Source: Bradyrhizobium sacchari (GTDB lineage Bacteria > Pseudomonadota > Alphaproteobacteria > Rhizobiales > Xanthobacteraceae). From it: a stretch of 64,000 bases of DNA. The notes under the pieces were generated by a model. That model worked only from the letters and a program-made list of their open reading frames with translations. It was not told where the DNA came from and searched no databases. The translations under genes and the position numbers were made by a program. The DNA lies in contig NZ_LWIG01000007.1 of the NCBI RefSeq assembly GCF_002068095.1, forward strand, positions 791,756 through 855,755. The letters run 5' to 3'. Positions 1-64,000 of this stretch are shown here, in pieces; within the stretch, counting starts at the first letter, position 1, and each line of letters opens with the position of its first letter.

Positions 1-436
1 TGTGACCGCCGATCAGCAGCTGCAGCCGCATCTTCCAGAAGCCGAAATTCGGGAACGACACGATGGCGCGGCGGCCGATGCGCAGCAGGTTCTCCAGCAC
101 GACCTTCGGCTGCCGCGTCGCCTGGAGCGTCTGCGACAGGATCACGTAGTCGAAGGCATCATCGGGATAGTTGACGAGGTCGGTATCGGCGTCGCCCTGC
201 ACCACCGCGAGGCCCTTGGCGACGCAGCGGTTGACGCCCTCGCGCGACAGCTCGATGCCGCGGCCGTCGATGCCGCGGGCCTCGAGCAGCTGAAGCAGGT
301 CGCCGTCGCCGCAGCCGACGTCGAGCACTTTCGAGCCCGGCTTGACCATCTCGGCCACCAGCAGATGATCGGCGCGAACCTGGCCGGGCTGCCCGGCCGC
401 AACGCCGCCCAGCGGCAGCACTTCCTGCACTGACAT
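1..436 (-). CDS. metW: Methionine biosynthesis protein MetW (3' end cut by window)
   Basis: This is a class I SAM-dependent methyltransferase fold. The glycine-rich motif VLDVGCGDGDLL lies at about residues 38-49, followed by GRGIELSREGV and a DYVILSQTLQ stretch typical of MetW. MetW works with MetX in homoserine acetylation and methionine synthesis. The ATG at 436 sits one base after the TAG stop of metX, so the two are translationally linked in one operon under the upstream riboswitch. The reading frame is still open at the left edge, so the C-terminus is missing. Family assignment is strong from motifs and from the metX neighbour. Confidence 0.93.
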   Translation of the reverse strand, partial: MSVQEVLPLGGVAAGQPGQVRADHLLVAEMVKPGSKVLDVGCGDGDLLQLLEARGIDGRGIELSREGVNRCVAKGLAVVQGDADTDLVNYPDDAFDYVILSQTLQATRQPKVVLENLLRIGRRAIVSFPNFGFWKMRLQLLIGGH

Positions 437-437
437 C

Positions 438-1640
438 CTAGCCACCATTGCCATTCAGTCCGCGCGCCTTGCCGGCCGATTGCAGGAAGGCGCGGGAGAT
501 GTCGAAGAACTCGGGCACGTCGAGCAGGAAGGCGTCATGGCCGCGATCGGTCTCGATCTCGGCAAACGACACCCGCGCGCTCGAGGCGTTCAGCGCATGC
601 ACCAGCGCGCGCGATTCCGAGGTCGGAAACAGCCAGTCGCTGGTGAAGGACACGACGCAGAAGCGGGTCTGGATGCCAGCGAACGCCGTCGCCAGCACGC
701 CGCCATGGTCGGCGGCGATGTCGAAATAGTCCATCGCGCGCGTCAAATAGAGATAGGAGTTGGCGTCGAAGCGCTCGACGAAGGACGAACCCTGGTAGCG
801 CAGATAGGATTCGACCTGGAAGTCGGCGTCGAACGAGAAGGTCGGCAGCTCGCGATCCTGCATGCGCCGGCCGAACTTCCGATGCAGCGCGGCGTCGGAG
901 AGATAGGTGATGTGGGCCGCCATCCGTGCCACCGCGAGGCCGCGATGCGGATGAATGCCGCGATCGGCGTAGCCGCCATTGTGCCAGTCGGGATCGGCCA
1001 TCACGGCCTGACGGCCGAGCTCGTGAAACGCGATGTTCTGTGCCGAGTGCCGTGTCGAGCAGGCGATCGCCAGCGCGGAGAACACGCGGGCAGGATAGGC
1101 CGCGGTCCATTGCAGCACCTGCATGCCGCCCATGGAGCCGCCGACCACCGCGAACAGCGTTTCGATGCCGAGCCGGTCGATCAGCATCGCCTGCGCGCGC
1201 ACCATGTCGGGAATCGTGATCACGGGGAATTCCAGACCCCACACCTTGCCGGTGGCGGGATTGATCGACGCCGGCCCGGTCGAACCCATGCAGCCGCCGA
1301 TCACGTTGGAGCAGATGATGAAGTACCTGTCGGGATCGAGCGGCCGGCCCGGCCCGACCAGGGTCTCCCACCAGCCGGGCTTGCCGGTGACGGGATGCAC
1401 ATTGGCGACGTGCTGGTCACCGGTCAGCGCATGACAGATCAGGATTGCATTGGAGCGGTCGGCATTGAGCTCGCCATAGGTCTGGTAGGCGATTTGGAAC
1501 GGCGAAAGGTCGACGCCGCAATCGAGCGGCAACGGCTGGTCGGCGGCGAAATACGCGACCTGCGAGCTCGGATGATCCACCTCATGCGAGCGATCGTCGG
1601 CACTGATCGCGGGACTCGGAATCGACTTGACGCCAACCAT
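438..1640 (-). CDS. metX: Homoserine O-acetyltransferase (MetX)
   Basis: MetX acetylates L-homoserine with acetyl-CoA in methionine synthesis (cytoplasm). It is an alpha/beta hydrolase: the oxyanion region is seen in [10 protein letters not shown], the nucleophile elbow in [10 protein letters not shown] (catalytic Ser), and the late Asp and His in TSDWLFP and DRGHDAF. The frame is open upstream to a TTG at 1667, but that TTG has its AGG only one base away. The ATG at 1640 has GAGGT about ten bases upstream and gives about 400 aa, normal for the family, so it was chosen. The leader holds a SAM-II aptamer and a terminator, so methionine status should control the gene. metW follows after one base. 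Confidence 0.95.
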
Positions 1641-1696
1641 CTGACCATCGACCTCGTTTGCGATCAAACCTCGGACCGCATTGACATCAGGCCATG

Positions 1697-1729
1697 AAAA
1701 ACCCGGCCTGAACGATAGGTTCGGCCGGG
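1697..1729 (-). terminator. Rho-independent terminator in the metX leader
   Basis: On the minus strand a CCCGGCC arm (1723-1729) pairs with GGCCGGG (1702-1708). The stem is extended by GAAC/GTTC with one bulged A and a five-base loop, and a TTTTT run (1697-1701) follows. It lies between the SAM-II aptamer and the metX start, so it can act as the expression platform or as an attenuator. Stem and U-tract are seen directly; the regulatory role is inference. Confidence 0.8.
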
Positions 1730-1739
1730 ATCGGAAGCG

Positions 1740-1801
1740 TCCCCGGCCTGTTTAGCGAGTTTTTTAACGTGGCTGCAAGCCGGCCGGCTCAAATGACCAC
1801 G
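1740..1801 (-). ncRNA. SAM-II (SAM_alpha) riboswitch upstream of metX
   Basis: Read on the minus strand, the segment carries the conserved SAM-II blocks in order: GGTCATTTGAG, CCGGCTTGCAGCCACGTTAAA, and CTCGCTAAACAGG followed by GCCGGGG. The pattern of a CCGG-containing stem, the TTGCAGCCACGTTAAA joining strand and the closing CGCTAAA pseudoknot strand is characteristic of this class. The class is known upstream of metA and metX in Alphaproteobacteria and binds S-adenosylmethionine. The aptamer ends about 100 bases before the metX ATG, and a terminator lies in between. The stretch 1802-2015 beyond it is the shared upstream region with the divergent chorismate mutase gene; no further element was recognised there. 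Confidence 0.93.
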
Positions 1802-2015
1802 GAACAGGCAAAAACCTACCGGCTTGGGCGGTTTTCGTCAAGTCGCGGTCCGGATCAGCCAAATTCGTCCCTGCCTCGCCGGCCCAACAGGCCGTCATTT
1901 CTCTTTGCTTTCGTCGCCCTGACTGCCTAATCAGGACGTCGATCGCAGCGGATCGGACCTTACCAGTCTCTTTGGCCGGCCCGCATTGGAACGCCTCTCA
2001 ACAGTCCTGTCAGAT

Positions 2016-2864
2016 ATGTCCCAACGTCCGCCCGCGCCACCATCATTGCAGGAATTGCGCAAGGAGATCGACGCGATCGACGAGGGCATGCATCGCCTGC
2101 TGATGCAGCGCGGCGACATCATCGACCGCCTGATCCAGGTGAAGCAGACCCAGGAGGTCGGCTCGGCGTTCCGCCCGGCGCGCGAGGCCTCCATGATGCG
2201 CGAGATCGTGCAGCGTCATCGCGGCATCCTGCCGCTCGACACCGTCGAGAGCATCTGGCGCGTCATCATCTCGACCTTCACCTACGTGCAGGCCCCGTTC
2301 TCCGTGCACGCCGACATCTCGGTGAGCGAGCCTGCGATGCGCGATTCCGTGCGTTTCCATTTTGGTTTCACGGTACCCTACGTCGCGCATTTCAGCGCGC
2401 AGGCCGCGGTCGAAGCGGTGGCGAAATCCAAGGGCGATCTGGCCCTGGTCTCGGCAACGTCCAGCCGCACGCCGTGGTGGCTGGAGCTGGAAGCAGCAGG
2501 CGCACCGAAGATCATCGCGCGACTGCCCTTCGTCGAGCGTGCCGACCACCCGGCCGCGCTGCCCGTGTTCGCGATCTCGCGCGTCGCCGACAGCGCCCTG
2601 GTGACGGAGGTCGAGACCTTCAGCGTGCGCGTGTCAGGGTGGAATGCCGAGATCGCGCGGGCGCTGTCGCCGCTCGCCGACATCGTGGCGGTGCCCGATA
2701 CCGCCTTCGACGGAGCCGCGCTGCTGATCTCGGTCACCAGCGCAAGCAGCATCGACAAAATCAAGGCTGCCCTGATCGAGGCGGGAGCCTCGGTGCGCTC
2801 CACGGCCCTCGTCGGCAGCCACGCAACGCGCTATACGGTGGCCCCGACCGGGCCAAAATCGTAA
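2016..2864 (+). CDS. Chorismate mutase (AroQ-type) with a C-terminal extension
   Basis: The N-terminal 85 residues are an AroQ chorismate mutase domain (LRKEIDAIDEGMHRLL, then RGDIIDRLIQVK and FRPAREASMMRE), converting chorismate to prephenate. About 190 further residues follow (RFHFGFTVPYVAHFS, KSKGDLALVSA). This part looks weakly like a degraded prephenate-dehydratase-type fold, but that is only an impression. A TTG at 1986 would extend the protein by ten residues; the ATG at 2016 was preferred although neither has a good Shine-Dalgarno. The next genes are hisC (35 bases on) and tyrC, so this is an aromatic amino-acid operon. Confidence 0.88.
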   Translation: MSQRPPAPPSLQELRKEIDAIDEGMHRLLMQRGDIIDRLIQVKQTQEVGSAFRPAREASMMREIVQRHRGILPLDTVESIWRVIISTFTYVQAPFSVHADISVSEPAMRDSVRFHFGFTVPYVAHFSAQAAVEAVAKSKGDLALVSATSSRTPWWLELEAAGAPKIIARLPFVERADHPAALPVFAISRVADSALVTEVETFSVRVSGWNAEIARALSPLADIVAVPDTAFDGAALLISVTSASSIDKIKAALIEAGASVRSTALVGSHATRYTVAPTGPKS

Positions 2865-2899
2865 ATCGCGTACCGCCTAAAGCCTATCCGGAGTTGAAG

Positions 2900-3997
2900 A
2901 TGTCCCGCCCCGTGCCGAACCCCGGCATTCTCGATATTGCGCCCTACACGCCCGGCAAGAGCCCGGTGCCGGAGCCGGGCCGCAAGGTGTTCAAGCTCTC
3001 GGCCAACGAGACGCCGTTCGGGCCCTCGCCCAAGGCGATCGAGGCCTTCAAGCGCGTGGCGGATCATCTGGAAGACTATCCGGAAGGCACCTCGCGCGTG
3101 CTGCGCGAGGCGATCGGCCGCTCTTTCGGTCTCGACCCCAACCGCATCATCTGCGGCGCCGGCTCGGACGAGATCCTCAACCTGCTCGCCCACACCTATC
3201 TCGGCCAGGGCGACGAGGCGATCTCGACCACTCACGGCTTCCTGGTCTACCCGATCGCGACCATGGCGGTCGGCGCCAGGAATGTGATTGCGGAGGAGAC
3301 CAACCTCACGTGCAACGTCGACGCCATCCTGAAGGCGGTGACGCCGAAGACAAAGCTGGTCTGGCTCGCCAATCCGAACAACCCGACCGGCACCTATATC
3401 CCGTTCGACGAGGTCAAGCGTCTGCGCGCCGGCCTGCCCTCGCACGTTCTGCTGGTGCTGGACGCCGCCTATTGCGACTACGTCTCGCGCAACGATTACG
3501 AGATGGGCATCGAGCTCGTCGCCACCACCGAGAACACGGTGGTGACGCACACTTTCTCCAAGATCCATGGCCTTGCCGCGCTGCGCATCGGCTGGATGTT
3601 CGGGCCCGAGCACATCATCGACGCGGTCAACCGCATCCGCGGTCCCTTCAACGTGTCGACGCCGGCGATGTACGCCGCGGTCGCCGCGATCGAGGACACT
3701 GCGCATCAGGCGATGTCGAAACAGTTCACCGAGACCTGGCGCAACTGGCTGACGGAGGAAATCGGCAAGCTCGGCCTGAAGGTGACGCCGAGCGTCGCCA
3801 ATTTCGTGCTGATCCACTTTCCGACCGACAAGGGCAGGAGCTCGGACGACGCCGACGCCTTCCTCACCAAGCGCGGCCTCGTGCTGCGCGCGCTGAAGAA
3901 CTACGGGCTGCCGCATTCCCTGCGCATGACCATCGGTACCGAGGAGGCCAACCGCCTCGTCGTCGATGCCTTGCGCGACTTCATGGCCGGCAAATGA
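2900..3997 (+). CDS. hisC: Histidinol-phosphate / aromatic aminotransferase
   Basis: This 365-residue fold-type I PLP aminotransferase transfers an amino group to imidazole-acetol phosphate or to aromatic keto acids. KLSANETPFGPSP is near residue 35, LANPNNPTGTY near 160, DAAYCDY near 190, and the PLP lysine is K221 in HTFSKIHGLA; RIGW follows. The ATG at 2900 has GGAG seven bases upstream. It sits between chorismate mutase and prephenate dehydrogenase and its stop overlaps the next start (ATGA). That context favours a role in Phe/Tyr transamination as well as, or instead of, histidine synthesis; sequence alone cannot separate these. Confidence 0.92.
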   Translation: MSRPVPNPGILDIAPYTPGKSPVPEPGRKVFKLSANETPFGPSPKAIEAFKRVADHLEDYPEGTSRVLREAIGRSFGLDPNRIICGAGSDEILNLLAHTYLGQGDEAISTTHGFLVYPIATMAVGARNVIAEETNLTCNVDAILKAVTPKTKLVWLANPNNPTGTYIPFDEVKRLRAGLPSHVLLVLDAAYCDYVSRNDYEMGIELVATTENTVVTHTFSKIHGLAALRIGWMFGPEHIIDAVNRIRGPFNVSTPAMYAAVAAIEDTAHQAMSKQFTETWRNWLTEEIGKLGLKVTPSVANFVLIHFPTDKGRSSDDADAFLTKRGLVLRALKNYGLPHSLRMTIGTEEANRLVVDALRDFMAGK

Positions 3998-4932
3998 GCA
4001 CGAACCCGCACTTCCAGCGCGTCGCGCTGATCGGCTTCGGCCTGATCGGCGGCTCGATCGCGCGCGCTGCGAAGCTTCAGGGCTTAGCCTCCGAGATCGT
4101 CACCACCGCGCGCTCGGAGAAGACGCGCGCGCGGGTCATCGAGCTCGGCATCGTCGATAAGGTCGTCGCGACCAATGCGGAGGCCGTAAAGGACGCCGAT
4201 CTCGTCATCCTCTGCATTCCCGTCGGCGCCTGCGGGCCCGTCGCGCAGGAAATTGCTGCGCACCTCAAGCCCGGCGCAATCATCTCGGACGTCGGCTCGG
4301 TCAAGGGCGCGGTGGTGAAGGACATGGCGCCTCATCTGCCGCAAGGCGTTCATTTCGTGCCGGCTCATCCGGTGGCGGGCACCGAGCATTCGGGCCCGGA
4401 TTCCGGCTTCGCCGAGCTCTTCATCAACCGCTGGTGCATTCTCACGCCACCGGATGGGACCGACGCCGGGGCCGTCGCTCACTTGCGCGCCTTCTGGGCG
4501 GCGATGGGCGCCAAGGTCGAGGTGATGACGCCGGATCATCATGATCTCGTGCTCGCGATCACCAGCCATTTGCCGCATCTCATCGCTTACACCATCGTCG
4601 GCACTGCCGACGAGCTGGCGCAGGTGACGGAATCGGAGGTCATCAAGTTCTCCGCCGGCGGTTTTCGCGATTTCACCCGCATCGCGGCGTCCGATCCGAC
4701 CATGTGGCGCGACGTCTTCCTCGCCAACAAGGAGGCCGTGCTGGAGATGCTCGGCACCTTCACCGAGGATCTCGCCAAGCTCACCCGCGCCATCCGGCGC
4801 GGCGACGGCGACGCGCTGTTCGATCACTTCACCCGCACCCGCGCCATCCGCCGCGGCATCGTCGAGATCGGCCAGGATTCGGCGGCAGCCGATTTCGGCC
4901 GCCAGCACGGGCAGCTCGAGAAGAAGCCGTAG
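3994..4932 (+). CDS. tyrC: Prephenate/arogenate dehydrogenase
   Basis: This 312-residue NAD(P)-dependent dehydrogenase makes the tyrosine precursor from prephenate or arogenate. The Rossmann motif GFGLIGGSIA is at residues 13-22, the conserved catalytic-region motif is AHPVAGTEHSGP, and SHLPHLIAY and GFRDFTRIA are family signatures in the helical dimer domain. The start ATG overlaps the hisC stop by four bases, so the two are translationally coupled. No ACT domain is present, so feedback by tyrosine through such a domain is not expected. The operon seems to end here: a palindromic repeat follows. Confidence 0.93.
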   Translation: MSTNPHFQRVALIGFGLIGGSIARAAKLQGLASEIVTTARSEKTRARVIELGIVDKVVATNAEAVKDADLVILCIPVGACGPVAQEIAAHLKPGAIISDVGSVKGAVVKDMAPHLPQGVHFVPAHPVAGTEHSGPDSGFAELFINRWCILTPPDGTDAGAVAHLRAFWAAMGAKVEVMTPDHHDLVLAITSHLPHLIAYTIVGTADELAQVTESEVIKFSAGGFRDFTRIAASDPTMWRDVFLANKEAVLEMLGTFTEDLAKLTRAIRRGDGDALFDHFTRTRAIRRGIVEIGQDSAAADFGRQHGQLEKKP

Positions 4933-4948
4933 CTCCTGTCATTCCGTC

Positions 4949-5033
4949 GTCATTGCGAGGAGCTCCTGCGACGAAGCAATCCAGACTGTTTCCGAGGTGA
5001 AAGTCTGGATTGCTTCGCTTCGCTCGCAATGAC
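4949..5033. repeat. Palindromic intergenic repeat, family A (copy 1)
   Basis: Two long arms face each other: GTCATTGCGAGG...GAAGCAATCCAGACT and AGTCTGGATTGCTTCGCTTCGCTCGCAATGAC. Related copies lie at 11880-11957 and 37741-37820. All three are intergenic. The RNA would fold into one long hairpin, and this copy lies between convergent genes, so it may serve as a terminator. The unit is a short palindrome with no coding capacity. Confidence 0.85.
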
Positions 5034-5040
5034 GGCGGCA

Positions 5041-6225
5041 TCAATACAGCGGCGGGATCTGGCCGACCTTGATCGGGCCGAGCAGCACCGCGCCGTCGAC
5101 GAACTTCAGCGGGAAGCTGCGCGCCTTCTTGCCCTCGAGCGTGCTCTCGGTGCCGATCGAATTGATGCCGGCGGCAACGCCGGCATTGGCGTTCTGCTTG
5201 ATGACCTTGCCGAGGCCGGGAACGGCGCGGTCGAGCGCGCCGAACAGATTGTTGAGATCCTGCGACTTCACGCCGGGCGCGACGCGATCGAGCGTTGCCT
5301 GCGGCACGCCCTCTTCCAGCATCTTCTCGATGCCGAGCGCCGGGATCACGCGCTCGAGGCCGGTCACCGTCATCTGTAGCTCGCCGTCGAGTCGGCCATT
5401 GGCCGAGAGGCCAAGCGTGCCGGCCGCGACCGCGATCATCTCGCCCTGCTGGATCCGCGACTGCACGATCTCGATATGGCCGCCGGCGGCCTGGATCTCG
5501 CGGAAGCGCTGCGGCCAGGGCTTCGGCGTGAGGTCGGAGAGGCCGGTGACCTTGGCGCGCGTGTCGGCCTCGAACGGCTCGGCGAGCAGGGGATGAACGC
5601 CCTGGACGCTGCCCTGCGCGACGTGGAGCACGGTCTCGATGACGGGATGATCGGCCGGCGAGCCGTCCGCGAGGCGGCCATGCAGTTCGACCTGCTTGGC
5701 GCGCGCGAGCGGCACCTGCACGCTGCCGTCCAGCCGGTTGATATTGGGATCGTCGAACACGAGGGAGGCGCGCTCCGGCACGGCCGGCAGGCCGAAGACG
5801 CTGCTGCGGCCCTTGCTCCAGTTCACCACGAAGGTGCTTTGCGTGACGCCGTCGGTCAGCGTCGCCGGCGCTGAGAATTCGGCGATGACGCGCTTGGGAT
5901 CGTAGACCTGCGCGACCACCAGGATGTTGTCGAGCTTGGCCGTGAACGGCGTCTTGCTGGCGTTCTGCGAGACCAGGGCGACGCTGGCGCCTGAGCACTG
6001 GACCTCGAAGCGGAACGGGAAGCCTGCGATCGAGCGTTTGGCGCAATCATAAATGCGGCCGGACTTGGCCTCCTGCGCGCGCCAGGCGTCTGCGGCGACT
6101 TCTGCCTGCGACGCGGCATAGAACCAGAAGCCAGTCCACGCGAGGGCAAGGATCAGCAGGAGGACGGGTGCGATGAAAAGGCCCCAACGGGAGCGGCGGC
6201 CTGTGGCAACGGTCGTATCGGACAT
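5041..6225 (-). CDS. DUF2125 domain-containing protein
   Basis: A 394-residue protein with an N-terminal membrane anchor (GLFIAPVLLLILALAWTGFWF, about residues 15-35) followed by a large soluble region, presumably periplasmic. The block AKSGRIYDCAKRSIAGFPFRFEVQC is typical of DUF2125 proteins, which are widespread in rhizobia and have no assigned function. The frame and ATG at 6225 are clear; no close operon partner is seen, as the upstream ChaC gene is divergent with about 110 bases between the starts. Function unknown. Confidence 0.85.
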   Translation of the reverse strand: MSDTTVATGRRSRWGLFIAPVLLLILALAWTGFWFYAASQAEVAADAWRAQEAKSGRIYDCAKRSIAGFPFRFEVQCSGASVALVSQNASKTPFTAKLDNILVVAQVYDPKRVIAEFSAPATLTDGVTQSTFVVNWSKGRSSVFGLPAVPERASLVFDDPNINRLDGSVQVPLARAKQVELHGRLADGSPADHPVIETVLHVAQGSVQGVHPLLAEPFEADTRAKVTGLSDLTPKPWPQRFREIQAAGGHIEIVQSRIQQGEMIAVAAGTLGLSANGRLDGELQMTVTGLERVIPALGIEKMLEEGVPQATLDRVAPGVKSQDLNNLFGALDRAVPGLGKVIKQNANAGVAAGINSIGTESTLEGKKARSFPLKFVDGAVLLGPIKVGQIPPLY

Positions 6226-6335
6226 GCGGCGACCCTTTGGCCCCAGATTTTGTCAAATGTAAGCGAGGTTCGGCCGCCCCGAAAGGCTGAGAATCCGCTT
6301 CGCTTGGGGCCCTCATTCTGGTAGCCGTGCCCGAA

Positions 6336-6944
6336 ATGTCGGAAATCACCCTCCCCTCCGTCACCACAGCCAAGGGCGACCTCTGGGTGTTCGGCTACGG
6401 CTCGCTGATGTGGCGACCGGGCTTCGAATTCGAGGAACGCGTCCCGGCGCGGCTGGTCGGCGAGCACCGCGCGCTCTGCGTCTATTCCTTCGTGCATCGC
6501 GGCACGCCGGAAAAGCCGGGCCTGGTGCTCGGGCTCGACCGCGGCGGCGCCTGCCGGGGCATTGCCTTCCGTGTCGCTGAAAAGAACCGCGCCGACGTCG
6601 TCGCCTATTTGCGCGAACGCGAGCAGGTGACGTCGGTCTATCGCGAGGTGATGCGCTCGGTGTGGCTGGAGAACGATGCGCGCCAGCGCGTCTCCGCGCT
6701 TGCCTATGTGGTCGACCGCGGCCATGTGCAATATGCCGGCCGGCTGTCGCTCGCCGACCAGCACCGCCATGTCGTCCAGGGCCACGGCCAGTCCGGCGCC
6801 AACCGCGACTACGTGACGGCAACGGTGAAGGCGATCGAGGCCGAAGGCTTTCGCGACACGCAATTGCATCAACTCGCGACCATGCTGCATGGTGATGCCC
6901 ATCCCCTGCACGCGCCGGCGCCTGAGGATCGAGAGAGCCGCTAA
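6336..6944 (+). CDS. ChaC-type gamma-glutamylcyclotransferase
   Basis: The protein should cleave glutathione (or gamma-glutamyl peptides) to 5-oxoproline and Cys-Gly. WVFGYGSLMWRPGF near residue 15 is the family's substrate-binding loop, and YLREREQVTSVYRE near residue 90 carries the conserved catalytic glutamate region. At about 202 aa it is a normal length. The ATG at 6336 is preferred to a GTG at 6327; neither has a convincing ribosome site. The stop codon lies inside a palindromic repeat. Confidence 0.88.
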   Translation: MSEITLPSVTTAKGDLWVFGYGSLMWRPGFEFEERVPARLVGEHRALCVYSFVHRGTPEKPGLVLGLDRGGACRGIAFRVAEKNRADVVAYLREREQVTSVYREVMRSVWLENDARQRVSALAYVVDRGHVQYAGRLSLADQHRHVVQGHGQSGANRDYVTATVKAIEAEGFRDTQLHQLATMLHGDAHPLHAPAPEDRESR

Positions 6945-7040
6945 AGCGCGATGAGATTTCGATGAATCGTCATCGCGCTTTAGGTCGTTGTTTGCGCATG
7001 ATCTTTCCGGAAAACCGCTTCGCACTTTTCCGGATCATGC
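6942..7040. repeat. Two palindromic units, including family B copy 1
   Basis: The first unit, 6942-6984, is TAAAGCGCGATGA...TCATCGCGCTTTAG, an inverted repeat of at least ten bases per arm. The second, 6994-7040, is GCATGATC...GGAAAACCG and TTTTCCGGATCATGC; this unit recurs at 20822-20866 and 24785-24850. The first unit provides the TAA stop of the chaC gene. They lie between convergent genes and may terminate transcription from both sides. Confidence 0.8.
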
Positions 7041-7041
7041 T

Positions 7042-7815
7042 TTAGCTCTCCGACGGCGCGTAGCTCGGCGCGCTGCCGATCAACCGCTCCTGCTCCCTGC
7101 GGCCCGCCTCGACGAGGCAACCTGTCGCCTCTTCGATGACCGTCTGCACGCGGGAGAGAAACTCGTCCTTAGGCAGGCCGGGCGGCAACGGATCGAGGAA
7201 CTCGACCACCAGCGTGCCGGGATAGCGCATGAAGGTCCGGCGCGGCCAGAACAGGCCGGAATTGAGCGCGACCGGCAGGCATTGCACGCCGCAGGACGAA
7301 TAGATCTGGGCGAAGCCGGTCTTGTAGTCGGGCGGAGCGCCCGGCGCACGGCGCGTGCCTTCCGGAAAGATCACGAGCTGCTTTCCGCTGCGGACCGCCT
7401 CGCGCGCGCGCCGCGTCATGTCGAGCAGCGCCTTCACGCCGGCATTGCGATCGATCGCGATCATCCCGGTCTTGACCAGGAACTGGCCGAACACCGGAAT
7501 CTGCAGGAGCTGGCGCTTGAGGATGAAGATCGGGCGGTGGAAGAAACCCGGCAGCACGAACGTTTCCCAGAACGACTGGTGCTTGGCGGCGATCACCAGC
7601 GGTCCCTGCGGAATCTTCTCGACACCGCGGAATTCCACCTTGATGTTGCAGATCACGCGCATCAGGACCAGCGTCGCCTTCGCCCACCATCCGGCGACCG
7701 TGAGCATGGCACGCGGCGGCAACGCGAAGGTCGGCAGCGCCACAAGCGCAAGGCACACCAAGACGGTGTAGAACAGCACGTTGAACACGAGCGAGCGCAG
7801 GAAAATCAGAAGCAT
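7042..7815 (-). CDS. plsC: 1-acyl-sn-glycerol-3-phosphate acyltransferase (PlsC family)
   Basis: Acylates lysophosphatidic acid at the inner membrane in phospholipid synthesis. An N-terminal hydrophobic stretch of about 25 residues (FLRSLVFNVLFYTVLVCLAL) is followed by the acyltransferase block KHQSFWE (H-x4-E in place of the commoner H-x4-D), the FPEGTRR motif and PVALNSG. The frame also opens with a TTG at 7842 that overlaps the YdcF stop as TTGA; the ATG at 7815, with GGA about seven bases upstream, was chosen. Either way it is translated together with the YdcF gene. The symbol is by family. Confidence 0.87.
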   Translation of the reverse strand: MLLIFLRSLVFNVLFYTVLVCLALVALPTFALPPRAMLTVAGWWAKATLVLMRVICNIKVEFRGVEKIPQGPLVIAAKHQSFWETFVLPGFFHRPIFILKRQLLQIPVFGQFLVKTGMIAIDRNAGVKALLDMTRRAREAVRSGKQLVIFPEGTRRAPGAPPDYKTGFAQIYSSCGVQCLPVALNSGLFWPRRTFMRYPGTLVVEFLDPLPPGLPKDEFLSRVQTVIEEATGCLVEAGRREQERLIGSAPSYAPSES

Positions 7816-7838
7816 CGACGATCCGATTAATTTGCCGA

Positions 7839-8543
7839 TCAATTCGCCTGGGCGGTGGCGGGCCGCCTCGGCTGCTGACCTGCAGGCTGCTCCGACATCT
7901 CGGGCGAAAGGTCAATCCCGAAATCCTCCAGCCGCACCCTGAGTTCGGCCGCGATGTACTTGACGTATTCGGACAGGAGCAGCCGCAGGGTCGACGCCGA
8001 GGTCCACCACGGCTCCTCGCGCCATTTGTCGCCGACCACCGCGAATGGGATCAGCGTCGTTTCCGGCATCGCATGCGAGAATTCCACCAGCGCGCGCGGC
8101 ATGTGATAATTCGAGGTGACCACGATCAGCGACTTGAACCGTCTTCCCTCGGCCCAGCGCCGCGCTTCCGCGGCGTTGCCGCGGGTCGTCAGCGCGGAGC
8201 GGTCGAGGTCGACGCAGCAGGTCATGAAGGACTGGTTCTCCGGCAAGGTCCGCGAGATGTCGCTCGCTGTCGAGGTCGGATGCACGCCGGAGATCAGCAG
8301 CCGCTTGCCATAGCCGGCGGCCAACAGCTCCATCGCGTCCGACACCCGCGAGGAGCCGCCGGTCAGGACCACGATGCCGTCGGCCTTGCGATCCGGCGCG
8401 ATCTCGGCGCCGCGCATCTGCGACAGGAACCCGACGAAGCCCGCCGCCGCGCCGACGAAGGCGAGCGCGATCATCGATACCACGGCCGCGCGCAGCCAGC
8501 CGCGCGGCAGTTTCGGCGATCGATCGTCGGTCAGCGAGGTCAT
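7839..8543 (-). CDS. YdcF family membrane protein (DUF218)
   Basis: A 234-residue protein with one N-terminal membrane helix (WLRAAVVSMIALAFVGAAAGFVGF) and a DUF218 domain: GIVVLTGGSSRVSDAMELL, LLISGVHP, and TRGNAAEARRWAE followed by VVTSNYHMPRAL. YdcF/SanA-like proteins act in the envelope; the reaction is not established. The open frame runs 84 codons further upstream, but those codons come from a palindromic repeat, so the ATG at 8543 is the likely start. Gene order ftsE-ftsX-ydcF-plsC suggests an envelope operon. Confidence 0.86.
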   Translation of the reverse strand: MTSLTDDRSPKLPRGWLRAAVVSMIALAFVGAAAGFVGFLSQMRGAEIAPDRKADGIVVLTGGSSRVSDAMELLAAGYGKRLLISGVHPTSTASDISRTLPENQSFMTCCVDLDRSALTTRGNAAEARRWAEGRRFKSLIVVTSNYHMPRALVEFSHAMPETTLIPFAVVGDKWREEPWWTSASTLRLLLSEYVKYIAAELRVRLEDFGIDLSPEMSEQPAGQQPRRPATAQAN

Positions 8544-8611
8544 GCGATGTCGGTGATCCCTTCCCTGGACGATTTTAGGACGTTTTGAGGCGAAGTGGAA
8601 TCCGGTGGCGC

Positions 8612-8760
8612 GCTCCCTCGCCCCGCTTGCGGGGAGAGGGCTGGGGTGAGGGGGGCTCTCCGCGGGGACGGTGGCAGTTGGACTCGCGGAGAGTCCCCCT
8701 CGCCCGGAATCCCCGCTTGCAGCGCGCATTCCGGCCTCACCCCGCAAGCGGGGAGAGGCG
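8612..8760. repeat. Palindromic repeat, family C (copy 1)
   Basis: Arms of the type CCTCGCCCCGCTTGCGGGG and CCCCGCAAGCGGGGAGAGG enclose CTCTCCGCGGGGAC and its partner GCGGAGAGTCCCCCTCG. A second copy is at 25160-25326. The repeat fills nearly all of the gap between ydcF and ftsX (8544-8791); no gene is seen there. Confidence 0.8.
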
Positions 8761-8791
8761 AAGAAAGCGCGGGCGAGCTCATCCCCCACAC

Positions 8792-9760
8792 TCAATCAAT
8801 ATCATTCAACGTCGCGAACAGTGTCTGACGCGATGCGACCGCCGTGATGGCGCCGATCAGGACCGCCTGCACCGCGAGCACGACATAGCCGGACGGCCGC
8901 AGCGAGAAGGTGCCGAGCAGCGCCGCGAACTGATCCCCGACCGGGGTGCCGGAGAACCAGCCGGCGATCGACTCGGAGAAGCCGAACACCAGCATGGCGG
9001 CGCCGCCGCCGATTACGCCGCCTTCGAGGCCGAGCCTGAGGAAATGGCGCAGGAAGCGGTTGGCGATGTAGCGGTCGCCGGCGCCGACAAAGTGCAGCAC
9101 TTCGACGATCGGGCGGTTCGCCGCCATGGCGCCGCGGGTCGCGAACGACACCGAGATGATGGTCGCGATGATGACGAGCGCGAGGATGCCGAGGCCGGCG
9201 AGCACGGTGGCATTGGTCATCGAGCGCATGCGCTCGATCCAGGCTCGGTGATCGTCGACGCTGGCGCTTGGCGCCACTTGCGTCACGCGGGCACGCAAGG
9301 CACCGAGATCGAGCGGCGTGCCGGGCTGCACGCGCGCGATGATCATGCGCGGCACCGGCAGATCGTCCATCGACAGTCCCGTGCCGAGCCAGGGCTCGAG
9401 CAGCTTGCCGCTCTCGTCCCTGCTGAACGGCCTGACCTCGACGATGCCGGGCTGCGCGCGCATCGCCTCGGTCACGGCCGCGGTGTCGCGGTCGAGATCG
9501 CGTCCGGTTTGCGGGCGGACCTGGATGGTGATTTCGCTCGCGACCTCCGACTGCCACTCCGCGGCGGAGGCGCTGACCAGGAGCACCGTGCCCGTGGTCA
9601 TCGACGCCAGGAAGGTCATGATGGCGACGACGGCGACCAGCGCGCGGCCGTGGATCGAGGCGCGCGGCACGATCGGCGACATGTTGCGCGCCTTGGCCGG
9701 AAGCTGCGGACGCTCCTGTCCGAGATCGACCAGCACGCCGCGCTCGTCGGTCCTATTCAT
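8792..9760 (-). CDS. ftsX: Cell division protein FtsX
   Basis: Membrane partner of FtsE; together they control peptidoglycan hydrolases at the septum. The 322-residue protein has the FtsX layout: cytoplasmic N-terminus, first helix near residues 38-65, a periplasmic loop with EITIQVRPQTGRD and VRPFSRDESGKLLEPWLG, then three helices (ATVLAGLGILALVIIATIIS, the GLEGGVIGGGAAMLVFGF region, and a C-terminal VVLAVQAVLIGAITAVAS). Its ATG overlaps the ftsE stop by eight bases. Confidence 0.92.
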   Translation of the reverse strand: MNRTDERGVLVDLGQERPQLPAKARNMSPIVPRASIHGRALVAVVAIMTFLASMTTGTVLLVSASAAEWQSEVASEITIQVRPQTGRDLDRDTAAVTEAMRAQPGIVEVRPFSRDESGKLLEPWLGTGLSMDDLPVPRMIIARVQPGTPLDLGALRARVTQVAPSASVDDHRAWIERMRSMTNATVLAGLGILALVIIATIISVSFATRGAMAANRPIVEVLHFVGAGDRYIANRFLRHFLRLGLEGGVIGGGAAMLVFGFSESIAGWFSGTPVGDQFAALLGTFSLRPSGYVVLAVQAVLIGAITAVASRQTLFATLNDID

Positions 9761-10412
9761 AGACGTGCAGCCGTCCCTGATGCAGCACCAGCCGCCGCGC
9801 CTCGTACTGGTCCATCAGGCCGATATCGTGGGTGGCGATGATGACGGCGGTGCCTGATTTGTTGAGCTCGATGAAAAGCCGCAGCAGGCGGCGGCCGAGC
9901 GTCGGATCGACGCTGCCGGTCGGCTCGTCCGCGAGCAGCAGTTGCGGCCGCGAGATCACGGCGCGCGCGATCGCCGCGCGCTGCTTCTCGCCGCCAGAGA
10001 GGATCGGCGGCAAAGCATCCATGCGCTCGCCGAGCCCGACCCAGCGCAGAAGGTCGATGACCTCCTTGCGATAGCTCGACTCGCTGCGGCCCATGACACG
10101 GAACGGCAGCGCGACGTTCTCGTAGGTCGTCATGTGGTCGAGCAGGCGAAAGTCCTGCAGCACGATGCCGATGCGTTTGCGCAGGTCCGCGATCTCGTCC
10201 TTGCCGAGCTGCGAGATGTCGTGGCCGAACAGATTGACGAGGCCGCGCGTCGGCCGATGCGACAGGAACAACAAGCGCAGCAGCGAGGTCTTGCCGGCGC
10301 CGGATGGGCCGGTGAGGAACTGGAAGGAATGCGCCGGGATCTGGAAGCTGAGGTCGCGCAGGATCTCCGGCCCCAGACCGTAACGCAATCCGACATTTTC
10401 GAACCGAACCAA
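9753..10412 (-). CDS. ftsE: Cell division ATP-binding protein FtsE
   Basis: ABC ATPase of 219 residues that powers or gates FtsX. Walker A GPSGAGKT is at residues 35-42, the Q-loop is in IVLQDFRLLDH, the signature is LSGGEKQR, Walker B is LLLADEPTG and the H-loop is IATHD. The start is TTG at 10412, supported by GGAG six to seven bases upstream; no ATG fits. The upstream region is shared with the divergent zinc-ribbon gene and contains a perfect inverted repeat. Confidence 0.93.
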   Translation of the reverse strand: MVRFENVGLRYGLGPEILRDLSFQIPAHSFQFLTGPSGAGKTSLLRLLFLSHRPTRGLVNLFGHDISQLGKDEIADLRKRIGIVLQDFRLLDHMTTYENVALPFRVMGRSESSYRKEVIDLLRWVGLGERMDALPPILSGGEKQRAAIARAVISRPQLLLADEPTGSVDPTLGRRLLRLFIELNKSGTAVIIATHDIGLMDQYEARRLVLHQGRLHVYE

Positions 10413-10481
10413 GCTCAGCTCCGTTCGAGAGGGGGCGACAGGCGCGCCGCGGCGCGCTGCCTCACGCGATCAACGGTTTTT

Positions 10482-10516
10482 GCGACCGTTATGGTTTCCG
10501 ATTCGTTAACGGTCGC
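10482..10516. promoter_or_regulatory. Inverted repeat in the ftsE / zinc-ribbon divergent promoter region
   Basis: GCGACCGTTA (10482-10491) and TAACGGTCGC (10507-10516) form perfect ten-base arms around a 15-base spacer. It lies about 70 bases from the ftsE start and 60 from the other gene, where a regulator of both could bind. It could also be a hairpin in either leader. The repeat is seen directly; the role is inferred. Confidence 0.55.
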
Positions 10517-10574
10517 CTTGTAGCATCCAGGGCAACCGGCTCTCCAAGACCAGTCCATGCATCAAGGCTCGTCC

Positions 10575-11453
10575 ATGCATATCGTCTGCCCTCATTGTAC
10601 GACATCCTACGCGATCAAGCCCGCGAGCCTGGGGGCGAACGGACGGACGGTCCGCTGCTCCCGCTGCAAGGAGACCTGGGTCGCCTATGCCGAGGACGCC
10701 GTCGAGGAGGCGTCCGTCCCGGCCCTGGCGGCAGCCAGCCGGGCCGACGACCAGTCCGACCTCGCCGAGCAGTGGAACTCCTATGCCAAGGACGATAACG
10801 CCGCCGACCCCCCGGTGGTCGACAGCCCGTCGATCGCCAGCGACTGGCCGGCCGACAACGCCCAGGAGATCGAGGATGAGTGGTCAGCAGCGGCCCGGGC
10901 GGCCGAGGAAGACGCCGCCGGCGCGCAGCATCAATCCTGGTTCCGCAGCCTGTTCAGCCGGCGCGGCGCGCGGGTCAAGCGTCCGGTCCCCACTGTGGCG
11001 CCGCGAAAATCATATTTCGGCCTGCCGACCGCCTGCGCCGCTATGGCCGCCCTGGTGCTGGCCCTGATCATGTGGCGCGGCGACGTGGTGCGCCTGCTGC
11101 CGCAGACGGCGGCCTTCTACAAGATGGTCGGGCTCGAGGTGAACCTGCGCGGGCTGGCCTTCAAGGACGTCAAGCTCTCCAGCGAGACCGTTGACGGTAA
11201 GCAGGTGCTGGTGATCGAGGGCGTGATCGTCGGCCAGGGCAAGAAGCCGCTCGATATCCCGCGGCTGCGGTTTGCCGTGCGCGACGCTCAGGGCGCGGAG
11301 ATCTACGCCTGGAATACTGTGCTGGAACAGACCGTGCTGCAGCCCGGCGAGCGCGCCTTCTTCCGCTCGCGCCTGGCTTCGCCCCCGCCGGAGGGCCGCA
11401 ACATCGACGTCCGCTTCTTCAACCGGCGCGACATCGCCGGCGGCAGCGTATAA
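10575..11453 (+). CDS. MJ0042-type zinc-ribbon membrane protein
   Basis: A 292-residue protein. The first 35 residues are an MJ0042 zinc ribbon with C5, C8, C28 and C31 (CPHC, CSRC). An acidic, low-complexity linker follows (about residues 40-120), then a basic stretch and one membrane helix (about residues 146-166). The C-terminal part (EVNLRGLAFKDVKL, VIEGVIVGQGKK, ALQ-like beta pattern) resembles a DUF3426-type periplasmic beta domain. The open frame begins at 10557; the ATG at 10575 starts right at the ribbon. A response regulator follows 36 bases on. The function of the family is not known. Confidence 0.82.
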   Translation: MHIVCPHCTTSYAIKPASLGANGRTVRCSRCKETWVAYAEDAVEEASVPALAAASRADDQSDLAEQWNSYAKDDNAADPPVVDSPSIASDWPADNAQEIEDEWSAAARAAEEDAAGAQHQSWFRSLFSRRGARVKRPVPTVAPRKSYFGLPTACAAMAALVLALIMWRGDVVRLLPQTAAFYKMVGLEVNLRGLAFKDVKLSSETVDGKQVLVIEGVIVGQGKKPLDIPRLRFAVRDAQGAEIYAWNTVLEQTVLQPGERAFFRSRLASPPPEGRNIDVRFFNRRDIAGGSV

Positions 11454-11489
11454 TCGGCCGAGCGGGCGATTGATCCCAAGGTTGGTCTC

Positions 11490-11864
11490 ATGTCGAAAAT
11501 CCTGATCGCCGACGACGAGGATTCGATGCGCACGCTGGTGGCGCGCGCCATCGCCATGGACGGACACGTGACCGTGACGGCGCAGGACGGTGCCGAGGCG
11601 CTGGAGATCCTGACCCGCGAGGACGGCGCCTTCGACCTGCTGCTCACCGACATCCAGATGCCGGTGATGGACGGCATCGCGCTGGCCCTGTCCGCCGCGC
11701 GCGACTTCCCCGACCTGACGATTTTGCTGATGACGGGCTTTGCCGATCAGCGCGAGCGCGCGTCAAACTTGAATGCGCTGGTACATGACGTCGTGACAAA
11801 GCCGTTCTCGGTGGCGGATATCCGCACGGCGGTGGCGGATGCACTGGCGGCGAAGAAGGGGTAG
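11490..11864 (+). CDS. Single-domain response regulator (CheY/CpdR-like)
   Basis: A 124-residue receiver domain with no output domain. The acidic pocket is ILIADDEDSM (D8-D10), the phosphoacceptor Asp is in LLLTDIQMPVMDG, the switch Thr is in LLMTGFA, and the conserved Lys is in VTKPF. TGFA and its layout resemble CpdR, the alphaproteobacterial cell-cycle adaptor control protein, but nothing here proves that role. It follows the zinc-ribbon gene by 36 bases and may share its transcript, next to ftsEX. Confidence 0.85.
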   Translation: MSKILIADDEDSMRTLVARAIAMDGHVTVTAQDGAEALEILTREDGAFDLLLTDIQMPVMDGIALALSAARDFPDLTILLMTGFADQRERASNLNALVHDVVTKPFSVADIRTAVADALAAKKG

Positions 11865-11879
11865 CGGTATCGCCACATC

Positions 11880-11957
11880 GTCTTTGCGAGCATAGCGAAG
11901 AAATCCAGAGCCCCTCGGCGGAAGATTCTGGATTGCTTCGCTGCGCTCGCAATGACG
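11880..11957. repeat. Palindromic repeat, family A (copy 2)
   Basis: GTCTTTGCGAGC...GAAGAAATCCAGA faces TCTGGATTGCTTCGCTGCGCTCGCAATGACG. It has the same design as the copies at 4949-5033 and 37741-37820, with substitutions in the left arm. Confidence 0.82.
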
Positions 11958-11971
11958 GACAGTGTGGCGCG

Positions 11972-12046
11972 GTCGTAGCCCGCATGAGCGCAACGACATG
12001 CGGGACCCCTGGCCCCGGATATCGCTTCGCTCATCCGGGCTACGAG
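11972..12046. repeat. REP-like palindrome (CGTAGCCCG...CGGGCTACG)
   Basis: CGTAGCCCGCATGAGCGCAACGA at the left and ATATCGCTTCGCTCATCCGGGCTACG at the right form long imperfect arms around a CATGCGGGACCCCTGGCCCCGG centre. It lies beside family A copy 2 in the gap between the convergent response-regulator and DUF4175 genes. Confidence 0.75.
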
Positions 12047-12059
12047 AGCTGAGACGACC

Positions 12060-13211
12060 CTAAAAATCCTTCAGCAGCCGCTCGATATAATCGAGCTCGA
12101 TCTGCGGGCGGGAGGGATCGCCTAAGCGGCGGCGAAGCTCTTCGAGAATGCGGCGGACGCGCTGGGCGTCGATCTCGCCGGGAATCTTGACCGTGTAATC
12201 GTCGCCGAACTCACGGCCATGAAGCGGCCGGCCGAGCGGGTCGGTCTGATTGCCGCCGCTCTGCTGGCGGCCGGCGCGGTTACCGGGGCCATCGCCCTGC
12301 CCGTCGCCGTCGCCCTGCTGCATCGCCTCGGCCATCTTCTGCGCACCCTTGCGCAGGGCATCGAGCGCCTTGCCCTGCGAGTCCACGGCACCATCCGCGT
12401 TGCCCTCGCCGAGCTTCGAGCCGGCATCGCCCATGGCGCCGTCGGCAGCGTCCAGGCTGCCGTCGTCATCGCCCTGGTCGCCGTCCTGATCGCCATCCTG
12501 GCCGGACTGTCCCGGGTCGCCCTGCTGGCCCTTCTGACCCTGCTGCCCTTTCTGGCTCTTTTGCCCCTTTTGCGTGAGGCCGCGCTTGGCGAGCTCGTCC
12601 TGCAGCTTCTTCAGGCGGTCGCGCAGCGCCTGCTGGTCCTGCTGGAGGTCCGACATCGACTGGTCGCCCTGCTTGCCGCGCGAGCGGTCACGCCGGGAAT
12701 CCTGGCCCTGCTTGAAGGTCTTGTCGCGCAATTGCTGCTGCTTGCGGATCATGTCGCTGAGCTCGTTCAGCGCCTGCTCCATGTCGCTGTCGCCGGACTG
12801 CCCGGGCTGCGCCATCTGGAGATTTTCCATGATCTGCGCGAGCTGCTCGAGCATGCGCTGGGCCGCCTCGCGATTACCCTCGCGCGCCGCCTTCTCGATC
12901 TGCTTCAGCAGTTCATCGAGGTCGCGCTGCGTGATGACGTTGCGATCGCGATTGGAGGACTGACTTCGTTCCGTCGCGCGCTTGTATTCCTCGAGCTTCT
13001 GGATGGCGTCGGACTGGTTGCTCAGGCTCTTGCCGGATTCCTTCTGCCTGAGGCTGTCGCCGGAATCCTGCATCGCCTTTTCTGCGCTGTCGAGCAGCGC
13101 GTCGGGATCCTGATCCAGCTGGGCAGCGGCCGGCGAGACGCCGCCCAACAGCAGGGCGAGGCAGGCGATCGAGATCGCCTTGAAGACTGGCACGCGTGCT
13201 AGCTTCCGCAT
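12060..13211 (-). CDS. C-terminal half of a DUF4175/TIGR02302 protein, encoded separately with a signal peptide
   Basis: A 383-residue protein. It starts with a basic n-region and a hydrophobic core (KAISIACLALLLGGVSPAAAQ), a good Sec signal peptide. The mature part has coiled-coil helices (NVITQRDLDELLKQIEKAA, MLEQLAQIMENLQMAQPG), a low-complexity Gln/Gly/Asp/Lys stretch about residues 210-265, and the closing block RRILEELRRRLGDPSRP...DYIERLLKDF, which is the usual C-terminus of TIGR02302 proteins. Those proteins are normally one chain of roughly 850-900 residues. Here the ATG lies in another frame and overlaps the upstream gene by 13 bases. Periplasmic role unknown. Confidence 0.82.
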   Translation of the reverse strand: MRKLARVPVFKAISIACLALLLGGVSPAAAQLDQDPDALLDSAEKAMQDSGDSLRQKESGKSLSNQSDAIQKLEEYKRATERSQSSNRDRNVITQRDLDELLKQIEKAAREGNREAAQRMLEQLAQIMENLQMAQPGQSGDSDMEQALNELSDMIRKQQQLRDKTFKQGQDSRRDRSRGKQGDQSMSDLQQDQQALRDRLKKLQDELAKRGLTQKGQKSQKGQQGQKGQQGDPGQSGQDGDQDGDQGDDDGSLDAADGAMGDAGSKLGEGNADGAVDSQGKALDALRKGAQKMAEAMQQGDGDGQGDGPGNRAGRQQSGGNQTDPLGRPLHGREFGDDYTVKIPGEIDAQRVRRILEELRRRLGDPSRPQIELDYIERLLKDF

Positions 13212-15130
13212 TTCCGGTCCCGCGTAAACTGGTTGGCCCCGTCGTTGCCCGCCTTAGTCCGATTGCTCGCCGATTTCCGATAGGCCTGAAGCTGCTCCCG
13301 CAACGCGTCCTGCTGCCTCGACAGTTCTTCGAGCTGATCCGGCGTCGCTTTCTGGGTCTTCTGCTTCAGCTCGACGGCCTTGTCGAGGATGAGCTGGACC
13401 TCGGCGGGGAATGGCTGGCGAGGACCGAGCGGATTCTGCTCGGCCCGGCGGGCGAGATCGCGCACCTTGCCGGCCATCGCCTCGCGCAGCTTCTGCGTCA
13501 GCACCTTGAGCTCGTCCTCGCTGGCGCCGCGTTCCAGCGCCCGCTTCAGCGCGTCCTGCGCCGAGCGCAGCGCGGCGTTGACGCTGCCGGCGACACCGTC
13601 GTCCTCGATGGTGACGGCGAAGGCCCACATGCTCGCCACCACCTCGCGCAGCGCGTCGTCGGTGCGGGCCGCCTCGAGCTGGAGCGCGAGGCTGCGCAGG
13701 CCGAGATAGCAGCCTGCATCCGGCGTGAACAATTCGGGCGCGATCATCAGCGCGTCGAGCGCGGCGTAGACGTCGGAATTCTTGTTGGCGTCGAGCGCGA
13801 GGATGCGACGCTGCTCGATCAGCGCGCGCGCGAGCGAGTTGGTGAAGAGACGCTCGGGCAGGCGCATGTTGAACGGCTCGCTCTTCGCCTCGTTGCCGGC
13901 CTCGTCCTTGGCAGTGAGCGTCAGCGTGACGTCGGCGCCGGCATAGGGATCCTCGCTGAGATCCTTCACGGTCTGGCCGACGCCGTTGCGGGTGCGCGCA
14001 TTCGGCAGCACCAGCGGAAATTGCGGCGGCTGGAACAGCGGCCGCGCGGCGGCCCTGGCGTCGTCCTTGCTACCGTCCTTGGCATCGGCCGCGCGCAAGC
14101 CGATTTGCGCTTGGGCGCCGGTGACGCCGTAATCGTCCTCGATCTTGTAGGAGAGCTGGAGTCCGCCCCGCGCCTGGCGCTCCGGATCCTTGGCGAGTGC
14201 AATCGTCGGTGCGCGATCGGGCGTCGCCGCAAAGGCCCATTGCGGCTGGCCGGAAGGCGCACGGACATGCGCGGTGCCGTCGCCGGTGATGGCGAAATGC
14301 TTCTCGTTGGTGCCCTTTGGCGTGGCCTCGGTGGGAGCGACCTCCTTGAGGCCGCCGGAGACGACGACATCGAGGTTGCCGCCGGAAGAGCGCACGATCA
14401 GGGTCGAGCCGGCAGGAACGGCGAGCGGGCCGCTCGCCGGCAGCGCCGCGGCTTCCCTATTGGCGGCCGACAAGATGATTGGCGGCTTGCCGGTGTAGAG
14501 CGGCGGCGTGACCCAGGCATCGACGCGAATATTGGCCGGCGCCAGCACGCCGTTCCAGTCGAAAGCGGCCCCGAGGCGCATCGCACGCTCGTCGCCGGCG
14601 GCAAAGAAGGTGGCAACCAGCATCACCATGACGAGGGCGCGCAATGCCCAAGGATCATGCAGTGCAAGCCGCGGGCGTGGCAGACCGGCGCGGATGCGCT
14701 TGAGCGAGGCCAGCGTGCGCTCACGCTGCGCCCGCCACAACGCCTTCGCAATCGGGTCCTGCGAGGTCAGCGTGTCCGTGAGCGTGGTCGCCGGGCGATG
14801 GCGGATGCCGGAGCCGCGGTCGAGCCGGCTCAGCGCTTCCTCTCGGCTCGGCCAGCGGAAGCGAATCAGGGGCAACAGCGCGGCAATCGCAATGCCGGCA
14901 AAGATGATGAGACCGATGGCGCGCGCCAGGAACGGCAGCGCCAGCCAGAGCCCGGCCCAGGACACCACCAGGAACAGGCCGATGACGGTCAGCAGCCGCG
15001 CGAAATTTGGCCAGGCACGCTCCCACGCGATGGCATAGACGGCCCTGTCGAGGGCCTGCGCCAGCTTCAGCCGCGACAGAGCGTCGCCATCGCGGATCGG
15101 GTCTGACGGGTCGGGGGTGACGCCGTTCAA
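13199..15130 (-). CDS. N-terminal half of a DUF4175/TIGR02302 protein
   Basis: A 643-residue protein with three predicted membrane helices (about residues 43-60, 66-88 and 165-185), then a large soluble region: VDAWVTPPLYTGKPPI, YKIEDDYGVTGAQAQI and LPERLFTNSLARALIEQRR are recognisable TIGR02302 blocks. With the N-terminus inside, the soluble part lies in the periplasm. TTG at 15130 has GGAG six bases upstream. The chain stops after a coiled-coil segment, where the family normally continues into the part encoded by 12060-13211. Function of the family is not known; envelope biogenesis is a guess. Confidence 0.84.
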   Translation of the reverse strand: MNGVTPDPSDPIRDGDALSRLKLAQALDRAVYAIAWERAWPNFARLLTVIGLFLVVSWAGLWLALPFLARAIGLIIFAGIAIAALLPLIRFRWPSREEALSRLDRGSGIRHRPATTLTDTLTSQDPIAKALWRAQRERTLASLKRIRAGLPRPRLALHDPWALRALVMVMLVATFFAAGDERAMRLGAAFDWNGVLAPANIRVDAWVTPPLYTGKPPIILSAANREAAALPASGPLAVPAGSTLIVRSSGGNLDVVVSGGLKEVAPTEATPKGTNEKHFAITGDGTAHVRAPSGQPQWAFAATPDRAPTIALAKDPERQARGGLQLSYKIEDDYGVTGAQAQIGLRAADAKDGSKDDARAAARPLFQPPQFPLVLPNARTRNGVGQTVKDLSEDPYAGADVTLTLTAKDEAGNEAKSEPFNMRLPERLFTNSLARALIEQRRILALDANKNSDVYAALDALMIAPELFTPDAGCYLGLRSLALQLEAARTDDALREVVASMWAFAVTIEDDGVAGSVNAALRSAQDALKRALERGASEDELKVLTQKLREAMAGKVRDLARRAEQNPLGPRQPFPAEVQLILDKAVELKQKTQKATPDQLEELSRQQDALREQLQAYRKSASNRTKAGNDGANQFTRDRKCGS

Positions 15131-15298
15131 TCAGCTCTCCAGGTTGCCCGGTAGAGAGAAACGTACCACAACGGCAGCACTGAGGCATCCGTTCCTGTAC
15201 GGGAGAGACCCCTTTTCCCGCATAACACGAGGACGTGACTGGCCCGCCGCAACCCCGTAATTTCCGCGCCGCCCCCCGAGGGAAATGAAGGGAACGCC

Positions 15299-15682
15299 AT
15301 GGACAAGAAGATGCACGACAAGGGCCTCGAAGTCCGCAAAGCGGTACTGGGAGAAGCCTATGTCAACAACGCCCTGAAGAATGTCGACGATTTCAACCGT
15401 CCGTTCCAGGAGATGCTCAACGAATATTGCTGGGGCACGGTTTGGGGCCGCGAGGAGCTGCCGCGCAAGACCCGCAGCATGCTCAACATCGCGATGATCG
15501 CGATCCTCAACCGCCAGCATGAATTTCGCGCGCATCTGAAGGGCGCGCTGACCAATGGCGTGACGCGCGAGGAGATCCGCGAGATCCTGATGCAGGTCGC
15601 AATCTATGGCGGCATGCCGGCCGCCGTCGACAGTTTTCGCATCGCCCGCGAGGTGTTCGCGGAGATCGATGGGAAGGCGTGA
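15299..15682 (+). CDS. Carboxymuconolactone decarboxylase family protein
   Basis: A 127-residue all-helical protein of the CMD/AhpD superfamily, close to 4-carboxymuconolactone decarboxylase (PcaC) in layout: EVRKAVLGEAYVNNA at the start, MLNIAMIAILNRQHEFRAHLKGAL in the centre, and VAIYGGMPAAVDSFRIA near the end. It lacks the AhpD CxxC pair, so a peroxidase-partner role is unlikely. The ATG has GGGAACGCC directly upstream. It precedes a beta-hydroxyacid dehydrogenase gene, with a repeat in between. Substrate unknown. Confidence 0.85.
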   Translation: MDKKMHDKGLEVRKAVLGEAYVNNALKNVDDFNRPFQEMLNEYCWGTVWGREELPRKTRSMLNIAMIAILNRQHEFRAHLKGALTNGVTREEIREILMQVAIYGGMPAAVDSFRIAREVFAEIDGKA

Positions 15683-15700
15683 GGCAGGCCTCTCTCCGCT

Positions 15701-15835
15701 GTCGTCCCGGGGCGCGCGAAGCGCGAGCCCGGGATCCATATCGACGAGCCGATGTGGTTACGAGGACTCGGGGTAATCAGCTTCGCGCCACACTCCTCCT
15801 GGGGTTATGGGTCCCGGCCTTCGGCGGGACGACAC
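15701..15835. repeat. Palindromic repeat, family D (copy 1)
   Basis: GTCGTCCCGGGGCGCGCGAAGCGCGAGCCCGGGATCC at the left and ATGGGTCCCGGCCTTCGGCGGGACGAC at the right form nested inverted repeats. Related units lie at 16808-16929 and 29239-29289. The gap 15683-15893 holds nothing else. Confidence 0.75.
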
Positions 15836-15893
15836 TGAATTTCAGGGCTAACCGCTGCAATCACAACAACGAAAACGAAAAAAAGGAAACACC

Positions 15894-16799
15894 ATGGACA
15901 TCGGATTCATCGGGCTCGGAAACATGGGTTTCCCGATGGCGCGGCGGCTGATCGAGGCGGGACACAGGCTTGTCGTGTTCGACACGCGCAAGGAGGTCGT
16001 CGATAGGCTCGTGGCGCGCGGCGCCATTGCTGCGTCGTCACCGAAGGACGTCGCCGATCAGGTCGAGACCGTGATGGCGAGCCTGCCCTCGCTGCAGGCT
16101 TCGCTCGATGTCGCCACGGGCGCAAACGGCGTGATCGAAGGCACGCGCGTCAAGCGCTTCATCGATCTCTCCACCGTCGGCTCGGCGATGGCCGCGAAGA
16201 TTCACGGCCTGCTGGCCAAGCGCGACATCGTGCAGATCGACTGCCCCGTCTCCGGCGGCGTCGGCGGCGCCGAGAAGGGCACGCTGGCGGTGATGGTGTC
16301 GGGGCCAAAGGCGGAGTTCGAACTTCTGAAGCCCGCGCTCGCCGTGATCGGAAAAGTGTTCTTCATCGGCGAGAAGCCCGGCGCGGCGCAGACCATGAAG
16401 CTCGCCAACAATTTCCTGTCGGCGACCGCGATCGTGGCGACGTCGGAAGCCGTGGTGATGGGGGTCAAGGCCGGCCTCGATCCCGCCGTGATGATCGACG
16501 TCATCAACGCGGGCTCGGGGATGAACACCGCAAGCCGCGACAAGTTTCCGCGCTCGGTGCTGCCGCGTACGTTCGATTTCGGCTTCGCGACGGGACTGAT
16601 GGTGAAGGACGTGCGGCTGGCGCTGGAGGAGATGAAGCAGCTCGGCCTGTCGATGGAGGTCGCCGACGCCGTGGGGCGGCTGTGGGAGATCGTGATCAGC
16701 GCCGAAGGCGCGGAGTCGGATTTCACGGCGGCGATCAAGCCGATCGAGCAGAAGGCGGGCGTGGTGGTTGGGGGGAAAGGCGGATCGGCGGGGAAGTAG
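15894..16799 (+). CDS. NAD(P)-dependent beta-hydroxyacid dehydrogenase (3-hydroxyisobutyrate dehydrogenase family)
   Basis: A 301-residue enzyme. The N-terminal nucleotide motif GFIGLGNMGFPMA is at residues 4-16, the substrate-binding block DCPVSGGVGGAEKGTL is near 120, and the catalytic lysine lies in KLANNFLSA near 170. The ATG follows AAGGAAACACC. The family oxidises 3-hydroxyisobutyrate, tartronate semialdehyde and similar acids; the exact substrate cannot be read from the sequence. A carboxymuconolactone-decarboxylase-like gene precedes it. Confidence 0.87.
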   Translation: MDIGFIGLGNMGFPMARRLIEAGHRLVVFDTRKEVVDRLVARGAIAASSPKDVADQVETVMASLPSLQASLDVATGANGVIEGTRVKRFIDLSTVGSAMAAKIHGLLAKRDIVQIDCPVSGGVGGAEKGTLAVMVSGPKAEFELLKPALAVIGKVFFIGEKPGAAQTMKLANNFLSATAIVATSEAVVMGVKAGLDPAVMIDVINAGSGMNTASRDKFPRSVLPRTFDFGFATGLMVKDVRLALEEMKQLGLSMEVADAVGRLWEIVISAEGAESDFTAAIKPIEQKAGVVVGGKGGSAGK

Positions 16800-16807
16800 T
16801 TTCCGTG

Positions 16808-16929
16808 GTGGTCCCGGCGAAGGCCGGGACCATAACCACCGAGTTGGATTTGGCGAAGGCTGGTCATGACCACTTCGCACTACGATTTGTTTGCGGAGTA
16901 TGGGTCCCGGCCTCCGCCGGAACGACAAC
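16808..16929. repeat. Palindromic repeat, family D (copy 2)
   Basis: TGGTCCCGGCGAAGGCCGGGACCA is a compact palindrome, and ATGGGTCCCGGCCTCCGCCGGAACGAC follows at the right end, as in copy 1. The unit fills most of the gap between the convergent dehydrogenase and lysA genes, where it may terminate both. Confidence 0.75.
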
Positions 16930-16967
16930 GAGTTTGAGGCGCGTTCATACCGCCCCTTATCCTCTCC

Positions 16968-18233
16968 TCACAGCCACGGCGCCGGCGTATCCATCGCGAT
17001 CAGCTGCTCGACCTCCACGCGCGGGCGCACCACGGCGTATTGGTCACCCTTCACCAGCACCTCGGGCACCAGCGGCCGCGTGTTGTAGGTGCCGGCCTGC
17101 ACGGCGCCATAGGCGCCGGCGGTCATGATGGCGAGGAGATCGCCCGCCTTCGGCGTCGGCAGCGTGCGGTCGAGCGCGAGATAGTCGCCGGTCTCGCAGA
17201 CCGGACCGACGACGTCAGCCGTGATCGTCGCGGCATCCTTTGCCGGCAGCGTCACCGGCAGGATATCGTGATGGGCTTCATACAGCGTCGGCCGGATCAG
17301 ATCGTTCATCGCGGCGTCGATGATGACGAAGTTCTTGCCGTCGCCGTGCTTCACATAGATCACCTTGGCGACCAGGATGCCGGCATTGCCGACGATCATG
17401 CGACCCGGCTCGAACATCAGCGTGCAGCCGAGATTGTGGCTGACGCGCTTGACCATGGCGGCATAGGCGGCGGGCGCCGGCGGCGCCTCGCGGTCCATGT
17501 AGTAGGGAATGCCGAGGCCGCCGCCGAAATCGACGTGGCTGATGTCGTGGCCGTCGCTGCGCAGCGTCTGCACGAATTCGGAGAGGATGCGGAACGCGGT
17601 CTCCATGCCGGAGAGATCAGTGATCTGGCTGCCGATATGCACGTCGGTCCCGGTCACCTGGATTCCGGGCAGCTTCGCTGCGCGCGCATAGACCTCGCGG
17701 GCATGCACGATCGGGATGCCGAACTTGTTCTCGGACTTGCCGGTGGAGATTTTTGCATGCGTGCCGGCATCGACGTCGGGATTGACGCGCAACGAGATCC
17801 GCGCGGTCTTGCCCGTCTCGGTCGCAAGACGCGACAGCAGTTCGAGCTCAGGCTCGGATTCGACGTTGAGACAGAGGATGTCGGCGGCCAGCGCGGCGCG
17901 CAGCTCGTCTTCCGTCTTGCCGACGCCGGAGAACACGATCTTGCTCGCCGGGATGCCGGCGGCCAGCGCGCGCTTCAGCTCGCCGCCCGAGACCACGTCG
18001 GCGCCGGCGCCCAGCCTGGCCATCGTGCGCAGCACCGACTGATTGGAGTTCGCCTTCATGGCGTAGCAGACCAGCACCTTCTCGCCGGCGAAAGCCTCGG
18101 TGAAGACGCGGTAGTGCCGCTCCAGCGTCGCGGTCGAATAGCAATAGAACGGCGTGCCGACGGTTGCGGCCAGCTCGGACAGGTTCACCGCCTCGGCGTG
18201 CAGCACGCCGTTGCGGTAGTCGAAATGGTTCAT
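16968..18233 (-). CDS. lysA: Diaminopimelate decarboxylase
   Basis: Final step of lysine synthesis: meso-diaminopimelate to L-lysine and CO2, using PLP. The 421-residue protein has the PLP lysine K60 in CYAMKANSN, the HIGSQI block, GGGLGIPY, EPGRMIVG and GPVCETGD with the active-site Cys and Glu. The length is typical. It follows lptM by about 23 bases, in the conserved argH-lptM-lysA order. Confidence 0.96.
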   Translation of the reverse strand: MNHFDYRNGVLHAEAVNLSELAATVGTPFYCYSTATLERHYRVFTEAFAGEKVLVCYAMKANSNQSVLRTMARLGAGADVVSGGELKRALAAGIPASKIVFSGVGKTEDELRAALAADILCLNVESEPELELLSRLATETGKTARISLRVNPDVDAGTHAKISTGKSENKFGIPIVHAREVYARAAKLPGIQVTGTDVHIGSQITDLSGMETAFRILSEFVQTLRSDGHDISHVDFGGGLGIPYYMDREAPPAPAAYAAMVKRVSHNLGCTLMFEPGRMIVGNAGILVAKVIYVKHGDGKNFVIIDAAMNDLIRPTLYEAHHDILPVTLPAKDAATITADVVGPVCETGDYLALDRTLPTPKAGDLLAIMTAGAYGAVQAGTYNTRPLVPEVLVKGDQYAVVRPRVEVEQLIAMDTPAPWL

Positions 18234-18256
18234 GGCGTTGGCTCAGTTGTCCCAGC

Positions 18257-18544
18257 CTAGCGGCTGGGCTTTTCGTCCAGGAGCGGGTCGAGGATAAACG
18301 ATTTTTTGCTGCCCTTGGACGCCACCGGCGCGTCCGCGCCGGTGGTGGGGTTGAACAGGCTCGGCGTCTTCTGGGCTGCGGTCTCGGTGTCGGTTGGAGC
18401 CGCGACGTTGGCCGTGGACGCGCCGGAGGCGGTCGGCGGCAGGTCGAGGGGACCTTTGCGGCCGCAGCCGGCAAGCGCGAGCGCCGTCAGGCTCAAGACA
18501 ATGATGGCCCACCCCGAGCCGGCCGGGCGAAACTTTGACGTCAC
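18257..18544 (-). CDS. lptM: LptM-type outer-membrane lipoprotein (YifL)
   Basis: A 95-residue protein with a lipoprotein signal peptide: hydrophobic helix WAIIVLSLTALALAG and lipobox LALAGC. GRKGPLDLPP right after the cysteine is the hallmark of the LptM/YifL family, which assists LptD maturation at the outer membrane. The tail is low in complexity (Ala, Thr, Pro). It lies just upstream of lysA, as in many proteobacteria. Family identity is strong; function is taken from the Escherichia coli homologue. Confidence 0.88.
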   Translation of the reverse strand: MTSKFRPAGSGWAIIVLSLTALALAGCGRKGPLDLPPTASGASTANVAAPTDTETAAQKTPSLFNPTTGADAPVASKGSKKSFILDPLLDEKPSR

Positions 18545-18638
18545 GACGAAATCCCCACTACGCGGGGCGCACCATACAGAGATTGGCGCGCTCTGGCGAG
18601 AGCCGGATGACCATGAAACATAAGCGAAATTTTGCTCC

Positions 18639-20036
18639 TCAGCCCAATTTTCGCTCTTTTTCCAGCCGCTTCGCCCAGCTCTTTGCCTGCGACGCCACGT
18701 TCTTCGGCGCGGTGCCGCCGAAACTGGTGCGGCTCTTCACCGACGATTCGACCGAGAGCACGCCGAGCACGTCCTTGGTGATCTTCGGCTCGATCGCCTG
18801 CATCTCCTTGAGCGGCAGCTCGTGCAGCGCCATGCCGTCCTCGGCCGCCTTGGCGACGATGCGGCCGGTGACGTGGTGGGCCTCGCGGAACGGCATCTTC
18901 AGGGTCCGCACCAGCCAGTCGGCGAGATCGGTCGCCGTGGCATATCCCTCACCGGCGGCGGCCTTCATCCTGGCTTCGTCAGGGACGAGATCGCGGACCA
19001 TCCCGGTCATGGCACGGATCGCCAGCGACAGGGCGGCAAAGCCCTCCATGGCGCCCTGCTTGTCCTCCTGCATGTCCTTTTGATAGGCGAGCGGCAGGCC
19101 CTTCATCACGATCAGAAGGCCGTTGAGCGCGCCGATGACGCGGCCGGTCTTGGCCCGCACCAGCTCGGCTGCGTCCGGATTGCGCTTCTGCGGCATGATC
19201 GACGAGCCCGTGGTGAACTTGTCGCTGAGCCGGATCATCCCGACCAGCGGCGAGGTCCAGATCACGATCTCCTCGGCAAAGCGCGACATATGTACGGCGC
19301 AGATCGAGGCCGCCGACAGCGCCTCCAGCACGAAGTCGCGGTCGGAGACGGCGTCGAGCGAGTTCGCCATCGGGCGGTCGAAGCCAAGCGCCTTCGCGGT
19401 GGTGTGGCGGTCGATCGGGAACGAGGTGCCGGCGAGCGCGGCAGCGCCGAGCGGCGATTCATTGAGCCGCTTGCGCGCGTCCTGGAAACGGCCGCGATCG
19501 CGCGCGGCCATCTCGACATAGGCGAGCAGATGATGACCGAAGGTCACTGGCTGCGCGGTCTGCAGATGGGTGAAGCCGGGCATCACGGTGCCGGCATGCT
19601 CCAGCGCGCGTTCCACCAGAGCCTGCTGAAACGCGGCGAGCGCGGCATCGGTCTCGTCGAGCACGTCGCGGACGTAGAGACGGAAGTCGGTTGCGACCTG
19701 GTCGTTGCGCGAACGCGCGGTGTGCAGGCGGCCGGCGGCGGGGCCGATCAGTTCCGACAGGCGGCTCTCGACATTCATATGGATGTCCTCGAGCGCGCGC
19801 TTGAATTCAAAGCCGCCCTCGCCGATCTCTGACAAAATCGTGTCTAGACCCTTGCCGATATTTTTCGCATCAGAGGCCGTGATGATGCCCTGGCTGGCGA
19901 GCATCGCGGCGTGGGCCTTGGACGCGGCAATGTCCTGGGCAAAGAGGTGACGATCGACGTCGATGGAGACGTTGATCTCTTCCATGATCTCATCGGGACG
20001 TTCCGAGAACCGGCCGCCCCACATCTTGTTGCTCAT
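18639..20036 (-). CDS. argH: Argininosuccinate lyase
   Basis: Splits argininosuccinate into arginine and fumarate. The 465-residue protein of the fumarase/aspartase superfamily starts MWGGRFSE and has [36 protein letters not shown] and the signature [12 protein letters not shown] near residue 285. The ATG is at 20036 and the tlpA gene is divergent, about 105 bases between starts. lptM follows after 94 bases. Confidence 0.97.
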
Positions 20037-20141
20037 GATCCCCTGCTCACGCCTTGCCTGTCGCTAGCCACGTTTGCTGGCCGCGGCCAGCCGTATTAAG
20101 AGGCCCCTGATAGCCATATCTGCGACCGGATGACAAACGAT

Positions 20142-20807
20142 ATGCTCGACAAGAAGCCCTCCGCCACGCGCCGGATCCCCCTCGTCATCGCCACCGTGGT
20201 GGTCGGCGGGCTGGCCGGTTTCGCCGCGCTGTATGGGCTGGGCTTGAGCCGGGCCCCCGGCGGGGATCCGACCTGCAAGCCGGCCGTTGCAATGGCGCAG
20301 AAAATAGCCCCGCTGGCCCATGGCGAGGTGGCGGCGCTGACCATGGCGAGCGCGCCTTTGAAGTTGCCCGACCTCACCTTCGAGGATGCCGACGGCAGGC
20401 CCAAGAAACTGTCCGATTTCCGCGGCAGGACGTTGCTGGTGAACCTCTGGGCCACCTGGTGCGTCCCCTGCCGCAAGGAAATGCCGGCGCTGGACGAGCT
20501 CCAGGGCAAGCTGTCGGGGCCGAATTTCGAGGTCGTGGCGATCAATATCGACACCCGCGACCCGCAGAAGCCGAAAACCTTCCTGAAAGAGGCCAATCTG
20601 ACCCGGCTCGGTTACTTCAATGACCAGAAAGCCAAGGTTTTCCAGGACCTTAAGGCGATAGGCCGGGCGCTGGGCATGCCGACCTCGGTGCTGGTCGACC
20701 CGCAGGGCTGCGAGATCGCGACGATCGCGGGACCGGCGGAATGGGCGAGCGAGGATGCGCTCAAGCTGATCCGGGCGGCGACGGGCAAGGCCGCCGCGTC
20801 GCTTTAG
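20142..20807 (+). CDS. tlpA: Thiol:disulfide interchange protein TlpA
   Basis: Membrane-anchored periplasmic thioredoxin needed for cytochrome oxidase assembly in Bradyrhizobium, where it reduces the copper chaperone ScoI and the CuA site. One N-terminal helix (residues 13-33) is followed by a thioredoxin domain with WCVPC at 106-110 (C107, C110) and the cis-Pro in GMPTSVL. The frame opens at 20130, but starting at MLDKKPSATRR (20142) gives 221 residues, the length of the characterised B. japonicum protein. This match is the best species marker in the window. Confidence 0.96.
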   Translation: MLDKKPSATRRIPLVIATVVVGGLAGFAALYGLGLSRAPGGDPTCKPAVAMAQKIAPLAHGEVAALTMASAPLKLPDLTFEDADGRPKKLSDFRGRTLLVNLWATWCVPCRKEMPALDELQGKLSGPNFEVVAINIDTRDPQKPKTFLKEANLTRLGYFNDQKAKVFQDLKAIGRALGMPTSVLVDPQGCEIATIAGPAEWASEDALKLIRAATGKAAASL

Positions 20808-20821
20808 TTTTAGTTATTGGC

Positions 20822-20866
20822 GCATGATCTGATCGGAAAACCGGTGCCCAGTTTTCCGGATCATGC
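20822..20866. repeat. Palindromic repeat, family B (copy 2)
   Basis: GCATGATCTGATCGGAAAACCGG...TTTTCCGGATCATGC, about 45 bases, an inverted repeat between the convergent tlpA and YjfB-type genes. It matches 6994-7040 closely. Confidence 0.85.
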
Positions 20867-20874
20867 GCCGAGGG

Positions 20875-21069
20875 TTAGGCGGTGACGTTGAGATTGCCGC
20901 CGACCCCGGGGCCGACATTGGCGAGCGAGGGCTGACCGGCACCCATCAGCGTCAGGACGGTGGATTTCTCCATGTCCATGTTCTGCTTGGTCAGCGTCGC
21001 CGCAATATTCGACTGCAGAGCGCCTTGCTGAGCGGCCAGCATGGTGCTGACCATTGCCATCATGTCCAT
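20875..21069 (-). CDS. Small YjfB-type putative motility protein
   Basis: A 64-residue protein without membrane segments: MDMMAMVSTMLAAQQGALQ, then TLTKQNMDMEKSTVLTLM and a Gly/Asn-rich end. Met- and Gln-rich amphipathic helices of this kind are the pattern of the YjfB (putative motility) family, whose role is not established. The assignment is by appearance and length only. No flagellar genes are nearby. Confidence 0.6.
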   Translation of the reverse strand: MDMMAMVSTMLAAQQGALQSNIAATLTKQNMDMEKSTVLTLMGAGQPSLANVGPGVGGNLNVTA

Positions 21070-21129
21070 TACGCGAACCCTCGTACCGGCTGTAACCTAG
21101 ACGGGAGGGGTTAATGGGGCATGAATTGT

Positions 21130-21275
21130 CACGGTGGGGCCGTAGGGCGGGCAAAGGCGCACTTGCGCCGTGCCCACCATCTCACCATTGCAGCAAAAAA
21201 TGCGTGGGCACGCTTCCGCCTTCGCCCTTCGAGCTACGGCGGACAAGTCGCTTTGCCCACCTTACGGCACTGCCG
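21130..21275. repeat. Intergenic repeat with GTAGGGCGGGCAAAGGCGC arms
   Basis: CCGTAGGGCGGGCAAAGGCGC followed by CGCCGTGCCCACC at the left, and GCGTGGGCACGC plus CGGACAAGTCGCTTTGCCCACC at the right. The halves are related by inversion and repetition. The gap 21070-21278 holds no gene. Confidence 0.6.
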
Positions 21276-21278
21276 TCT

Positions 21279-22160
21279 CTAGCGCGTCGGAACCGGCTTG
21301 GCGCCGCGGTAGTCGTAGAAACCGCGCTGGGTCTTGCGGCCGAGCCAGCCGGCCTCGACGTATTTCACCAACAGCGGGCACGGGCGATACTTGGAATCGG
21401 CAAGGCCCTCGTGCAGCACCTGCATGATCGACAGACAGGTATCGAGACCGATGAAATCGGCGAGTTCCAGCGGGCCCATCGGATGATGTGCCCCGAGCTT
21501 CATCGCCGCGTCTATCGCCTCGACGTTGCCGACGCCTTCGTAAAGCGTGTAGATCGCCTCGTTGATCATCGGCAGCAGGATGCGGTTGACGATGAAGGCC
21601 GGGAAGTCCTCGGAAACCGCGACCTGCTTTCCGAGCCTGGCGACGAATTCCTTGGACGCCTCGAAAGTCGCATCGTCCGTTGCAATGCCGCGGATCAGCT
21701 CCACCAGCTCCATCAGCGGCACCGGATTCATGAAGTGAATGCCGATGAAGCGCTCGGGCCGGTCGGTGGCGGCGGCGAGGCGGGTGATCGAGATCGAGGA
21801 CGTATCGGAGGCGACGATCGCCTCGGGCTTCAGCACCGCGCAAAGCTCGTGGAATATCTTGCGCTTGACCTCTTCCTTCTCGACCGCGGTCTCGATCACG
21901 AGATCGCAGTCGGCGAGGTCGTCGAGCTTCTCGGCGGCCACGATGCGCGACAGCGCCTGGGTCTTGGCCTCCTCGGTGACGACCTTCTTGGAGACCTGGC
22001 GCGCCAGATTGCCGTTGATGGTGGCCATGCCCGACTTGAGGCGGTCGGCCGAAACGTCGTTGAGCACCACGTCGAAGCCGGCGAGCGCCGCAACATGCGC
22101 GATGCCATTGCCCATCTGACCCGCGCCGATCACGCCGACCTTCTTGATCACTGCCGCCAT
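21279..22160 (-). CDS. hbdA: 3-hydroxybutyryl-CoA dehydrogenase
   Basis: NAD(P)-dependent oxidoreductase of 3-hydroxyacyl-CoA in short-chain beta-oxidation or polyhydroxybutyrate turnover. In the 293-residue protein the nucleotide loop GVIGAGQMGNGIAH starts near residue 8, SDTSSISIT and HFMNPVPLMELVE contain the catalytic region with its conserved His, and FPAFIVNRIL begins the C-terminal dimer domain. A GTG at 22172 would add four residues; the ATG at 22160, with GGTGGA upstream, was preferred. It lies downstream of etfB-etfA, with a strong terminator in between. Confidence 0.93.
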   Translation of the reverse strand: MAAVIKKVGVIGAGQMGNGIAHVAALAGFDVVLNDVSADRLKSGMATINGNLARQVSKKVVTEEAKTQALSRIVAAEKLDDLADCDLVIETAVEKEEVKRKIFHELCAVLKPEAIVASDTSSISITRLAAATDRPERFIGIHFMNPVPLMELVELIRGIATDDATFEASKEFVARLGKQVAVSEDFPAFIVNRILLPMINEAIYTLYEGVGNVEAIDAAMKLGAHHPMGPLELADFIGLDTCLSIMQVLHEGLADSKYRPCPLLVKYVEAGWLGRKTQRGFYDYRGAKPVPTR

Positions 22161-22322
22161 AATGTCATCCACCGGAACGGCGCGCAGATCGCGCCCTGCC
22201 TATCCCCTGAGCCGGGAGGTCTGATTTGACCAGGAGCCTGATTTAATCAGAACCTTGGCTCGAAACCTAGATTGGATCGCTTCGAAGGCGTGCCCCACGC
22301 CAAAGAAAACGCCTCAAAAATG

Positions 22323-22359
22323 AAACACCGGCCGGAGTTTATACCTCCGGCCGGTGTTT
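22323..22359 (-). terminator. Strong intrinsic terminator downstream of etfA
   Basis: AAACACCGGCCGGAG (22323-22337) and CTCCGGCCGGTGTTT (22345-22359) are perfect 15-base arms around a seven-base loop. On the minus strand a TTTCATTTTT tail follows. It ends the etfBA transcript before hbdA, so hbdA probably has its own promoter or depends on read-through. Confidence 0.9.
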
Positions 22360-22369
22360 TGAACGCGTT

Positions 22370-23314
22370 TTACTTGCCGAGCTTGCCGAGTTCGGCCGTC
22401 AGCTCCGGAACCGCCTGGTAGAGGTCGGCCACCAGGCCGTAGTCGGCGACCTGGAAGATCGGCGCGTCCTCGTCCTTGTTGATCGCGACAATCACCTTGG
22501 AGTCCTTCATGCCGGCCAGATGCTGGATTGCGCCGGAAATGCCCACGGCGACATAGAGCTCGGGGGCCACGACCTTGCCGGTCTGGCCGACCTGCCAGTC
22601 GTTCGGGGCATAGCCGGCGTCCACCGCCGCACGCGAGGCACCGACCCCGGCGCCGAGCTTGTCGGCCAGCGGCTCGATGTACTTGGCAAAATTCTCGCGG
22701 CTCTGCATGGCGCGGCCGCCCGAGACGATGATCTTGGCCGAGGTCAGCTCGGGACGGTCGCTCTTGGCGACTTCCTCGCCGACGAAGGACGACAGGCCGG
22801 GATCGGCAGCCGCCGCCACGGTCTCGACCGGCGCGCTGCCGCCTTCACCCGCCGCGGCGAAGGTGGAGGTACGGACCGTGATGACCTTCTTGGCGTCCTT
22901 CGACTTCACGGTCTGGATGGCGTTGCCGGCATAGATCGGACGCTCATAGGTGTCGGGGGCGACCACCTTGATGATCTCCGAGACCTGCATGACGTCGAGC
23001 AGGGCGGCGACACGCGGCATCACGTTCTTGAAGCGCGAGGTCGCGGGCGCGACGATCGCGTCATAAGACGCGGCCAGCGAGACGATCAACGCGGCCAGCG
23101 GCTCGGCGAGATCGTGTGCGTAGAGCTCGCCGTCGGCGAGCAGCACCTTCTTCACGCCGGCAAGCTTGGCGGCGGCATCCGCCGCGGCCTTGGCGTTCTG
23201 GCCGGCCACCAGCACCTCGACGTCCGCGCCGAGCGCAGCAGCCGCGGTGAGGGTCTTGTTGGTCGCATCCTTCAGCGACGCATTGTCGTGTTCGGCAATC
23301 AGAAGCGTCGTCAT
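22370..23314 (-). CDS. etfA: Electron transfer flavoprotein alpha subunit
   Basis: FAD-binding subunit that accepts electrons from acyl-CoA and other dehydrogenases and passes them to ETF-ubiquinone oxidoreductase. The 314-residue chain ends in the FAD domain: [22 protein letters not shown] and [19 protein letters not shown] are signature blocks. Its ATG overlaps the etfB stop by one base (TGATG). Confidence 0.96.
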
Positions 23315-24063
23315 CAGAGCACCCCGGCTTCGTTCTTGAGTTTCGACACCAGCTCGGCGACGTCCTTGACCTTGACGCCAGCCTTGCGGCCCGCCGGTTC
23401 AGTGGTCTTGAGAACCTCGAGGCGCGCGGCGACATCGACGCCGTAATCGGCGACCGTCTTCTCCGCGATCGGCTTCTTCTTCGCCTTCATGATGTTCGGC
23501 AGCGAGGCGTAGCGCGGCTCGTTGAGACGGAGGTCGGTGGTGACGATCGCCGGTCCCTTCAGCTTGACCGTCTGCAGACCGCCGTCGACTTCGCGGGTAA
23601 CCTTGAAGTCAGCGCCTTCGACCTCGAGCTTGGAGGCGAAGGTCGCCTGCGACCAGCCGAGCAGCGCGGCCAGCATCTGGCCGGTCTGGTTGCTGTCGTC
23701 GTCGATCGCCTGCTTGCCGAGGATGATGAGGCCAGGCTGCTCTTCGTCCGCAACCTTCTTCAGGATCTTGGCGACGGCGAGCGGCTCAACGGTGCCTTCG
23801 GCCTTCACCAGGATGCCGCGGTCGGCGCCCATGGCAAGACCGGTGCGGATCGTCTCCGACGCCTGCGCAGGTCCGATCGAGACCACCACGACTTCGGTTG
23901 CCTTGCCGGCTTCCTTCAGGCGCAGCGCTTCCTCGACCGCGATTTCGTCGAACGGGTTCATCGACATCTTGACGTTGGCGAGTTCAACGCCCGATCCATC
24001 GCCCTTGACGCGGACCTTGACGTTGTAATCGACCACCCGCTTTACCGGCACTAAGACCTTCAT
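23314..24063 (-). CDS. etfB: Electron transfer flavoprotein beta subunit
   Basis: Adenosine-nucleotide-binding partner of EtfA. The 249-residue protein starts [19 protein letters not shown] and has [17 protein letters not shown] and the signature block [10 protein letters not shown]. The frame opens at 24081; the ATG at 24063 has AGAGGA two to eight bases upstream and matches the family N-terminus. The etfB-etfA order and the one-base overlap are usual. Confidence 0.95.
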
Positions 24064-24189
24064 CGATCCTCTTTCACTCAATTTGGGAGGGGGGTTATCA
24101 ACTGGCGCGGAACCTAAAGGCCTGATCCGGCCCGGTCAACGCGCGAAGGGGCCAATTTTTAGACCTTAGAAATGCGCCGCCCAAATGGG

Positions 24190-24762
24190 TCAGCGGTTCT
24201 GGCCCGGAACCCAGAGCACGTCCCCGGCGCCATTGTGGTTAGCGGCGCGGCTCGCCACGAACAGGAAGTCCGACAGGCGGTTCATATACTGGATGCCAGC
24301 CGCGCTGACCGGCTCGTCCGGCCGGGCCGCCAATTTCACGATGACGCGTTCCGCCCTGCGGCATATTGTGCGCGCGACATGGAGGTAGGCTGCCGCCGGC
24401 GTGCCGCCGGGGAGCACGAAGGAGGTGAGCGGCGCGAGCTTGTCGTTGAGCGCGTCGATGTCGCGCTCGAGGCGCTCCACCTGGCTCGCGACCACCCGCA
24501 GCCGCTCGGCCTTGCCATCCCGCTCGGGCACTGCGAGATCAGCGCCGAGGTCGAACAGGTCGTTCTGAATACGGCCGAGCATCGCGTCGAGCTCGGGCAT
24601 GTCCTGGGCATGGAGCCGCACCACCCCGATTGCGGCATTGGTCTCGTCGACGGTGCCATAGGCCTCGACGCGCAGATCGTATTTCGGACGGCGCTCGCCG
24701 GAGCCGAGCGCCGTCGTGCCGTCGTCACCGGTCTTGGTATAGATGCGGTTCAATACCACCAT
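24190..24762 (-). CDS. Cob(I)yrinic acid a,c-diamide adenosyltransferase, PduO type
   Basis: Transfers the adenosyl group of ATP to cob(I)alamin to form coenzyme B12. The 190-residue protein starts with IYTKTGDDGTTALGSGER, then VEAYGTVDETNAAIG, RTICRRAERV with the conserved arginines, and YMNRLSDFLFV: all PduO-type features. It lies 127 bases upstream of etfB and downstream of a small twin-helix gene, an order common in rhizobia. The symbol is left empty because the same activity is named cobO, pduO or btuR in different genomes. Confidence 0.94.
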   Translation of the reverse strand: MVVLNRIYTKTGDDGTTALGSGERRPKYDLRVEAYGTVDETNAAIGVVRLHAQDMPELDAMLGRIQNDLFDLGADLAVPERDGKAERLRVVASQVERLERDIDALNDKLAPLTSFVLPGGTPAAAYLHVARTICRRAERVIVKLAARPDEPVSAAGIQYMNRLSDFLFVASRAANHNGAGDVLWVPGQNR

Positions 24763-24784
24763 GACGGATTCCTTAAATCTTAGG

Positions 24785-24850
24785 TCATGATCTTATCGGA
24801 AAACCGCTTCGCGTTTTGCGCGAACGCGGCCCTTCGGGTCCGGATCATGC
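24785..24850. repeat. Palindromic repeat, family B (copy 3, longer)
   Basis: TCATGATCTTATCGGAAAACC at the left and GGTCCGGATCATGC at the right enclose an inner GCGTTTTGCGCGAACGC hairpin. It is longer than the copies at 6994-7040 and 20822-20866. It ends two bases before the stop of the twin-helix gene. Confidence 0.8.
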
Positions 24851-24851
24851 C

Positions 24852-25046
24852 CTACCGCCCCATCGCCCAGACCGCGGCCATGGCGATGACGATTGCCACG
24901 AACTGCAGCAGCACGCGCCAGCGCATCAACTTCTGCGAGGTATTGGGCGAGCCGCCGCGCATCATGTTGACGAGACCGAGCAGCAGCACCAACGCCACCG
25001 CGCCGACCGCGATCGGCAGGATGAAAGTACTCAGGATAGATGCCAT
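24852..25046 (-). CDS. Small twin-transmembrane-helix protein (HIG1-like)
   Basis: A 64-residue protein with two membrane helices (ILPIAVGAVALVLLLGLV and LLQFVAIVIAMAAVWAM) joined by a basic loop (MMRGGSPNTSQKLMRWRV), the layout of bacterial HIG1-domain proteins linked to respiratory complexes. The open frame runs hundreds of codons upstream, but the ATG at 25046 starts the helix pair. It precedes the PduO gene. Function not known. Confidence 0.8.
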   Translation of the reverse strand: MASILSTFILPIAVGAVALVLLLGLVNMMRGGSPNTSQKLMRWRVLLQFVAIVIAMAAVWAMGR

Positions 25047-25159
25047 CTGAGGGTAGATAACACCGTGTGCGGCGGTTCGCCATGGCGTTCCCGATCTGGC
25101 TTTTGAGCCAATAATGTCAGAAGCTGGCTGGATGATTTCCGATTTGCGCGAGCGGCCCG

Positions 25160-25326
25160 TTCTCTTCGCCTCTCCCCGCTTGCGGGGAAAGGCCGAATTC
25201 GATCGCAGATCGAATTCGGATGAGGGGGGCTCTCCGCGAACCCAGCTCTCACCGTCCCCGCGGAGACTCCCCCTCACCCGCCGCGCTGCGCGCGTCGGCC
25301 TCTCCGCGCGAGCGGGGCGAGGCGAA
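25160..25326. repeat. Palindromic repeat, family C (copy 2)
   Basis: CCTCTCCCCGCTTGCGGGG and CCTCTCCGCGCGAGCGGGGCGAGG form the outer arms; GGGCTCTCCGCG and CGCGGAGACTCCCC the inner ones. An internal GAATTCGATC/GATCGAATTC palindrome (25195-25219) is extra. The 330-base gap 25047-25376 holds this repeat and no gene. Confidence 0.8.
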
Positions 25327-25376
25327 CCACGCCGCAAGCAGGGTCCGAAAGCGTCGGCCGCCAATACGGGTGCCAC

Positions 25377-26270
25377 GTGAAAGCCGTCCGCTACATCTAC
25401 TGCGTGCTGGAGGACGCGTTCTACACGTTCCTGGCCGACGACGGCTGGGCGATCGCGAGCCATATCGCGCTGTCGACGCTGATGGCGCTGTTCCCGTTCC
25501 TGATCGTGCTGACCTCGCTCGCCGGCTTCTTCGGCTCCAAGGAACTCGCCGACCAGGCTGCCAGCCTGATGCTCGAGGTCTGGCCCAAGCAGGTCGCCGA
25601 TTCGATCTCGGGCGAAATCCACGACGTGCTGACCACCACCCGCACCGGCGTGCTGACGATCGGCGCGGCGCTGTCGGTCTACTTCGCCTCGAACGGCGTC
25701 GAGGCGCTCCGCGTCGCGCTCAACCGCGCCTATGCGGTGGTGGAGATGCGGCGCTGGTACTGGCTGCGGCTGGAATCGATCGGCTACACGCTGGTCGCGG
25801 CCTTCACAGCGCTTGCCATGGCGTTCCTGATCGTGCTCGGCCCCCTCTTCATCGAGGCGGCGCGGCGCCATATCCCGCTGTTCGTCGAATCCAATGAGAG
25901 CATCCTCACCTGGTTGCGCTACGGCATCACCATCGGCGCACTGGTGGTGGCACTGGTGATCTTGCATGCCCGGCTGCCGGCGGGCCGGAGGCGCTTCTTC
26001 CAGATCCTGCCCGGCATCGTCTTCACCATCGTGGCGTCGCTGATCTCGGGCATCGTCTTCGGACAATATCTGGCGCGCTTCGCCAACAATTACGTGACGA
26101 TGTATGCGGGCCTGGCCTCGGTCATCATCGCGCTGGTGTTTCTGTATTTCATCGCTGCAATCTTCGTCTATGGCGGCGAGCTCAACGCCGCGATCATCAA
26201 GTCGCAGCTTCCTCACGGCGTGTCGCTTCAAGCAGCGCAGTCGCTAGGGCCCGCGGAGACACAGGCTTGA
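25377..26270 (+). CDS. YihY/BrkB family inner-membrane protein
   Basis: A 297-residue polytopic protein with six predicted helices. Family blocks are DGWAIASHIALSTLMALFPFLI near the N-terminus, GALSVYFASNGVEALRVALNRAY in the centre, and FGQYLARFANNYVTMYAGLASVIIALVFLY near the end. The former 'ribonuclease BN' label of this family is not supported. The start is GTG at 25377. Its last 74 bases overlap the end of the convergent kinase gene. Function not known. Confidence 0.88.
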   Translation: MKAVRYIYCVLEDAFYTFLADDGWAIASHIALSTLMALFPFLIVLTSLAGFFGSKELADQAASLMLEVWPKQVADSISGEIHDVLTTTRTGVLTIGAALSVYFASNGVEALRVALNRAYAVVEMRRWYWLRLESIGYTLVAAFTALAMAFLIVLGPLFIEAARRHIPLFVESNESILTWLRYGITIGALVVALVILHARLPAGRRRFFQILPGIVFTIVASLISGIVFGQYLARFANNYVTMYAGLASVIIALVFLYFIAAIFVYGGELNAAIIKSQLPHGVSLQAAQSLGPAETQA

Positions 26271-27468
26271 CCAGGAAGGCATCGGCGCCGGCCTCTCGCG
26301 AGGCTGCCTCGTCCTCGCCGCGCCCGGAAACCCCGATGATGGGGATCTGAGCCAGCGGCGCCGGCATGGTGCGGATCCGCCTGATCGCCTCGACGCCGTC
26401 GATTCCCGGCAGCACCATGTCCATCAGCACCGCATCGAAGGCGCCCTGCTCCAGCCGGTTCACGGCGTCCTCGCCGCGCCCGATGAACTCGGCATGATGG
26501 CCAAGCTCGGTCAGGATGGTGTTGAGCACGACGCGGCCGAACGGGTTGTCCTCGACGCTGAGCACGCGGAGCGCAGGCACCGCGTCCATCTCGGACTTGC
26601 CCTTCGATTTGCGGGACCTGGCCGGCCCCGTCGCATCCAGCGACACCGTCAATGTGAACGTGGCGCCGCCGCCACCGCGTGGCGCGACCGAGATGTCGCC
26701 GCCCATGGCGCGCGCCAGCTGCTTCACCGAGGACAGGCCGAGGCCGGCGCCGCCGAAACGCGAGGCAATGGTGACATTGGCCTGAGTGAAAGGGCGGAAC
26801 AGTCGTTTGATCTCGGCCATGGTCAAGCCGATGCCGCTGTCGGACACCGCGAAAGCGACGCCGACCCTGCCTTTGCCCTTTGCCTTGCCTTTCTTGACGG
26901 GGCGCCAAGGCGCCACCGCAAGCGCCACGCCGCCCTGCTCGGTGAACTTCACGGCATTGTCGATCAGGTTCTCGAGCGCGGCGCGCAGGCGGACGGGATC
27001 ACCAACCACAAGCCCGGGCAGCTTGTCGGAGATCTCGACCTGGGCCTGGAGCCCCTTGGCCGCGGCACGCCCAGCAAGCGAATCGCCGGTGCTGCGCGCG
27101 AGCGCCCGCAGGTCGAACAGATCCTGCCGCAGCGTGCTGCCGCCCTTCCCCGCGCCCTTACCCGTTTTGGCAGCGTCCACGAACAGCGTGGCAAGGCTCG
27201 CCAGATGTTCGGCGCCGGCCTTGATGGTGTCGGCCCAGCGCCTCTCGCGTTCGCCGAGATCGGAGGTCGCGAGCAGATCGCTGATCGCGAGAATGCCGGT
27301 CAGGGGGGTGCGGACCTCATGGGCGAAGGCGGCGAGCGCCGCCTGGACCACGTCTGGCGCGGCAGCCTTGGCGGCGTGCTTGCGCGGCCGCCCGGCCGCC
27401 CCGGACCGCTTCCGAGGCGGTCGTCTGGACGTCCGCGTAGTGCGCACTGCGCGCGTTTTCGCCGCCAT
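26197..27468 (-). CDS. Soluble hybrid histidine kinase / response regulator
   Basis: A 423-residue protein. A very basic N-terminus of about 35 residues leads straight into the phosphoacceptor box FAHEVRTPLTG (H50). The ATPase blocks are LENLIDNAVKF (N box), DSGIGLT (G1) and GGAGLGLS (G2). A receiver domain follows from about residue 300, with VEDNPFGR, the phospho-Asp in VLMDMVLPG and the Lys in LVKPVSP. There is no membrane helix or input domain. A Lys/Gly insert (KKGKAKGKGR) interrupts the ATPase domain. The ATG at 27468 has AGGGGAG just upstream. Its partner is unknown. Confidence 0.88.
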   Translation of the reverse strand: MAAKTRAVRTTRTSRRPPRKRSGAAGRPRKHAAKAAAPDVVQAALAAFAHEVRTPLTGILAISDLLATSDLGERERRWADTIKAGAEHLASLATLFVDAAKTGKGAGKGGSTLRQDLFDLRALARSTGDSLAGRAAAKGLQAQVEISDKLPGLVVGDPVRLRAALENLIDNAVKFTEQGGVALAVAPWRPVKKGKAKGKGRVGVAFAVSDSGIGLTMAEIKRLFRPFTQANVTIASRFGGAGLGLSSVKQLARAMGGDISVAPRGGGGATFTLTVSLDATGPARSRKSKGKSEMDAVPALRVLSVEDNPFGRVVLNTILTELGHHAEFIGRGEDAVNRLEQGAFDAVLMDMVLPGIDGVEAIRRIRTMPAPLAQIPIIGVSGRGEDEAASREAGADAFLVKPVSPRALATALLEATRREEAAT

Positions 27469-27572
27469 AACTCCCCTTCGAAGCATCCCCTTCGAAAACC
27501 GGGCTGTCAGGCAAGCATGGCACGACGGAACCCCCGGAGTCACGGCAGCGTTTGGCTAACCCCCAGAGAAAC

Positions 27573-28451
27573 TTAACCTAATCCCAGCAGCTGGCGGACA
27601 CTGGCAGGTGTGGCGCCCGCGCTGCGCAACTCCCGCAACCCCGTCGAGCGGCTGGATTTCGACAGCTTTCGCCCCTCGCCATCACGAATCAGGGCGTGGT
27701 GCCGGTAAGCGGGTTCCGGCAGGCCGAGCAGGACCTGGAGCAGGCGGTGGACCGACGTCGCGTGAAACAGATCCTGCCCCCGCACGATCTCGCTGACACC
27801 CTGGAGCGCGTCATCGACGACCACCGACAGATGGTAGCTGGTCGGCGTCTCCTTGCGGGCCAGGATCACGTCGCCCCAGGCCTCTGGCCTGGCCCGGACG
27901 GCGCCGCGCTCGCCCTCGGGTCCCTCGCCGAGATCTCTCCAGCTCAGGCTGCCGACGCGGCTGCTGGCAGCCGCCATGTCGAGCCGGAGCGCGTAGGGCG
28001 CGCCCGCGGCGATCAGCCGTATCCGCTCGTTGGCAGGAAGCGACTTGGCATCACCAGGATAAAGCGGTGCACCGTCGGGATCGCGCGGCCATGGCCCGTC
28101 GGCCTCGCGCGCGGCCACCAGCCTTGCGATCTCGGCCCGGCTTTCGAAGGCGGGATAGACGAGATCCAGCGACGAGAGCCTTTCCAGCGCAGCGCGATAG
28201 TCGGAAAGATGCTCCGACTGCCGCCGCACCGGCGTCTCCCAGGCGATCCCAAGCCAGCCTAGGTCCTCATAGATCGCCGTCTCATAGTCGGGCCGGCAGC
28301 GTGTCGCATCGATGTCCTCGATCCGCAGCAGCAGCCGCCCGCCGCTCTCTCGCGCGCGATCGAAGTTGAGCAGCGCCGAATAGGCGTGGCCGAGATGCAG
28401 CAGGCCGTTGGGACTGGGGGCAAATCGGAAAACGGGTGGCATCGCTTTCAT
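27573..28451 (-). CDS. gluQ: Glutamyl-Q tRNA(Asp) synthetase
   Basis: A paralogue of glutamyl-tRNA synthetase lacking the anticodon-binding half; it attaches glutamate to queuosine in tRNA(Asp). The 292-residue protein has FRFAPSPNGLLHLGHAYSAL (HIGH-type motif HLGH), LRIEDIDATR, SYHLSVVVDDALQGV and KLSKS in place of KMSKS. The frame continues upstream into a palindromic repeat; the ATG at 28451 (MKAMPP) is preferred, and one at 28442 is also possible. Confidence 0.93.
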   Translation of the reverse strand: MKAMPPVFRFAPSPNGLLHLGHAYSALLNFDRARESGGRLLLRIEDIDATRCRPDYETAIYEDLGWLGIAWETPVRRQSEHLSDYRAALERLSSLDLVYPAFESRAEIARLVAAREADGPWPRDPDGAPLYPGDAKSLPANERIRLIAAGAPYALRLDMAAASSRVGSLSWRDLGEGPEGERGAVRARPEAWGDVILARKETPTSYHLSVVVDDALQGVSEIVRGQDLFHATSVHRLLQVLLGLPEPAYRHHALIRDGEGRKLSKSSRSTGLRELRSAGATPASVRQLLGLG

Positions 28452-28457
28452 GGTACT

Positions 28458-28552
28458 CGTCATTGCCGGGCTTGACCCGGCCATCCATCTTCCATGACTC
28501 TGTTACGATAGGAGATGGATGGCCGGGTCAAGCCCGGCCATGACGCCGGAGA
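28458..28552. repeat. Long perfect inverted repeat (GCCGGGCTTGACCCGGCCATCC)
   Basis: CATTGCCGGGCTTGACCCGG with CCATCCATCTT at the left pairs with AGATGGATGG and CCGGGTCAAGCCCGGCCATG at the right: about 30 bases per arm. It fills the divergent gap between gluQ and the glycosylase gene, so it must lie close to both promoters. Confidence 0.88.
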
Positions 28553-28568
28553 GAGCTGACCGAGCCAC

Positions 28569-29222
28569 ATGACCATCCATCTCGAATCCCAGTCCGACCT
28601 CGAAGAAGCCGTCCACGCGCTGATCAAGCGCGATCCGCGCCTCAAGCCCGTGCTCGAGGTCGCGGGCATGCCGGCGTTGCGGCGGCGCGAGCCGGGCTTT
28701 ACGGGGCTCGCGCACATCGTCTGTGGGCAGCAGCTCTCCACAGCCAGCGCGGCGGCGATCTGGGGACGACTGTCCGCCGCCTTCGATCCGTTCGACCATG
28801 ACGCCGTGCGCCGCGCCCGCACCGACCGGCTGGGGCGGCTCGGCCTGTCCGCCGCCAAGATCAAGACGCTGAAGCATCTGGCGCGCGAGATCAATGCGCA
28901 GCGGCTGAACCTCGACGTGCTCGCGGAGGAAGATGCCGACGCCGCGCACCACACGCTGATCTCGCTGCCCGGCATCGGACCGTGGACGGCGGACGTCTAT
29001 CTCTTGTTCTGCCTCGGCCATGGCGATGCCTGGCCGGCCGGCGATCTCGCCGTGCAGGAGGGCATCAAGATCGGGCTCGGCCTCAAGGAGCGGCCGACGG
29101 AGAAGCAGATGGCGCCGCTCGCCGAGCCGTGGCGCCCGCTGCGCGGCGCGGCCGCGCATCTGTGGTGGAGCTATTATCGCGCGGTGAAGAAGCGCGAGGG
29201 CGTGCTCGCGGGCCAGGGCTGA
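28569..29222 (+). CDS. DNA-3-methyladenine glycosylase II (AlkA-type, HhH-GPD)
   Basis: Removes alkylated bases from DNA. The 217-residue protein has GFTGLAHIVCGQQLSTASAA (conserved GQQLS), the helix-hairpin-helix LPGIGPWTADVYLLFCLG near residue 140 and the catalytic Asp in PAGDLAVQEG. It lacks the extra N-terminal domain of E. coli AlkA, as is common for this shorter branch. It is monocistronic, with a large palindrome at its 5' side. Confidence 0.91.
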   Translation: MTIHLESQSDLEEAVHALIKRDPRLKPVLEVAGMPALRRREPGFTGLAHIVCGQQLSTASAAAIWGRLSAAFDPFDHDAVRRARTDRLGRLGLSAAKIKTLKHLAREINAQRLNLDVLAEEDADAAHHTLISLPGIGPWTADVYLLFCLGHGDAWPAGDLAVQEGIKIGLGLKERPTEKQMAPLAEPWRPLRGAAAHLWWSYYRAVKKREGVLAGQG

Positions 29223-29238
29223 TCATCACAAATTCATC

Positions 29239-29289
29239 GTGTCCCGGACGCGATGCGGCACGAAGTGACGCGTCGCCGCGCCGGGACCC
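29239..29289. repeat. Palindromic repeat, family D-like (short)
   Basis: GTGTCCCGGACGCGATGCGGCACG at the left and CGCGCCGGGACCCA at the right; the outer GTCCCGG/CCGGGAC arms match the family D units at 15701 and 16808. It lies between convergent genes (29223-29370 holds no gene). Confidence 0.6.
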
Positions 29290-29370
29290 ATGAGCTTGCG
29301 AGATGAATGTATGGGCCCCGGTTCGGCAGCGCACCACCGCGTGCTGCGCTGCGTACGAGGCACAAGGCCT

Positions 29371-30258
29371 CTAGCCCCGCAGCCGCTCGCGATCAGCGCG
29401 GGCGCATTCGGCCACGAAGTCGACCACGGCCCGCACCGCGGACAGCTCGACCAGATCCGGGTGGGCGAGCAGCCAGAGGTCGGCGACGCTGACCAGCTTC
29501 TGCGGCGCGACGCGCACGAGATCCGGATAGCTTTCCGCGACGAAGCAGGACAGCGCCGAGATGCCGATCCCCGCGCGCACCGCCGCCAGCATGTCGCCTT
29601 GCGAGGAGCAGCGCATCACCACGGTGCCCTGGCGCGTGATCGCATCGCTCCAGCGCGCCAGCTGCGCGTTGGAATCCTGGTCGGCAAAGCCGACGACGCT
29701 ATGTCCCTTCCACTCGCCGCTGCGCTCCGGGAGGGACCGGCCGGCGGCATAGTCGCGCGAGGCATAGAAGCCGGTGCCGAGCCGGCCGACCTTGCGACCG
29801 ACCAGGTTTTCCTCGCCGCTGTCGACCGGCCGCAGCACAACGTCGGCCTCGCGGCGCCGCACGCTGGCCGGAAACGGATGGGTGATGATCTCGAGCCGGA
29901 TGTGATCATGCGTGCCGAGAAAGGATCGCAACCGCGGCATCAGCCAGTGCGAGGCCAGCGTCGCGCCGATCGACAGCTTGACCGTACCGCGCGCCTTGCG
30001 TCCACCGGCGCCGACTGCGGCCTCGGCCCGGAGCGCGGCGGCGGCCATTGCCTCAGCGTGCTCGCGCAGCGTACGTCCGTCGGCGGTGAGCACGAATCCA
30101 TCAGCGGCGCGCGCCAGCAGCTTGGTGCCGAGCTGCGCCTCCAGCGCGGCGATCTTGCGGCTGACAGTCGGATGGCTGGCACGCAGACGCTTTGCCGCCG
30201 CCGTGAAGCTGCCGGTGTCGGCGACTGCGACGAAAGTCTTGCAGAGATCCCAATCCAC
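29371..30258 (-). CDS. LysR-family transcriptional regulator
   Basis: A 295-residue regulator. The N-terminal winged helix is MDWDLCKTFVAVADTGSFTAAAKRL, then SHPTVSRKIAALEAQLGTKLL. The rest is an effector-binding domain (KLSIGATLASHWLMPRL, RCSSQGDMLAAVRAGIGISAL). It is divergent from a nitronate monooxygenase operon, and the gap holds two TTCA-N4-TGAA boxes next to its start, so it probably controls that operon and itself. Effector unknown. Confidence 0.92.
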   Translation of the reverse strand: MDWDLCKTFVAVADTGSFTAAAKRLRASHPTVSRKIAALEAQLGTKLLARAADGFVLTADGRTLREHAEAMAAAALRAEAAVGAGGRKARGTVKLSIGATLASHWLMPRLRSFLGTHDHIRLEIITHPFPASVRRREADVVLRPVDSGEENLVGRKVGRLGTGFYASRDYAAGRSLPERSGEWKGHSVVGFADQDSNAQLARWSDAITRQGTVVMRCSSQGDMLAAVRAGIGISALSCFVAESYPDLVRVAPQKLVSVADLWLLAHPDLVELSAVRAVVDFVAECARADRERLRG

Positions 30259-30268
30259 CGGCGGCTCC

Positions 30269-30304
30269 GTTCAAACATGAATACGCTTCTGTTCAATATT
30301 GAAC
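30269..30304. promoter_or_regulatory. Paired LysR-type operator
   Basis: Box 1 is TTCAAACATGAA (30270-30281). Box 2 is GTTCAATATTGAAC (30291-30304), a perfect 14-base palindrome. Both have the form TTCA-N4-TGAA and their centres are 22 bases apart, two helical turns, so bound dimers would lie on the same DNA face. Box 1 starts 12 bases from the lysR start codon and the boxes are about 130-165 bases from the monooxygenase start. That is the usual layout of a LysR-controlled divergent promoter. Binding is inferred. Confidence 0.7.
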
Positions 30305-30437
30305 GATCCCCGCCTGCCGTCCAACCCTATAGTGGGTCAAATCGCCAGGCGAGGACACTCCGCCGGCGCGACAAATCGACATGGAAGCGCTCACAATCGG
30401 CCGGCAGGCCGTTGACGCGCGTCGTCAGGAGGATCGG

Positions 30438-31412
30438 ATGGCACTGCCTGCCCTGCTCAAGAACAATCTGGAGCTGCCCGTCGTCGGCTCGCCGCTCTTC
30501 ATCGTCTCCGGACCCGAGCTGGTGATCGCCCAGTGCAAGGCGGGTATCGTCGGCTCGTTCCCGGCGCTCAATGCCCGTCCGGTCGAGAAGCTCGACGAGT
30601 GGCTGAGCCGCATCGAGGGCGAGCTCGGCGAATACAAGTCGCGCAATCCCGGCAAGAGGGTCGCCCCCTACGCCGTCAACCAGATCTGCCATGCCTCCAA
30701 CGACCGCCTGATGAAGGACATGGACACCTGTGTGAAGCACAAGGCGCCCATCATCATCACGTCGCTGCGGCCACCCGCGGAGATCGTCGAGGCCGCGCAT
30801 TCCTATGGCGGGCTGGTGTTCCACGACGTCATCAACGTCAAGCATGCGCGCAAGGCTGCCGAGCAGGGCGTCGACGGATTGATCCTGGTCTGCGCCGGCG
30901 CGGGCGGACATGCCGGCACGCTGTCGCCCTTCGCGCTGGTGCGCGAGGTCAAGCAATGGTTCGATGGCGCGATCCTGCTGTCGGGCGCGATCAGCGACGG
31001 CTTTGGCATTGCCTCCGCGCTGACGCTGGGCGCCGACCTCGCCTATATGGGCACGCGCTTCATCGCGACGCAGGAAGCCAATGCCGACGAAGCCTACAAG
31101 TCGGCGCTCACGCAGCACGCCGCGCACGACATCGTCTACACCAACCTGTTCACCGGCGTGCACGGCAATTATCTGGGCCCCTCGATCGCCGCCGCCGGGC
31201 TCGATCCGGACAATCTCCCGGCCGCCGACAAATCGAAGATGAATTTCGGCTCCGGTGGCAACATGAAAACCAAGGCGTGGCGCGACATCTGGGGATCGGG
31301 CCAGGGCATCGGCCAGATCACCGACGTCCCTCCGGTCTCAGAGCTCGTCGACCGGATGAAGGGTGAATTCGATCAGGCGCGGCAGGATTTCCTGATGCGC
31401 GCCAGCGCCTGA
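30438..31412 (+). CDS. Nitronate monooxygenase family flavoprotein
   Basis: FMN-dependent TIM-barrel enzyme (NMO/2-nitropropane dioxygenase family) of 324 residues. GSPLFIVSGPELVIAQCKAGIVG is the N-terminal FMN region, VCAGAGGHAGTLSPF the central phosphate-binding loop with the active-site His, and GADLAYMGTRFIAT a later signature. The frame opens at 30381 but AGGAGGATCGG precedes the ATG at 30438. It is the first gene of a three-gene operon with a solute-binding protein and an acyl-CoA synthetase. Members can oxidise nitronates or act as other flavin oxidoreductases; the substrate is unknown. Confidence 0.9.
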   Translation: MALPALLKNNLELPVVGSPLFIVSGPELVIAQCKAGIVGSFPALNARPVEKLDEWLSRIEGELGEYKSRNPGKRVAPYAVNQICHASNDRLMKDMDTCVKHKAPIIITSLRPPAEIVEAAHSYGGLVFHDVINVKHARKAAEQGVDGLILVCAGAGGHAGTLSPFALVREVKQWFDGAILLSGAISDGFGIASALTLGADLAYMGTRFIATQEANADEAYKSALTQHAAHDIVYTNLFTGVHGNYLGPSIAAAGLDPDNLPAADKSKMNFGSGGNMKTKAWRDIWGSGQGIGQITDVPPVSELVDRMKGEFDQARQDFLMRASA

Positions 31413-31462
31413 CCACTCGCACTGCTGGAAAAGAGACTAGAAAAGAAAAACGGGAGGACATC

Positions 31463-32647
31463 ATGAAGCTGGCAGCCGCACTGATCGGCCTGTCATTGCT
31501 GACGCTCGCGACCGGGACCGCCCGCGCCGAGGGCAGCAACGAAATCCGCATCGGCCAGACCCTGCCCTATAGCGGTCCGGCCTCCGGCTTCGGCGCGATC
31601 GGACGGACGCAGGAGGCGTTCTTCGAGAAGGTCAATGCCGAGGGCGGCATCAACGGCCGCAAGGTCAAGTTCATCACCCTGGACGACGCCTATTCGCCAC
31701 CCAAGACCGTCGAGCAGACCCGCAAGCTGGTGGAGCAGGACGAGGTGCTGATGATGTTCGGCTCGCTCGGCACCGCCACCAACAGCGCCGTGCAGCGCTA
31801 TCTCAACGGCAAGAAGGTGCCGCAGCTGTTCGTGCTCTCGGGCGCGACGAAATGGGCCGATCCACAGAAATATCCGTGGACCATGCCCGGCATGGCCGCC
31901 TACGAATCCGAGGGCGTGGTCTATGCCAAGCACGTGCTGCGGACCAAGCCCGGCGCCAAGATCGCCATCCTGTCCCAGAACGACGATTTCGGCCGCGACT
32001 ATGTCGCCGGCTTCAAGCGCGCGCTCGGCGAGAAAGCCGCCAGCATGATCGTGGCGAAGCAAAGCTACGAGACCAGCGCGCCGACGATCAGCTCGCAGCT
32101 CTCGACGCTGAAAGCATCGGGCGCCGACGTGCTGTTCGGCGTCGTGCTCGGCAAATTCACCTCGCAGATGATCAAGGGCGTGGCCGAGATCGGCTGGAAG
32201 CCCGAGCTGTTCTTCGTGCCGACCTCGGCCTCGTCGATCTCGTTCCTGGAGCCGGCCGGGCTCGACAACGCGGTCGGCCTGATCTCGTCGAGCAACCAGA
32301 AGGACACGATGGATCCGCAATGGGCCGGCGATCCCGGCGTGAAGGACTATTTTGCCTTCATGAAGCAGTACATGCCGACTGCGGACCTCTCCAACTCCAA
32401 CTACGCGGCCGGCTACCACTATGCGACGCTGCTGATGACGGTGCTGACGGCCTGCAAGGATGATTTCAGCCGCGACAACATCATGCGCCAGGCGGCCTCG
32501 CTGAAGGAGATCAAGTTACCGCTACTGCTGCCGGGCATGTCTGTTACGACCGGCCCCGACGATTATCTGCCGTTCCAGCAGCTTCAGCTCCGCCGCTTCA
32601 ACGGCAAGAGCTGGGTCGGGTTCGGCGACGTGCTGGACGATCGCTAG
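31463..32647 (+). CDS. Branched-chain amino-acid-type ABC transporter substrate-binding protein
   Basis: A 394-residue periplasmic protein of the LivJ type. A signal peptide (KLAAALIGLSLLTLATG, ending ARA) is followed by IRIGQTLPYSGPASGFGAIG, EGGINGRKVKFITLDDAYSPP and FGSLGTATNSAVQRY. GGGAGGA lies ahead of the ATG. No permease or ATPase gene accompanies it; such orphan receptors are common in Bradyrhizobium and may use a shared membrane complex. The adjacent acyl-CoA synthetase suggests that the ligand is an acid that is activated with CoA. Confidence 0.9.
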   Translation: MKLAAALIGLSLLTLATGTARAEGSNEIRIGQTLPYSGPASGFGAIGRTQEAFFEKVNAEGGINGRKVKFITLDDAYSPPKTVEQTRKLVEQDEVLMMFGSLGTATNSAVQRYLNGKKVPQLFVLSGATKWADPQKYPWTMPGMAAYESEGVVYAKHVLRTKPGAKIAILSQNDDFGRDYVAGFKRALGEKAASMIVAKQSYETSAPTISSQLSTLKASGADVLFGVVLGKFTSQMIKGVAEIGWKPELFFVPTSASSISFLEPAGLDNAVGLISSSNQKDTMDPQWAGDPGVKDYFAFMKQYMPTADLSNSNYAAGYHYATLLMTVLTACKDDFSRDNIMRQAASLKEIKLPLLLPGMSVTTGPDDYLPFQQLQLRRFNGKSWVGFGDVLDDR

Positions 32648-32672
32648 ACTCGCGCGCGAAAGGGAACACGCC

Positions 32673-34181
32673 ATGATCATCAGCGGCGAACGCCGGGTCG
32701 GCTACGACGAGATCCAGGCCCGCATCAGGCGCGCGGCGAGCGGGCTTCGCGAACTCGGCCTTAGCGAGGGCGCTCCCGTCGCCTTGATGCTGCGCAACGA
32801 CTTTGCGCTGTTCGAGGTGGTTGCCGCCTCTGCCGCGCTCGGCAGTCCTGTGGTGCCGATCAACTGGCACCTCAAGGCCGAGGAGGTCCGCTACATCCTG
32901 ACCGACAGCGGCGCGAAGATCCTGGTCTGCCATGCCGACCTGCTGCCGCAGATTCGCGCCGGCCTGCCCGAGGATGTTCGCCTGCTCGTCGTCGCGACGC
33001 CGCCCGAACTCGCGGCGACCTTCGCCATTCCCCCCGAACTGACCGAGATCCCGGCAGGACTGACCGATTGGGATCGCTGGCGCGACGATCATCCGGAGAG
33101 GCAAGAGCCGCCGCGCCGGGCCGCGGCGATGATCTACACCTCGGGGACCACGGGCATGCCGAAGGGCGTACGGCGCAGGCCGATGCAGCCCGAGCAGGCA
33201 GCCGCCTCCGAACGGATGGGTGCAATCGCTTACGGCATCAAGACGGGCGAAGACCAGGTCGTGCTGATCAACGGCCCGATGTATCACTCGGCGCCGCATT
33301 CCTACGGCATGCTGGCGTTCCGCAGTTTCTGCACCATCGTTCTCCAGGCACGGTTCGACGCCGAGGAGCTGCTGGCACTGATCGAGCGCCACCGCGTCAC
33401 ACATATTCACATGGTCCCGACCATGTTCGTCCGGCTGCTGCGGCTGCCGGAGGACGTGAGACACCGCTACGACCTCTCCTCGCTGCGCTTCGTCGTCCAC
33501 GGCGCCGCACCCTGCCCGCCCGAGGTCAAACGCGCCATGATCGAATGGTGGGGACCGGTCATCAACGAATATTTCGGCTCGACCGAGACTGGCATCCCCG
33601 TGTGGCACTCGGCCGAGGAGGCCTTGAGGAAGCCGGGCACAGTCGGCCGTGTCATCGAAGGCGGCATCGTCAAAATCTTCCGTGAAGACGGCAGCCTCTG
33701 CGACGTCAATGAGGTCGGCGAGATCTACATGCGCCAGACAGCGGTGCCGGACTTCGACTATCACGGCAAGGCGGAAGCACGCGCCGAAGCCGGCCGCGAC
33801 GGCCTCGTCAGCGTCGGCGACGTCGGCTATCTCGACGAAGACGGCTATCTGTTCCTGTGCGACCGCAAGCGCGACATGGTGATCTCGGGCGGCGTCAACA
33901 TCTATCCCGCTGAGATCGAGAACGTGCTGATCGCAATGCCCGGCGTGCGCGACTGTGCCGTGTTCGGCATTCCCGACGCCGAATTCGGCGAGCGGCTATG
34001 TGCCTGCATCGAGCCGGAGACGGGCGCGCGGCTCTCGGCCGTCGCAGTGCAGGCCTTTCTGCGCGAACGGCTTGCCAACTTCAAGGTGCCGAAGGAGGTC
34101 CAGTTCCTGGACGCGCTGCCCCGCGAGGCGACCGGGAAAATTTTCAAGCGTAAATTGCGCGATCCCTATTGGGCGGCATGA
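32673..34181 (+). CDS. Acyl-CoA synthetase (AMP-binding family)
   Basis: A 502-residue adenylate-forming enzyme that activates a carboxylic acid to its CoA thioester. The P-loop is IYTSGTTGMPKGV, the acyl/adenine motif is NEYFGSTETG, the Asp hinge is in VGDVGYLDEDGYLFLCDRK, and the C-terminal lysine is in EATGKIFKRKL. GGGAACACGCC precedes the ATG, and the gene follows the binding-protein gene by 25 bases in the same operon. The substrate is not readable from sequence. Confidence 0.92.
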   Translation: MIISGERRVGYDEIQARIRRAASGLRELGLSEGAPVALMLRNDFALFEVVAASAALGSPVVPINWHLKAEEVRYILTDSGAKILVCHADLLPQIRAGLPEDVRLLVVATPPELAATFAIPPELTEIPAGLTDWDRWRDDHPERQEPPRRAAAMIYTSGTTGMPKGVRRRPMQPEQAAASERMGAIAYGIKTGEDQVVLINGPMYHSAPHSYGMLAFRSFCTIVLQARFDAEELLALIERHRVTHIHMVPTMFVRLLRLPEDVRHRYDLSSLRFVVHGAAPCPPEVKRAMIEWWGPVINEYFGSTETGIPVWHSAEEALRKPGTVGRVIEGGIVKIFREDGSLCDVNEVGEIYMRQTAVPDFDYHGKAEARAEAGRDGLVSVGDVGYLDEDGYLFLCDRKRDMVISGGVNIYPAEIENVLIAMPGVRDCAVFGIPDAEFGERLCACIEPETGARLSAVAVQAFLRERLANFKVPKEVQFLDALPREATGKIFKRKLRDPYWAA

Positions 34182-34473
34182 TCAGGAGCCCGTCCCCGGC
34201 TCGGTGAGATGCCGCGATGAGGATGCCACCGGCGATCAGTGAGGATCGCAGGAAGGGCGCGCGAATGTGTGACGCGTGCCGAGTCGCGAAGAAGCGGCAA
34301 CGGGAAACATCGGCAATGGTTCCTGCGGATCGTGATGTCACGCGGTGTTCGTGACAGCACTTATCGTCGCACCCACTGCGCACTGCTTACGCGCGCTTTG
34401 ATCGCGATCGCGGAGCAACCAATCGGAATCTCATCTGTTGTCGCCCGGCACAATCAACTGTCGGAGGACAAGA

Positions 34474-34794
34474 ATGTCACGTCTACCCATTCTCGCCGCA
34501 GCACTCCTGCTGCTCGGGTCAGCGCCTCTCAGCGCACAGTCACAGCCCGCGCAAAGCGGGCCGGGCAACAACGCGGTCAATAGTTCCGATCAGAACAATT
34601 CGAACGCTCCCGTCGCGGGCCGCAACAGCTTCACCGAAGGCCAGGCGAAGTCGAAGATCGAAGCAGCCGGCTACTCCAATGTATCCGGCCTGCAGAAAGA
34701 CAACGACGGCGTGTGGCGCGGCAAGGCCGACAAGGCCGGGACGAAGTCGGACGTGAGCGTCGACTTCCAAGGCAACGTGAACCCCGCCAAGTAA
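34474..34794 (+). CDS. Small secreted PepSY-like protein
   Basis: A 106-residue protein with a signal peptide (SRLPILAAALLLLGSAPLSAQ), a Gln/Asn/Ser-rich spacer, and one small domain: FTEGQAKSKIEAAGYSNVSG, LQKDNDGVWRGKA, VSVDFQGNV. The helix-then-three-strand pattern looks like a PepSY domain. GGAGGACAAG precedes the ATG at 34474, so the upstream 12 codons of the frame are not used. The next gene follows after 15 bases. The 292 bases before it (34182-34473) show no gene. Confidence 0.7.
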   Translation: MSRLPILAAALLLLGSAPLSAQSQPAQSGPGNNAVNSSDQNNSNAPVAGRNSFTEGQAKSKIEAAGYSNVSGLQKDNDGVWRGKADKAGTKSDVSVDFQGNVNPAK

Positions 34795-34809
34795 GCCGGA
34801 GGATGAATC

Positions 34810-35436
34810 ATGACGATCACGATCTCTCGACTCTATGACAACTATTCGGATGCAGAACGCGCAGTCACACGTCTCGAGGCGGCGGGAGTGCCGCACTCAG
34901 ACATCAGCATCGTCGCCAACAATTCCGACAATTGGTACGGCACCTCGACCCGCAAGGTCGATCGCGACCGCGACGGCGTCGACGACCGCGCCGAAGGTGC
35001 CGGCACAGGTGCCGGCGTTGGCGCCGGCCTTGGAGGCGCCGCGGGCCTGCTGGCGGGACTGGGATTGCTGGCAATTCCGGGACTCGGACCTGTCGTCGCA
35101 GCCGGCTGGCTGGCGTCGACCGCGGCGGGTGCCGCAGCCGGCGCTGCAACGGGCGGGATCGTCGGTGCGCTGACCCAAGCCGGCGTGTCCAGGGACGACG
35201 CCTCTCGTTACGCCGAGGGCGTCCGCAGGGGCGGGACGCTGGTCTCGGCGAAGGTCCCCGATCAGGATCGTTCGCGCCTCGACGCCCTTCTGCACGAGAG
35301 GTCGGTGAACCTGGAGGATCGGAGCGCTGCCTGGCAAAAGGCCGGCTGGACCAGCTTCGATGCCGCCAGCCCGCCGCTATCCCCCGACGATGTTGGACGC
35401 GAACGCGAACTGTACGGCGCGGGCACCCGAAGATAG
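34810..35436 (+). CDS. YflT/general-stress-17M-like protein with a glycine-rich core
   Basis: A 208-residue protein. The N-terminal 40 residues (ISRLYDNYSDAERAVTRLEAAGVP, ISIVANNSDN) match the general stress protein 17M (YflT) pattern, a small alpha/beta domain. A long Gly/Ala core (about residues 62-130) could insert in or lie on membranes. The C-terminal SRDDASRYAEGVRRGGTLVSAKV and DRSRLDALL belong to the same domain type. GGAGGATGAATC precedes the ATG. It is co-transcribed with the secreted PepSY-like gene and followed by a terminator. A role in stress is inferred from family only. Confidence 0.78.
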   Translation: MTITISRLYDNYSDAERAVTRLEAAGVPHSDISIVANNSDNWYGTSTRKVDRDRDGVDDRAEGAGTGAGVGAGLGGAAGLLAGLGLLAIPGLGPVVAAGWLASTAAGAAAGAATGGIVGALTQAGVSRDDASRYAEGVRRGGTLVSAKVPDQDRSRLDALLHERSVNLEDRSAAWQKAGWTSFDAASPPLSPDDVGRERELYGAGTRR

Positions 35437-35478
35437 GTGGCTTGCCAACCGTAGGTGACAGGCAATTCAACTCGCGAG

Positions 35479-35506
35479 AAAGGCTCCACCAAGGTGGAGC
35501 CTTTCC
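35479..35506 (+). terminator. Intrinsic terminator after the stress-type gene pair
   Basis: AAAGGCTCCACC and GGTGGAGCCTTT form perfect 12-base arms with a two-base AA between them. The U-rich part lies at the 3' end of the stem (CCTTTCC). It follows the stop codon by about 43 bases. Confidence 0.8.
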
Positions 35507-35585
35507 ATTGTGCGGACACTTCGCCGCAGCGAACGGCGCTTAAAACTATGTTGAAGTTGCCACCGGGGCGCGCATAGTCGATGAG

Positions 35586-35726
35586 ATGCCGGTGCGGATC
35601 AGAGCCCGGATCGACATCATGACAGCCACCGATCTCATCGTTGCACGGGGCGATCTCGAAACCTGCACGACGATCGCGACCGCGCGTCCTGCAGCAGATG
35701 CGCTGCCGGCGGATGCGCTGCCGTGA
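35586..35726 (+). CDS. Possible small gene of 46 codons, unrecognised
   Basis: The frame starting MPVRIRARIDIMTATDLIVARG reads on through LETCTTIATARPAADALPAD and stops at 35724-35726. Nothing in the family world was recognised. It is reported because it ends in a GTGA overlap with a second short frame, which resembles translational coupling, and because the only long frame across the region is on the other strand and looks like noise. No clear ribosome site. Could equally be the remains of a larger gene. Confidence 0.25.
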   Translation: MPVRIRARIDIMTATDLIVARGDLETCTTIATARPAADALPADALP

Positions 35727-35836
35727 AGGTCGAACGCTTTGTATTCACCGCCAATAACATTACCTATGCGGTGATGGGCGACGACCGCGGGCCCGAGGCG
35801 GTGCGGCGCATTTATCTCGATACGCATTCCTCCTGA
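35723..35836 (+). CDS. Possible small gene of 37 codons, unrecognised
   Basis: Starts with GTG inside the stop of the previous short frame (GTGA). The product begins VKVERFVFTANNITYAVMGDD and ends RRIYLDTHSS. The amino-acid make-up looks like real protein (balanced hydrophobic and charged residues), but the frame is short and no homologue was recognised. The 509-base gap 35437-35945 holds these two frames, a terminator and nothing else seen. Confidence 0.25.
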   Translation: MKVERFVFTANNITYAVMGDDRGPEAVRRIYLDTHSS

Positions 35837-35945
35837 GCAGGGCCACATGCTGTCGCTGCTCGGGTAAAGCGCTTTCGACGCCCGTCGAACCGGTATAGCG
35901 TTCGATCTCCGAGGATACGCCGCGAAGACGGCCATGAGGTCGCGC

Positions 35946-37733
35946 ATGCTGGACAGGACGAAGGATATTTCCGTCGCCGCACAGGCCTGGCTCGATGATT
36001 TCGAACGCACGCTGGGTAAACCGGATCACGATGGGCTCGCCCGCCTGTTCGTTGCCGAGTGTTTCTGGCGCGACGTGCTGGCGCTGAGCTGGAACCTGCA
36101 AACCACCGGCGGCCGTGATACAGTCGTTCAGGCGCTGACAGCCCTCGCACCCAAGGTGACGCCGACCAACTTCAAGATCGCTCCGAACCGGGCGCCGCCG
36201 CGCTGGGTGACGCGTGCCGGCACCAACACCATCGAAGCCATCTTCGTTTTCGAGACCGCGATCGGCCGCGGCAGCGGCATCGTGCGGCTTATTCCCGATA
36301 CGGCTGATGACGACCGGTTGAAGGCCTGGACACTGCTCACCGCACTGGAAGAGCTGAAAGGCTTCGAGGAGCAGCTCGGCACCTCGCGCCCGCGCGGCCA
36401 GGCCTATTCCCGCGATTTCCGGGGGCCGAACTGGCTCGACCAGCGCAACGCCTCGCGCGACTATTCCGATCGCGATCCGGCCGTGCTGGTGGTCGGCGGC
36501 GGCCAGGCCGGGCTCGCGACCGCGGCACGGCTGAAGCAACTGAAGGTCGACACGCTGATCGTCGATCGCGGGATGCGGATCGGCGACAATTGGCGCAAGC
36601 GCTATCACGCGCTCACCCTGCACAACCAGGTGCAGGTCAATCATCTTCCCTACATGCCGTTCCCGCCGAACTGGCCGGTCTATATCCCCAAGGACAAGCT
36701 CGCCAACTGGTTCGAAGCCTATGTCGATGCCATGGAGCTGAACTTCTGGACCGGCACCGAATTCGAGGGCGGCACCTATGACGAGGCCAAGGGCCACTGG
36801 ACCGTCGCTTTGCGCCGCGCCGACGGGAGCAAACGCAGCATGCATCCGCGCCACGTGGTCATGGCGACCGGCGTCAGCGGCATCGCCAATATTCCGGAGA
36901 TTCCGACCCTCGACAATTTCAAGGGGACGCTGATGCATTCCAGCCGCTACGAGGACGGCGAGAACTGGACGGGCAAGCGCGCCATCGTCATCGGCACCGG
37001 CAACAGCGGTCACGACATCGCGCAGGATCTTTATTCCAGCGGCGCCGAGGTGACGCTGGTGCAGCGCTCGCCGACGCTGGTCACCAATATCGAGCCGTCG
37101 GCGCAGCTCGCTTACGCCACCTACAATGAGGGCACGCTCGAGGACAACGACCTGATCGCGACCTCGATGCCGACGCCGCTCGCGAAGAAGACGCATGTGA
37201 TGCTGACCGAGCAATCGAAGGCGCTCGACAAGGAGCTGCTCGACGGCCTCTCGCGCGTCGGCTTCAGGCTCGATTTCGGCGAGGCCGGCACCGGCTGGCA
37301 GTTCAAATATCTCACCCGCGGCGGCGGCTATTATTTCAACGTCGGCTGCTCCAACCTGATCGTCGAGGGCGCGATCAGGCTCAAGCAGTTTTCCGACATC
37401 GAGGGCTTTGTCCCCGAGGGCGCGCGGATGAAGGACGGCTCGATCATTGCGGCCGACCTGATCGTGCTTTCAACAGGCTACAAGCCGCAGGAATACCTCG
37501 TACGAAAGCTGTTCGGCGATGCCGTCGCCGATCGCGTCGGGCCGGTCTGGGGTTTTGGCGACGGCTTCGAGCTGCGCAACATGTATGCGCGCACGAAGCA
37601 GCCCGGTCTCTGGTTCATCGCCGGCAGTCTCGCGCAATGCCGCATCAACTCGAAATTCCTCGCGCTGCAGATCAAGGCGATCGAGGAAGGGATGTTGCCA
37701 CGGGCTATCGCCATGCCGTTGAGCGCAGCTTGA
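35946..37733 (+). CDS. Flavin-containing monooxygenase with an N-terminal SnoaL-like domain
   Basis: A 595-residue protein. Residues 1-130 look like an NTF2/SnoaL-type domain (WLDDFERTLGKPDHDGLARLF, CFWRDVLALSW). The FAD loop VVGGGQAGLATAARL is near residue 180, the FMO/BVMO fingerprint FKGTLMHSSRY (F-x-G-x3-H-x3-Y) near 325, and the NADP loop IGTGNSGHDIA near 345. STGYK is the late ATG-type motif. The enzyme should oxygenate a heteroatom or ketone using NADPH. ATG at 35946 has GAGG six bases upstream. An NHL-repeat gene follows after a repeat. Confidence 0.9.
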   Translation: MLDRTKDISVAAQAWLDDFERTLGKPDHDGLARLFVAECFWRDVLALSWNLQTTGGRDTVVQALTALAPKVTPTNFKIAPNRAPPRWVTRAGTNTIEAIFVFETAIGRGSGIVRLIPDTADDDRLKAWTLLTALEELKGFEEQLGTSRPRGQAYSRDFRGPNWLDQRNASRDYSDRDPAVLVVGGGQAGLATAARLKQLKVDTLIVDRGMRIGDNWRKRYHALTLHNQVQVNHLPYMPFPPNWPVYIPKDKLANWFEAYVDAMELNFWTGTEFEGGTYDEAKGHWTVALRRADGSKRSMHPRHVVMATGVSGIANIPEIPTLDNFKGTLMHSSRYEDGENWTGKRAIVIGTGNSGHDIAQDLYSSGAEVTLVQRSPTLVTNIEPSAQLAYATYNEGTLEDNDLIATSMPTPLAKKTHVMLTEQSKALDKELLDGLSRVGFRLDFGEAGTGWQFKYLTRGGGYYFNVGCSNLIVEGAIRLKQFSDIEGFVPEGARMKDGSIIAADLIVLSTGYKPQEYLVRKLFGDAVADRVGPVWGFGDGFELRNMYARTKQPGLWFIAGSLAQCRINSKFLALQIKAIEEGMLPRAIAMPLSAA

Positions 37734-37740
37734 GCAACAC

Positions 37741-37820
37741 CGTCATTGCGAGCGCAGCGAAGCAATCCAGACTGTCTCCGCCGAGGGATTCTGGATTGCT
37801 TCGCTGCGCACGCAATGACG
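37741..37820. repeat. Palindromic repeat, family A (copy 3)
   Basis: CGTCATTGCGAGCGCAGCGAAGCAATCCAGA...TCTGGATTGCTTCGCTGCGCACGCAATGACG: about 30-base arms, the cleanest copy of the family. It separates the monooxygenase and NHL genes and adds a false 42-codon extension to the latter's frame. Confidence 0.88.
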
Positions 37821-37871
37821 ACGCGCATGCAGACGTACGCGATAGAGACAATTAAGAGGAAAGGACCACCC

Positions 37872-38849
37872 ATGCCAGCCATTCTCGGCACCGGCGAGCA
37901 TCGCTACCGCGTCGTCGAAAATTTCGCCAAGCTGCCCGACGGCTGGACGCTGACCGACGTCGCCTCGGTCGCGGTCGACAGCCGCGACCGCATTTACGTA
38001 TTCAATCGCGGCGCCCATCCGATGGTGGTGCTGGACCGCGAGGGCAATTTCCTGCGCAGTTTTGGCGAGGGCCTGTTCTCCCGCGCGCACGGCCTGCATA
38101 TCGACGCCGACGACAATCTCTACTGCACCGACGACGGCGACCACACGGTGCGCAAATGCACCACCGACGGCAAGGTGCTGCTGACGATCGGCATTCCCGC
38201 AAAGCCGGCGCCGTTCATGAGCGGCGAGCCGTTCCATCGCTGCACCCACACCGCGCTGTCGCCGAAGGGCGAGATCTACGTCTCAGACGGTTATGGCAAT
38301 GCGCGCGTGCACAAGTTCACGCCCGACGGCAAGCTGATCAAAAGCTGGGGCGAGCCGGGCACCGATCCGGGCCAGTTCAACATCGTACACAATATCGCGA
38401 CCGATGCCGACGGCTGGGTCTATGTCGCCGACCGAGAGAACCATCGCGTGCAGGTGTTCGACGGCGAAGGCAGATACGAGACGCAGTGGAACAACCTTCA
38501 CCGACCCTGTGCGCTGTGCTGCTGCGGCGGGGCCAAGCGCCCGACCTTCGTCATCGGCGAGCTCGGCCCCGGTCTCGACATCAACCGCAATGTGCCCAAT
38601 CTCGGCCCGCGGCTGTCGATCGTCGATGCGCAGGGCAAACGCATCGCGCGGCTCGGCGGCGAAGCAGGGCCAGGCGTCGCCAGCGGCAAATTCCTGGCGC
38701 CGCACGGCATCGCGCTGGATTCGAAGGGCGACATTTATGTCGGCGAGGTCGGCGTGACCAACTGGAAGACGAGCTTTCCGGATGAGGAGATGCCGGCCGT
38801 GGTGCGCGCGACGCGGTGCCTGCAGAAGCTGGAGCGGGTACTGGAATGA
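37872..38849 (+). CDS. NHL-repeat beta-propeller protein (peptidyl-hydroxyglycine lyase-like)
   Basis: A 325-residue protein built of NHL-type blades: VAVDSRDRIYVFNRGAHPM, LHIDADDNLYCTDDGDHTV, TALSPKGEIYVSDGYGNARV, IATDADGWVYVADRENHRV and IALDSKGDIYVGEVG. It resembles the peptidyl-alpha-hydroxyglycine alpha-amidating lyase family, but no activity is shown. A cysteine cluster (CALCCCGG) interrupts the propeller near residue 216. No signal peptide. AAAGGACCACCC precedes the ATG at 37872. It may act with the monooxygenase upstream. Confidence 0.82.
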   Translation: MPAILGTGEHRYRVVENFAKLPDGWTLTDVASVAVDSRDRIYVFNRGAHPMVVLDREGNFLRSFGEGLFSRAHGLHIDADDNLYCTDDGDHTVRKCTTDGKVLLTIGIPAKPAPFMSGEPFHRCTHTALSPKGEIYVSDGYGNARVHKFTPDGKLIKSWGEPGTDPGQFNIVHNIATDADGWVYVADRENHRVQVFDGEGRYETQWNNLHRPCALCCCGGAKRPTFVIGELGPGLDINRNVPNLGPRLSIVDAQGKRIARLGGEAGPGVASGKFLAPHGIALDSKGDIYVGEVGVTNWKTSFPDEEMPAVVRATRCLQKLERVLE

Positions 38850-39052
38850 GGTATCGGCAACGCCCGGCGGTTCCGGGCCCGGCCTCGCCCACCCCTCCCC
38901 GAATCACGGCGTTTTTGGGCGTTTCGCCACCCCGCCGCCGCATTGGCTGCGGCTGAATAAGTCGCTCAACGGGCTTCACAATCCCGTCACGCTGCATGTA
39001 GTATGTCAATACATGCTGCTTCGCAGCGTATATTGGAGGCCGGGAGCGTTAC

Positions 39053-39610
39053 TTGAACGCACATGTCTCGCAAGGCAGTTGGCCGGTGTTGGTGCTGAAT
39101 GCGGACTTCCGGCCGCTGAGTTACTACCCACTGTCTCTGTGGTCGTGGCAGGACGCGATCAAGGCGGTGTTCCTCGACCGCGTCAATATCGTCGCCCATT
39201 ACGATCAGGCGGTTCGAAGTCCCACCCTGGAAATGCAGTTACCGAGCGTCGTCTCGCTCAAGTCCTTCGTCAAGCCGACCACCCATCCCGCCTTCACCCG
39301 GTTCAACGTCTTCCTGCGCGATCGCTTCAACTGCCAATATTGCGGCTCGCCCGAAGACCTCACCTTCGATCACATCATCCCGCGCAGCAAAGGCGGCCAG
39401 ACCACCTGGGAGAACGTGGTCGCGGCGTGCTCGCCGTGTAACCTCCGCAAGGGCAATCTCACCCCGGCGCAAGCAAAAATGTTTCCCCGCCAGGCCGCCT
39501 TCGCGCCGACCGTGCACCAGCTTCACCGCAACGGCCGCCTGTTCCCGCCGAACTATCTCCACGACAGTTGGCTGGACTACCTGTACTGGGATACGGAGCT
39601 GGATCCGTAA
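39053..39610 (+). CDS. HNH endonuclease family protein
   Basis: A 185-residue protein with an HNH domain in its second half: CQYCGSPEDLTFDHIIPRSKGG, then the Asn in TWENVVAACSPCN. Two CxxC pairs (CQYC, CSPC) bind zinc and the DHI His is catalytic. Proteins of this type sit alone in most rhizobial genomes and are not tied to restriction systems. The start is TTG at 39053 with GGGAG about eight bases upstream. Role unknown, perhaps repair. Confidence 0.88.
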   Translation: MNAHVSQGSWPVLVLNADFRPLSYYPLSLWSWQDAIKAVFLDRVNIVAHYDQAVRSPTLEMQLPSVVSLKSFVKPTTHPAFTRFNVFLRDRFNCQYCGSPEDLTFDHIIPRSKGGQTTWENVVAACSPCNLRKGNLTPAQAKMFPRQAAFAPTVHQLHRNGRLFPPNYLHDSWLDYLYWDTELDP

Positions 39611-39619
39611 GGTCAGGTC

Positions 39620-41083
39620 TCACACCCCAATCGCATTCCGCGCCACCACGTCGCGATAGAATGCCGCGCTCAGCTTCGGCACCCTCGCCTGGGTCTCGAA
39701 GTCGACCCGGTACAGCCCGAACCGTTTCCCGTAGCCGAAGATCCATTCAAAATTGTCCATCAGGCTCCACAGAAAGTAGCCGCGGATCGGCACGCCTTCG
39801 CTGATTGCGCGCTGCATCTGGGTCAGGTAGTTGCGCAGGAACATGATGCGGTCGAGGTCGTAGACCTGGCCGTCGGCGGCGATCCTGTCCTCGGACGAGG
39901 TGCCGTTCTCGCTGATGTAGATCGTCTCGATGTTCCAGATTTTTGCGGCGAGGCGCGGCGCCCAGTAGATCACCTCAGGGCCGACCCGCAGCCATTCCGA
40001 ATTCATGTGCGGGAACGAGGTCGGAAACGGCAGCACGTCGAAGCCCGGCGCGCGGTCGGAGGCGGTGACGTAGAACTGCGGCGCATAGATGTTGAGCCCG
40101 ACGAAATCGTTCGGTGTGCCGATGATCTTCAATTCCTCGGCCGTGAACTTTGGCGCGGCCGCGCCGGCATAGGCGAGGAAGCCGTCGGTGTATTTGCCCT
40201 CCAGCACCACGCCGAGGAAGCCAGCATTGAGCTCGCGCGTCGCGATCTCAGCGGCACGGATATTCTCCGGCGTCGCGATCGCCGGCACGCACGCGGCGAT
40301 GTTCTCGGCGGGACCGACGCGGGTGCCGGCGCGCCCGGAGGCGCGGATCGCCTGCACGGCAAGCCCGTGCGCCAGCGCGACGTGATGGCGGGCCTGGTTG
40401 AGTTGCGCGGTCGGCAGCTTGAGGCCCGGTGCGTCGATGCCCCAGCCATAGCCGAAATTCACGAAGCGCCCGACCTCGTTTACGGTGAAGACGGTCCTGA
40501 CGCGATCGGTCAGGCGCGCGGCGACGTAAGCCGAGTAGTCGGCAAAGGCTTTCGCGGTATCGCTCGACTGCCAGCCGCCGACGCGGTCCTGGAGCGCCTG
40601 CGGCAGATCCCAGTGATATAGCGTGGCGTAGGGCTCGATGCCGTTTGCGAGCAGCTCGTCGACGAGGCGGTTGTAGAAATCGAGCCCCTTCGGATTGGGC
40701 TGGCCCGATCCGTCCGGAAACACCCGCGGCCAGGCGATCGAGAAGCGATAGGCCTTGACGCCGAGCGCCTTGATCAGCGCGACATCCTCCTTGTAGCGGT
40801 GGTAGTGCTCGTTGGCGCGGTCGCCGGTCGTGCCGTCCTCGATCTTGCCGGGCGTATGGCTGAAAATGTCCCAGATCGATTTGCCGCGCCCGTCCTCGTT
40901 GACGGCGCCTTCGATCTGATAGGACGAGGTCGCCGTGCCCCACAGAAAATCCCTCGGGAAGGGCGCGCGGCGATCGATCGATGCCGGCGCTTCGTTCTCC
41001 GCGGCCTTGGCGCCTGTCGCTGCGCCAAGCGCAGCCAGACCCGCTAGCCCTGCAAATTCGCGCCGCGAGACGTCAGCTGACAT
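39620..41083 (-). CDS. GH1 beta-glucosidase, Tat-exported
   Basis: A 487-residue glycoside hydrolase family 1 enzyme. The N-terminus SRREFAGLAGLAALGAATG is a twin-arginine signal, so the folded enzyme is probably exported. PRDFLWGTATSSYQIEGA opens the barrel, the acid/base Glu lies in TVNEVG (the usual NEP has V instead of P), and the nucleophile Glu in YISENGTS. NFEWIFGYGKRFGLY is the late GH1 signature. Its start is two bases after the stop of the GH16 gene. Together they would degrade a beta-glucan to glucose. Confidence 0.92.
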   Translation of the reverse strand: MSADVSRREFAGLAGLAALGAATGAKAAENEAPASIDRRAPFPRDFLWGTATSSYQIEGAVNEDGRGKSIWDIFSHTPGKIEDGTTGDRANEHYHRYKEDVALIKALGVKAYRFSIAWPRVFPDGSGQPNPKGLDFYNRLVDELLANGIEPYATLYHWDLPQALQDRVGGWQSSDTAKAFADYSAYVAARLTDRVRTVFTVNEVGRFVNFGYGWGIDAPGLKLPTAQLNQARHHVALAHGLAVQAIRASGRAGTRVGPAENIAACVPAIATPENIRAAEIATRELNAGFLGVVLEGKYTDGFLAYAGAAAPKFTAEELKIIGTPNDFVGLNIYAPQFYVTASDRAPGFDVLPFPTSFPHMNSEWLRVGPEVIYWAPRLAAKIWNIETIYISENGTSSEDRIAADGQVYDLDRIMFLRNYLTQMQRAISEGVPIRGYFLWSLMDNFEWIFGYGKRFGLYRVDFETQARVPKLSAAFYRDVVARNAIGV

Positions 41084-41085
41084 CG

Positions 41086-42087
41086 CTATCTCCGCGCCTG
41101 CCCAATATCGATCTGATAGGCTGAAATCCTGTCGATCTCGAACGCGACGCTCGGCGGCGATTCCGCATCGACCGGCCCGACGCCGAGAAAGAATTTCGAT
41201 CCGATCGCCAGATTGACGATCATGTACATGGGATCGTCGAAGCCGATCGGCACCCTGATATCGGAGACCGGCTTACGGTCGATGAAATAGACCAGCCGGT
41301 CCTCCTCCCACAGCACACCGTAATTGTGAAATGCGCGCGACGCGTCGCCCACCGCGAAGTCGAAGCCGCAGGACTGGATCTTCTGGGTCGACGGAATCCG
41401 CCAATGCGTCGTCATCACGAGGTCGCCCGGCCGCTCGCCGCGGCCTTCCAGCACGTCGACCTCCGGCGGCCAGCCGCCGTCGTCCGCCAGCATCCAGAAC
41501 GCCGGCCACACCGCATGGCCGACCGGCACTTTTGCGCGGATCTCGAAATAGCCGTGCTTCTGCGCGAACGTGCCCTGCGTCGTCAGGATCCCCGAGATGT
41601 AGTCGTTGTTGAACAACACCGGCTTCAATTCCGGCGGCGTGCGGCTGGCGACGATGGAGAGCACGCCGTCCTTGACCTTGAACGGATCGAGGCCGAGCGG
41701 CGTCGCAGCACGGCCCGTGTAGCGCGGATCGACATAGATCTGCTGCTCGCCATTGGCGCTGGTCTTGCGTTTGAAGTCCGAGCCGTCGCCGCCCCAATAG
41801 CGCGCCTCCGGCCAGGCCGCGCCGCCGGCATAATGCGGCACCCAGCGGCCGTGCGACAGCGGATGCTCGTTGAAATCATCGTTGAACGTCCGGCGCAGCG
41901 GCAGAAACGTGAGCGATGTGGGATCGACCGCCTCCAGCCTGCGGCACTCGATCGTGGACGGATCGGTCGTCACTTGCAACGACATGCTAGCCGGCGCGTC
42001 ACCGAGATCGTCCTGCGCGACGACAGGCGCAGGCACGACAGAGAGGCCGATCGCAACCAGAGCGCCCTTTGTCCAACGGTCGATCAT
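41086..42087 (-). CDS. GH16 glycoside hydrolase (endo-beta-glucanase type)
   Basis: A 333-residue secreted enzyme: a signal peptide (GALVAIGLSVVPAPVVAQ) and a GH16 beta-jelly-roll domain with the catalytic motif EVDVLEG (E-x-D-x2-E). GYFEIRAKVPVGHAVWPAFWML before it is a strong family marker. GTG at 42090 and ATG at 42087 are adjacent; the ATG was chosen. GH16 enzymes cut beta-1,3 or beta-1,3-1,4 glucans and some acidic polysaccharides; the bond here is not known. First gene of a GH16-GH1 operon. Confidence 0.9.
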   Translation of the reverse strand: MIDRWTKGALVAIGLSVVPAPVVAQDDLGDAPASMSLQVTTDPSTIECRRLEAVDPTSLTFLPLRRTFNDDFNEHPLSHGRWVPHYAGGAAWPEARYWGGDGSDFKRKTSANGEQQIYVDPRYTGRAATPLGLDPFKVKDGVLSIVASRTPPELKPVLFNNDYISGILTTQGTFAQKHGYFEIRAKVPVGHAVWPAFWMLADDGGWPPEVDVLEGRGERPGDLVMTTHWRIPSTQKIQSCGFDFAVGDASRAFHNYGVLWEEDRLVYFIDRKPVSDIRVPIGFDDPMYMIVNLAIGSKFFLGVGPVDAESPPSVAFEIDRISAYQIDIGQARR

Positions 42088-42400
42088 CACCGCACATCGA
42101 ACATGCCAGGAAATGCGCCGAGGTTAGCTTGCCCGTCCCTGAACGGGCAAGCACACCCATCCGACGCCCGCGGGCGATTTCGCAAAGGCATCTCGCTCCT
42201 TCACGCCAATCGGCCGGGAAGCGGGTCGTCCGGCGCAAGACTTGTGGCGGACCGGACCAGATTCTCCGCGCCTTTCATTCCGTCAGGGACGGCTCCAGCC
42301 CCGAAATCCATCCCCGTTCGTTACCGTCCCTTGAACCTCCAATGGCAGCTTGGCAGGAATCTGCGGACCTGCCCGTCCAGCCGCCAAATCGGTCAGGTGC

Positions 42401-42782
42401 GAGGTTGCCGCCGCCAAGCTCGCCGAAACACTGGAACAGGTTCAGCTCTCGCCGTCGAAGCGGGTGAGCTACGTGCGTTTCGTGCTGATCGCGCTGGCGG
42501 CGGTCGTCGCTTTCAAGACCTTCTGGTTCGCCCGCTGGGGCAGCTGGAAGGGCCGCGAGCTCGCCGATTTCGACGCCTTCCACATCGTCGCGCAGCGCGT
42601 CTGGCGCGGCGACCTCTACCTAATCTATCACTTCGAGGCAACTTGGCGTTGGTCTGCCTCAACGTCCAACGGCGGCCGCATCTCGCAGGCCTTGCGCTCG
42701 GTACCATGGTGATCAAGCCGTTGCCATTGCCGTCGGCGTCTATCTGCTGGCAACGCGGCAAGCCGCGCAACCATTCTTCTAG
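42401..42782 (+). pseudogene. Remnant of a GT87 (DUF2029) membrane glycosyltransferase
   Basis: Three fragments can be read. The first gives VRFVLIALAAVVAFKTFWFARW and ADFDAFHIVAQRVWRGDL, the N-terminal helix and loop of the family (to about 42640). After a large internal loss a second frame gives LALVCLNVQRRPHLAGLALG and TMVIKP (42641-42720). A further shift gives AIAVGVYLLATRQAAQPFF before a TAG at 42780. The pieces are in the order of an intact GT87 protein, which is about 400 residues, so most of the middle is gone. The last bases overlap the end of the EamA gene. No other gene is seen in 42088-42778. Confidence 0.72.
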
Positions 42783-43660
42783 GCGCGCTGCAATGCCAGC
42801 GTCACGCCGCCGAGCGTGAGCGCCATCGCCGCCCATTCGCGCAAGCCCAACGGCTCGCCCAGGATGATGGCGGCGGAGATCACGCCGATCACCGGGACGA
42901 TCAGCATGCCAGTCGACGCCACGGTCGGCGGCAGGCGGCGCAGCGTCTCGAACCAGGTGACGTAGCAGAGGCCCATCGGCACCAGCGTCATGTAGACGAA
43001 GCAGCCGAGTCCCAGCGGGGTGATCGCCGAGACGTCCGGGTGTTCGAAGAGCACGCCGAGAAGCAGCATGATGGCGCAGCCGAGCCCGACCTGCCAGGCG
43101 ACGACGACCAGCGGCGGCATCGGCAGTGGCTTGCGGTTGAGCACATTGCCGAGCGCGAACAGGATGGCGCAGAGCAACGCCAAAACGATGCCGAGCAGCT
43201 TGTCTGCGCCAAACGCAAAGCCGTTGCCGCTCAGCAGCAGTGCAACGCCCGCAACGCCGAGGACGAGCCCGCAAACATCCCGCAACACGGGCCGGGTGTG
43301 CAGCACCGGCCAGGCGAACAGCATGGCCCAGATCGGCATGGTGTAGGCGAGCAGAGCTCCCTCGCTCACGCTCACATATTTCATCGCGACCGTGCCGAGC
43401 CCCATCCAGGCAAAGACATTGGTGAGCGTCGCAAACAACAGCCGCGGGATCGCCTCGCGCGGAACGGCAAACGCCTCCTTCCGGCACAGCGCCAGGGTCC
43501 CGAGAATGACCGCGGCGCAGACACCAGCGAGCCCGCGGGCGAACAAGGGCGGCCATTGCTGGAGCAACAGCTTCATCAGTGGCCAGTTCAACGCCCAGCC
43601 GAATGCCGTCACGCAGAGGCAGAGAGAGCCGATCGTCCTGTCGCGCCGGGCCGAATCCAT
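42779..43660 (-). CDS. EamA/DMT-family exporter
   Basis: A 293-residue protein with about ten membrane helices in two repeats of five, the layout of the drug/metabolite transporter superfamily. VTAFGWALNWPLMKLLL and YVSVSEGALLAYTMPIWAMLFAWPVL mark the first EamA domain, and VASTGMLIVPVIGVISAAIILGEPLGLREW the second. Substrate unknown; many members export amino acids or metabolites. It stands alone, divergent from dodecin. Confidence 0.9.
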   Translation of the reverse strand: MDSARRDRTIGSLCLCVTAFGWALNWPLMKLLLQQWPPLFARGLAGVCAAVILGTLALCRKEAFAVPREAIPRLLFATLTNVFAWMGLGTVAMKYVSVSEGALLAYTMPIWAMLFAWPVLHTRPVLRDVCGLVLGVAGVALLLSGNGFAFGADKLLGIVLALLCAILFALGNVLNRKPLPMPPLVVVAWQVGLGCAIMLLLGVLFEHPDVSAITPLGLGCFVYMTLVPMGLCYVTWFETLRRLPPTVASTGMLIVPVIGVISAAIILGEPLGLREWAAMALTLGGVTLALQRA

Positions 43661-43831
43661 GAATAGCGCTTAGCAGGCGGACGCTGGCTGCTCCACCTCG
43701 GCTGCTGCATGCGGACCATCGCGGATCAAGGAACCGGAAGCTAGGCCGCCCGTTCACTATGCGGCCCGACGCTTTCGGATACACCGCGGGAGCGGTATCC
43801 GGGCCCGCCACAGAACAAGGGGAGACGTCTC

Positions 43832-44053
43832 ATGCCCACAGCCGAGAAGGACCACGTCTACAAGATCCTGGAGCTGGTCGGATCATCCGAGACCTCGATC
43901 GAGGATGCGATCAAGAACGCGATCGGCCGCGCCGCCAAGACCGTCCGCGAGATGAAATGGTTCGAGGTGGTGCAGACGCGGGGTCACATCGAGAACAATG
44001 CCGTGCGCCACTACCAGGTGACGTTGAGGGTCGGATTTACCCTGGAGGGATGA
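43832..44053 (+). CDS. Dodecin (flavin-binding storage protein)
   Basis: A 73-residue protein that forms a dodecameric hollow sphere binding flavins. [24 protein letters not shown], then [19 protein letters not shown] and [12 protein letters not shown] are the family blocks; the W in KWFEV is the flavin-stacking tryptophan and the Q of VVQTRG contacts the isoalloxazine ring. AGGGGAGACGTCTC precedes the ATG. Next to a diguanylate cyclase, but without an obvious link. Confidence 0.93.
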
Positions 44054-44235
44054 CTCGCCGGATGCCGGGCAAAACCGTCACGCCGCGGCAGCGTGGTTAA
44101 CATCCGCCGACGGGAGTCGATCAAGATCTATCGACCCCGACCCGGTTGAATACGGACCGCGCACAATCATCGCGGATATTGCAACAAGCCGTTAAGTCCA
44201 AAGTGAGAGGTTTGCTCCGATCTGGAGCAAACCTG

Positions 44236-46140
44236 ATGGTCACGAGCCGCGAATTCGGCAAGACGCGCCTTCCGCTCTGGGCGGCGGGCTTCGTCGTGCT
44301 GATTTGCGTCGCGATCCTCGGCTTGAGCGCCTGGCGCGAATGGGAAACGCGCGATGCCGAACTCAGGAACGCTGAGACCGACGTCGCCAACCTGGCGCAT
44401 TCGTTGATCCAGCACGCGGACGACACGTTCGAGCTCGCCGATACGATCCTGGTCGGGCTGGTCCACCGCCTCGAACTCGATGGGATGGGTCCCGACACGA
44501 TCGAGAAGCTCCAGACCTATCTGCCGACCCGCAAATCATCGGACCGCATCCGCGGCATCTTCGTCTATGACGAGACCGGCCGCTGGCTCGCCACGACCGA
44601 GCAAATCGACTTCTCCAGACTCAACAACAGCGACCGCGAATATTTCCAGCAGCACCGCGCCTCCCCGGACAAGGGCACGCTGATCGGGCGGCCCATCAAG
44701 AGCCGCGCCGGCGGTCAGTGGATCATAACTGCATCGCGCCGGATCGACCGTCCCGACGGCAGCTTCGCCGGCGTCGCCCTGCTCACGATCGACGTCGCCT
44801 ATTTCGTCAAATTCTACGAGCGCTTCGACGTCGGGCCGAACGGCTCGGCGTCGCTGCTGAACAATGACGGCATCATGCTGGCGCGCAGCCGCGACGAGAG
44901 CAGTGTCTTCGTCGGGCGCGACCTGTCGAATGCGCCGCTGTTCAGGGAGTGGAAAAAACGGCCGGCCGCGGCCGTATACTATTTCAAGTCGCCGCTCGAT
45001 AGCGTGCAGCGGCTGAGCTACTACCAGCGCAGCAGCCGCTATCCACTGATGGTGCTGGCGAGCAAGTCGCAGGACGACGTGCTGACGCCCTGGCGACGCG
45101 CGGCGGTCACGCGCGTGACCTTCGTCCTGGGCCTCGTCCTGTTGATCGCGGTGATCGGCTACTATCTGGTCCGACAGCTGTCGCAGCGGCAGCGGATGGC
45201 ACAGGCGCTGGTCGCCAACGAAGCCCATTTCCGCCTGCTCGCCGAGCAATCCAGCGACATGGTGACCCGGATCGGGCTGGATAACCGCCTGCTCTACGTT
45301 TCTCCGTCATGCCAGCGCATGATCGGCTGGTCGCCCGACGAGCTTCTCGGCACGTCGGCCGTGGCCGGCATTCATGAGGAGGACATGGAACGGGTCGAGC
45401 AGGCCATCACCGCGCTGAAGAATGGCGAGGCCGAGGAGGCGAGGTTCGTCTATCGCCAACGCCATCGCGAGAAGGGCGACCTCTGGGTCGAAGCGGCCCT
45501 GCACGTGACACGGGCTCCCGACAGCGGCGAGATCGACGGCGTCGTTGCGGTCGTGCGCGACATGACCGAGCAGAAGGACCTCCAGGACAAGCTCGCCGCG
45601 CTTGCGACCACCGACGGACTCACCGGCCTTGCCAACCGGCGCGCCTTCGACGAACGCCTCGCCGAGGAATGGGCGCGCGCGCGGCGCGACGGCACGCAGC
45701 TTTCGCTCCTGCTGATCGATGTCGACCAGTTCAAGAAGTTCAACGACCATTACGGGCATCTGGCAGGCGACGGGTGCCTTCGCGCGCTGAGCCGGATTCT
45801 ATCCGCTCACGCCAGGCGCCCCGGCGATCTCGCCGCCCGCTACGGCGGCGAGGAATTCGCCCTGTTGTTGCCGAACACCGACCAGGAAGGCTGCGCCGAG
45901 GTTGGTGAGGGGATTCGCCAGGCGCTGCACGATCTCGCCATTCTGCATGCGCAAAACCCGCCCTCGCGCCTGGTGACCGCGAGCATCGGCGCCGCGACGA
46001 GTTTTCCCTCGCAGATCGCGACCGACTGTAGTGCGTTGGTCGCTGCCGCCGACCGCGCGCTCTACGCCGCCAAGGACAATGGCCGTGACCGGCTGGTGAT
46101 GTCGGGTCAGGTCGTGCCCTGGCCCGCGAAGAGCGCATGA
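44236..46140 (+). CDS. Membrane-bound diguanylate cyclase (dCache-PAS-GGDEF)
   Basis: Makes cyclic di-GMP. The 634-residue protein has a helix at about residues 12-33, a periplasmic dCache-type sensor (about 40-285; NNSDREYFQQHR, GRPIKSRAGGQWIITASRRI), a second helix near 291-313, a PAS domain near 327-450 and a GGDEF domain. The active site is GGEEF near 537-541, and an RPGD inhibitory (I) site lies five residues before it, so product inhibition is expected. There is no EAL domain. The frame opens with TTG at 44146, but GGAGCAAACCTG precedes the ATG at 44236. Confidence 0.92.
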   Translation: MVTSREFGKTRLPLWAAGFVVLICVAILGLSAWREWETRDAELRNAETDVANLAHSLIQHADDTFELADTILVGLVHRLELDGMGPDTIEKLQTYLPTRKSSDRIRGIFVYDETGRWLATTEQIDFSRLNNSDREYFQQHRASPDKGTLIGRPIKSRAGGQWIITASRRIDRPDGSFAGVALLTIDVAYFVKFYERFDVGPNGSASLLNNDGIMLARSRDESSVFVGRDLSNAPLFREWKKRPAAAVYYFKSPLDSVQRLSYYQRSSRYPLMVLASKSQDDVLTPWRRAAVTRVTFVLGLVLLIAVIGYYLVRQLSQRQRMAQALVANEAHFRLLAEQSSDMVTRIGLDNRLLYVSPSCQRMIGWSPDELLGTSAVAGIHEEDMERVEQAITALKNGEAEEARFVYRQRHREKGDLWVEAALHVTRAPDSGEIDGVVAVVRDMTEQKDLQDKLAALATTDGLTGLANRRAFDERLAEEWARARRDGTQLSLLLIDVDQFKKFNDHYGHLAGDGCLRALSRILSAHARRPGDLAARYGGEEFALLLPNTDQEGCAEVGEGIRQALHDLAILHAQNPPSRLVTASIGAATSFPSQIATDCSALVAAADRALYAAKDNGRDRLVMSGQVVPWPAKSA

Positions 46141-46207
46141 CCGGGACCAGCCCAACGCCATCTCATCTCGACCGAGGCCGTGGTGAGTGCGGAGCCGCGG
46201 GCCCGGG

Positions 46208-46399
46208 CTAGTCGTACGGCGCGCGCGATTTCTCGGGCGGCGTAGCCGCGGCGCTGGTTGCGAAAGGCGGCATCAGGAGCACCGCGGTCATGACGTGAAG
46301 AAGACAGAAGCCGACCGCGATGATCGCAAGCAGGGTATTGTCTCTGAGTGCCGGAATTTGAACGAAGCTCTTGCGCTCAGATCACTCGCTGATCGACAT
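46208..46399 (-). pseudogene. Small one-helix membrane protein gene with an in-frame stop
   Basis: On the minus strand GGAGGGCCACCGACG precedes an ATG at 46399, then ATG TCG ATC AGC GAG TGA: a stop at codon 6 (46382-46384). The same frame continues cleanly for 57 codons: SERKSFVQIPALRDNTLLAI, then a membrane helix IAVGFCLLHVMTAVLLMPPF, and a soluble tail ending EKSRAPYD and TAG. The good ribosome site and protein-like sequence suggest a real gene with a point nonsense mutation. No start codon between the stop and the helix is convincing. The gene is not recognised. Confidence 0.5.
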
Positions 46400-46669
46400 C
46401 GTCGGTGGCCCTCCAGGCTGCCTCTATCGGAAGCGGCAGGCAGGTCGGGCTTCGCGATGAGATCAGCATATTGATGAAGGATGCGATTGGCCTGCAATCG
46501 CCGCGAGTGACGCAATGCTTCGAGCAGGAATTCCGAAGGGCTCCGGCGCCGACGGCGATGACCGGAAACCGCTCGAGACCCGGCGACCGCCGTCGCTGGA
46601 AACGAGGCCTCCGTCATCGGTAAAGCTCCACGATCGGGTCTCCGCATTGAGGTCGATCGTCTCAATGCA

Positions 46670-46990
46670 ATGACAGACACGTTGTGCCGGGCGTCTCATC
46701 GACGCAGCGCTTTATCGTCTGTTCGAAGCCGATGGCGGACTGGCGCACTACGTCAGGGAGCACCGGCTTTCCGCCAGATGATATCCCATCCGCGGAGGAC
46801 GAGCGCCTGATCGACCTCGCGGTCGACCTGCTCGTCAGCAGCGATTCCACCTTCATCCGGGCGTTCCGGCGCATTCGGCCTGACACCGGGCGAGCTGAGG
46901 GAGCTCGCCGAAACATGGCTGCGCGAGACCGGCGCGGTCCCAGCCATCGACACGGTGCTGCACCAACTGGCAAGGCGCCGCACATCGTAG
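46670..46990 (+). pseudogene. AraC-family regulator remnant (C-terminal HTH region, frameshifted)
   Basis: Pieces of an AraC C-terminal domain appear in order but in different frames: DTLCRAS (46670 frame), then LIDAALYRLFEADGGLAHYV and REHRL (46689-46781), FRQMISHPRRTS back in the first frame (46769-46807), RLIDLAVDLLVSSDSTFIRAF in the third (46804-46866), and AFGLTPGELRELAETWLRET to a TAG at 46990 in the first again. SSDSTFIRAFRR-AFGLTPGELRE is a hallmark of this family. At least three frameshifts are needed to rebuild it. The N-terminal part is not visible in 46400-46670. Confidence 0.72.
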
Positions 46991-47081
46991 CCACGGCCCT
47001 CTCTGCCGATTTGTCGGCCGCGGTCCGGCGCGATATGACTGCCGTCATGGCCGGCTGTTCGGCCGATCCGAGAGTGTTGCC

Positions 47082-47705
47082 GTGGCTGACACCATCAAGC
47101 TCGTCCTGTTCGACATGGACAACGTGCTCTGCGACTACGACAGGGCAAAGCGCGTCGCCTGCCTGGCGGAGCTGGCGCGGACGACCAGCGCGTTCATCCA
47201 TGAGGCGATCTGGGACAGCGGCTTCGAGGCGCTCGGCGATTGCGGCGCGCTCGATGCTGCGGACTATCTGCGGGGTTTCGGCGAACGCATGGGCTATCCG
47301 CTGTCGCTCGACGAGTGGTTGGAGGCGCGGCGCCGCTCGATGCAGGCGAATTCCGCGATGCTGGAGATCGTCCGCCGCCTGCGCGAGACCGTCGATGTTG
47401 CGGTCCTGACCAACAATACCACGCTGGTCGCCGACCATATCGACACGCTGCTGCCCGATCTGCGTCCGCTGTTCGGTTCGAGGATCTACGCCTCGGCCCG
47501 GTTCAAAACGGCCAAACCGGACCCGCATTGCTATCGCCGCTGCCTGTCCGAGCTCAACGTGACGCCGCAGACCGTGCTGTTCGTCGACGATCTCATGGCC
47601 AATGTTGCCGGCGCACGCGAGGCGGGCATGTTTGGGCATCACCATACGTCGGTGGAGGCGTTCAGGCAGGCGCTTTTCGCGCACGGCCTGCTTGACGCCA
47701 AATGA
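47082..47705 (+). CDS. HAD-superfamily hydrolase
   Basis: A 207-residue hydrolase with motif I LFDMDNVLCDYD (nucleophile Asp and acid/base Asp), motif II VAVLTNNTT, the Lys in FKTAKPDPHCY and motif IV VLFVDDLMANVAGA. A helical cap lies between motifs I and II, so it is a subfamily I enzyme, probably a phosphatase or dehalogenase-like protein. The start is GTG at 47082. Its end is 24 bases from the convergent dppF-like gene. Substrate unknown. Confidence 0.88.
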   Translation: MADTIKLVLFDMDNVLCDYDRAKRVACLAELARTTSAFIHEAIWDSGFEALGDCGALDAADYLRGFGERMGYPLSLDEWLEARRRSMQANSAMLEIVRRLRETVDVAVLTNNTTLVADHIDTLLPDLRPLFGSRIYASARFKTAKPDPHCYRRCLSELNVTPQTVLFVDDLMANVAGAREAGMFGHHHTSVEAFRQALFAHGLLDAK

Positions 47706-47729
47706 ACGCGCGGCCCGCCTGGCTCTGCG

Positions 47730-48694
47730 TCAGGCGAGATGACACGCCACGAAATGACCGCCCGCTCCTTCCTTCAGCTCGGGTGCGCTTTCGGCGCAGC
47801 GCGGCTGAGCGATCGGGCAGCGGGTGTGGAAGTGGCAGCCCGACGGCGGCTTCATCGGGCTCGGCACGTCGCCCTTGAGGCGAATGCGCTCGCGCTTGAG
47901 TTTCGGATCGGGCACCGGCACCGCCGACAGCAGGGCCTTGGTGTAGGGATGCTGCGGGTTGCGGTAGAGATCGCTGGCCTTGGCGAGCTCGACGATGCGG
48001 CCGAGATACATCACCGCGACGCGGTCGGAGATGTGCTCGACCACCGAGAGGTCGTGCGCGACAAAGAGATAGGTCAGGTTCAGCTCGGCCTGAAGGTCTT
48101 CCAGGAGATTGATGACCTGGGCCTGGATCGACACGTCGAGCGCCGAGACCGGCTCGTCGCAGACGATCAGCTTCGGCTCGACCGCGAGCGCGCGCGCGAT
48201 CACGATGCGCTGGCGCTGGCCGCCAGAGAATTCGTGCGGATAGCGGCGCATGTGCTCGGCCTTCAGCCCGACCTTGACCAGGAGGCCCGCGACGCGGTCC
48301 TCGCGCTCCTTGGCGGACGAGGCCAGCTTGTGGATGGTGAAGGCCTCGCCGAGGATCGCGCCGACCGTCATGCGCGGATTGAGCGAGGCGAACGGGTCCT
48401 GGAATACCAGCTGCATGTTCCGCCGCATCGCGCGCAGGTCGGTGCCGCCGAGCTTGCGCACGTCCTGGCCGTCGAAGACGACCTCGCCGTCGGTCGGTTC
48501 GATCAGGCGCAGCACGCATCGGCCCGTGGTGGACTTGCCGCAGCCGGATTCGCCGACGAGGCCGAGCGTCTCGCCGCGATTGACCGAGAACGACACGCCG
48601 TCGACCGCATAGACGCTGCCGACCTGGCGCGACAGCAGGCCGCCGAGCACGGGGAAATGTTTCTTCAGGCCGCTGACGCGGAGCAAGGGTTCGC

Positions 48695-48698
<4 letters not shown>
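47730..48698 (-). CDS. dppF: Oligopeptide/dipeptide ABC transporter ATPase (DppF/OppF type)
   Basis: A 322-residue ATPase: Walker [10 protein letters not shown], signature FSGGQRQR, Walker [14 protein letters not shown]-loop VAHDLS, and the C-terminal peptide-transporter block [17 protein letters not shown]. It is the last gene of a six-gene operon and its ATG overlaps the dppD stop by four bases. The dpp symbols are by family; the real cargo may be a peptide-like compound cut by the operon's amidohydrolase. Confidence 0.93.
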
Positions 48699-49689
<991 letters not shown>

Positions 49690-49690
<1 letters not shown>

Positions 49691-50607
49691 CAGATCACCC
49701 GTCGCGCATCGAGCGCGTCACGCAGGCCATCACCGATGAAGTTGATGGCGACCACCGCGATGAAGATCGCGCCGCCCGGGAACAGCGCCCAGTGCGGACC
49801 GATGTCGAGAAAGTCCTTGGCGTCATACAGCAGCCGTCCCCAGGTCGGGGTGTCGGGCGGAAAGCCGAGACCGAGGAAGGACAGCGTCGATTCCGCGATG
49901 ATCGCGGCGGCGACGTCGATGGTGCCGGCAATGATCACCGGGCCGACCGCATTGGGCAGGATATGGCGCACCACCTGCCGCACCGGGCTGGCGCCGAGCG
50001 CGCGGGCCGCCTCGACGAACTCCTTCTCGCGGATCGACAGGAACTGCGCGCGCACGAGCCGCGCCACCGGCATCCAGCGCAGGCCCCCGATCACGAGCAC
50101 GATCAGGATGAAGATGCCGCCTTCGGGACCGAACACCTGCTTCAGCCCGTCGCGGAAGAGATAGATCAGCAGGAGCAGCAGCGGCAGTTGCGGCAACGAC
50201 AGGAACAGGTCGGTGAGCCACATCAATCCGTGCCCGAGCGCACCGCGCGACATGCCGGCGAGCGCGCCGATCAGCGTGCCGATGAAGACCGAAACCAGCA
50301 TCGCGGCGAGCCCCACCGCGAGCGAGATGCGACCGCCATAGATCATGCGCGCCAGAATGTCCTGGCCGAGATCGTCGGTGCCGAAGGGATGGGCAAGCGA
50401 GGGTCCCTGCATGCCCGCGATGATGTCGATGTCGTTGATCTTCACGCGCCACACGAAGGGCCCGAGCACGACGGCGAGCACCAGAATGAGGAGCAGAAAG
50501 GCGCTGACGACAGCGAGCCGGTGGCGGCTATAGCGCCGCCACGTCTCGCGCCAGGGCGAGTAGACGCCCCGCTCAGCGGAGGGAGATGCGAGGGTCAAGC
50601 CAGCCAT
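49690..50607 (-). CDS. dppC: Peptide ABC transporter permease (DppC/OppC type)
   Basis: A 305-residue permease with six helices, the first near residues 31-55. HPFGTDDLGQDILARMIYGGRISL is the family marker, and the EAA loop is EFVEAARALGASPVRQVVRHILPN. The frame runs upstream to 50643; the ATG at 50607 (MAGLTLASPS) fits the family start, but it still overlaps the dppB end by 35 bases. A start slightly further downstream is possible. Confidence 0.92.
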
Positions 50608-51532
50608 AGAGGACGTCCGCGATGAGGTTGAACAGCACCACAAGGCACGCGAAGACGAAGGTGACGGCCATCACCACCGGCGTGTCGTTGGAAAGGATGG
50701 AGGTGATTAGCAGCGAGCCGATGCCGGGAATGCGGAAGATCTGCTCGGTGACGATGGCGCCGCCGAACACGGCGGGCATCTGCAACGCGATCAGCGTGAC
50801 CACCGGGATCATGGCGTTGCGCATCACGTGCTTGACGATCACCGTGGCCTGGCCGAGGCCCTTGGCCCGCGCCGTGGTGACGTAGTCGAGCCTGATCACG
50901 TCGAGCATCGCCGAGCGCACGAAACGCGTCATCGAAGCCGCCTGGAACAGACCGAGCACCGCCACCGGCATGATCGCCTGCCGGATCATCTCCAGCACCC
51001 AGCGGATGCCGGTGCCCTTGATGTCAGTGGTGTAGACGAAGGGCAGCCAGTCCAGCGTGACCGAGAAGATCAGGATGAACAGGATGCCGGTGAAGAAGGT
51101 CGGCAGCGAGAAGCCGACGAAGGCGAGCGTATTTGCGATCTGGTCGAACAGCGAATAGGGCTTGGTCGCGGCATAGACCCCGACAGGGATCGCGATCAGC
51201 AGCGCCAGGATCTGCGCCGAGCCGATCACGTAAAGCGTGGCCGGCAGGCGCTGCAGGATCAGCGTGTCGACGTTCATCCGGCTGACGAAGGAAAAGCCCC
51301 AGTCCCCGTGCACCATGGCGTTGAGCCAGTGCAGGTAGCGGAGGTAGATCGGGTCATCGAGGCCGAACTTCGCCCGAAGCGCGAGCGCGACTTCGGGCGG
51401 AACGTTCGGATTGGTCGCGAGCTCCGCGAAGGGGTCGCCCGGAGCGAGCGCGAGCACGACAAACAGCACCAGCGAGATTCCCAGCAAGCTGGGAATCGCG
51501 ATCAGGAGACGACGCAGGACGTACTGACTCAT
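50573..51532 (-). CDS. dppB: Peptide ABC transporter permease (DppB/OppB type)
   Basis: A 319-residue permease with six helices. The N-terminus MSQYVLRRLLIAIPSLLGIS is typical, LAPGDPF and HWLNAMVHGDWGFSF lie in the first periplasmic loop, and the EAA-type loop is LDYVTTARAKGLGQATVIVKHVMRNA. It starts 30 bases after the substrate-binding protein stop. Confidence 0.94.
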   Translation of the reverse strand: MSQYVLRRLLIAIPSLLGISLVLFVVLALAPGDPFAELATNPNVPPEVALALRAKFGLDDPIYLRYLHWLNAMVHGDWGFSFVSRMNVDTLILQRLPATLYVIGSAQILALLIAIPVGVYAATKPYSLFDQIANTLAFVGFSLPTFFTGILFILIFSVTLDWLPFVYTTDIKGTGIRWVLEMIRQAIMPVAVLGLFQAASMTRFVRSAMLDVIRLDYVTTARAKGLGQATVIVKHVMRNAMIPVVTLIALQMPAVFGGAIVTEQIFRIPGIGSLLITSILSNDTPVVMAVTFVFACLVVLFNLIADVLYGWLDPRISLR

Positions 51533-51561
51533 GAGGGAAGGACCCGCTTAGCCGCGCGTGA

Positions 51562-53352
51562 TCATTCCTCGCGGTACCAATCGTGCAGATTGTCGGTTTC
51601 GTTGGCCCAGCCGCTGACGATCGGGCGCAAATTGTTGGCCGCGGCCTCCACCTTCAGCCGATGCTGGACCGGGATGAACACCGTGTCCTGGTACATGAGG
51701 TCGTTGGCCTTGATGTAGTGCGCCGCGCGCTTGATCGGGTCCATTTCGCTTTCCGCGGCCTCGATCGCCGCGTCGTAGTCCTTGTTGACCCAGCGCGGGA
51801 AGTTCGTGCCCTGCCACTTGTTCTCCTTGGTGGCGACGTTGGTGGACAGATAGCGGCGCATGTGCTGCGACGGGTCCGGCTGGCTCAGCGGAATCTGGAA
51901 CATCTCGATGTCCGCATAGAACTTCGCGTAGGTATCGGGGTTGGCGACGTCCGAGGAGAAGAAGACCGATGCAACGACCGACTTCAGTTCGACCTCGATG
52001 CCGGCCTTCTGGCAGGCCTGCTTGATGATCGCCTGCGTCTTCTGGCGAGGACCGTTGATCGAGGTCTGGTAGAGCAGCTTCAGCTTCTTGCCATCCTTCT
52101 CGCGGATGCCGTCGGCGCCCGGCTTCCAGCCGGCGTCGTCCAGCAGCTTCGAGGCCTTTTCGACGCTGAATTCCCAGGTCGTGTTCTTGGAGACGAACTT
52201 TTCGGGACCGTTGAGGAAATTGGCGGTGGTGCGGCCTGCGCGGCCATAGATCGCCTTCTTGACGGACTCGCGATCGACCAGCAGCGACAGCGCCTTGCGC
52301 ACGGCGGGATCGGAGAACAGCGGATGCTTGGTCTTCATCGACGAGCGCTCGCCGTCGACCTCCGTGTTGGGATCGGTGAAGTTGAGCGCGATGAACTCGG
52401 TATCGCCGCCGACGGCGTAGACAGTCTTGCCCTTGCCGCCCTTCTCCAGGCGCAACAAGACGTCGTCCTCGACCTGGATGTTCCAGCCGAAATCATATTC
52501 TCCGGTCTGAATCACGGCCCGCGCGGCCGAAACCGCATCGCCACCGCCCTTCATCTCGACGGTGTCGAAATAGGGACGGTTCGGCATGTGATAGTCGGGA
52601 TTGAGTTGCCCGCGGACGAGATCACCAGGCTTGAACTCCACGAACTTGTAGGGGCCGGTTCCGACCGGAGAAAGATTGGTCGGCGCTTCCCGCGACTTGC
52701 TTCCCGTGTAGTCGGCAAAGAGATGCTTGGGAATGATGGTGTTGGGCGCCCCGACAAAGGCGTCGGCCCAGAACGGCGTCGGCTTCTTGAAGAGAATACG
52801 GACCGTGAGGTCGTCCACTTTCTCCACGGTGATGTCGCGGTGGGTCGCAATGGTCAATGCGGAGGTCGCCGGGTCCTTGGCGTACTCCCAGTTGAACACG
52901 ACGTCGTCCGCGGTGAACGGCTTGCCGTCATGCCATTTGACACCGGGCTTGAGCTTCCACGTCACCGACTTGCCGTCGGCGGCGAGCAGACCGTTCTCGA
53001 TCGACGGAATTTCCGCCGCCAGCACCAGCTTCATGTTGCCGTCCGGATCCCAGCAGGCGAGCGGTTCGTAGAACAGGCGCGAGCCGTCCTGGTCCTTGGT
53101 GCCGGTGGCGAAGTGCGGATTGAGCAGGGTCGGGCCCTGCCACCACAGCAGCTTCAGCGCACCACCGCCGCCACGCTTGGTCGGCTTGTAGGTCGTGGGG
53201 CCCTCGGCCATGGCGACACCGCCGAGCGCCAGGATCTGGTTCGCCAGGGGGGCGGTGAGACCGACCGCGGCGAGGCGCTTGATGAAGGCGCGGCGATCCA
53301 TCCGCCCGTCCTTCACCTGACCGATCATCGAACGCAGTTCTTTATCCAGCAT
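51562..53352 (-). CDS. Peptide-type ABC transporter substrate-binding protein (SBP family 5)
   Basis: A 596-residue periplasmic receptor of the DppA/OppA family. The N-terminus DRRAFIKRLAAVGLTAPLANQ is a twin-arginine signal, so the protein may go through Tat. TWKLKPGVKWHDGKPFTADDVVFNWEYAKDP is the hallmark block, split here for length at the WKL and ADDV motifs; GTGPYKFVEFKPGD and DPAVRKALSLLVDRE follow. The frame opens at 53520 but GGGGACAACC precedes the ATG at 53352. Between this gene and the amidohydrolase upstream are 261 bases with no gene. Confidence 0.92.
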   Translation of the reverse strand: MLDKELRSMIGQVKDGRMDRRAFIKRLAAVGLTAPLANQILALGGVAMAEGPTTYKPTKRGGGGALKLLWWQGPTLLNPHFATGTKDQDGSRLFYEPLACWDPDGNMKLVLAAEIPSIENGLLAADGKSVTWKLKPGVKWHDGKPFTADDVVFNWEYAKDPATSALTIATHRDITVEKVDDLTVRILFKKPTPFWADAFVGAPNTIIPKHLFADYTGSKSREAPTNLSPVGTGPYKFVEFKPGDLVRGQLNPDYHMPNRPYFDTVEMKGGGDAVSAARAVIQTGEYDFGWNIQVEDDVLLRLEKGGKGKTVYAVGGDTEFIALNFTDPNTEVDGERSSMKTKHPLFSDPAVRKALSLLVDRESVKKAIYGRAGRTTANFLNGPEKFVSKNTTWEFSVEKASKLLDDAGWKPGADGIREKDGKKLKLLYQTSINGPRQKTQAIIKQACQKAGIEVELKSVVASVFFSSDVANPDTYAKFYADIEMFQIPLSQPDPSQHMRRYLSTNVATKENKWQGTNFPRWVNKDYDAAIEAAESEMDPIKRAAHYIKANDLMYQDTVFIPVQHRLKVEAAANNLRPIVSGWANETDNLHDWYREE

Positions 53353-53613
53353 GGTTGTCCCCGTCTGGTTCCCGTATGGATGCAGGCGGCCGCACGTGGC
53401 GACCGCCGGTTTTGGCTGGCGGTAGATGGCACACCGATTGGGGGGCCCGTCAACTGGGACCGTGTGTATGCAAACGGTCTTCTGGCTGTCCGTTGGGCAA
53501 AACCGCGTTCCGCAGCCCAAGCGTTCGGCAATCCGGCGCCAAAATGCGCCGGAAATCGCGCTGCACTGCGGAAAATTTGTTCGCCGGATCAGACGAAGTA
53601 TCGAGACCGAATT

Positions 53614-55032
53614 CTACGCCACGGACATGTCGAGCGGGGGCGCGACGTGGTCCGGCAGCGGACAGACGTAGGGTGTCTTGGCCGTGCGCTTCTGAAGATC
53701 GGCTTTGGCAGCCTTGATCAGTTCGGGATCCGTCAGCGCCTTGATGCCGAGCCCGGCCATCGCCTTGGCCGCCTGCACCATGGCCTTGTGCGCGTGCGGG
53801 CTCTTGCCCTGCGCCACCACCTGCCAGGTGTGGAAGGGCGTGCCGATTGCAACCGTGGGTGCGTGAACCTGCACGGTCGGCACCACCCAGCTGACATCGC
53901 CGACGTCGGTCGAACCTACAAGCGGGTTGCGCTTGGCATCGAGCGGCACCAGGAAGTCGGCCAGCGGCCGATCGGTCGGCTCCATGCCGATCGCGTAGTA
54001 GACCGAGGAGATGTCCTTGTCGGTCAGCGTCGCGCGGATCTCGGTGGCAAAGCTCTTGTCCGCATCGTCGAAATGCGGCGGTCCGAGCTCTTCCATGACC
54101 CGGTGCAGCGCCTGCTCGAGCGGCGCGTTCGGCAGGATGTTGGAGACCGCGGAGATGATCTTCATCTCGACCTTGGTCTCGGTCATCAGCGCAGCACCCT
54201 GGGCGATCTTGGACACGCGTTCGACCAGCTCGTTCATGCCGGGCAGATCGCGGGCGCGGATCGAATAGCGCACCCGCGCATGCGCCTGCACCACGTTGGG
54301 CGCAATGCCGCCGGTGTCGAGCAGCGCATAGTGCACGCGCGCATCGCTCGGCATGTGCTCGCGCATGTAGTTCACACCGACGTTCATCAGTTCCACGGCA
54401 TCGAGCGCGGAACGGCCGAGATGCGGCGAAGCCGCCGCATGCGAGGTGCGGCCGGTGAAGATGAAGTCGGCGCGCGTGTTCGCGAGCGACGGCGTTACCG
54501 CCACTTCCCAGAAGCTGTGCGGATGCCAGGTGATGGCGATGTCGGCGTCCGCGAACGCGCCGGAGCGCACCATGAAGGCCTTTGCCGCGCCGCCTTCTTC
54601 GGCCGGGCAACCGTAATAGCGCACGCGGCCCGGCAGCTTGTTCTCGGCGAGCCAGTCCTTCACCGCGGTCGCGGCGAGCAGCGCGGCGGAACCGAGCAGA
54701 TTGTGACCGCAGCCGTGACCGTGTCCGCCGGTCTCGATCGGACGATGCTCGGCCACGCCCGCCTCCTGGCTGAGGCCGGGCAGCGCGTCATATTCACCCA
54801 TGAAGGCGATGACCGGCCCACCCTCGCCCCACTCGCCCATCACTGCGGTCGGAATACCCGCGACTTTCTCGGTGATGCGAAAGCCCTGATGACGCAGCTC
54901 GGCGAGGTGCTCGGCGGCGGACCGCGCCTCGGTGTAGCACACCTCCGGCATGCCCCAGACCTTGTCGCTGAGGTCGATGAAACGCGCCTTGATCGTATCG
55001 ACGCCACGCCAGATGTCGCTGCGGTTGTCCAT
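53614..55032 (-). CDS. M20 family amidohydrolase (AbgB-like)
   Basis: A 472-residue metallopeptidase-type hydrolase. GEYDALPGLSQEAG, then HGHGCGHNLLG carrying metal ligands, PAEEGGAAK with the catalytic and bridging Glu, and ITWHPHS resemble AbgB, the subunit of p-aminobenzoyl-glutamate hydrolase; HAHKAMVQA gives the last His. The frame opens 51 codons earlier, but MDNRSDIWRGVD at 55032 matches family N-termini. As the first gene of the peptide-transport operon it may cleave an amide-linked compound that the transporter brings in. No AbgA partner is present. Confidence 0.9.
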   Translation of the reverse strand: MDNRSDIWRGVDTIKARFIDLSDKVWGMPEVCYTEARSAAEHLAELRHQGFRITEKVAGIPTAVMGEWGEGGPVIAFMGEYDALPGLSQEAGVAEHRPIETGGHGHGCGHNLLGSAALLAATAVKDWLAENKLPGRVRYYGCPAEEGGAAKAFMVRSGAFADADIAITWHPHSFWEVAVTPSLANTRADFIFTGRTSHAAASPHLGRSALDAVELMNVGVNYMREHMPSDARVHYALLDTGGIAPNVVQAHARVRYSIRARDLPGMNELVERVSKIAQGAALMTETKVEMKIISAVSNILPNAPLEQALHRVMEELGPPHFDDADKSFATEIRATLTDKDISSVYYAIGMEPTDRPLADFLVPLDAKRNPLVGSTDVGDVSWVVPTVQVHAPTVAIGTPFHTWQVVAQGKSPHAHKAMVQAAKAMAGLGIKALTDPELIKAAKADLQKRTAKTPYVCPLPDHVAPPLDMSVA

Positions 55033-55324
55033 TGCTTCGGTCCGTGATCCCTTGGTCAAACGAAGCGACAATGGGTAGCAGCTTCGTTGCAGCCCGCCTA
55101 GCACCTCGCCGGACAGCAGCCATGCGGCGGATGCCGGATCGAAGCGCGCGCCGCAGCGGACCGCGCGCGAGCCGGTCCCGCACATTTCAAAGATTTCACA
55201 CTGCGTTATCAGGAATTGTTGCGGAACGAGGCTTTCAAGACGGCCCTCTCCGGCCTAAATTACGTGAGCTTCGCGCGTCGTCCCGCACCAAAGGCGGAGC
55301 GATGCACTCAGCCAGGAGAACTCC

Positions 55325-56296
55325 ATGCCCGCCCTGACCGAATGGAGAGTGCCGCCGGCCAATCAGCCACGTGCGAGCGACTACGGTTTCGATCTCGACC
55401 GCGCGCTCGCCTCCGTCGTCGGCCTGCACGCCATCGTCCCGCCGGACGCATTCAGCGCCGAGACGCTGGGCACCGAACGCGCCGGCAACGGCGTCGTGAT
55501 CGACGACGGGCTGGTGCTGACCATCGGCTATCTTATCACCGAGGCGGAATCGGTGTGGCTGCACCTCGCAGACGGACGTGTCGTCGAGGGGCATGCGCTC
55601 GGTTTCGATTCCGTCACCGGCTTCGGCCTCGTGCAGGCACTCGGCGAGCTCGACGTCGAGCCCTTGCCGCTCGGCAATTCGGCCGATACCCGCATCGGCG
55701 ACCGCGTCGTGGTCGGAGGCGCCGGCGGCCGGACGCGATCGGTTGCAAGCCAGATCGTGGCCAAGCAGGAATTCGCCGGCTACTGGGAATACCTGCTGGA
55801 TGAAGCCGTCTTCACCTATCCCGCACACCCGAACTGGGGCGGCACCGGCCTGCTCAACGAGCACGGCGAGTTGATCGGCATCGGCTCGCTCCAGCTCGAG
55901 CGTGAACGCGACGGCAAGGCCGAGCACGTCAACATGATCGTGCCGATCGACCTACTGAAGCCGATCCTGGACGATCTACGCAAGTTCGGCCGCGTCAACA
56001 AGCCGTCGCGGCCCTGGCTCGGGCTGTACTCGACCGAGATCGACAACCGCGTGGTGGTGATCGGGATCTCCGCCAACGGCCCGGCCGAACGCGCCGAGCT
56101 CAAGACCGGCGACGTGATCCTTGCCGTGGATGGCGAGAAGATCACGAGCCAGACCGCCTTCTACAGGAAGATGTGGGCGCTCGGCGCCGCGGGCGTCGAC
56201 GTACCGCTGACCGTGCACCATGAGGGCGTCACGTTCGACGTCACGGTGACCTCGACCGACCGCTTCAAGCTCTTGAAGGCGCCGAAGCTGCATTGA
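55325..56296 (+). CDS. HtrA/DegP-like protein with PDZ domain and no catalytic triad
   Basis: A 323-residue protein with a trypsin-like fold followed by one PDZ domain (about residues 225-310; GLYSTEIDNRVVVIGISANGPAERAELKTGD, broken here at the VVIGI strand, then VILAVDGEKI). Aligned with DegP, the catalytic His is Tyr69 (in LTIGYLI), the Asp is Gly99 (in DSVTGFG) and the Ser is Gly172 (in HPNWGGTG). There is no signal peptide, so it is cytoplasmic. CAGGAGAACTCC precedes the ATG. Divergent from the M20-dpp operon. It is probably a binding or scaffold protein rather than a protease. Confidence 0.85.
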   Translation: MPALTEWRVPPANQPRASDYGFDLDRALASVVGLHAIVPPDAFSAETLGTERAGNGVVIDDGLVLTIGYLITEAESVWLHLADGRVVEGHALGFDSVTGFGLVQALGELDVEPLPLGNSADTRIGDRVVVGGAGGRTRSVASQIVAKQEFAGYWEYLLDEAVFTYPAHPNWGGTGLLNEHGELIGIGSLQLERERDGKAEHVNMIVPIDLLKPILDDLRKFGRVNKPSRPWLGLYSTEIDNRVVVIGISANGPAERAELKTGDVILAVDGEKITSQTAFYRKMWALGAAGVDVPLTVHHEGVTFDVTVTSTDRFKLLKAPKLH

Positions 56297-56330
56297 CCCC
56301 AAGCCAGGGACGCCGCCAAGGGAAGCTGCA

Positions 56331-57401
56331 ATGAGCGAGGCCGTGATCGACGACATCGTGGCCGTGTTGCCGCCGCTGCTCAGCGCGCTTGAAGCGCTCG
56401 GCTTCTTCCAACGGCATCTGCACCCGCCGGCCTTTGCCTCGGTGATGAGTGCGATCGGCAGGCCGGACGAGGCGCTGCAGGCATCGCACGCTGCGATCAG
56501 TGAATGGCCGGAGCAATTTGCCGGCTTGCGCGAACGGCTCGATCGCGCCTGCAACGAGACACTCGTCGCCTTTGCCGGCATCCGCGACGTCGAGCGCGGC
56601 AATGGCGATCTCGTCGCCGTGTTTCGCGCGTTGCGCCACCTGCCGCGCGCGCAGGAGGCGCTCTATCCTCTGGCGGCGCAATTTCCGCCCGTGAGCAGCT
56701 TCTTCCTCAACACCGCCAATCGCGAGAATGAAGATCTGCTGACGCGGCTGGAAGCCGGCGCAAGCGAGCACGCCGGCCTCTTCCACGACCACAACGAGCC
56801 CGGCAGCCGCGGCGGCTTTTCGGTCTATGTCCCCGAATATTATACGCCCGGCCGCGCCCTGCCGCTGGTGATGGCGCTGCATGGCGGCCGCGGCAATGGC
56901 CGCGGATTTCTCTGGAGCTGGCTGCGCGATGTCCGCAGTCTCGGCGCGATCCTCGTCGCGCCAACAGCGACCGGCCCTACCTGGGCGCTGATGGGGGACG
57001 ACACCGACACGCCGAACCTGATGCGCATCCTCGAGACGGTGCGCAGCCGCTGGAGCATCGACGCCTCGCGCATGCTGCTGACCGGGATGAGCGACGGCGG
57101 CACCTTCTGCTACGTCACCGGGCTCGACGGCGCTTCGCCCTTCACGCATCTGGCGCCGGTCTCGGCGACCTTTCATCCGCTGATGGCGGAGATGGCGGAT
57201 GCGACGCGCATGCGGGGCCTGCCCATCTTCATCACCCACGGCAAGCTCGACTGGATGTTTCCGGTGCAGACCGCGCGGCAGACGCAAGCCGCGCTCTCCG
57301 CCGCCGGCGCGCGCGTCATGTATCGCGAGATCGACGACCTCAGCCACACCTATCCGCGCGAGATCAACGCGGAGCTTCTGGCGTGGCTGAACGGTGAATG
57401 A
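56331..57401 (+). CDS. Alpha/beta hydrolase (esterase/phospholipase family) with an N-terminal helical domain
   Basis: A 356-residue protein. The C-terminal 210 residues form an alpha/beta hydrolase: ALPLVMALHGGRGNGRGF (oxyanion HGG), nucleophile elbow TGMSDGGTF, Asp in HGKLDWMFP and His in DDLSHTYP. The first 140 residues are helical and not recognised. No signal peptide. It follows the HtrA-like gene by 34 bases and has GGGAAGCTGC before the ATG, so the two are probably one operon. Substrate unknown. Confidence 0.87.
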   Translation: MSEAVIDDIVAVLPPLLSALEALGFFQRHLHPPAFASVMSAIGRPDEALQASHAAISEWPEQFAGLRERLDRACNETLVAFAGIRDVERGNGDLVAVFRALRHLPRAQEALYPLAAQFPPVSSFFLNTANRENEDLLTRLEAGASEHAGLFHDHNEPGSRGGFSVYVPEYYTPGRALPLVMALHGGRGNGRGFLWSWLRDVRSLGAILVAPTATGPTWALMGDDTDTPNLMRILETVRSRWSIDASRMLLTGMSDGGTFCYVTGLDGASPFTHLAPVSATFHPLMAEMADATRMRGLPIFITHGKLDWMFPVQTARQTQAALSAAGARVMYREIDDLSHTYPREINAELLAWLNGE

Positions 57402-57483
57402 ACAATCGCTCCTTAGATGCGCCGCATGGCCGCGGAACCATCCTGCCGTGCCGACGTTATCGGCGCGACACCGGAGGCCTGCT

Positions 57484-57690
57484 ATGAGGACGTTTTTCGG
57501 AATGATTTTGGGCGCGCTGCTGCTTGCGGGCGGCGTCTATATCTATGATTCCATGCAGACCTCGTCCGTCGCCAATGGCGAGGTCGCGACCACCAATCGC
57601 ACCATCGTGAACTGGGATGTCGCGAAGGCCGATTGGGATGCGCTGCGCGATCGCGCGCACAAGGACTGGGTCCGCATCTCGTCGAAGTAA
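57484..57690 (+). CDS. Small single-pass membrane protein, unrecognised
   Basis: A 68-residue protein: one helix (TFFGMILGALLLAGGVYIYDSM) and a soluble part with a Trp-rich run (NWDVAKADWDALRDRAHKDW). GGAGGCCTGCT precedes the ATG at 57484. No family was recognised; such short anchored proteins are common in Bradyrhizobium. It follows the esterase gene by about 80 bases. Confidence 0.75.
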   Translation: MRTFFGMILGALLLAGGVYIYDSMQTSSVANGEVATTNRTIVNWDVAKADWDALRDRAHKDWVRISSK

Positions 57691-57708
57691 CGCCGCGGTA
57701 TCATGAAC

Positions 57709-57740
57709 AAGGCGCCGTCGCGGGTCCGCGGCGGCGCCTT
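57709..57740. terminator. Hairpin between convergent genes (terminator-like)
   Basis: AAGGCGCCG (57709-57717) pairs with CGGCGCCTT (57732-57740), and GCGGGTCCGC fills the centre. It lies between the small membrane gene and the convergent dsbA. The U-tract is short on either strand, so efficiency is uncertain. Confidence 0.6.
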
Positions 57741-57769
57741 CATGTTGGCTGCGATCAACGTTGCGCGCG

Positions 57770-58432
57770 TCAGTTCATCTTGGCCTTGCGTGCGTCGGCG
57801 ATGACCTGCTCGAACTCGGCCATGCTGAGCACGCCGGGCACGCGATATTTGCCGACGATGAAGGACGGGGTGCCGCGAAAGCCGAAGGCTTCGGCCTGCT
57901 CGTTGTTGCGCTTGAGGATGGCGTCGATGTCCTTGGCGTGATCGGTGAGATCGCGCTTCAACCGGTCCATGTCGACACCGGCGGCCGCGAGCAGCTCGTT
58001 GATGCGCGGCTCGGTCAGACGCGAGGAGACGCCCATCATGGCGTCATGGGCCTGATGGTACTTGTCCTGGAATTTGGCCGCCAGCGCGGTTCGCGCCGCC
58101 GTGACCGAGACCGGCCCGAGGATCGGCCAGTCCTTCATCACCAGCCTCACCTTGCCGTCATCCTGGACGACCTGGCGCAGCTCGGGCTCGAGCTTGCGGC
58201 AATAGGGGCAATTGTAGTCAGACCATTCGACAATGGTGATATTGCCGTCGGGATTGCCGGCGACAGGCGTGTCGGGATCGCGCAGCACCTTGGTTTCGGT
58301 CAGCACCTCGTCATCGTCGGCGGCTGCCAGCGCCGAGGTGATGCCGCCCGCCGCGAGAGCGCCCACCCCGATCAGGGTCAACGCCGCACGCCGGGTCGGC
58401 ACCAGGCGGCCCTTAGTCCCATATCCAGTCAT
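57770..58432 (-). CDS. DsbA family thiol:disulfide protein
   Basis: A 220-residue exported thioredoxin-fold protein. The N-terminus holds PTRRAALTLIGVGALAAGG, a twin-arginine-like signal. The active site is CPYC at 75-78 (DYNCPYCRK) and the cis-Pro is in RGTPSF. It has the short Com1-type helical insert. It should oxidise or isomerise periplasmic disulfides; a DsbB gene lies 5 kb away at the right edge. Confidence 0.92.
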   Translation of the reverse strand: MTGYGTKGRLVPTRRAALTLIGVGALAAGGITSALAAADDDEVLTETKVLRDPDTPVAGNPDGNITIVEWSDYNCPYCRKLEPELRQVVQDDGKVRLVMKDWPILGPVSVTAARTALAAKFQDKYHQAHDAMMGVSSRLTEPRINELLAAAGVDMDRLKRDLTDHAKDIDAILKRNNEQAEAFGFRGTPSFIVGKYRVPGVLSMAEFEQVIADARKAKMN

Positions 58433-58519
58433 ATCTCGTCCCGTTTCGGTCCCATCGCCGGAGGTACGGCTCGGGACCGGGAATTGTTACCGACCATATA
58501 GAGTGTCGCGGCGGCGATG

Positions 58520-59242
58520 TCATCGCACCAGCAGCGTGACCGCCAAGGGGACCAGGAACGAGGTCACCAGCGCGTTGAGGCTCATGGCGATGCCGGAGAA
58601 GACGCCGGCGATCTCGTCGACCTGGAACGCCTGCGCAGTGCCGATGCCATGCGCGGCAAGGCCCGCGGCAAAGCCGCGAGCCCGGTAATCGGTGATGCCG
58701 GTGCGGTTCATCAGCGGCGTCACGATGATCGCGCCCATGATGCCGGTGAGGATCACGGCGACCGCCGCCAGCGAGGGATCGGCATGCAGGGATTCGGCGA
58801 TGCCCATGGCGACGCCGGCGGTGACGGATTTCGGCGACAGCGACAGCACGACATCGCGCGGCAGTCCGGCAAGCTCGGCCAGCAGCACCACCGATGCCAC
58901 CGCCGTGACCGAGCCGGCGATCAGCGCCACCAGCATGGGCACGATGGATGAAACCACGCGCTTGCGGTTCTCATAGAGCGGCACGGCCAGCGCGACGGTG
59001 GCGGGTCCCAGCAGGAAGTGCACGAACTGCGCGCCGGCGAAATAGGTCGTATAGGTGGTGCCGGTCAGGAGCAGGAACGCGCCGATGATCCACATCGCAT
59101 GCAACACGGGATTGGCGAGCGGATGGCGTCGCGTCGCCAGCGACACCGCATCCGTGCCTGCATAGACCAGCAGGGTCACAGTCAGCCAGAGCAGCGGCGA
59201 CTGCGAGAGATAGACCCAGAGCGAGAACGGGTTGTCCTTCAT
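58520..59242 (-). CDS. lrgB: LrgB family membrane protein
   Basis: A 240-residue polytopic protein of the LrgB/CidB family. LSPKSVTAGVAMGIAESLHADPSLAAVAVILTGIMGA contains the signature (read as LSPKSVTAG and ILTGIMGA), and GIGTAQAFQVDE marks the C-terminal end. Its ATG overlaps the lrgA stop (ATGA). LrgAB systems act in pyruvate transport or in control of autolysis in other bacteria; the role here is not known. Confidence 0.92.
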   Translation of the reverse strand: MKDNPFSLWVYLSQSPLLWLTVTLLVYAGTDAVSLATRRHPLANPVLHAMWIIGAFLLLTGTTYTTYFAGAQFVHFLLGPATVALAVPLYENRKRVVSSIVPMLVALIAGSVTAVASVVLLAELAGLPRDVVLSLSPKSVTAGVAMGIAESLHADPSLAAVAVILTGIMGAIIVTPLMNRTGITDYRARGFAAGLAAHGIGTAQAFQVDEIAGVFSGIAMSLNALVTSFLVPLAVTLLVR

Positions 59243-59620
59243 CGCGCGTCCTGTTGCCGCAATAGTCGGCTGACGAGGCGGAAAGTCAGCACAGTCGCGA
59301 GCAGCGTGACGACCACGGACAGCGCGAGCACGATGACGATGGCGATGCCGTGGGACGCGAGGAGATCGAGCTCCCGCACGACGCCGACGCCGGCCGGCAC
59401 GAAGAGCAGCGAGAGATGGGCCAGAAGGCCCCTGCTCGCCGTCTCGACGCCGTTGTCGCGCAGCGGCCCGCGCGCAAGCAGCGCAAAGGTCGCGTGCGAG
59501 CAACAGGACCAGGAGCAGCAGCAGCCCGAGCACGGGTCCCGGCAATGGCAGGCCGAGGCCGCGCACGACGGCTTCGCCGATCAACTGGCAGAGCAGGATG
59601 AGACCGAGACTTGCAAGCAT
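59239..59620 (-). pseudogene. lrgA: LrgA/CidA holin-like protein, +1 frameshift
   Basis: The frame starting at 59620 gives MLASLGLILLCQLIGEAVVR and LPGPVLGLLLLLVLLLA, the LrgA N-terminus. At about 59486-59493 the frame must shift by one base to continue as FALLARGPLRDNGVETASRG, LLAHLSLLFVPAGVGVV and TFRLVSRLLRQQDAR with a TGA that overlaps the lrgB start. The span is 382 bases, not a multiple of three, so one extra base (probably a C in ACCTTTG) is present. This is a real frameshift or a sequencing error; without it the gene would be a normal 126-residue LrgA. Confidence 0.88.
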
Positions 59621-59664
59621 GGCGTTCGCATCAAGGGACGCACCGCCGGGCTTGTCAATCGCCG

Positions 59665-60141
59665 CTATGCGCGGGACGCGCGTGGTTCATGCGAAGCCGC
59701 AATGCGAGGCAGCATCGCCATCAGCGTCCCGGTCATCGTGGCGATCAGTGTGGTCTTGCCGTCATGCTCGGCGAAGGCCTTGGCCTCGCAGAAAGTGAGT
59801 GTGCGACCGGGCTTGACCACTTCGGCCTTGAAGACGAAGCGCTCGCCGCGGGCTGGCGCGAGCAGCGTGGTCTTGAATTCGACGGTGAGGATATCGGCCT
59901 CCTTGGGCATCAGCGTGAAGGCCGCAACGCCGCAGGCATTGTCGAGCCCGGCCGTGATGATGCCGGCATGAATAAAACCGTTCTGCTGCGTGAGAGTCGG
60001 CGCATGCAGCATCGCCAGCTCGACCTCACCCGGCGCGAGACGGACGATCACGATGCCGAGCGCGTGCATGGCCGGCTGGCCATCGAACATGGCGATGGAA
60101 GCCGCGCGATAGCCCGGGTTTTTCGGCTCGAAAGCGGCCAT
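59665..60141 (-). CDS. PaaI-type hotdog thioesterase
   Basis: A 158-residue hotdog-fold protein: LTQQNGFIHAGIITAGLDNACG is the family block with the HAG motif, and KTTLLAPARGERFVFKAEVVKPGRTL the central strands. It should hydrolyse an acyl-CoA. It starts three bases after the stop of the second thioesterase gene, in an operon that lies divergent from the TetR gene. Confidence 0.88.
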   Translation of the reverse strand: MAAFEPKNPGYRAASIAMFDGQPAMHALGIVIVRLAPGEVELAMLHAPTLTQQNGFIHAGIITAGLDNACGVAAFTLMPKEADILTVEFKTTLLAPARGERFVFKAEVVKPGRTLTFCEAKAFAEHDGKTTLIATMTGTLMAMLPRIAASHEPRASRA

Positions 60142-60144
60142 GGG

Positions 60145-60573
60145 TCAGGCCTCGGCCGGCTCGGCAAGATGCCTCGCGGCAGCTTCGCGGACGGCATCAT
60201 CGAACGGCGCAGATTTGCGGAGCTGACGGTCCATATGCACGCCCGTGATCTCGCAGGTCGCGGCGATCTCCCCGGTCTCGGCATTCCTCATGTCGTGCCG
60301 GAAGCGGATCGACTTGTCGCGAACCTCGAGCAAATGGCTGTGGATCTCGACGATGTCGCCGGCGAGCAGCTCGCGCTTGTAGGCGATGTTCTGCTGGACC
60401 GCGGCCATGCCGCGGCCCGAGCTGCGCAGGTAGCTCGGGGTCAGCCCGAGGCGCGCGAACAGATTCCAGTTGGCCTCGTCGAATTTGCCGACATACCACA
60501 TGATGTTCATGTGGCCGACATGGTCGCATTGCCACGGATAGACCGTGCCGCGATAGGTCGCCTCCCGCTCCAT
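60145..60573 (-). CDS. Acyl-CoA thioesterase (4HBT/YbgC type)
   Basis: A 142-residue hotdog-fold enzyme. PWQCDHVGHMNIMWYVGKFDEA carries the conserved Asp of the 4-hydroxybenzoyl-CoA thioesterase type (DHVGHMN), and ELLAGDIVEIHSHLLEV follows. It is the first gene of the two-thioesterase operon and about 38 bases from the first TetR operator half. Substrate not known. Confidence 0.88.
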   Translation of the reverse strand: MEREATYRGTVYPWQCDHVGHMNIMWYVGKFDEANWNLFARLGLTPSYLRSSGRGMAAVQQNIAYKRELLAGDIVEIHSHLLEVRDKSIRFRHDMRNAETGEIAATCEITGVHMDRQLRKSAPFDDAVREAAARHLAEPAEA

Positions 60574-60610
60574 CGCAATTTCTCCCTGCTCGTTCCGCTC
60601 TTTGTTTGTT

Positions 60611-60661
60611 GATACGGTAGCGTATCAGGGGCCGGACACGTTAGCAATACGGCACCGTATC
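60611..60661. promoter_or_regulatory. Double operator between the thioesterase operon and tetR
   Basis: Site 1 is GATACGGTAGCGTATC (60611-60626) and site 2 is AATACGGCACCGTATC (60646-60661). They agree at 13 of 16 positions, and each is an inverted repeat of ATACG(G)/(C)CGTAT. The centres are 35 bases apart. Site 2 lies 22 bases before the tetR ATG and site 1 is 38 bases from the thioesterase start, so a bound TetR would repress both. Repeats are seen; binding is inferred. Confidence 0.8.
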
Positions 60662-60683
60662 AAGAACCGGTGAGGCTTCCTTC

Positions 60684-61232
60684 ATGAGCGACGGCAAGGG
60701 CGATGTCTGGGTCGAGGCGGGATTTGCCGAGCTCGCCCACTCCGGGGTCGAGGGCGTGCGGGTGGAGGTGCTGGCCAAGAATCTCGGCGTCACCAAGGGT
60801 GGCTTCTACCGCCGTTTCGCCGACCGCGCCGCACTGCTCGAGGCCATGCTGGAACGCTGGCGCGAGGGGCGCGCGGCTTCGATCGCGCAGCAGACGAGCC
60901 TCGACGGCGAAGCGCCGCGCGAACGGCTGAAGGCGGTGATCCAGCTCTATTCCGAGCGGCTCAATCCGGAAGGCATGGCGATCGAGCTCGCGATCCGGCA
61001 ATGGGCCCGCTCGGACGAGAACGCCGCGGCAGCAGTAGCGAGCGTGGACGCCGCGCGGCTCAAGCACGTTGCCGAACTCTATCGCGCCACCGGCTTGGAG
61101 GCCGAGGAGGCCGAGGCGCAGGCCTTCCTGTTTTATTGCTTCATCTTCGGCCAAAGCCTGCTGTTCGTCGAACGCGGCCCGCGCAAGCGCTCGCAGCTCG
61201 TGGCGAAGTCGGCCGAGAAGCTGCTGAACTAG
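60684..61232 (+). CDS. TetR-family transcriptional regulator
   Basis: A 182-residue repressor. The N-terminal HTH is VEVLAKNLGVTKGGFYRRFADRAALLEAML, read as VLAKNLGVTKGGFYRRF; the rest is a helical ligand-binding domain (FLFYCFIFGQSLLFVERG). The divergent acyl-CoA thioesterases suggest an acyl-CoA or fatty-acid ligand. Two matching 16-base operators lie directly upstream. Confidence 0.92.
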   Translation: MSDGKGDVWVEAGFAELAHSGVEGVRVEVLAKNLGVTKGGFYRRFADRAALLEAMLERWREGRAASIAQQTSLDGEAPRERLKAVIQLYSERLNPEGMAIELAIRQWARSDENAAAAVASVDAARLKHVAELYRATGLEAEEAEAQAFLFYCFIFGQSLLFVERGPRKRSQLVAKSAEKLLN

Positions 61233-61243
61233 GATCAAACGAA

Positions 61244-61270
61244 AATGGCCGGAGCAAAGCCCCGGCCATC
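61244..61270 (-). terminator. Intrinsic terminator between tetR and the convergent secreted-protein gene
   Basis: On the minus strand ATGGCCGGGGC pairs with GCTCCGGCCAT (one G-U pair) around a TTT loop, followed by TTTCGTTTG. On the plus strand the hairpin is flanked by AAAA only. It mainly serves the gene at 61291. Confidence 0.8.
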
Positions 61271-61290
61271 GCATCCTGTTACGTCGAAGC

Positions 61291-61782
61291 TCAGGCGGCG
61301 CCCTTCAGCTTCTTGTTGCATTCGCTGTAATAGCCGCCGCCCTTCTCGATCCACTTCATGCCGCCATTGCCGTTGGTGGCCTTGTTGGCATTGTACTGGT
61401 CGACGCAGGTGTGCAGGCGCGCCTTGCCGGCGGTCTCCTTGGCGTATTTCGGATCGACCGCGTTCGGATAGATCGCAGGGCCGGCGGGCAGGCTCGGCGC
61501 CGCAGCGGGGGCTGCCTCCTTCTTGGCCTGCTTCGGCTCGGCCGGAGCGGCGGGCGCGGCTGGAGCAGCCGCGGTCGGCGCAACGGCCGGCGTCGCATCG
61601 GCACCGCACTGGGCCTTGCGGAAGTCGTTCCACTTCATGGTGCCGAGCGAGCCGTCCTTCTTGGCGGCCTGATATTTCGCGCTGCACTCCTGCGAGGTCA
61701 GCGCCTGCGCCGGTGCGGCGGCCATCAATGCCACGGCACCCGACGCAACAATCGCATACAGCAATTTTGTCTGATTGATCAT
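61291..61782 (-). CDS. Secreted protein with two cysteine modules
   Basis: A 163-residue exported protein: signal peptide LLYAIVASGAVALMAAAPAQA, then a first module ECSAKYQAAK...GTMKW...AQC, an Ala/Pro/Lys-rich linker of about 45 residues, and a second module TCVDQYNANK...GGMKW...SEC. The C-x3-Y-x2-K and MKW positions repeat, so the domain looks duplicated. The frame extends upstream of the ATG at 61782, but AAGGAGGAGATC supports that start. Not a named family as far as I recognise; it faces psiF-like gene 62004. Confidence 0.75.
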   Translation of the reverse strand: MINQTKLLYAIVASGAVALMAAAPAQALTSQECSAKYQAAKKDGSLGTMKWNDFRKAQCGADATPAVAPTAAAPAAPAAPAEPKQAKKEAAPAAAPSLPAGPAIYPNAVDPKYAKETAGKARLHTCVDQYNANKATNGNGGMKWIEKGGGYYSECNKKLKGAA

Positions 61783-62003
61783 CCCTAGATCTCCTCCTTG
61801 GTCGTCCCTTGGTCTTCCCTTGAACTTCCCTTGGGGAAGCGAAACGAGGATTGCTATCCTAGCGTGCCGCCGGCTCCCGACAAGGAAGCGATGGCTTTCG
61901 CCGCAAAAATATAGTGATCGCACCGTTCAAATCATTCATGTCGCGTTCAGCATCGCAAGCCGACGTTCCAGCCCTTCGCAATTCGCAAGAAGAGTGCAAC
62001 ATC

Positions 62004-62279
62004 ATGACCCTCGCCTCTCGCCTCGCCGCCGCCGCCCTCGTCTCCCTGCTCGCCTCGGGCACAGCGTTCGCGCAGACCGCCGCGCCGGCGGCCAAGACCG
62101 ATGCCGCCGCCACCGCCGACAAGAAGGCCGCGCCGAAGGAGCGCTCGGCCGAGTCGCTCGAATGCTCCAAGCAGGCCGACGCCAAGGGACTGAAGGGCAA
62201 GGAGCGCAAGAAATTCCGCCGCGAGTGCATGAAGGAAGCGAAGGCCGGCACCGCCGCCCCTGCCGCCGACAAGAAATAA
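62004..62279 (+). CDS. PsiF-repeat secreted protein
   Basis: A 91-residue protein with a signal peptide (SRLAAAALVSLLASGTAFAQ), an Ala/Lys-rich spacer and one PsiF repeat: SLECSKQADAKGLKGKERK and FRRECMKEAK, with the two conserved cysteines. PsiF is a phosphate-starvation-induced protein in E. coli; its function is not known. The frame begins at 61914; the ATG at 62004 starts the signal peptide. Divergent from the two-module secreted gene. Confidence 0.85.
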   Translation: MTLASRLAAAALVSLLASGTAFAQTAAPAAKTDAAATADKKAAPKERSAESLECSKQADAKGLKGKERKKFRRECMKEAKAGTAAPAADKK

Positions 62280-62381
62280 ATCGTTCACCCTACGGTTCGC
62301 GAGCATCAGTGAGAGGCGTCATGCATTGCGGCATGACGTAGCCGCAATTGTGCGCCTCTCGCTGATTTGCAATAAGGTGGC

Positions 62382-63467
62382 GTGAAGCAAATCACCGCCT
62401 CCCTGCCGTTCGAATGGCCGAGCCGTGCCAAAATCCTGAGCACGGTGGAAACGCTTGTTATCGGCACGGCCGGCGGCCTGGTGTTTCTCCTCGCGGGCCT
62501 TCCCGGCGGCTTGATCTCGGGCTCGATGATCGCGGTCGGGGTCGCCGCCATTGCCGGCCGCCAGCTGACGCTGCCGCCGATCCTGACCCAGACCGTGCTT
62601 GTGCTGCTCGGCATCTCGCTGGGCTCTGTGGTCTCGCGCCATCTGATCCAGCAGGTCAGCGCCTATCCGCTCACCATCGGCCTGCTCGCGCTCGCCACGT
62701 TCTGCTCGACCTTCGGATCGAGCTATTACCTCCAGCGCATCCATGGCTGGGACCGCACCTCGGCCTTCCTTGCCGGCAGCCCCGGCGCGCTGTCGCAGAT
62801 CACGATCCTGGCCGTCGAGCGCGGCGCCGACCTGCCGGGCATCGCGGTGGTGCAGACCATGCGCGTCATCATCCTCACCGCCGCGCTGCCGATGGTGCTG
62901 GCTCTCGCGGGCGTGGCGCCTTCGGCCGCTCCGTCGCTGACGACGACGATCGCCTCGCCGCTCGGCCTCCTGGAGCTGGTCGCGGCCTCGCTGGCTGCCG
63001 CGCTCTTCCTGCGGCTGGTCAAGTTTCCGGCGAGCTGGATGTTCGGCGCGATGATCGCCTCCAGCATGCTGCATGGCACGGGCTGGGTCGAGGGCGGATT
63101 GCCGGACTGGGTGCGCGGCGTGGCGCTGGTCGGCATCGGCGCCCTGATCGGCAGCCGCTTCGCACGGATGCGGATCAGGACCCTCGCCGGCCACATCAAT
63201 GCGGCGCTGGGCTCGTTTGCCGTTGCCATCGCCGTCTCCGCGATCTTCGTCGGCATCGTCGCGCTCACCACGCAGGTGAAGTTCTCCGACGTCGTCGTCG
63301 CCTTCGCGCCGGGCGCCATGGACGCGATGCTGGCGCTGGCGCTGACGCTGCATATCGACCCGATCTTCGTCGGCGCCCACCATCTGTCGCGTTTCGTGTT
63401 CGTGACGATCGCAACGCCGGGCATCGTGCACCTGTTCGGGCGCACGCAGGACGATGTGGATGATTAG
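62382..63467 (+). CDS. AbrB family membrane protein (PF05145)
   Basis: A 361-residue polytopic protein with a duplicated half of about 150 residues: GLPGGLISGSMIAVGVAAIAG with AGSPGALSQ in the first repeat, FPASWMFGAMIASSMLH with FAPGAMDAML in the second. The GAM/GSM and SPGA/APGA pairs are the marks of this family, once called ammonia monooxygenase; it is likely a transporter or regulator of unknown substrate. The start is GTG at 62382 with AAGGTGGC before it. Its TAG abuts the TAG of the convergent dsbB gene with no base between. Confidence 0.88.
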   Translation: MKQITASLPFEWPSRAKILSTVETLVIGTAGGLVFLLAGLPGGLISGSMIAVGVAAIAGRQLTLPPILTQTVLVLLGISLGSVVSRHLIQQVSAYPLTIGLLALATFCSTFGSSYYLQRIHGWDRTSAFLAGSPGALSQITILAVERGADLPGIAVVQTMRVIILTAALPMVLALAGVAPSAAPSLTTTIASPLGLLELVAASLAAALFLRLVKFPASWMFGAMIASSMLHGTGWVEGGLPDWVRGVALVGIGALIGSRFARMRIRTLAGHINAALGSFAVAIAVSAIFVGIVALTTQVKFSDVVVAFAPGAMDAMLALALTLHIDPIFVGAHHLSRFVFVTIATPGIVHLFGRTQDDVDD

Positions 63468-63968
63468 CTAGCGCTTCGCTGTCCGCACAAATCCCCACGC
63501 GGCGATCGCGGCCATCAGGAGCGAGATCAGCACGTTGTAGCCGGCGAGCGAGAGGCCGAGGAAGCGCCACTGCACCTCGTCACAGCGCACCACTTTCACC
63601 GTGTCGAGCTTCGACAGCAGATCGGCTGCGTTGCCGAGATTGACGACCGGGCCGGAGCAATCGGTCGGGCCCTTCCAGAACCCCCATTCGACGCCGGAGT
63701 GGTAGGTGCCGAGGCCGGCATTGGCGAGGGTCGCCAGCGCGAGGATCGCAAGCCCCGCGAGCAGCAACGGCCGCGGCGCGCCCGCGCGGGCCGCGAGCGC
63801 CGTCAGCGCGCCGAGCGGGATGGCGAGGTAATAGGCGTAGCGCTGCTCCAGGCACAGCGGACAGGGCAGGATTTCCAGGACGAGCTGGAAGAACCAGGCA
63901 CCTGCGATCGTCGCTGCCGCGATCAGGGTAACCGCAAGCGAGGCGGCCAGCGCGGGGCTCGTCGCCAC
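63468..63968 (-). CDS. dsbB: DsbB family disulfide-bond protein (start may lie beyond the window)
   Basis: Membrane quinone reductase that re-oxidises DsbA. Four helices; the first redox pair is CPLC (C36 and C39 in LEILPCPLCLEQRYAY), the second pair is the Cys in GPTDCSG and in VVRCDEV. The assumed start is GTG at 63968. The frame is open from there to the right edge, so the true start may lie outside and the gene may be longer by ten residues or more. It ends with a TAG that abuts the abrB-type gene. Confidence 0.86.
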   Translation of the reverse strand: MATSPALAASLAVTLIAAATIAGAWFFQLVLEILPCPLCLEQRYAYYLAIPLGALTALAARAGAPRPLLLAGLAILALATLANAGLGTYHSGVEWGFWKGPTDCSGPVVNLGNAADLLSKLDTVKVVRCDEVQWRFLGLSLAGYNVLISLLMAAIAAWGFVRTAKR

Positions 63969-64000
63969 CGGCTTGAACGCAGGTACTGCGGCACTCTGGG

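Follow-up and report, generated by a model that had tools for sequence, protein, structure and literature searches.

In the window (the whole stretch of 64,000 nucleotides of Bradyrhizobium sacchari DNA that was analysed), a gene of the TIGR02302/DUF4175 family is present as two overlapping genes, and this division is a real, conserved fission in a known family. The fission is very probably functional. The reading that we favour, at a probability of roughly 80%, is a functional fission by an old module that both splits the chain and exports the freed part, that has spread by recombination, and that sends the C-terminal half to the compartment it has in the single chain.

Results

The N-terminal gene (ORF1; 13199..15130, minus strand), defined by its frame and by the TIGR02302 profile, starts with TTG, ends with TAG at 13199-13201 and encodes a predicted inner-membrane protein of 643 residues, here called the N protein. 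The C-terminal gene (ORF2; 12060..13211, minus strand), defined by frame, TIGR02302 profile and hydropathy, starts with ATG and encodes the C protein of 383 residues, which is helical, Gln/Gly-rich and predicted to be exported. Reading of the frames places the overlap, from this ATG to the TAG, at 13 bases (13199..13211, minus strand), across which the two reading frames differ; the coordinates and lengths given for it in a first-pass annotation of this DNA are correct. The locus is therefore unlike the one continuous TIGR02302 chain of about 850-900 residues. Against the TIGR02302 model (851 positions), ORF1 scores 691 bits over positions 3-585 and ORF2 scores 295 bits over positions 496-850, which bears out the annotation's placing of the family's N-terminal blocks in the first frame and its C-terminal block in the second. 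The two ranges overlap because an extra, repeat-like helical region is present at the junction. The N protein passes the curated NCBIfam cut-off for TIGR02302 (394.3) and the C protein alone falls below it; in the search with DUF4175 (Pfam PF13779; gathering cut-off 27.3), the N protein reaches 601.6 bits over positions 2-535 and the C protein, also above the cut-off, 267.3 bits with its best stretch at 535-825. A profile search of the window's own genome at E 0.001 gave no further TIGR02302 match.

The three membrane helices that the annotation had given to the first frame are seen as three TM-like stretches in the hydropathy profile of ORF1, at residues 43-72, 58-93 and 160-180. The first two merge (residues 43-93; 14852..15004, minus strand), and the third lies at 14591..14653 (minus strand). 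The loop between the second and third stretches contains 15 K/R and 7 D/E in the window's N protein. Because of these three TM-like stretches and the positive loop between the second and the third, the C-terminal part of the single chain should be periplasmic, and the N protein downstream of the third stretch is likewise predicted to be periplasmic. In ORF2, the sole TM-like stretch is the signal-peptide region.

The neighbours of the split gene over 8792-20036 of the window are conserved in most of the 40 loci checked. We take them to be, in order, ftsX, ftsE, a zinc-ribbon protein and a CpdR-like regulator, then the split gene, and beyond it presumably a carboxymuconolactone-type gene, a HIBADH-like gene, lysA, a small lipoprotein-like gene and argH.

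The occurrence of the split in the genus was determined with a profile of the signal peptide and the helix pair that follows it (helix pair 2, below), which matched 82 of 265 Bradyrhizobium genomes (E 1e-4); this profile was built from two module types, A and B, and further module versions could escape it. By score, the 82 matches comprise 64 of the window type (type A), 11 of a second type (type B) and 7 others, namely G682 (type A'), G662 (a damaged type A copy) and five divergent matches, which once read proved to be of type C (G784, G672) and type B' (G779, G701, G700). Split loci were read at the DNA level for 35 of the 64 type A and 10 of the 11 type B matches. In a TIGR02302 search of 117 genomes of the genus, the window-type two-piece match was present in 27 (the window's own included) and the second two-piece form in 5, and by our own count about 80 have one open frame for this gene; G006 had no TIGR02302 match, and in G028, G033 and G073 the gene is incomplete or cut at contig ends. 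Each of the 32 split genomes has exactly two matches and, therefore, no extra full-length chain.

The arrangement of the junction is constant within each type. In 35/35 window-type loci read, the ATG lies at the identical 13-base overlap and the TAG is identical, so that close relatives do share the split, as had been asked of them; type A' (G682) has the same ATG and TAG. In types B (10/10 read) and B' (3/3), the stop is followed by 3 bases and then an ATG in frame: TAG CTC ATG in eight of the ten type B loci, with CCC or CTG as the spacer in one each, and TGA CGC ATG in all three of type B'. In type C, the ATG comes 10 bases after a TGA (2/2). Single chains were read at the DNA level at 58 loci, which, less 4 repeats, represent 54 genomes of the genus; each has one open frame, and none carries a pair 1 or pair 2 motif of the module described below. 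Loci L003, L016, L032 and L025 were left out as second copies of the same genomes and L052 as damaged, as was L213 in the comparison of module with core.

We also compared synonymous and nonsynonymous changes among 35 type A alleles. The dN/dS ratio was 0.11 for the periplasmic core, 0.07 for the C-terminal block, 0.13 for pair 1 and 0.08 for pair 2, and 0.20 for the first two membrane helices and 0.18 for a loop; it was higher in the first 20 codons (0.39), in the N-protein tail (0.38) and in the signal peptide (0.37). Most parts of both genes are thus under purifying selection, and both fission products are retained (35/35 loci) and constrained.

Two further features concern the start of the N gene. 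Its TTG sits directly behind an in-frame stop, and its first 20 codons (15071-15130, minus strand) have a pS of 0.09, compared with 0.21-0.34 in other core regions of the 35 type A alleles, which looks as if a second signal were present there.

These results bear on the alternative that the junction reflects a frameshift mutation, a decayed gene or a sequencing error. Such events do occur in the family. In G091, a single-chain copy (L052) carries a plain frameshift and has no signal peptide, in contrast to the conserved split, and in G662, a genome of one contig, both frames of a type A copy (L213) are disturbed near the junction and the type A arrangement of ATG and TAG is lacking; this copy is a pseudogene or an assembly error. 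Against this explanation, the overlap, start and stop are the same in 35/35 window-type loci (G662 counted apart), no part of either gene reaches a dN/dS of 0.4, and the junction DNA is without a counterpart in single chains. A frameshift or error at the window junction is ruled out by conservation across species together with constraint, and the alternative as a whole keeps next to no probability. The annotation had preferred a functional fission to a simple frameshift and had named, as the observation that would speak for the frameshift, an uninterrupted frame through 13199-13211 that aligns with conserved internal sequence. We looked for such a frame and did not find it, and the same split in all 35 loci, the mostly purifying selection and the absence of the junction from single chains uphold the functional fission.

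The second frame had been said to open with a Sec signal peptide, and residues 1-30 of the C protein (13122..13211, minus strand) are indeed Sec-like by a simple sequence rule, with a charged n-region and an uncharged hydrophobic core; cleavage is expected after AAA. With thresholds of our own, chosen after the sequences were seen, 52/52 split C-halves pass this rule, compared with 13/214 ORFs of at least 100 aa from the window, a control set that contains real genes. An A-x-A motif is present in 32 of the 52 C proteins (24/35 of type A, 2/10 of type B, 3/3 of B', 2/2 of C, and A'), and is missing from the damaged G662 peptide. We infer that the C protein is exported to the periplasm, the same place that this part would have in the single chain.

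As judged from the sequence comparisons, the junction is an inserted module. Its order is helix pair 1, which ends the N protein, then the stop and start, the signal peptide, and helix pair 2, with which the C protein proper begins. By profile comparison, pair 1 (N residues 573-620; 13271..13414, minus strand) is a diverged copy of host helices H3-H4, and pair 2 (C residues 37-76; 12984..13103, minus strand) a diverged copy of host region H5, H3-H4 and H5 being our own names. In single-chain relatives, the sequence on one side of the cut continues directly into that on the other, with no counterpart of the junction DNA. Type C is foreign only in its middle, and its two flanks match local single chains that we selected for comparison (0.77-0.99 in alignment windows from residue 401 on). 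The profiles of the two pairs match the family's own downstream helices (probability 92.5 for pair 1 and 94.5 for pair 2; pairwise E 5e-7 and 8e-8, respectively), which makes the insert a diverged duplicate of a portion of this protein. Compared by eye, the module's stop, start and signal peptide occupy the place of the Gln/Gly-rich linker.

This homology raises the alternative that the splits are convergent, each lineage having split its own gene through a duplication of helices already present in it and the acquisition of a stop, a start and a signal peptide. Both the homology of the module to host helices and the variation in junction detail (the 13-base overlap of A and A', the TGA and ATG 10 bases on of C, and the in-frame stop, 3 bases and ATG of B and B') would fit such a history. 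However, in a set of 8 modules and 8-9 host copies that we picked and trimmed ourselves, modules of different types were 0.56 identical to each other in pair 1 (0.48-0.88) and 0.53 in pair 2 (0.39-0.87), compared with 0.28 and 0.26, respectively, to host copies and 0.23-0.32 to their own host copy. Between types A and B, 27/53 positions of pair 1 and 20/40 of pair 2 are identical. The resemblance between modules is thus roughly double that between a module and its own host copy, and we regard convergence as quite improbable.

The modules do not all lie at the same site. By eye, two sites can be told apart, separated by ~90 residues of the family chain, with types A, A' and C inserted before this stretch and types B and B' behind it; the type A insert lies just after Pfam position 535, and those of A' and C likewise. 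In a tree of the N core (N-terminal 470 residues, 111 DNA rows, with 15 of 20 out-of-genus loci left out), A, B, B', C and A' are placed apart among single-chain rows, and the distribution of split and single forms needs 5 changes. Support is 100 for B, B' and C and 81 for the type A fork, which has support 100 in a separate protein tree. The fork that decides whether A and B are sisters is unsupported, and four lineages are therefore possible; the sequences point to four or five host lineages that carry related modules, at one or the other of two sites.

In a tree of rpoB and rpoC (90 rows, RpoB in all 90 and the RpoC frame in 59), the split and single forms need 8 changes, and well-supported branches force 7 for the single-chain label. 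Part of this patchiness may come from recombination of the rpo genes themselves. A tree of flanking genes (57 rows, 3 of 60 loci with little flank having been left out) gave a similar patchwork of split and single forms.

The module and its host gene also differ in their distances. Within type A, the identity of the module (0.918) equals that of the N core (0.923); between A and B it is 0.55 for the module and 0.883 for the core, and between A and C 0.53 and 0.77. Because module and core are equally diverged within A, and the module is far more diverged than the core between the two types, the modules seem to predate the host split of A from B. Between A and A' (G682), the module is 0.87 identical, yet the core only 0.78. 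The A' gene is a mosaic: with the two halves numbered as one sequence, residues ~321-800 are closer to type A, and the outer parts mostly resemble more closely the local single chains, likewise selected by us. Along the type A gene, identity to neighbouring single chains, in comparison groups chosen by us, is 0.82-0.95 up to residue 480, except for 0.69 in one variable loop, and drops to 0.66 and 0.64 over residues 481-560, a stretch in which single chains across the genus are still 0.86-0.89 identical to each other. A module tree groups the modules by site and not by host, a weak grouping with support of 71/76 on 88 columns with long branches.

Split forms found in distant parts of the genus could also descend from a single ancient split at its base, inherited vertically with many losses and no horizontal spread, and one gain followed by losses is formally possible. 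Such a history would have to accommodate the eight split/single changes on the rpoB/rpoC tree, the lack of any module trace in single chains inside the split clade, the disagreement between module and core distances, and the mosaic gene of G682. We consider it unlikely, if less so than convergence. The simplest reading of the sequences is that old module versions were spread by homologous recombination and were in places replaced again by single-chain alleles.

We found no donor of the module outside the genus in profile searches of class, order, phylum and family genomes and in a GTDB scan. The profile of the type B stretch matched 26/289 genomes of the class, the window's own genome at 1e-11 and 25 others with values of 2e-6 to 8e-4, where the match lay within frames of 571-1008 aa. 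The profile of the signal peptide and pair 2 matched 13/297 genomes of the order (5 in the genus and 8 weak), and that of pair 1 matched 7/249 genomes of the phylum (3 in the genus and 4 weak) and 7/238 of the family (6 in the genus and 1 weak). The GTDB scan for the type B stretch returned 5 loci, all from Bradyrhizobium. A comparable split was not seen outside the genus in TIGR02302 searches of 129 family, 130 order and 124 class genomes, a few of them of the genus, in the tables of which splits with a single in-frame stop could hide. The out-of-genus two-piece matches, part of which were read, resemble contig edges, in-frame neighbours, a second copy (G119) and an apparent stop (G180), and the 20 out-of-genus loci that were read each have one open frame.

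Discussion

We propose that the ancestral TIGR02302/DUF4175 protein was a single-chain envelope protein with three membrane helices followed by a long periplasmic part, and that the inserted module would have cut this chain in two. The module would give the N protein a new helical end and the C protein a new helical beginning, with the stop, the start and the Sec signal between them. Cut off without a signal, the C part would be retained in the cytoplasm, a problem of localisation that the inserted signal peptide would solve. The N protein would remain in the inner membrane, and the 13-base overlap may couple the translation of the two genes.

Because the two genes are adjacent, overlap and are constrained, the halves would be expected to work together. 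The alternative is that the C protein has separated from the N protein and functions independently as a soluble protein of the periplasm, in which case a new function would have arisen. The presence of a signal peptide and the lack of any further TM-like stretch are what such a protein should show. However, the genes are adjacent and overlapping in 35/35 window-type loci read, and none of the 32 split genomes holds a single chain in reserve. We give this alternative a minor share of the probability, larger than that of any other considered here.

Conversely, a fused protein could still be produced, by frameshifting or by reading through the stop. In 13/13 loci of types B and B' (L060-L064, L207, L210, L211, L214-L218), a single stop and a 3-base spacer separate two genes that share a reading frame, and read-through would therefore yield one chain. 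This register, however, follows from the fixed 3-base spacer, and the frames differ in the window type. Moreover, in a fusion the signal peptide would probably become a fourth membrane helix and leave the C part on the wrong side. Continued production of a fused protein is thus highly improbable, only slightly less so than a frameshift or error.

If the two halves do cooperate, they would probably dock through the insert helices, pair 1 of the N protein against pair 2 of the C protein, because both pairs are homologous to helices of one chain. In a structure model of the read-through product of a type B locus (mean pLDDT 52, pTM 0.28), helices are present at the insert, with a confidence too low for contacts to be assessed; the model of the window's N protein was poor as well. 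A more tentative idea, which we hold to be possible and a good deal less likely than the fission itself, is that of a genus-specific, recombining fission cassette of roughly 400-450 bases, placed at either of two sites in the gene, which would end one protein, start an exported second one and leave matching halves of a duplicated helical bundle by which the pieces find each other again (split and staple).

The single-chain TIGR02302/DUF4175 proteins belong, by profile matches over the whole length, to the same family as the split pair, which differs from them in consisting of two chains, in carrying an additional helical module where the chain is cut and in having a signal peptide on the C part. 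For two of them, likened to the split pair by family and description and not by direct comparison of sequences, there are published data. RSP_0730 of R. sphaeroides is described, in the part of the study used here, as a CenR-regulon protein that has TM domains, lacks a signal peptide and is not essential by Tn-seq (PMC9275681), and deletion in Azorhizobium caulinodans leads, according to the title of Sato et al. 2016 (via PMC6842974), to overproduction of exopolysaccharide and failure of infection. AdvA of Acinetobacter baumannii, a critical cell division protein with an annotated DUF4175 domain, shares the domain name and, going by the portion of the paper concerned, has two predicted TM helices; the likeness is one of description alone (PMC7481262). 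In a study of essentiality in Bradyrhizobium (PMC8225791), the passages that this analysis covered do not name the gene.

The closest parallel to this fission is the Geobacter pair GSU1496/GSU1497, in which one ancestral type IV pilin is inferred to have been split into adjacent genes, with duplication, degeneration and separation as the proposed course (PMC5174107). As in the window, the genes are adjacent and the C-part has its own signal peptide; the Geobacter pair differs in being another protein, and the sections of that paper drawn on here do not describe a module recurring at several sites or in several lineages (PMC5174107). Outside subscription papers and preprints, our search of the literature found no title that reports a split of TIGR02302/DUF4175 or such a fission in Bradyrhizobium. 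The apparent novelty thus lies, within a known family, in a module that recurs at two sites and seems to have spread.

Gene fission is generally portrayed as a one-off accident in a single lineage. In the present case, the cuts in four or five host lineages, at two sites in all, appear to be marked by related modules, which also supply the export signal of the freed half. The single-chain and split forms of one conserved envelope protein among close relatives make up a natural series, which offers a handle on DUF4175, a domain of unknown function. Overall, the results suggest a route by which a membrane protein may be split without one half reaching the wrong compartment.
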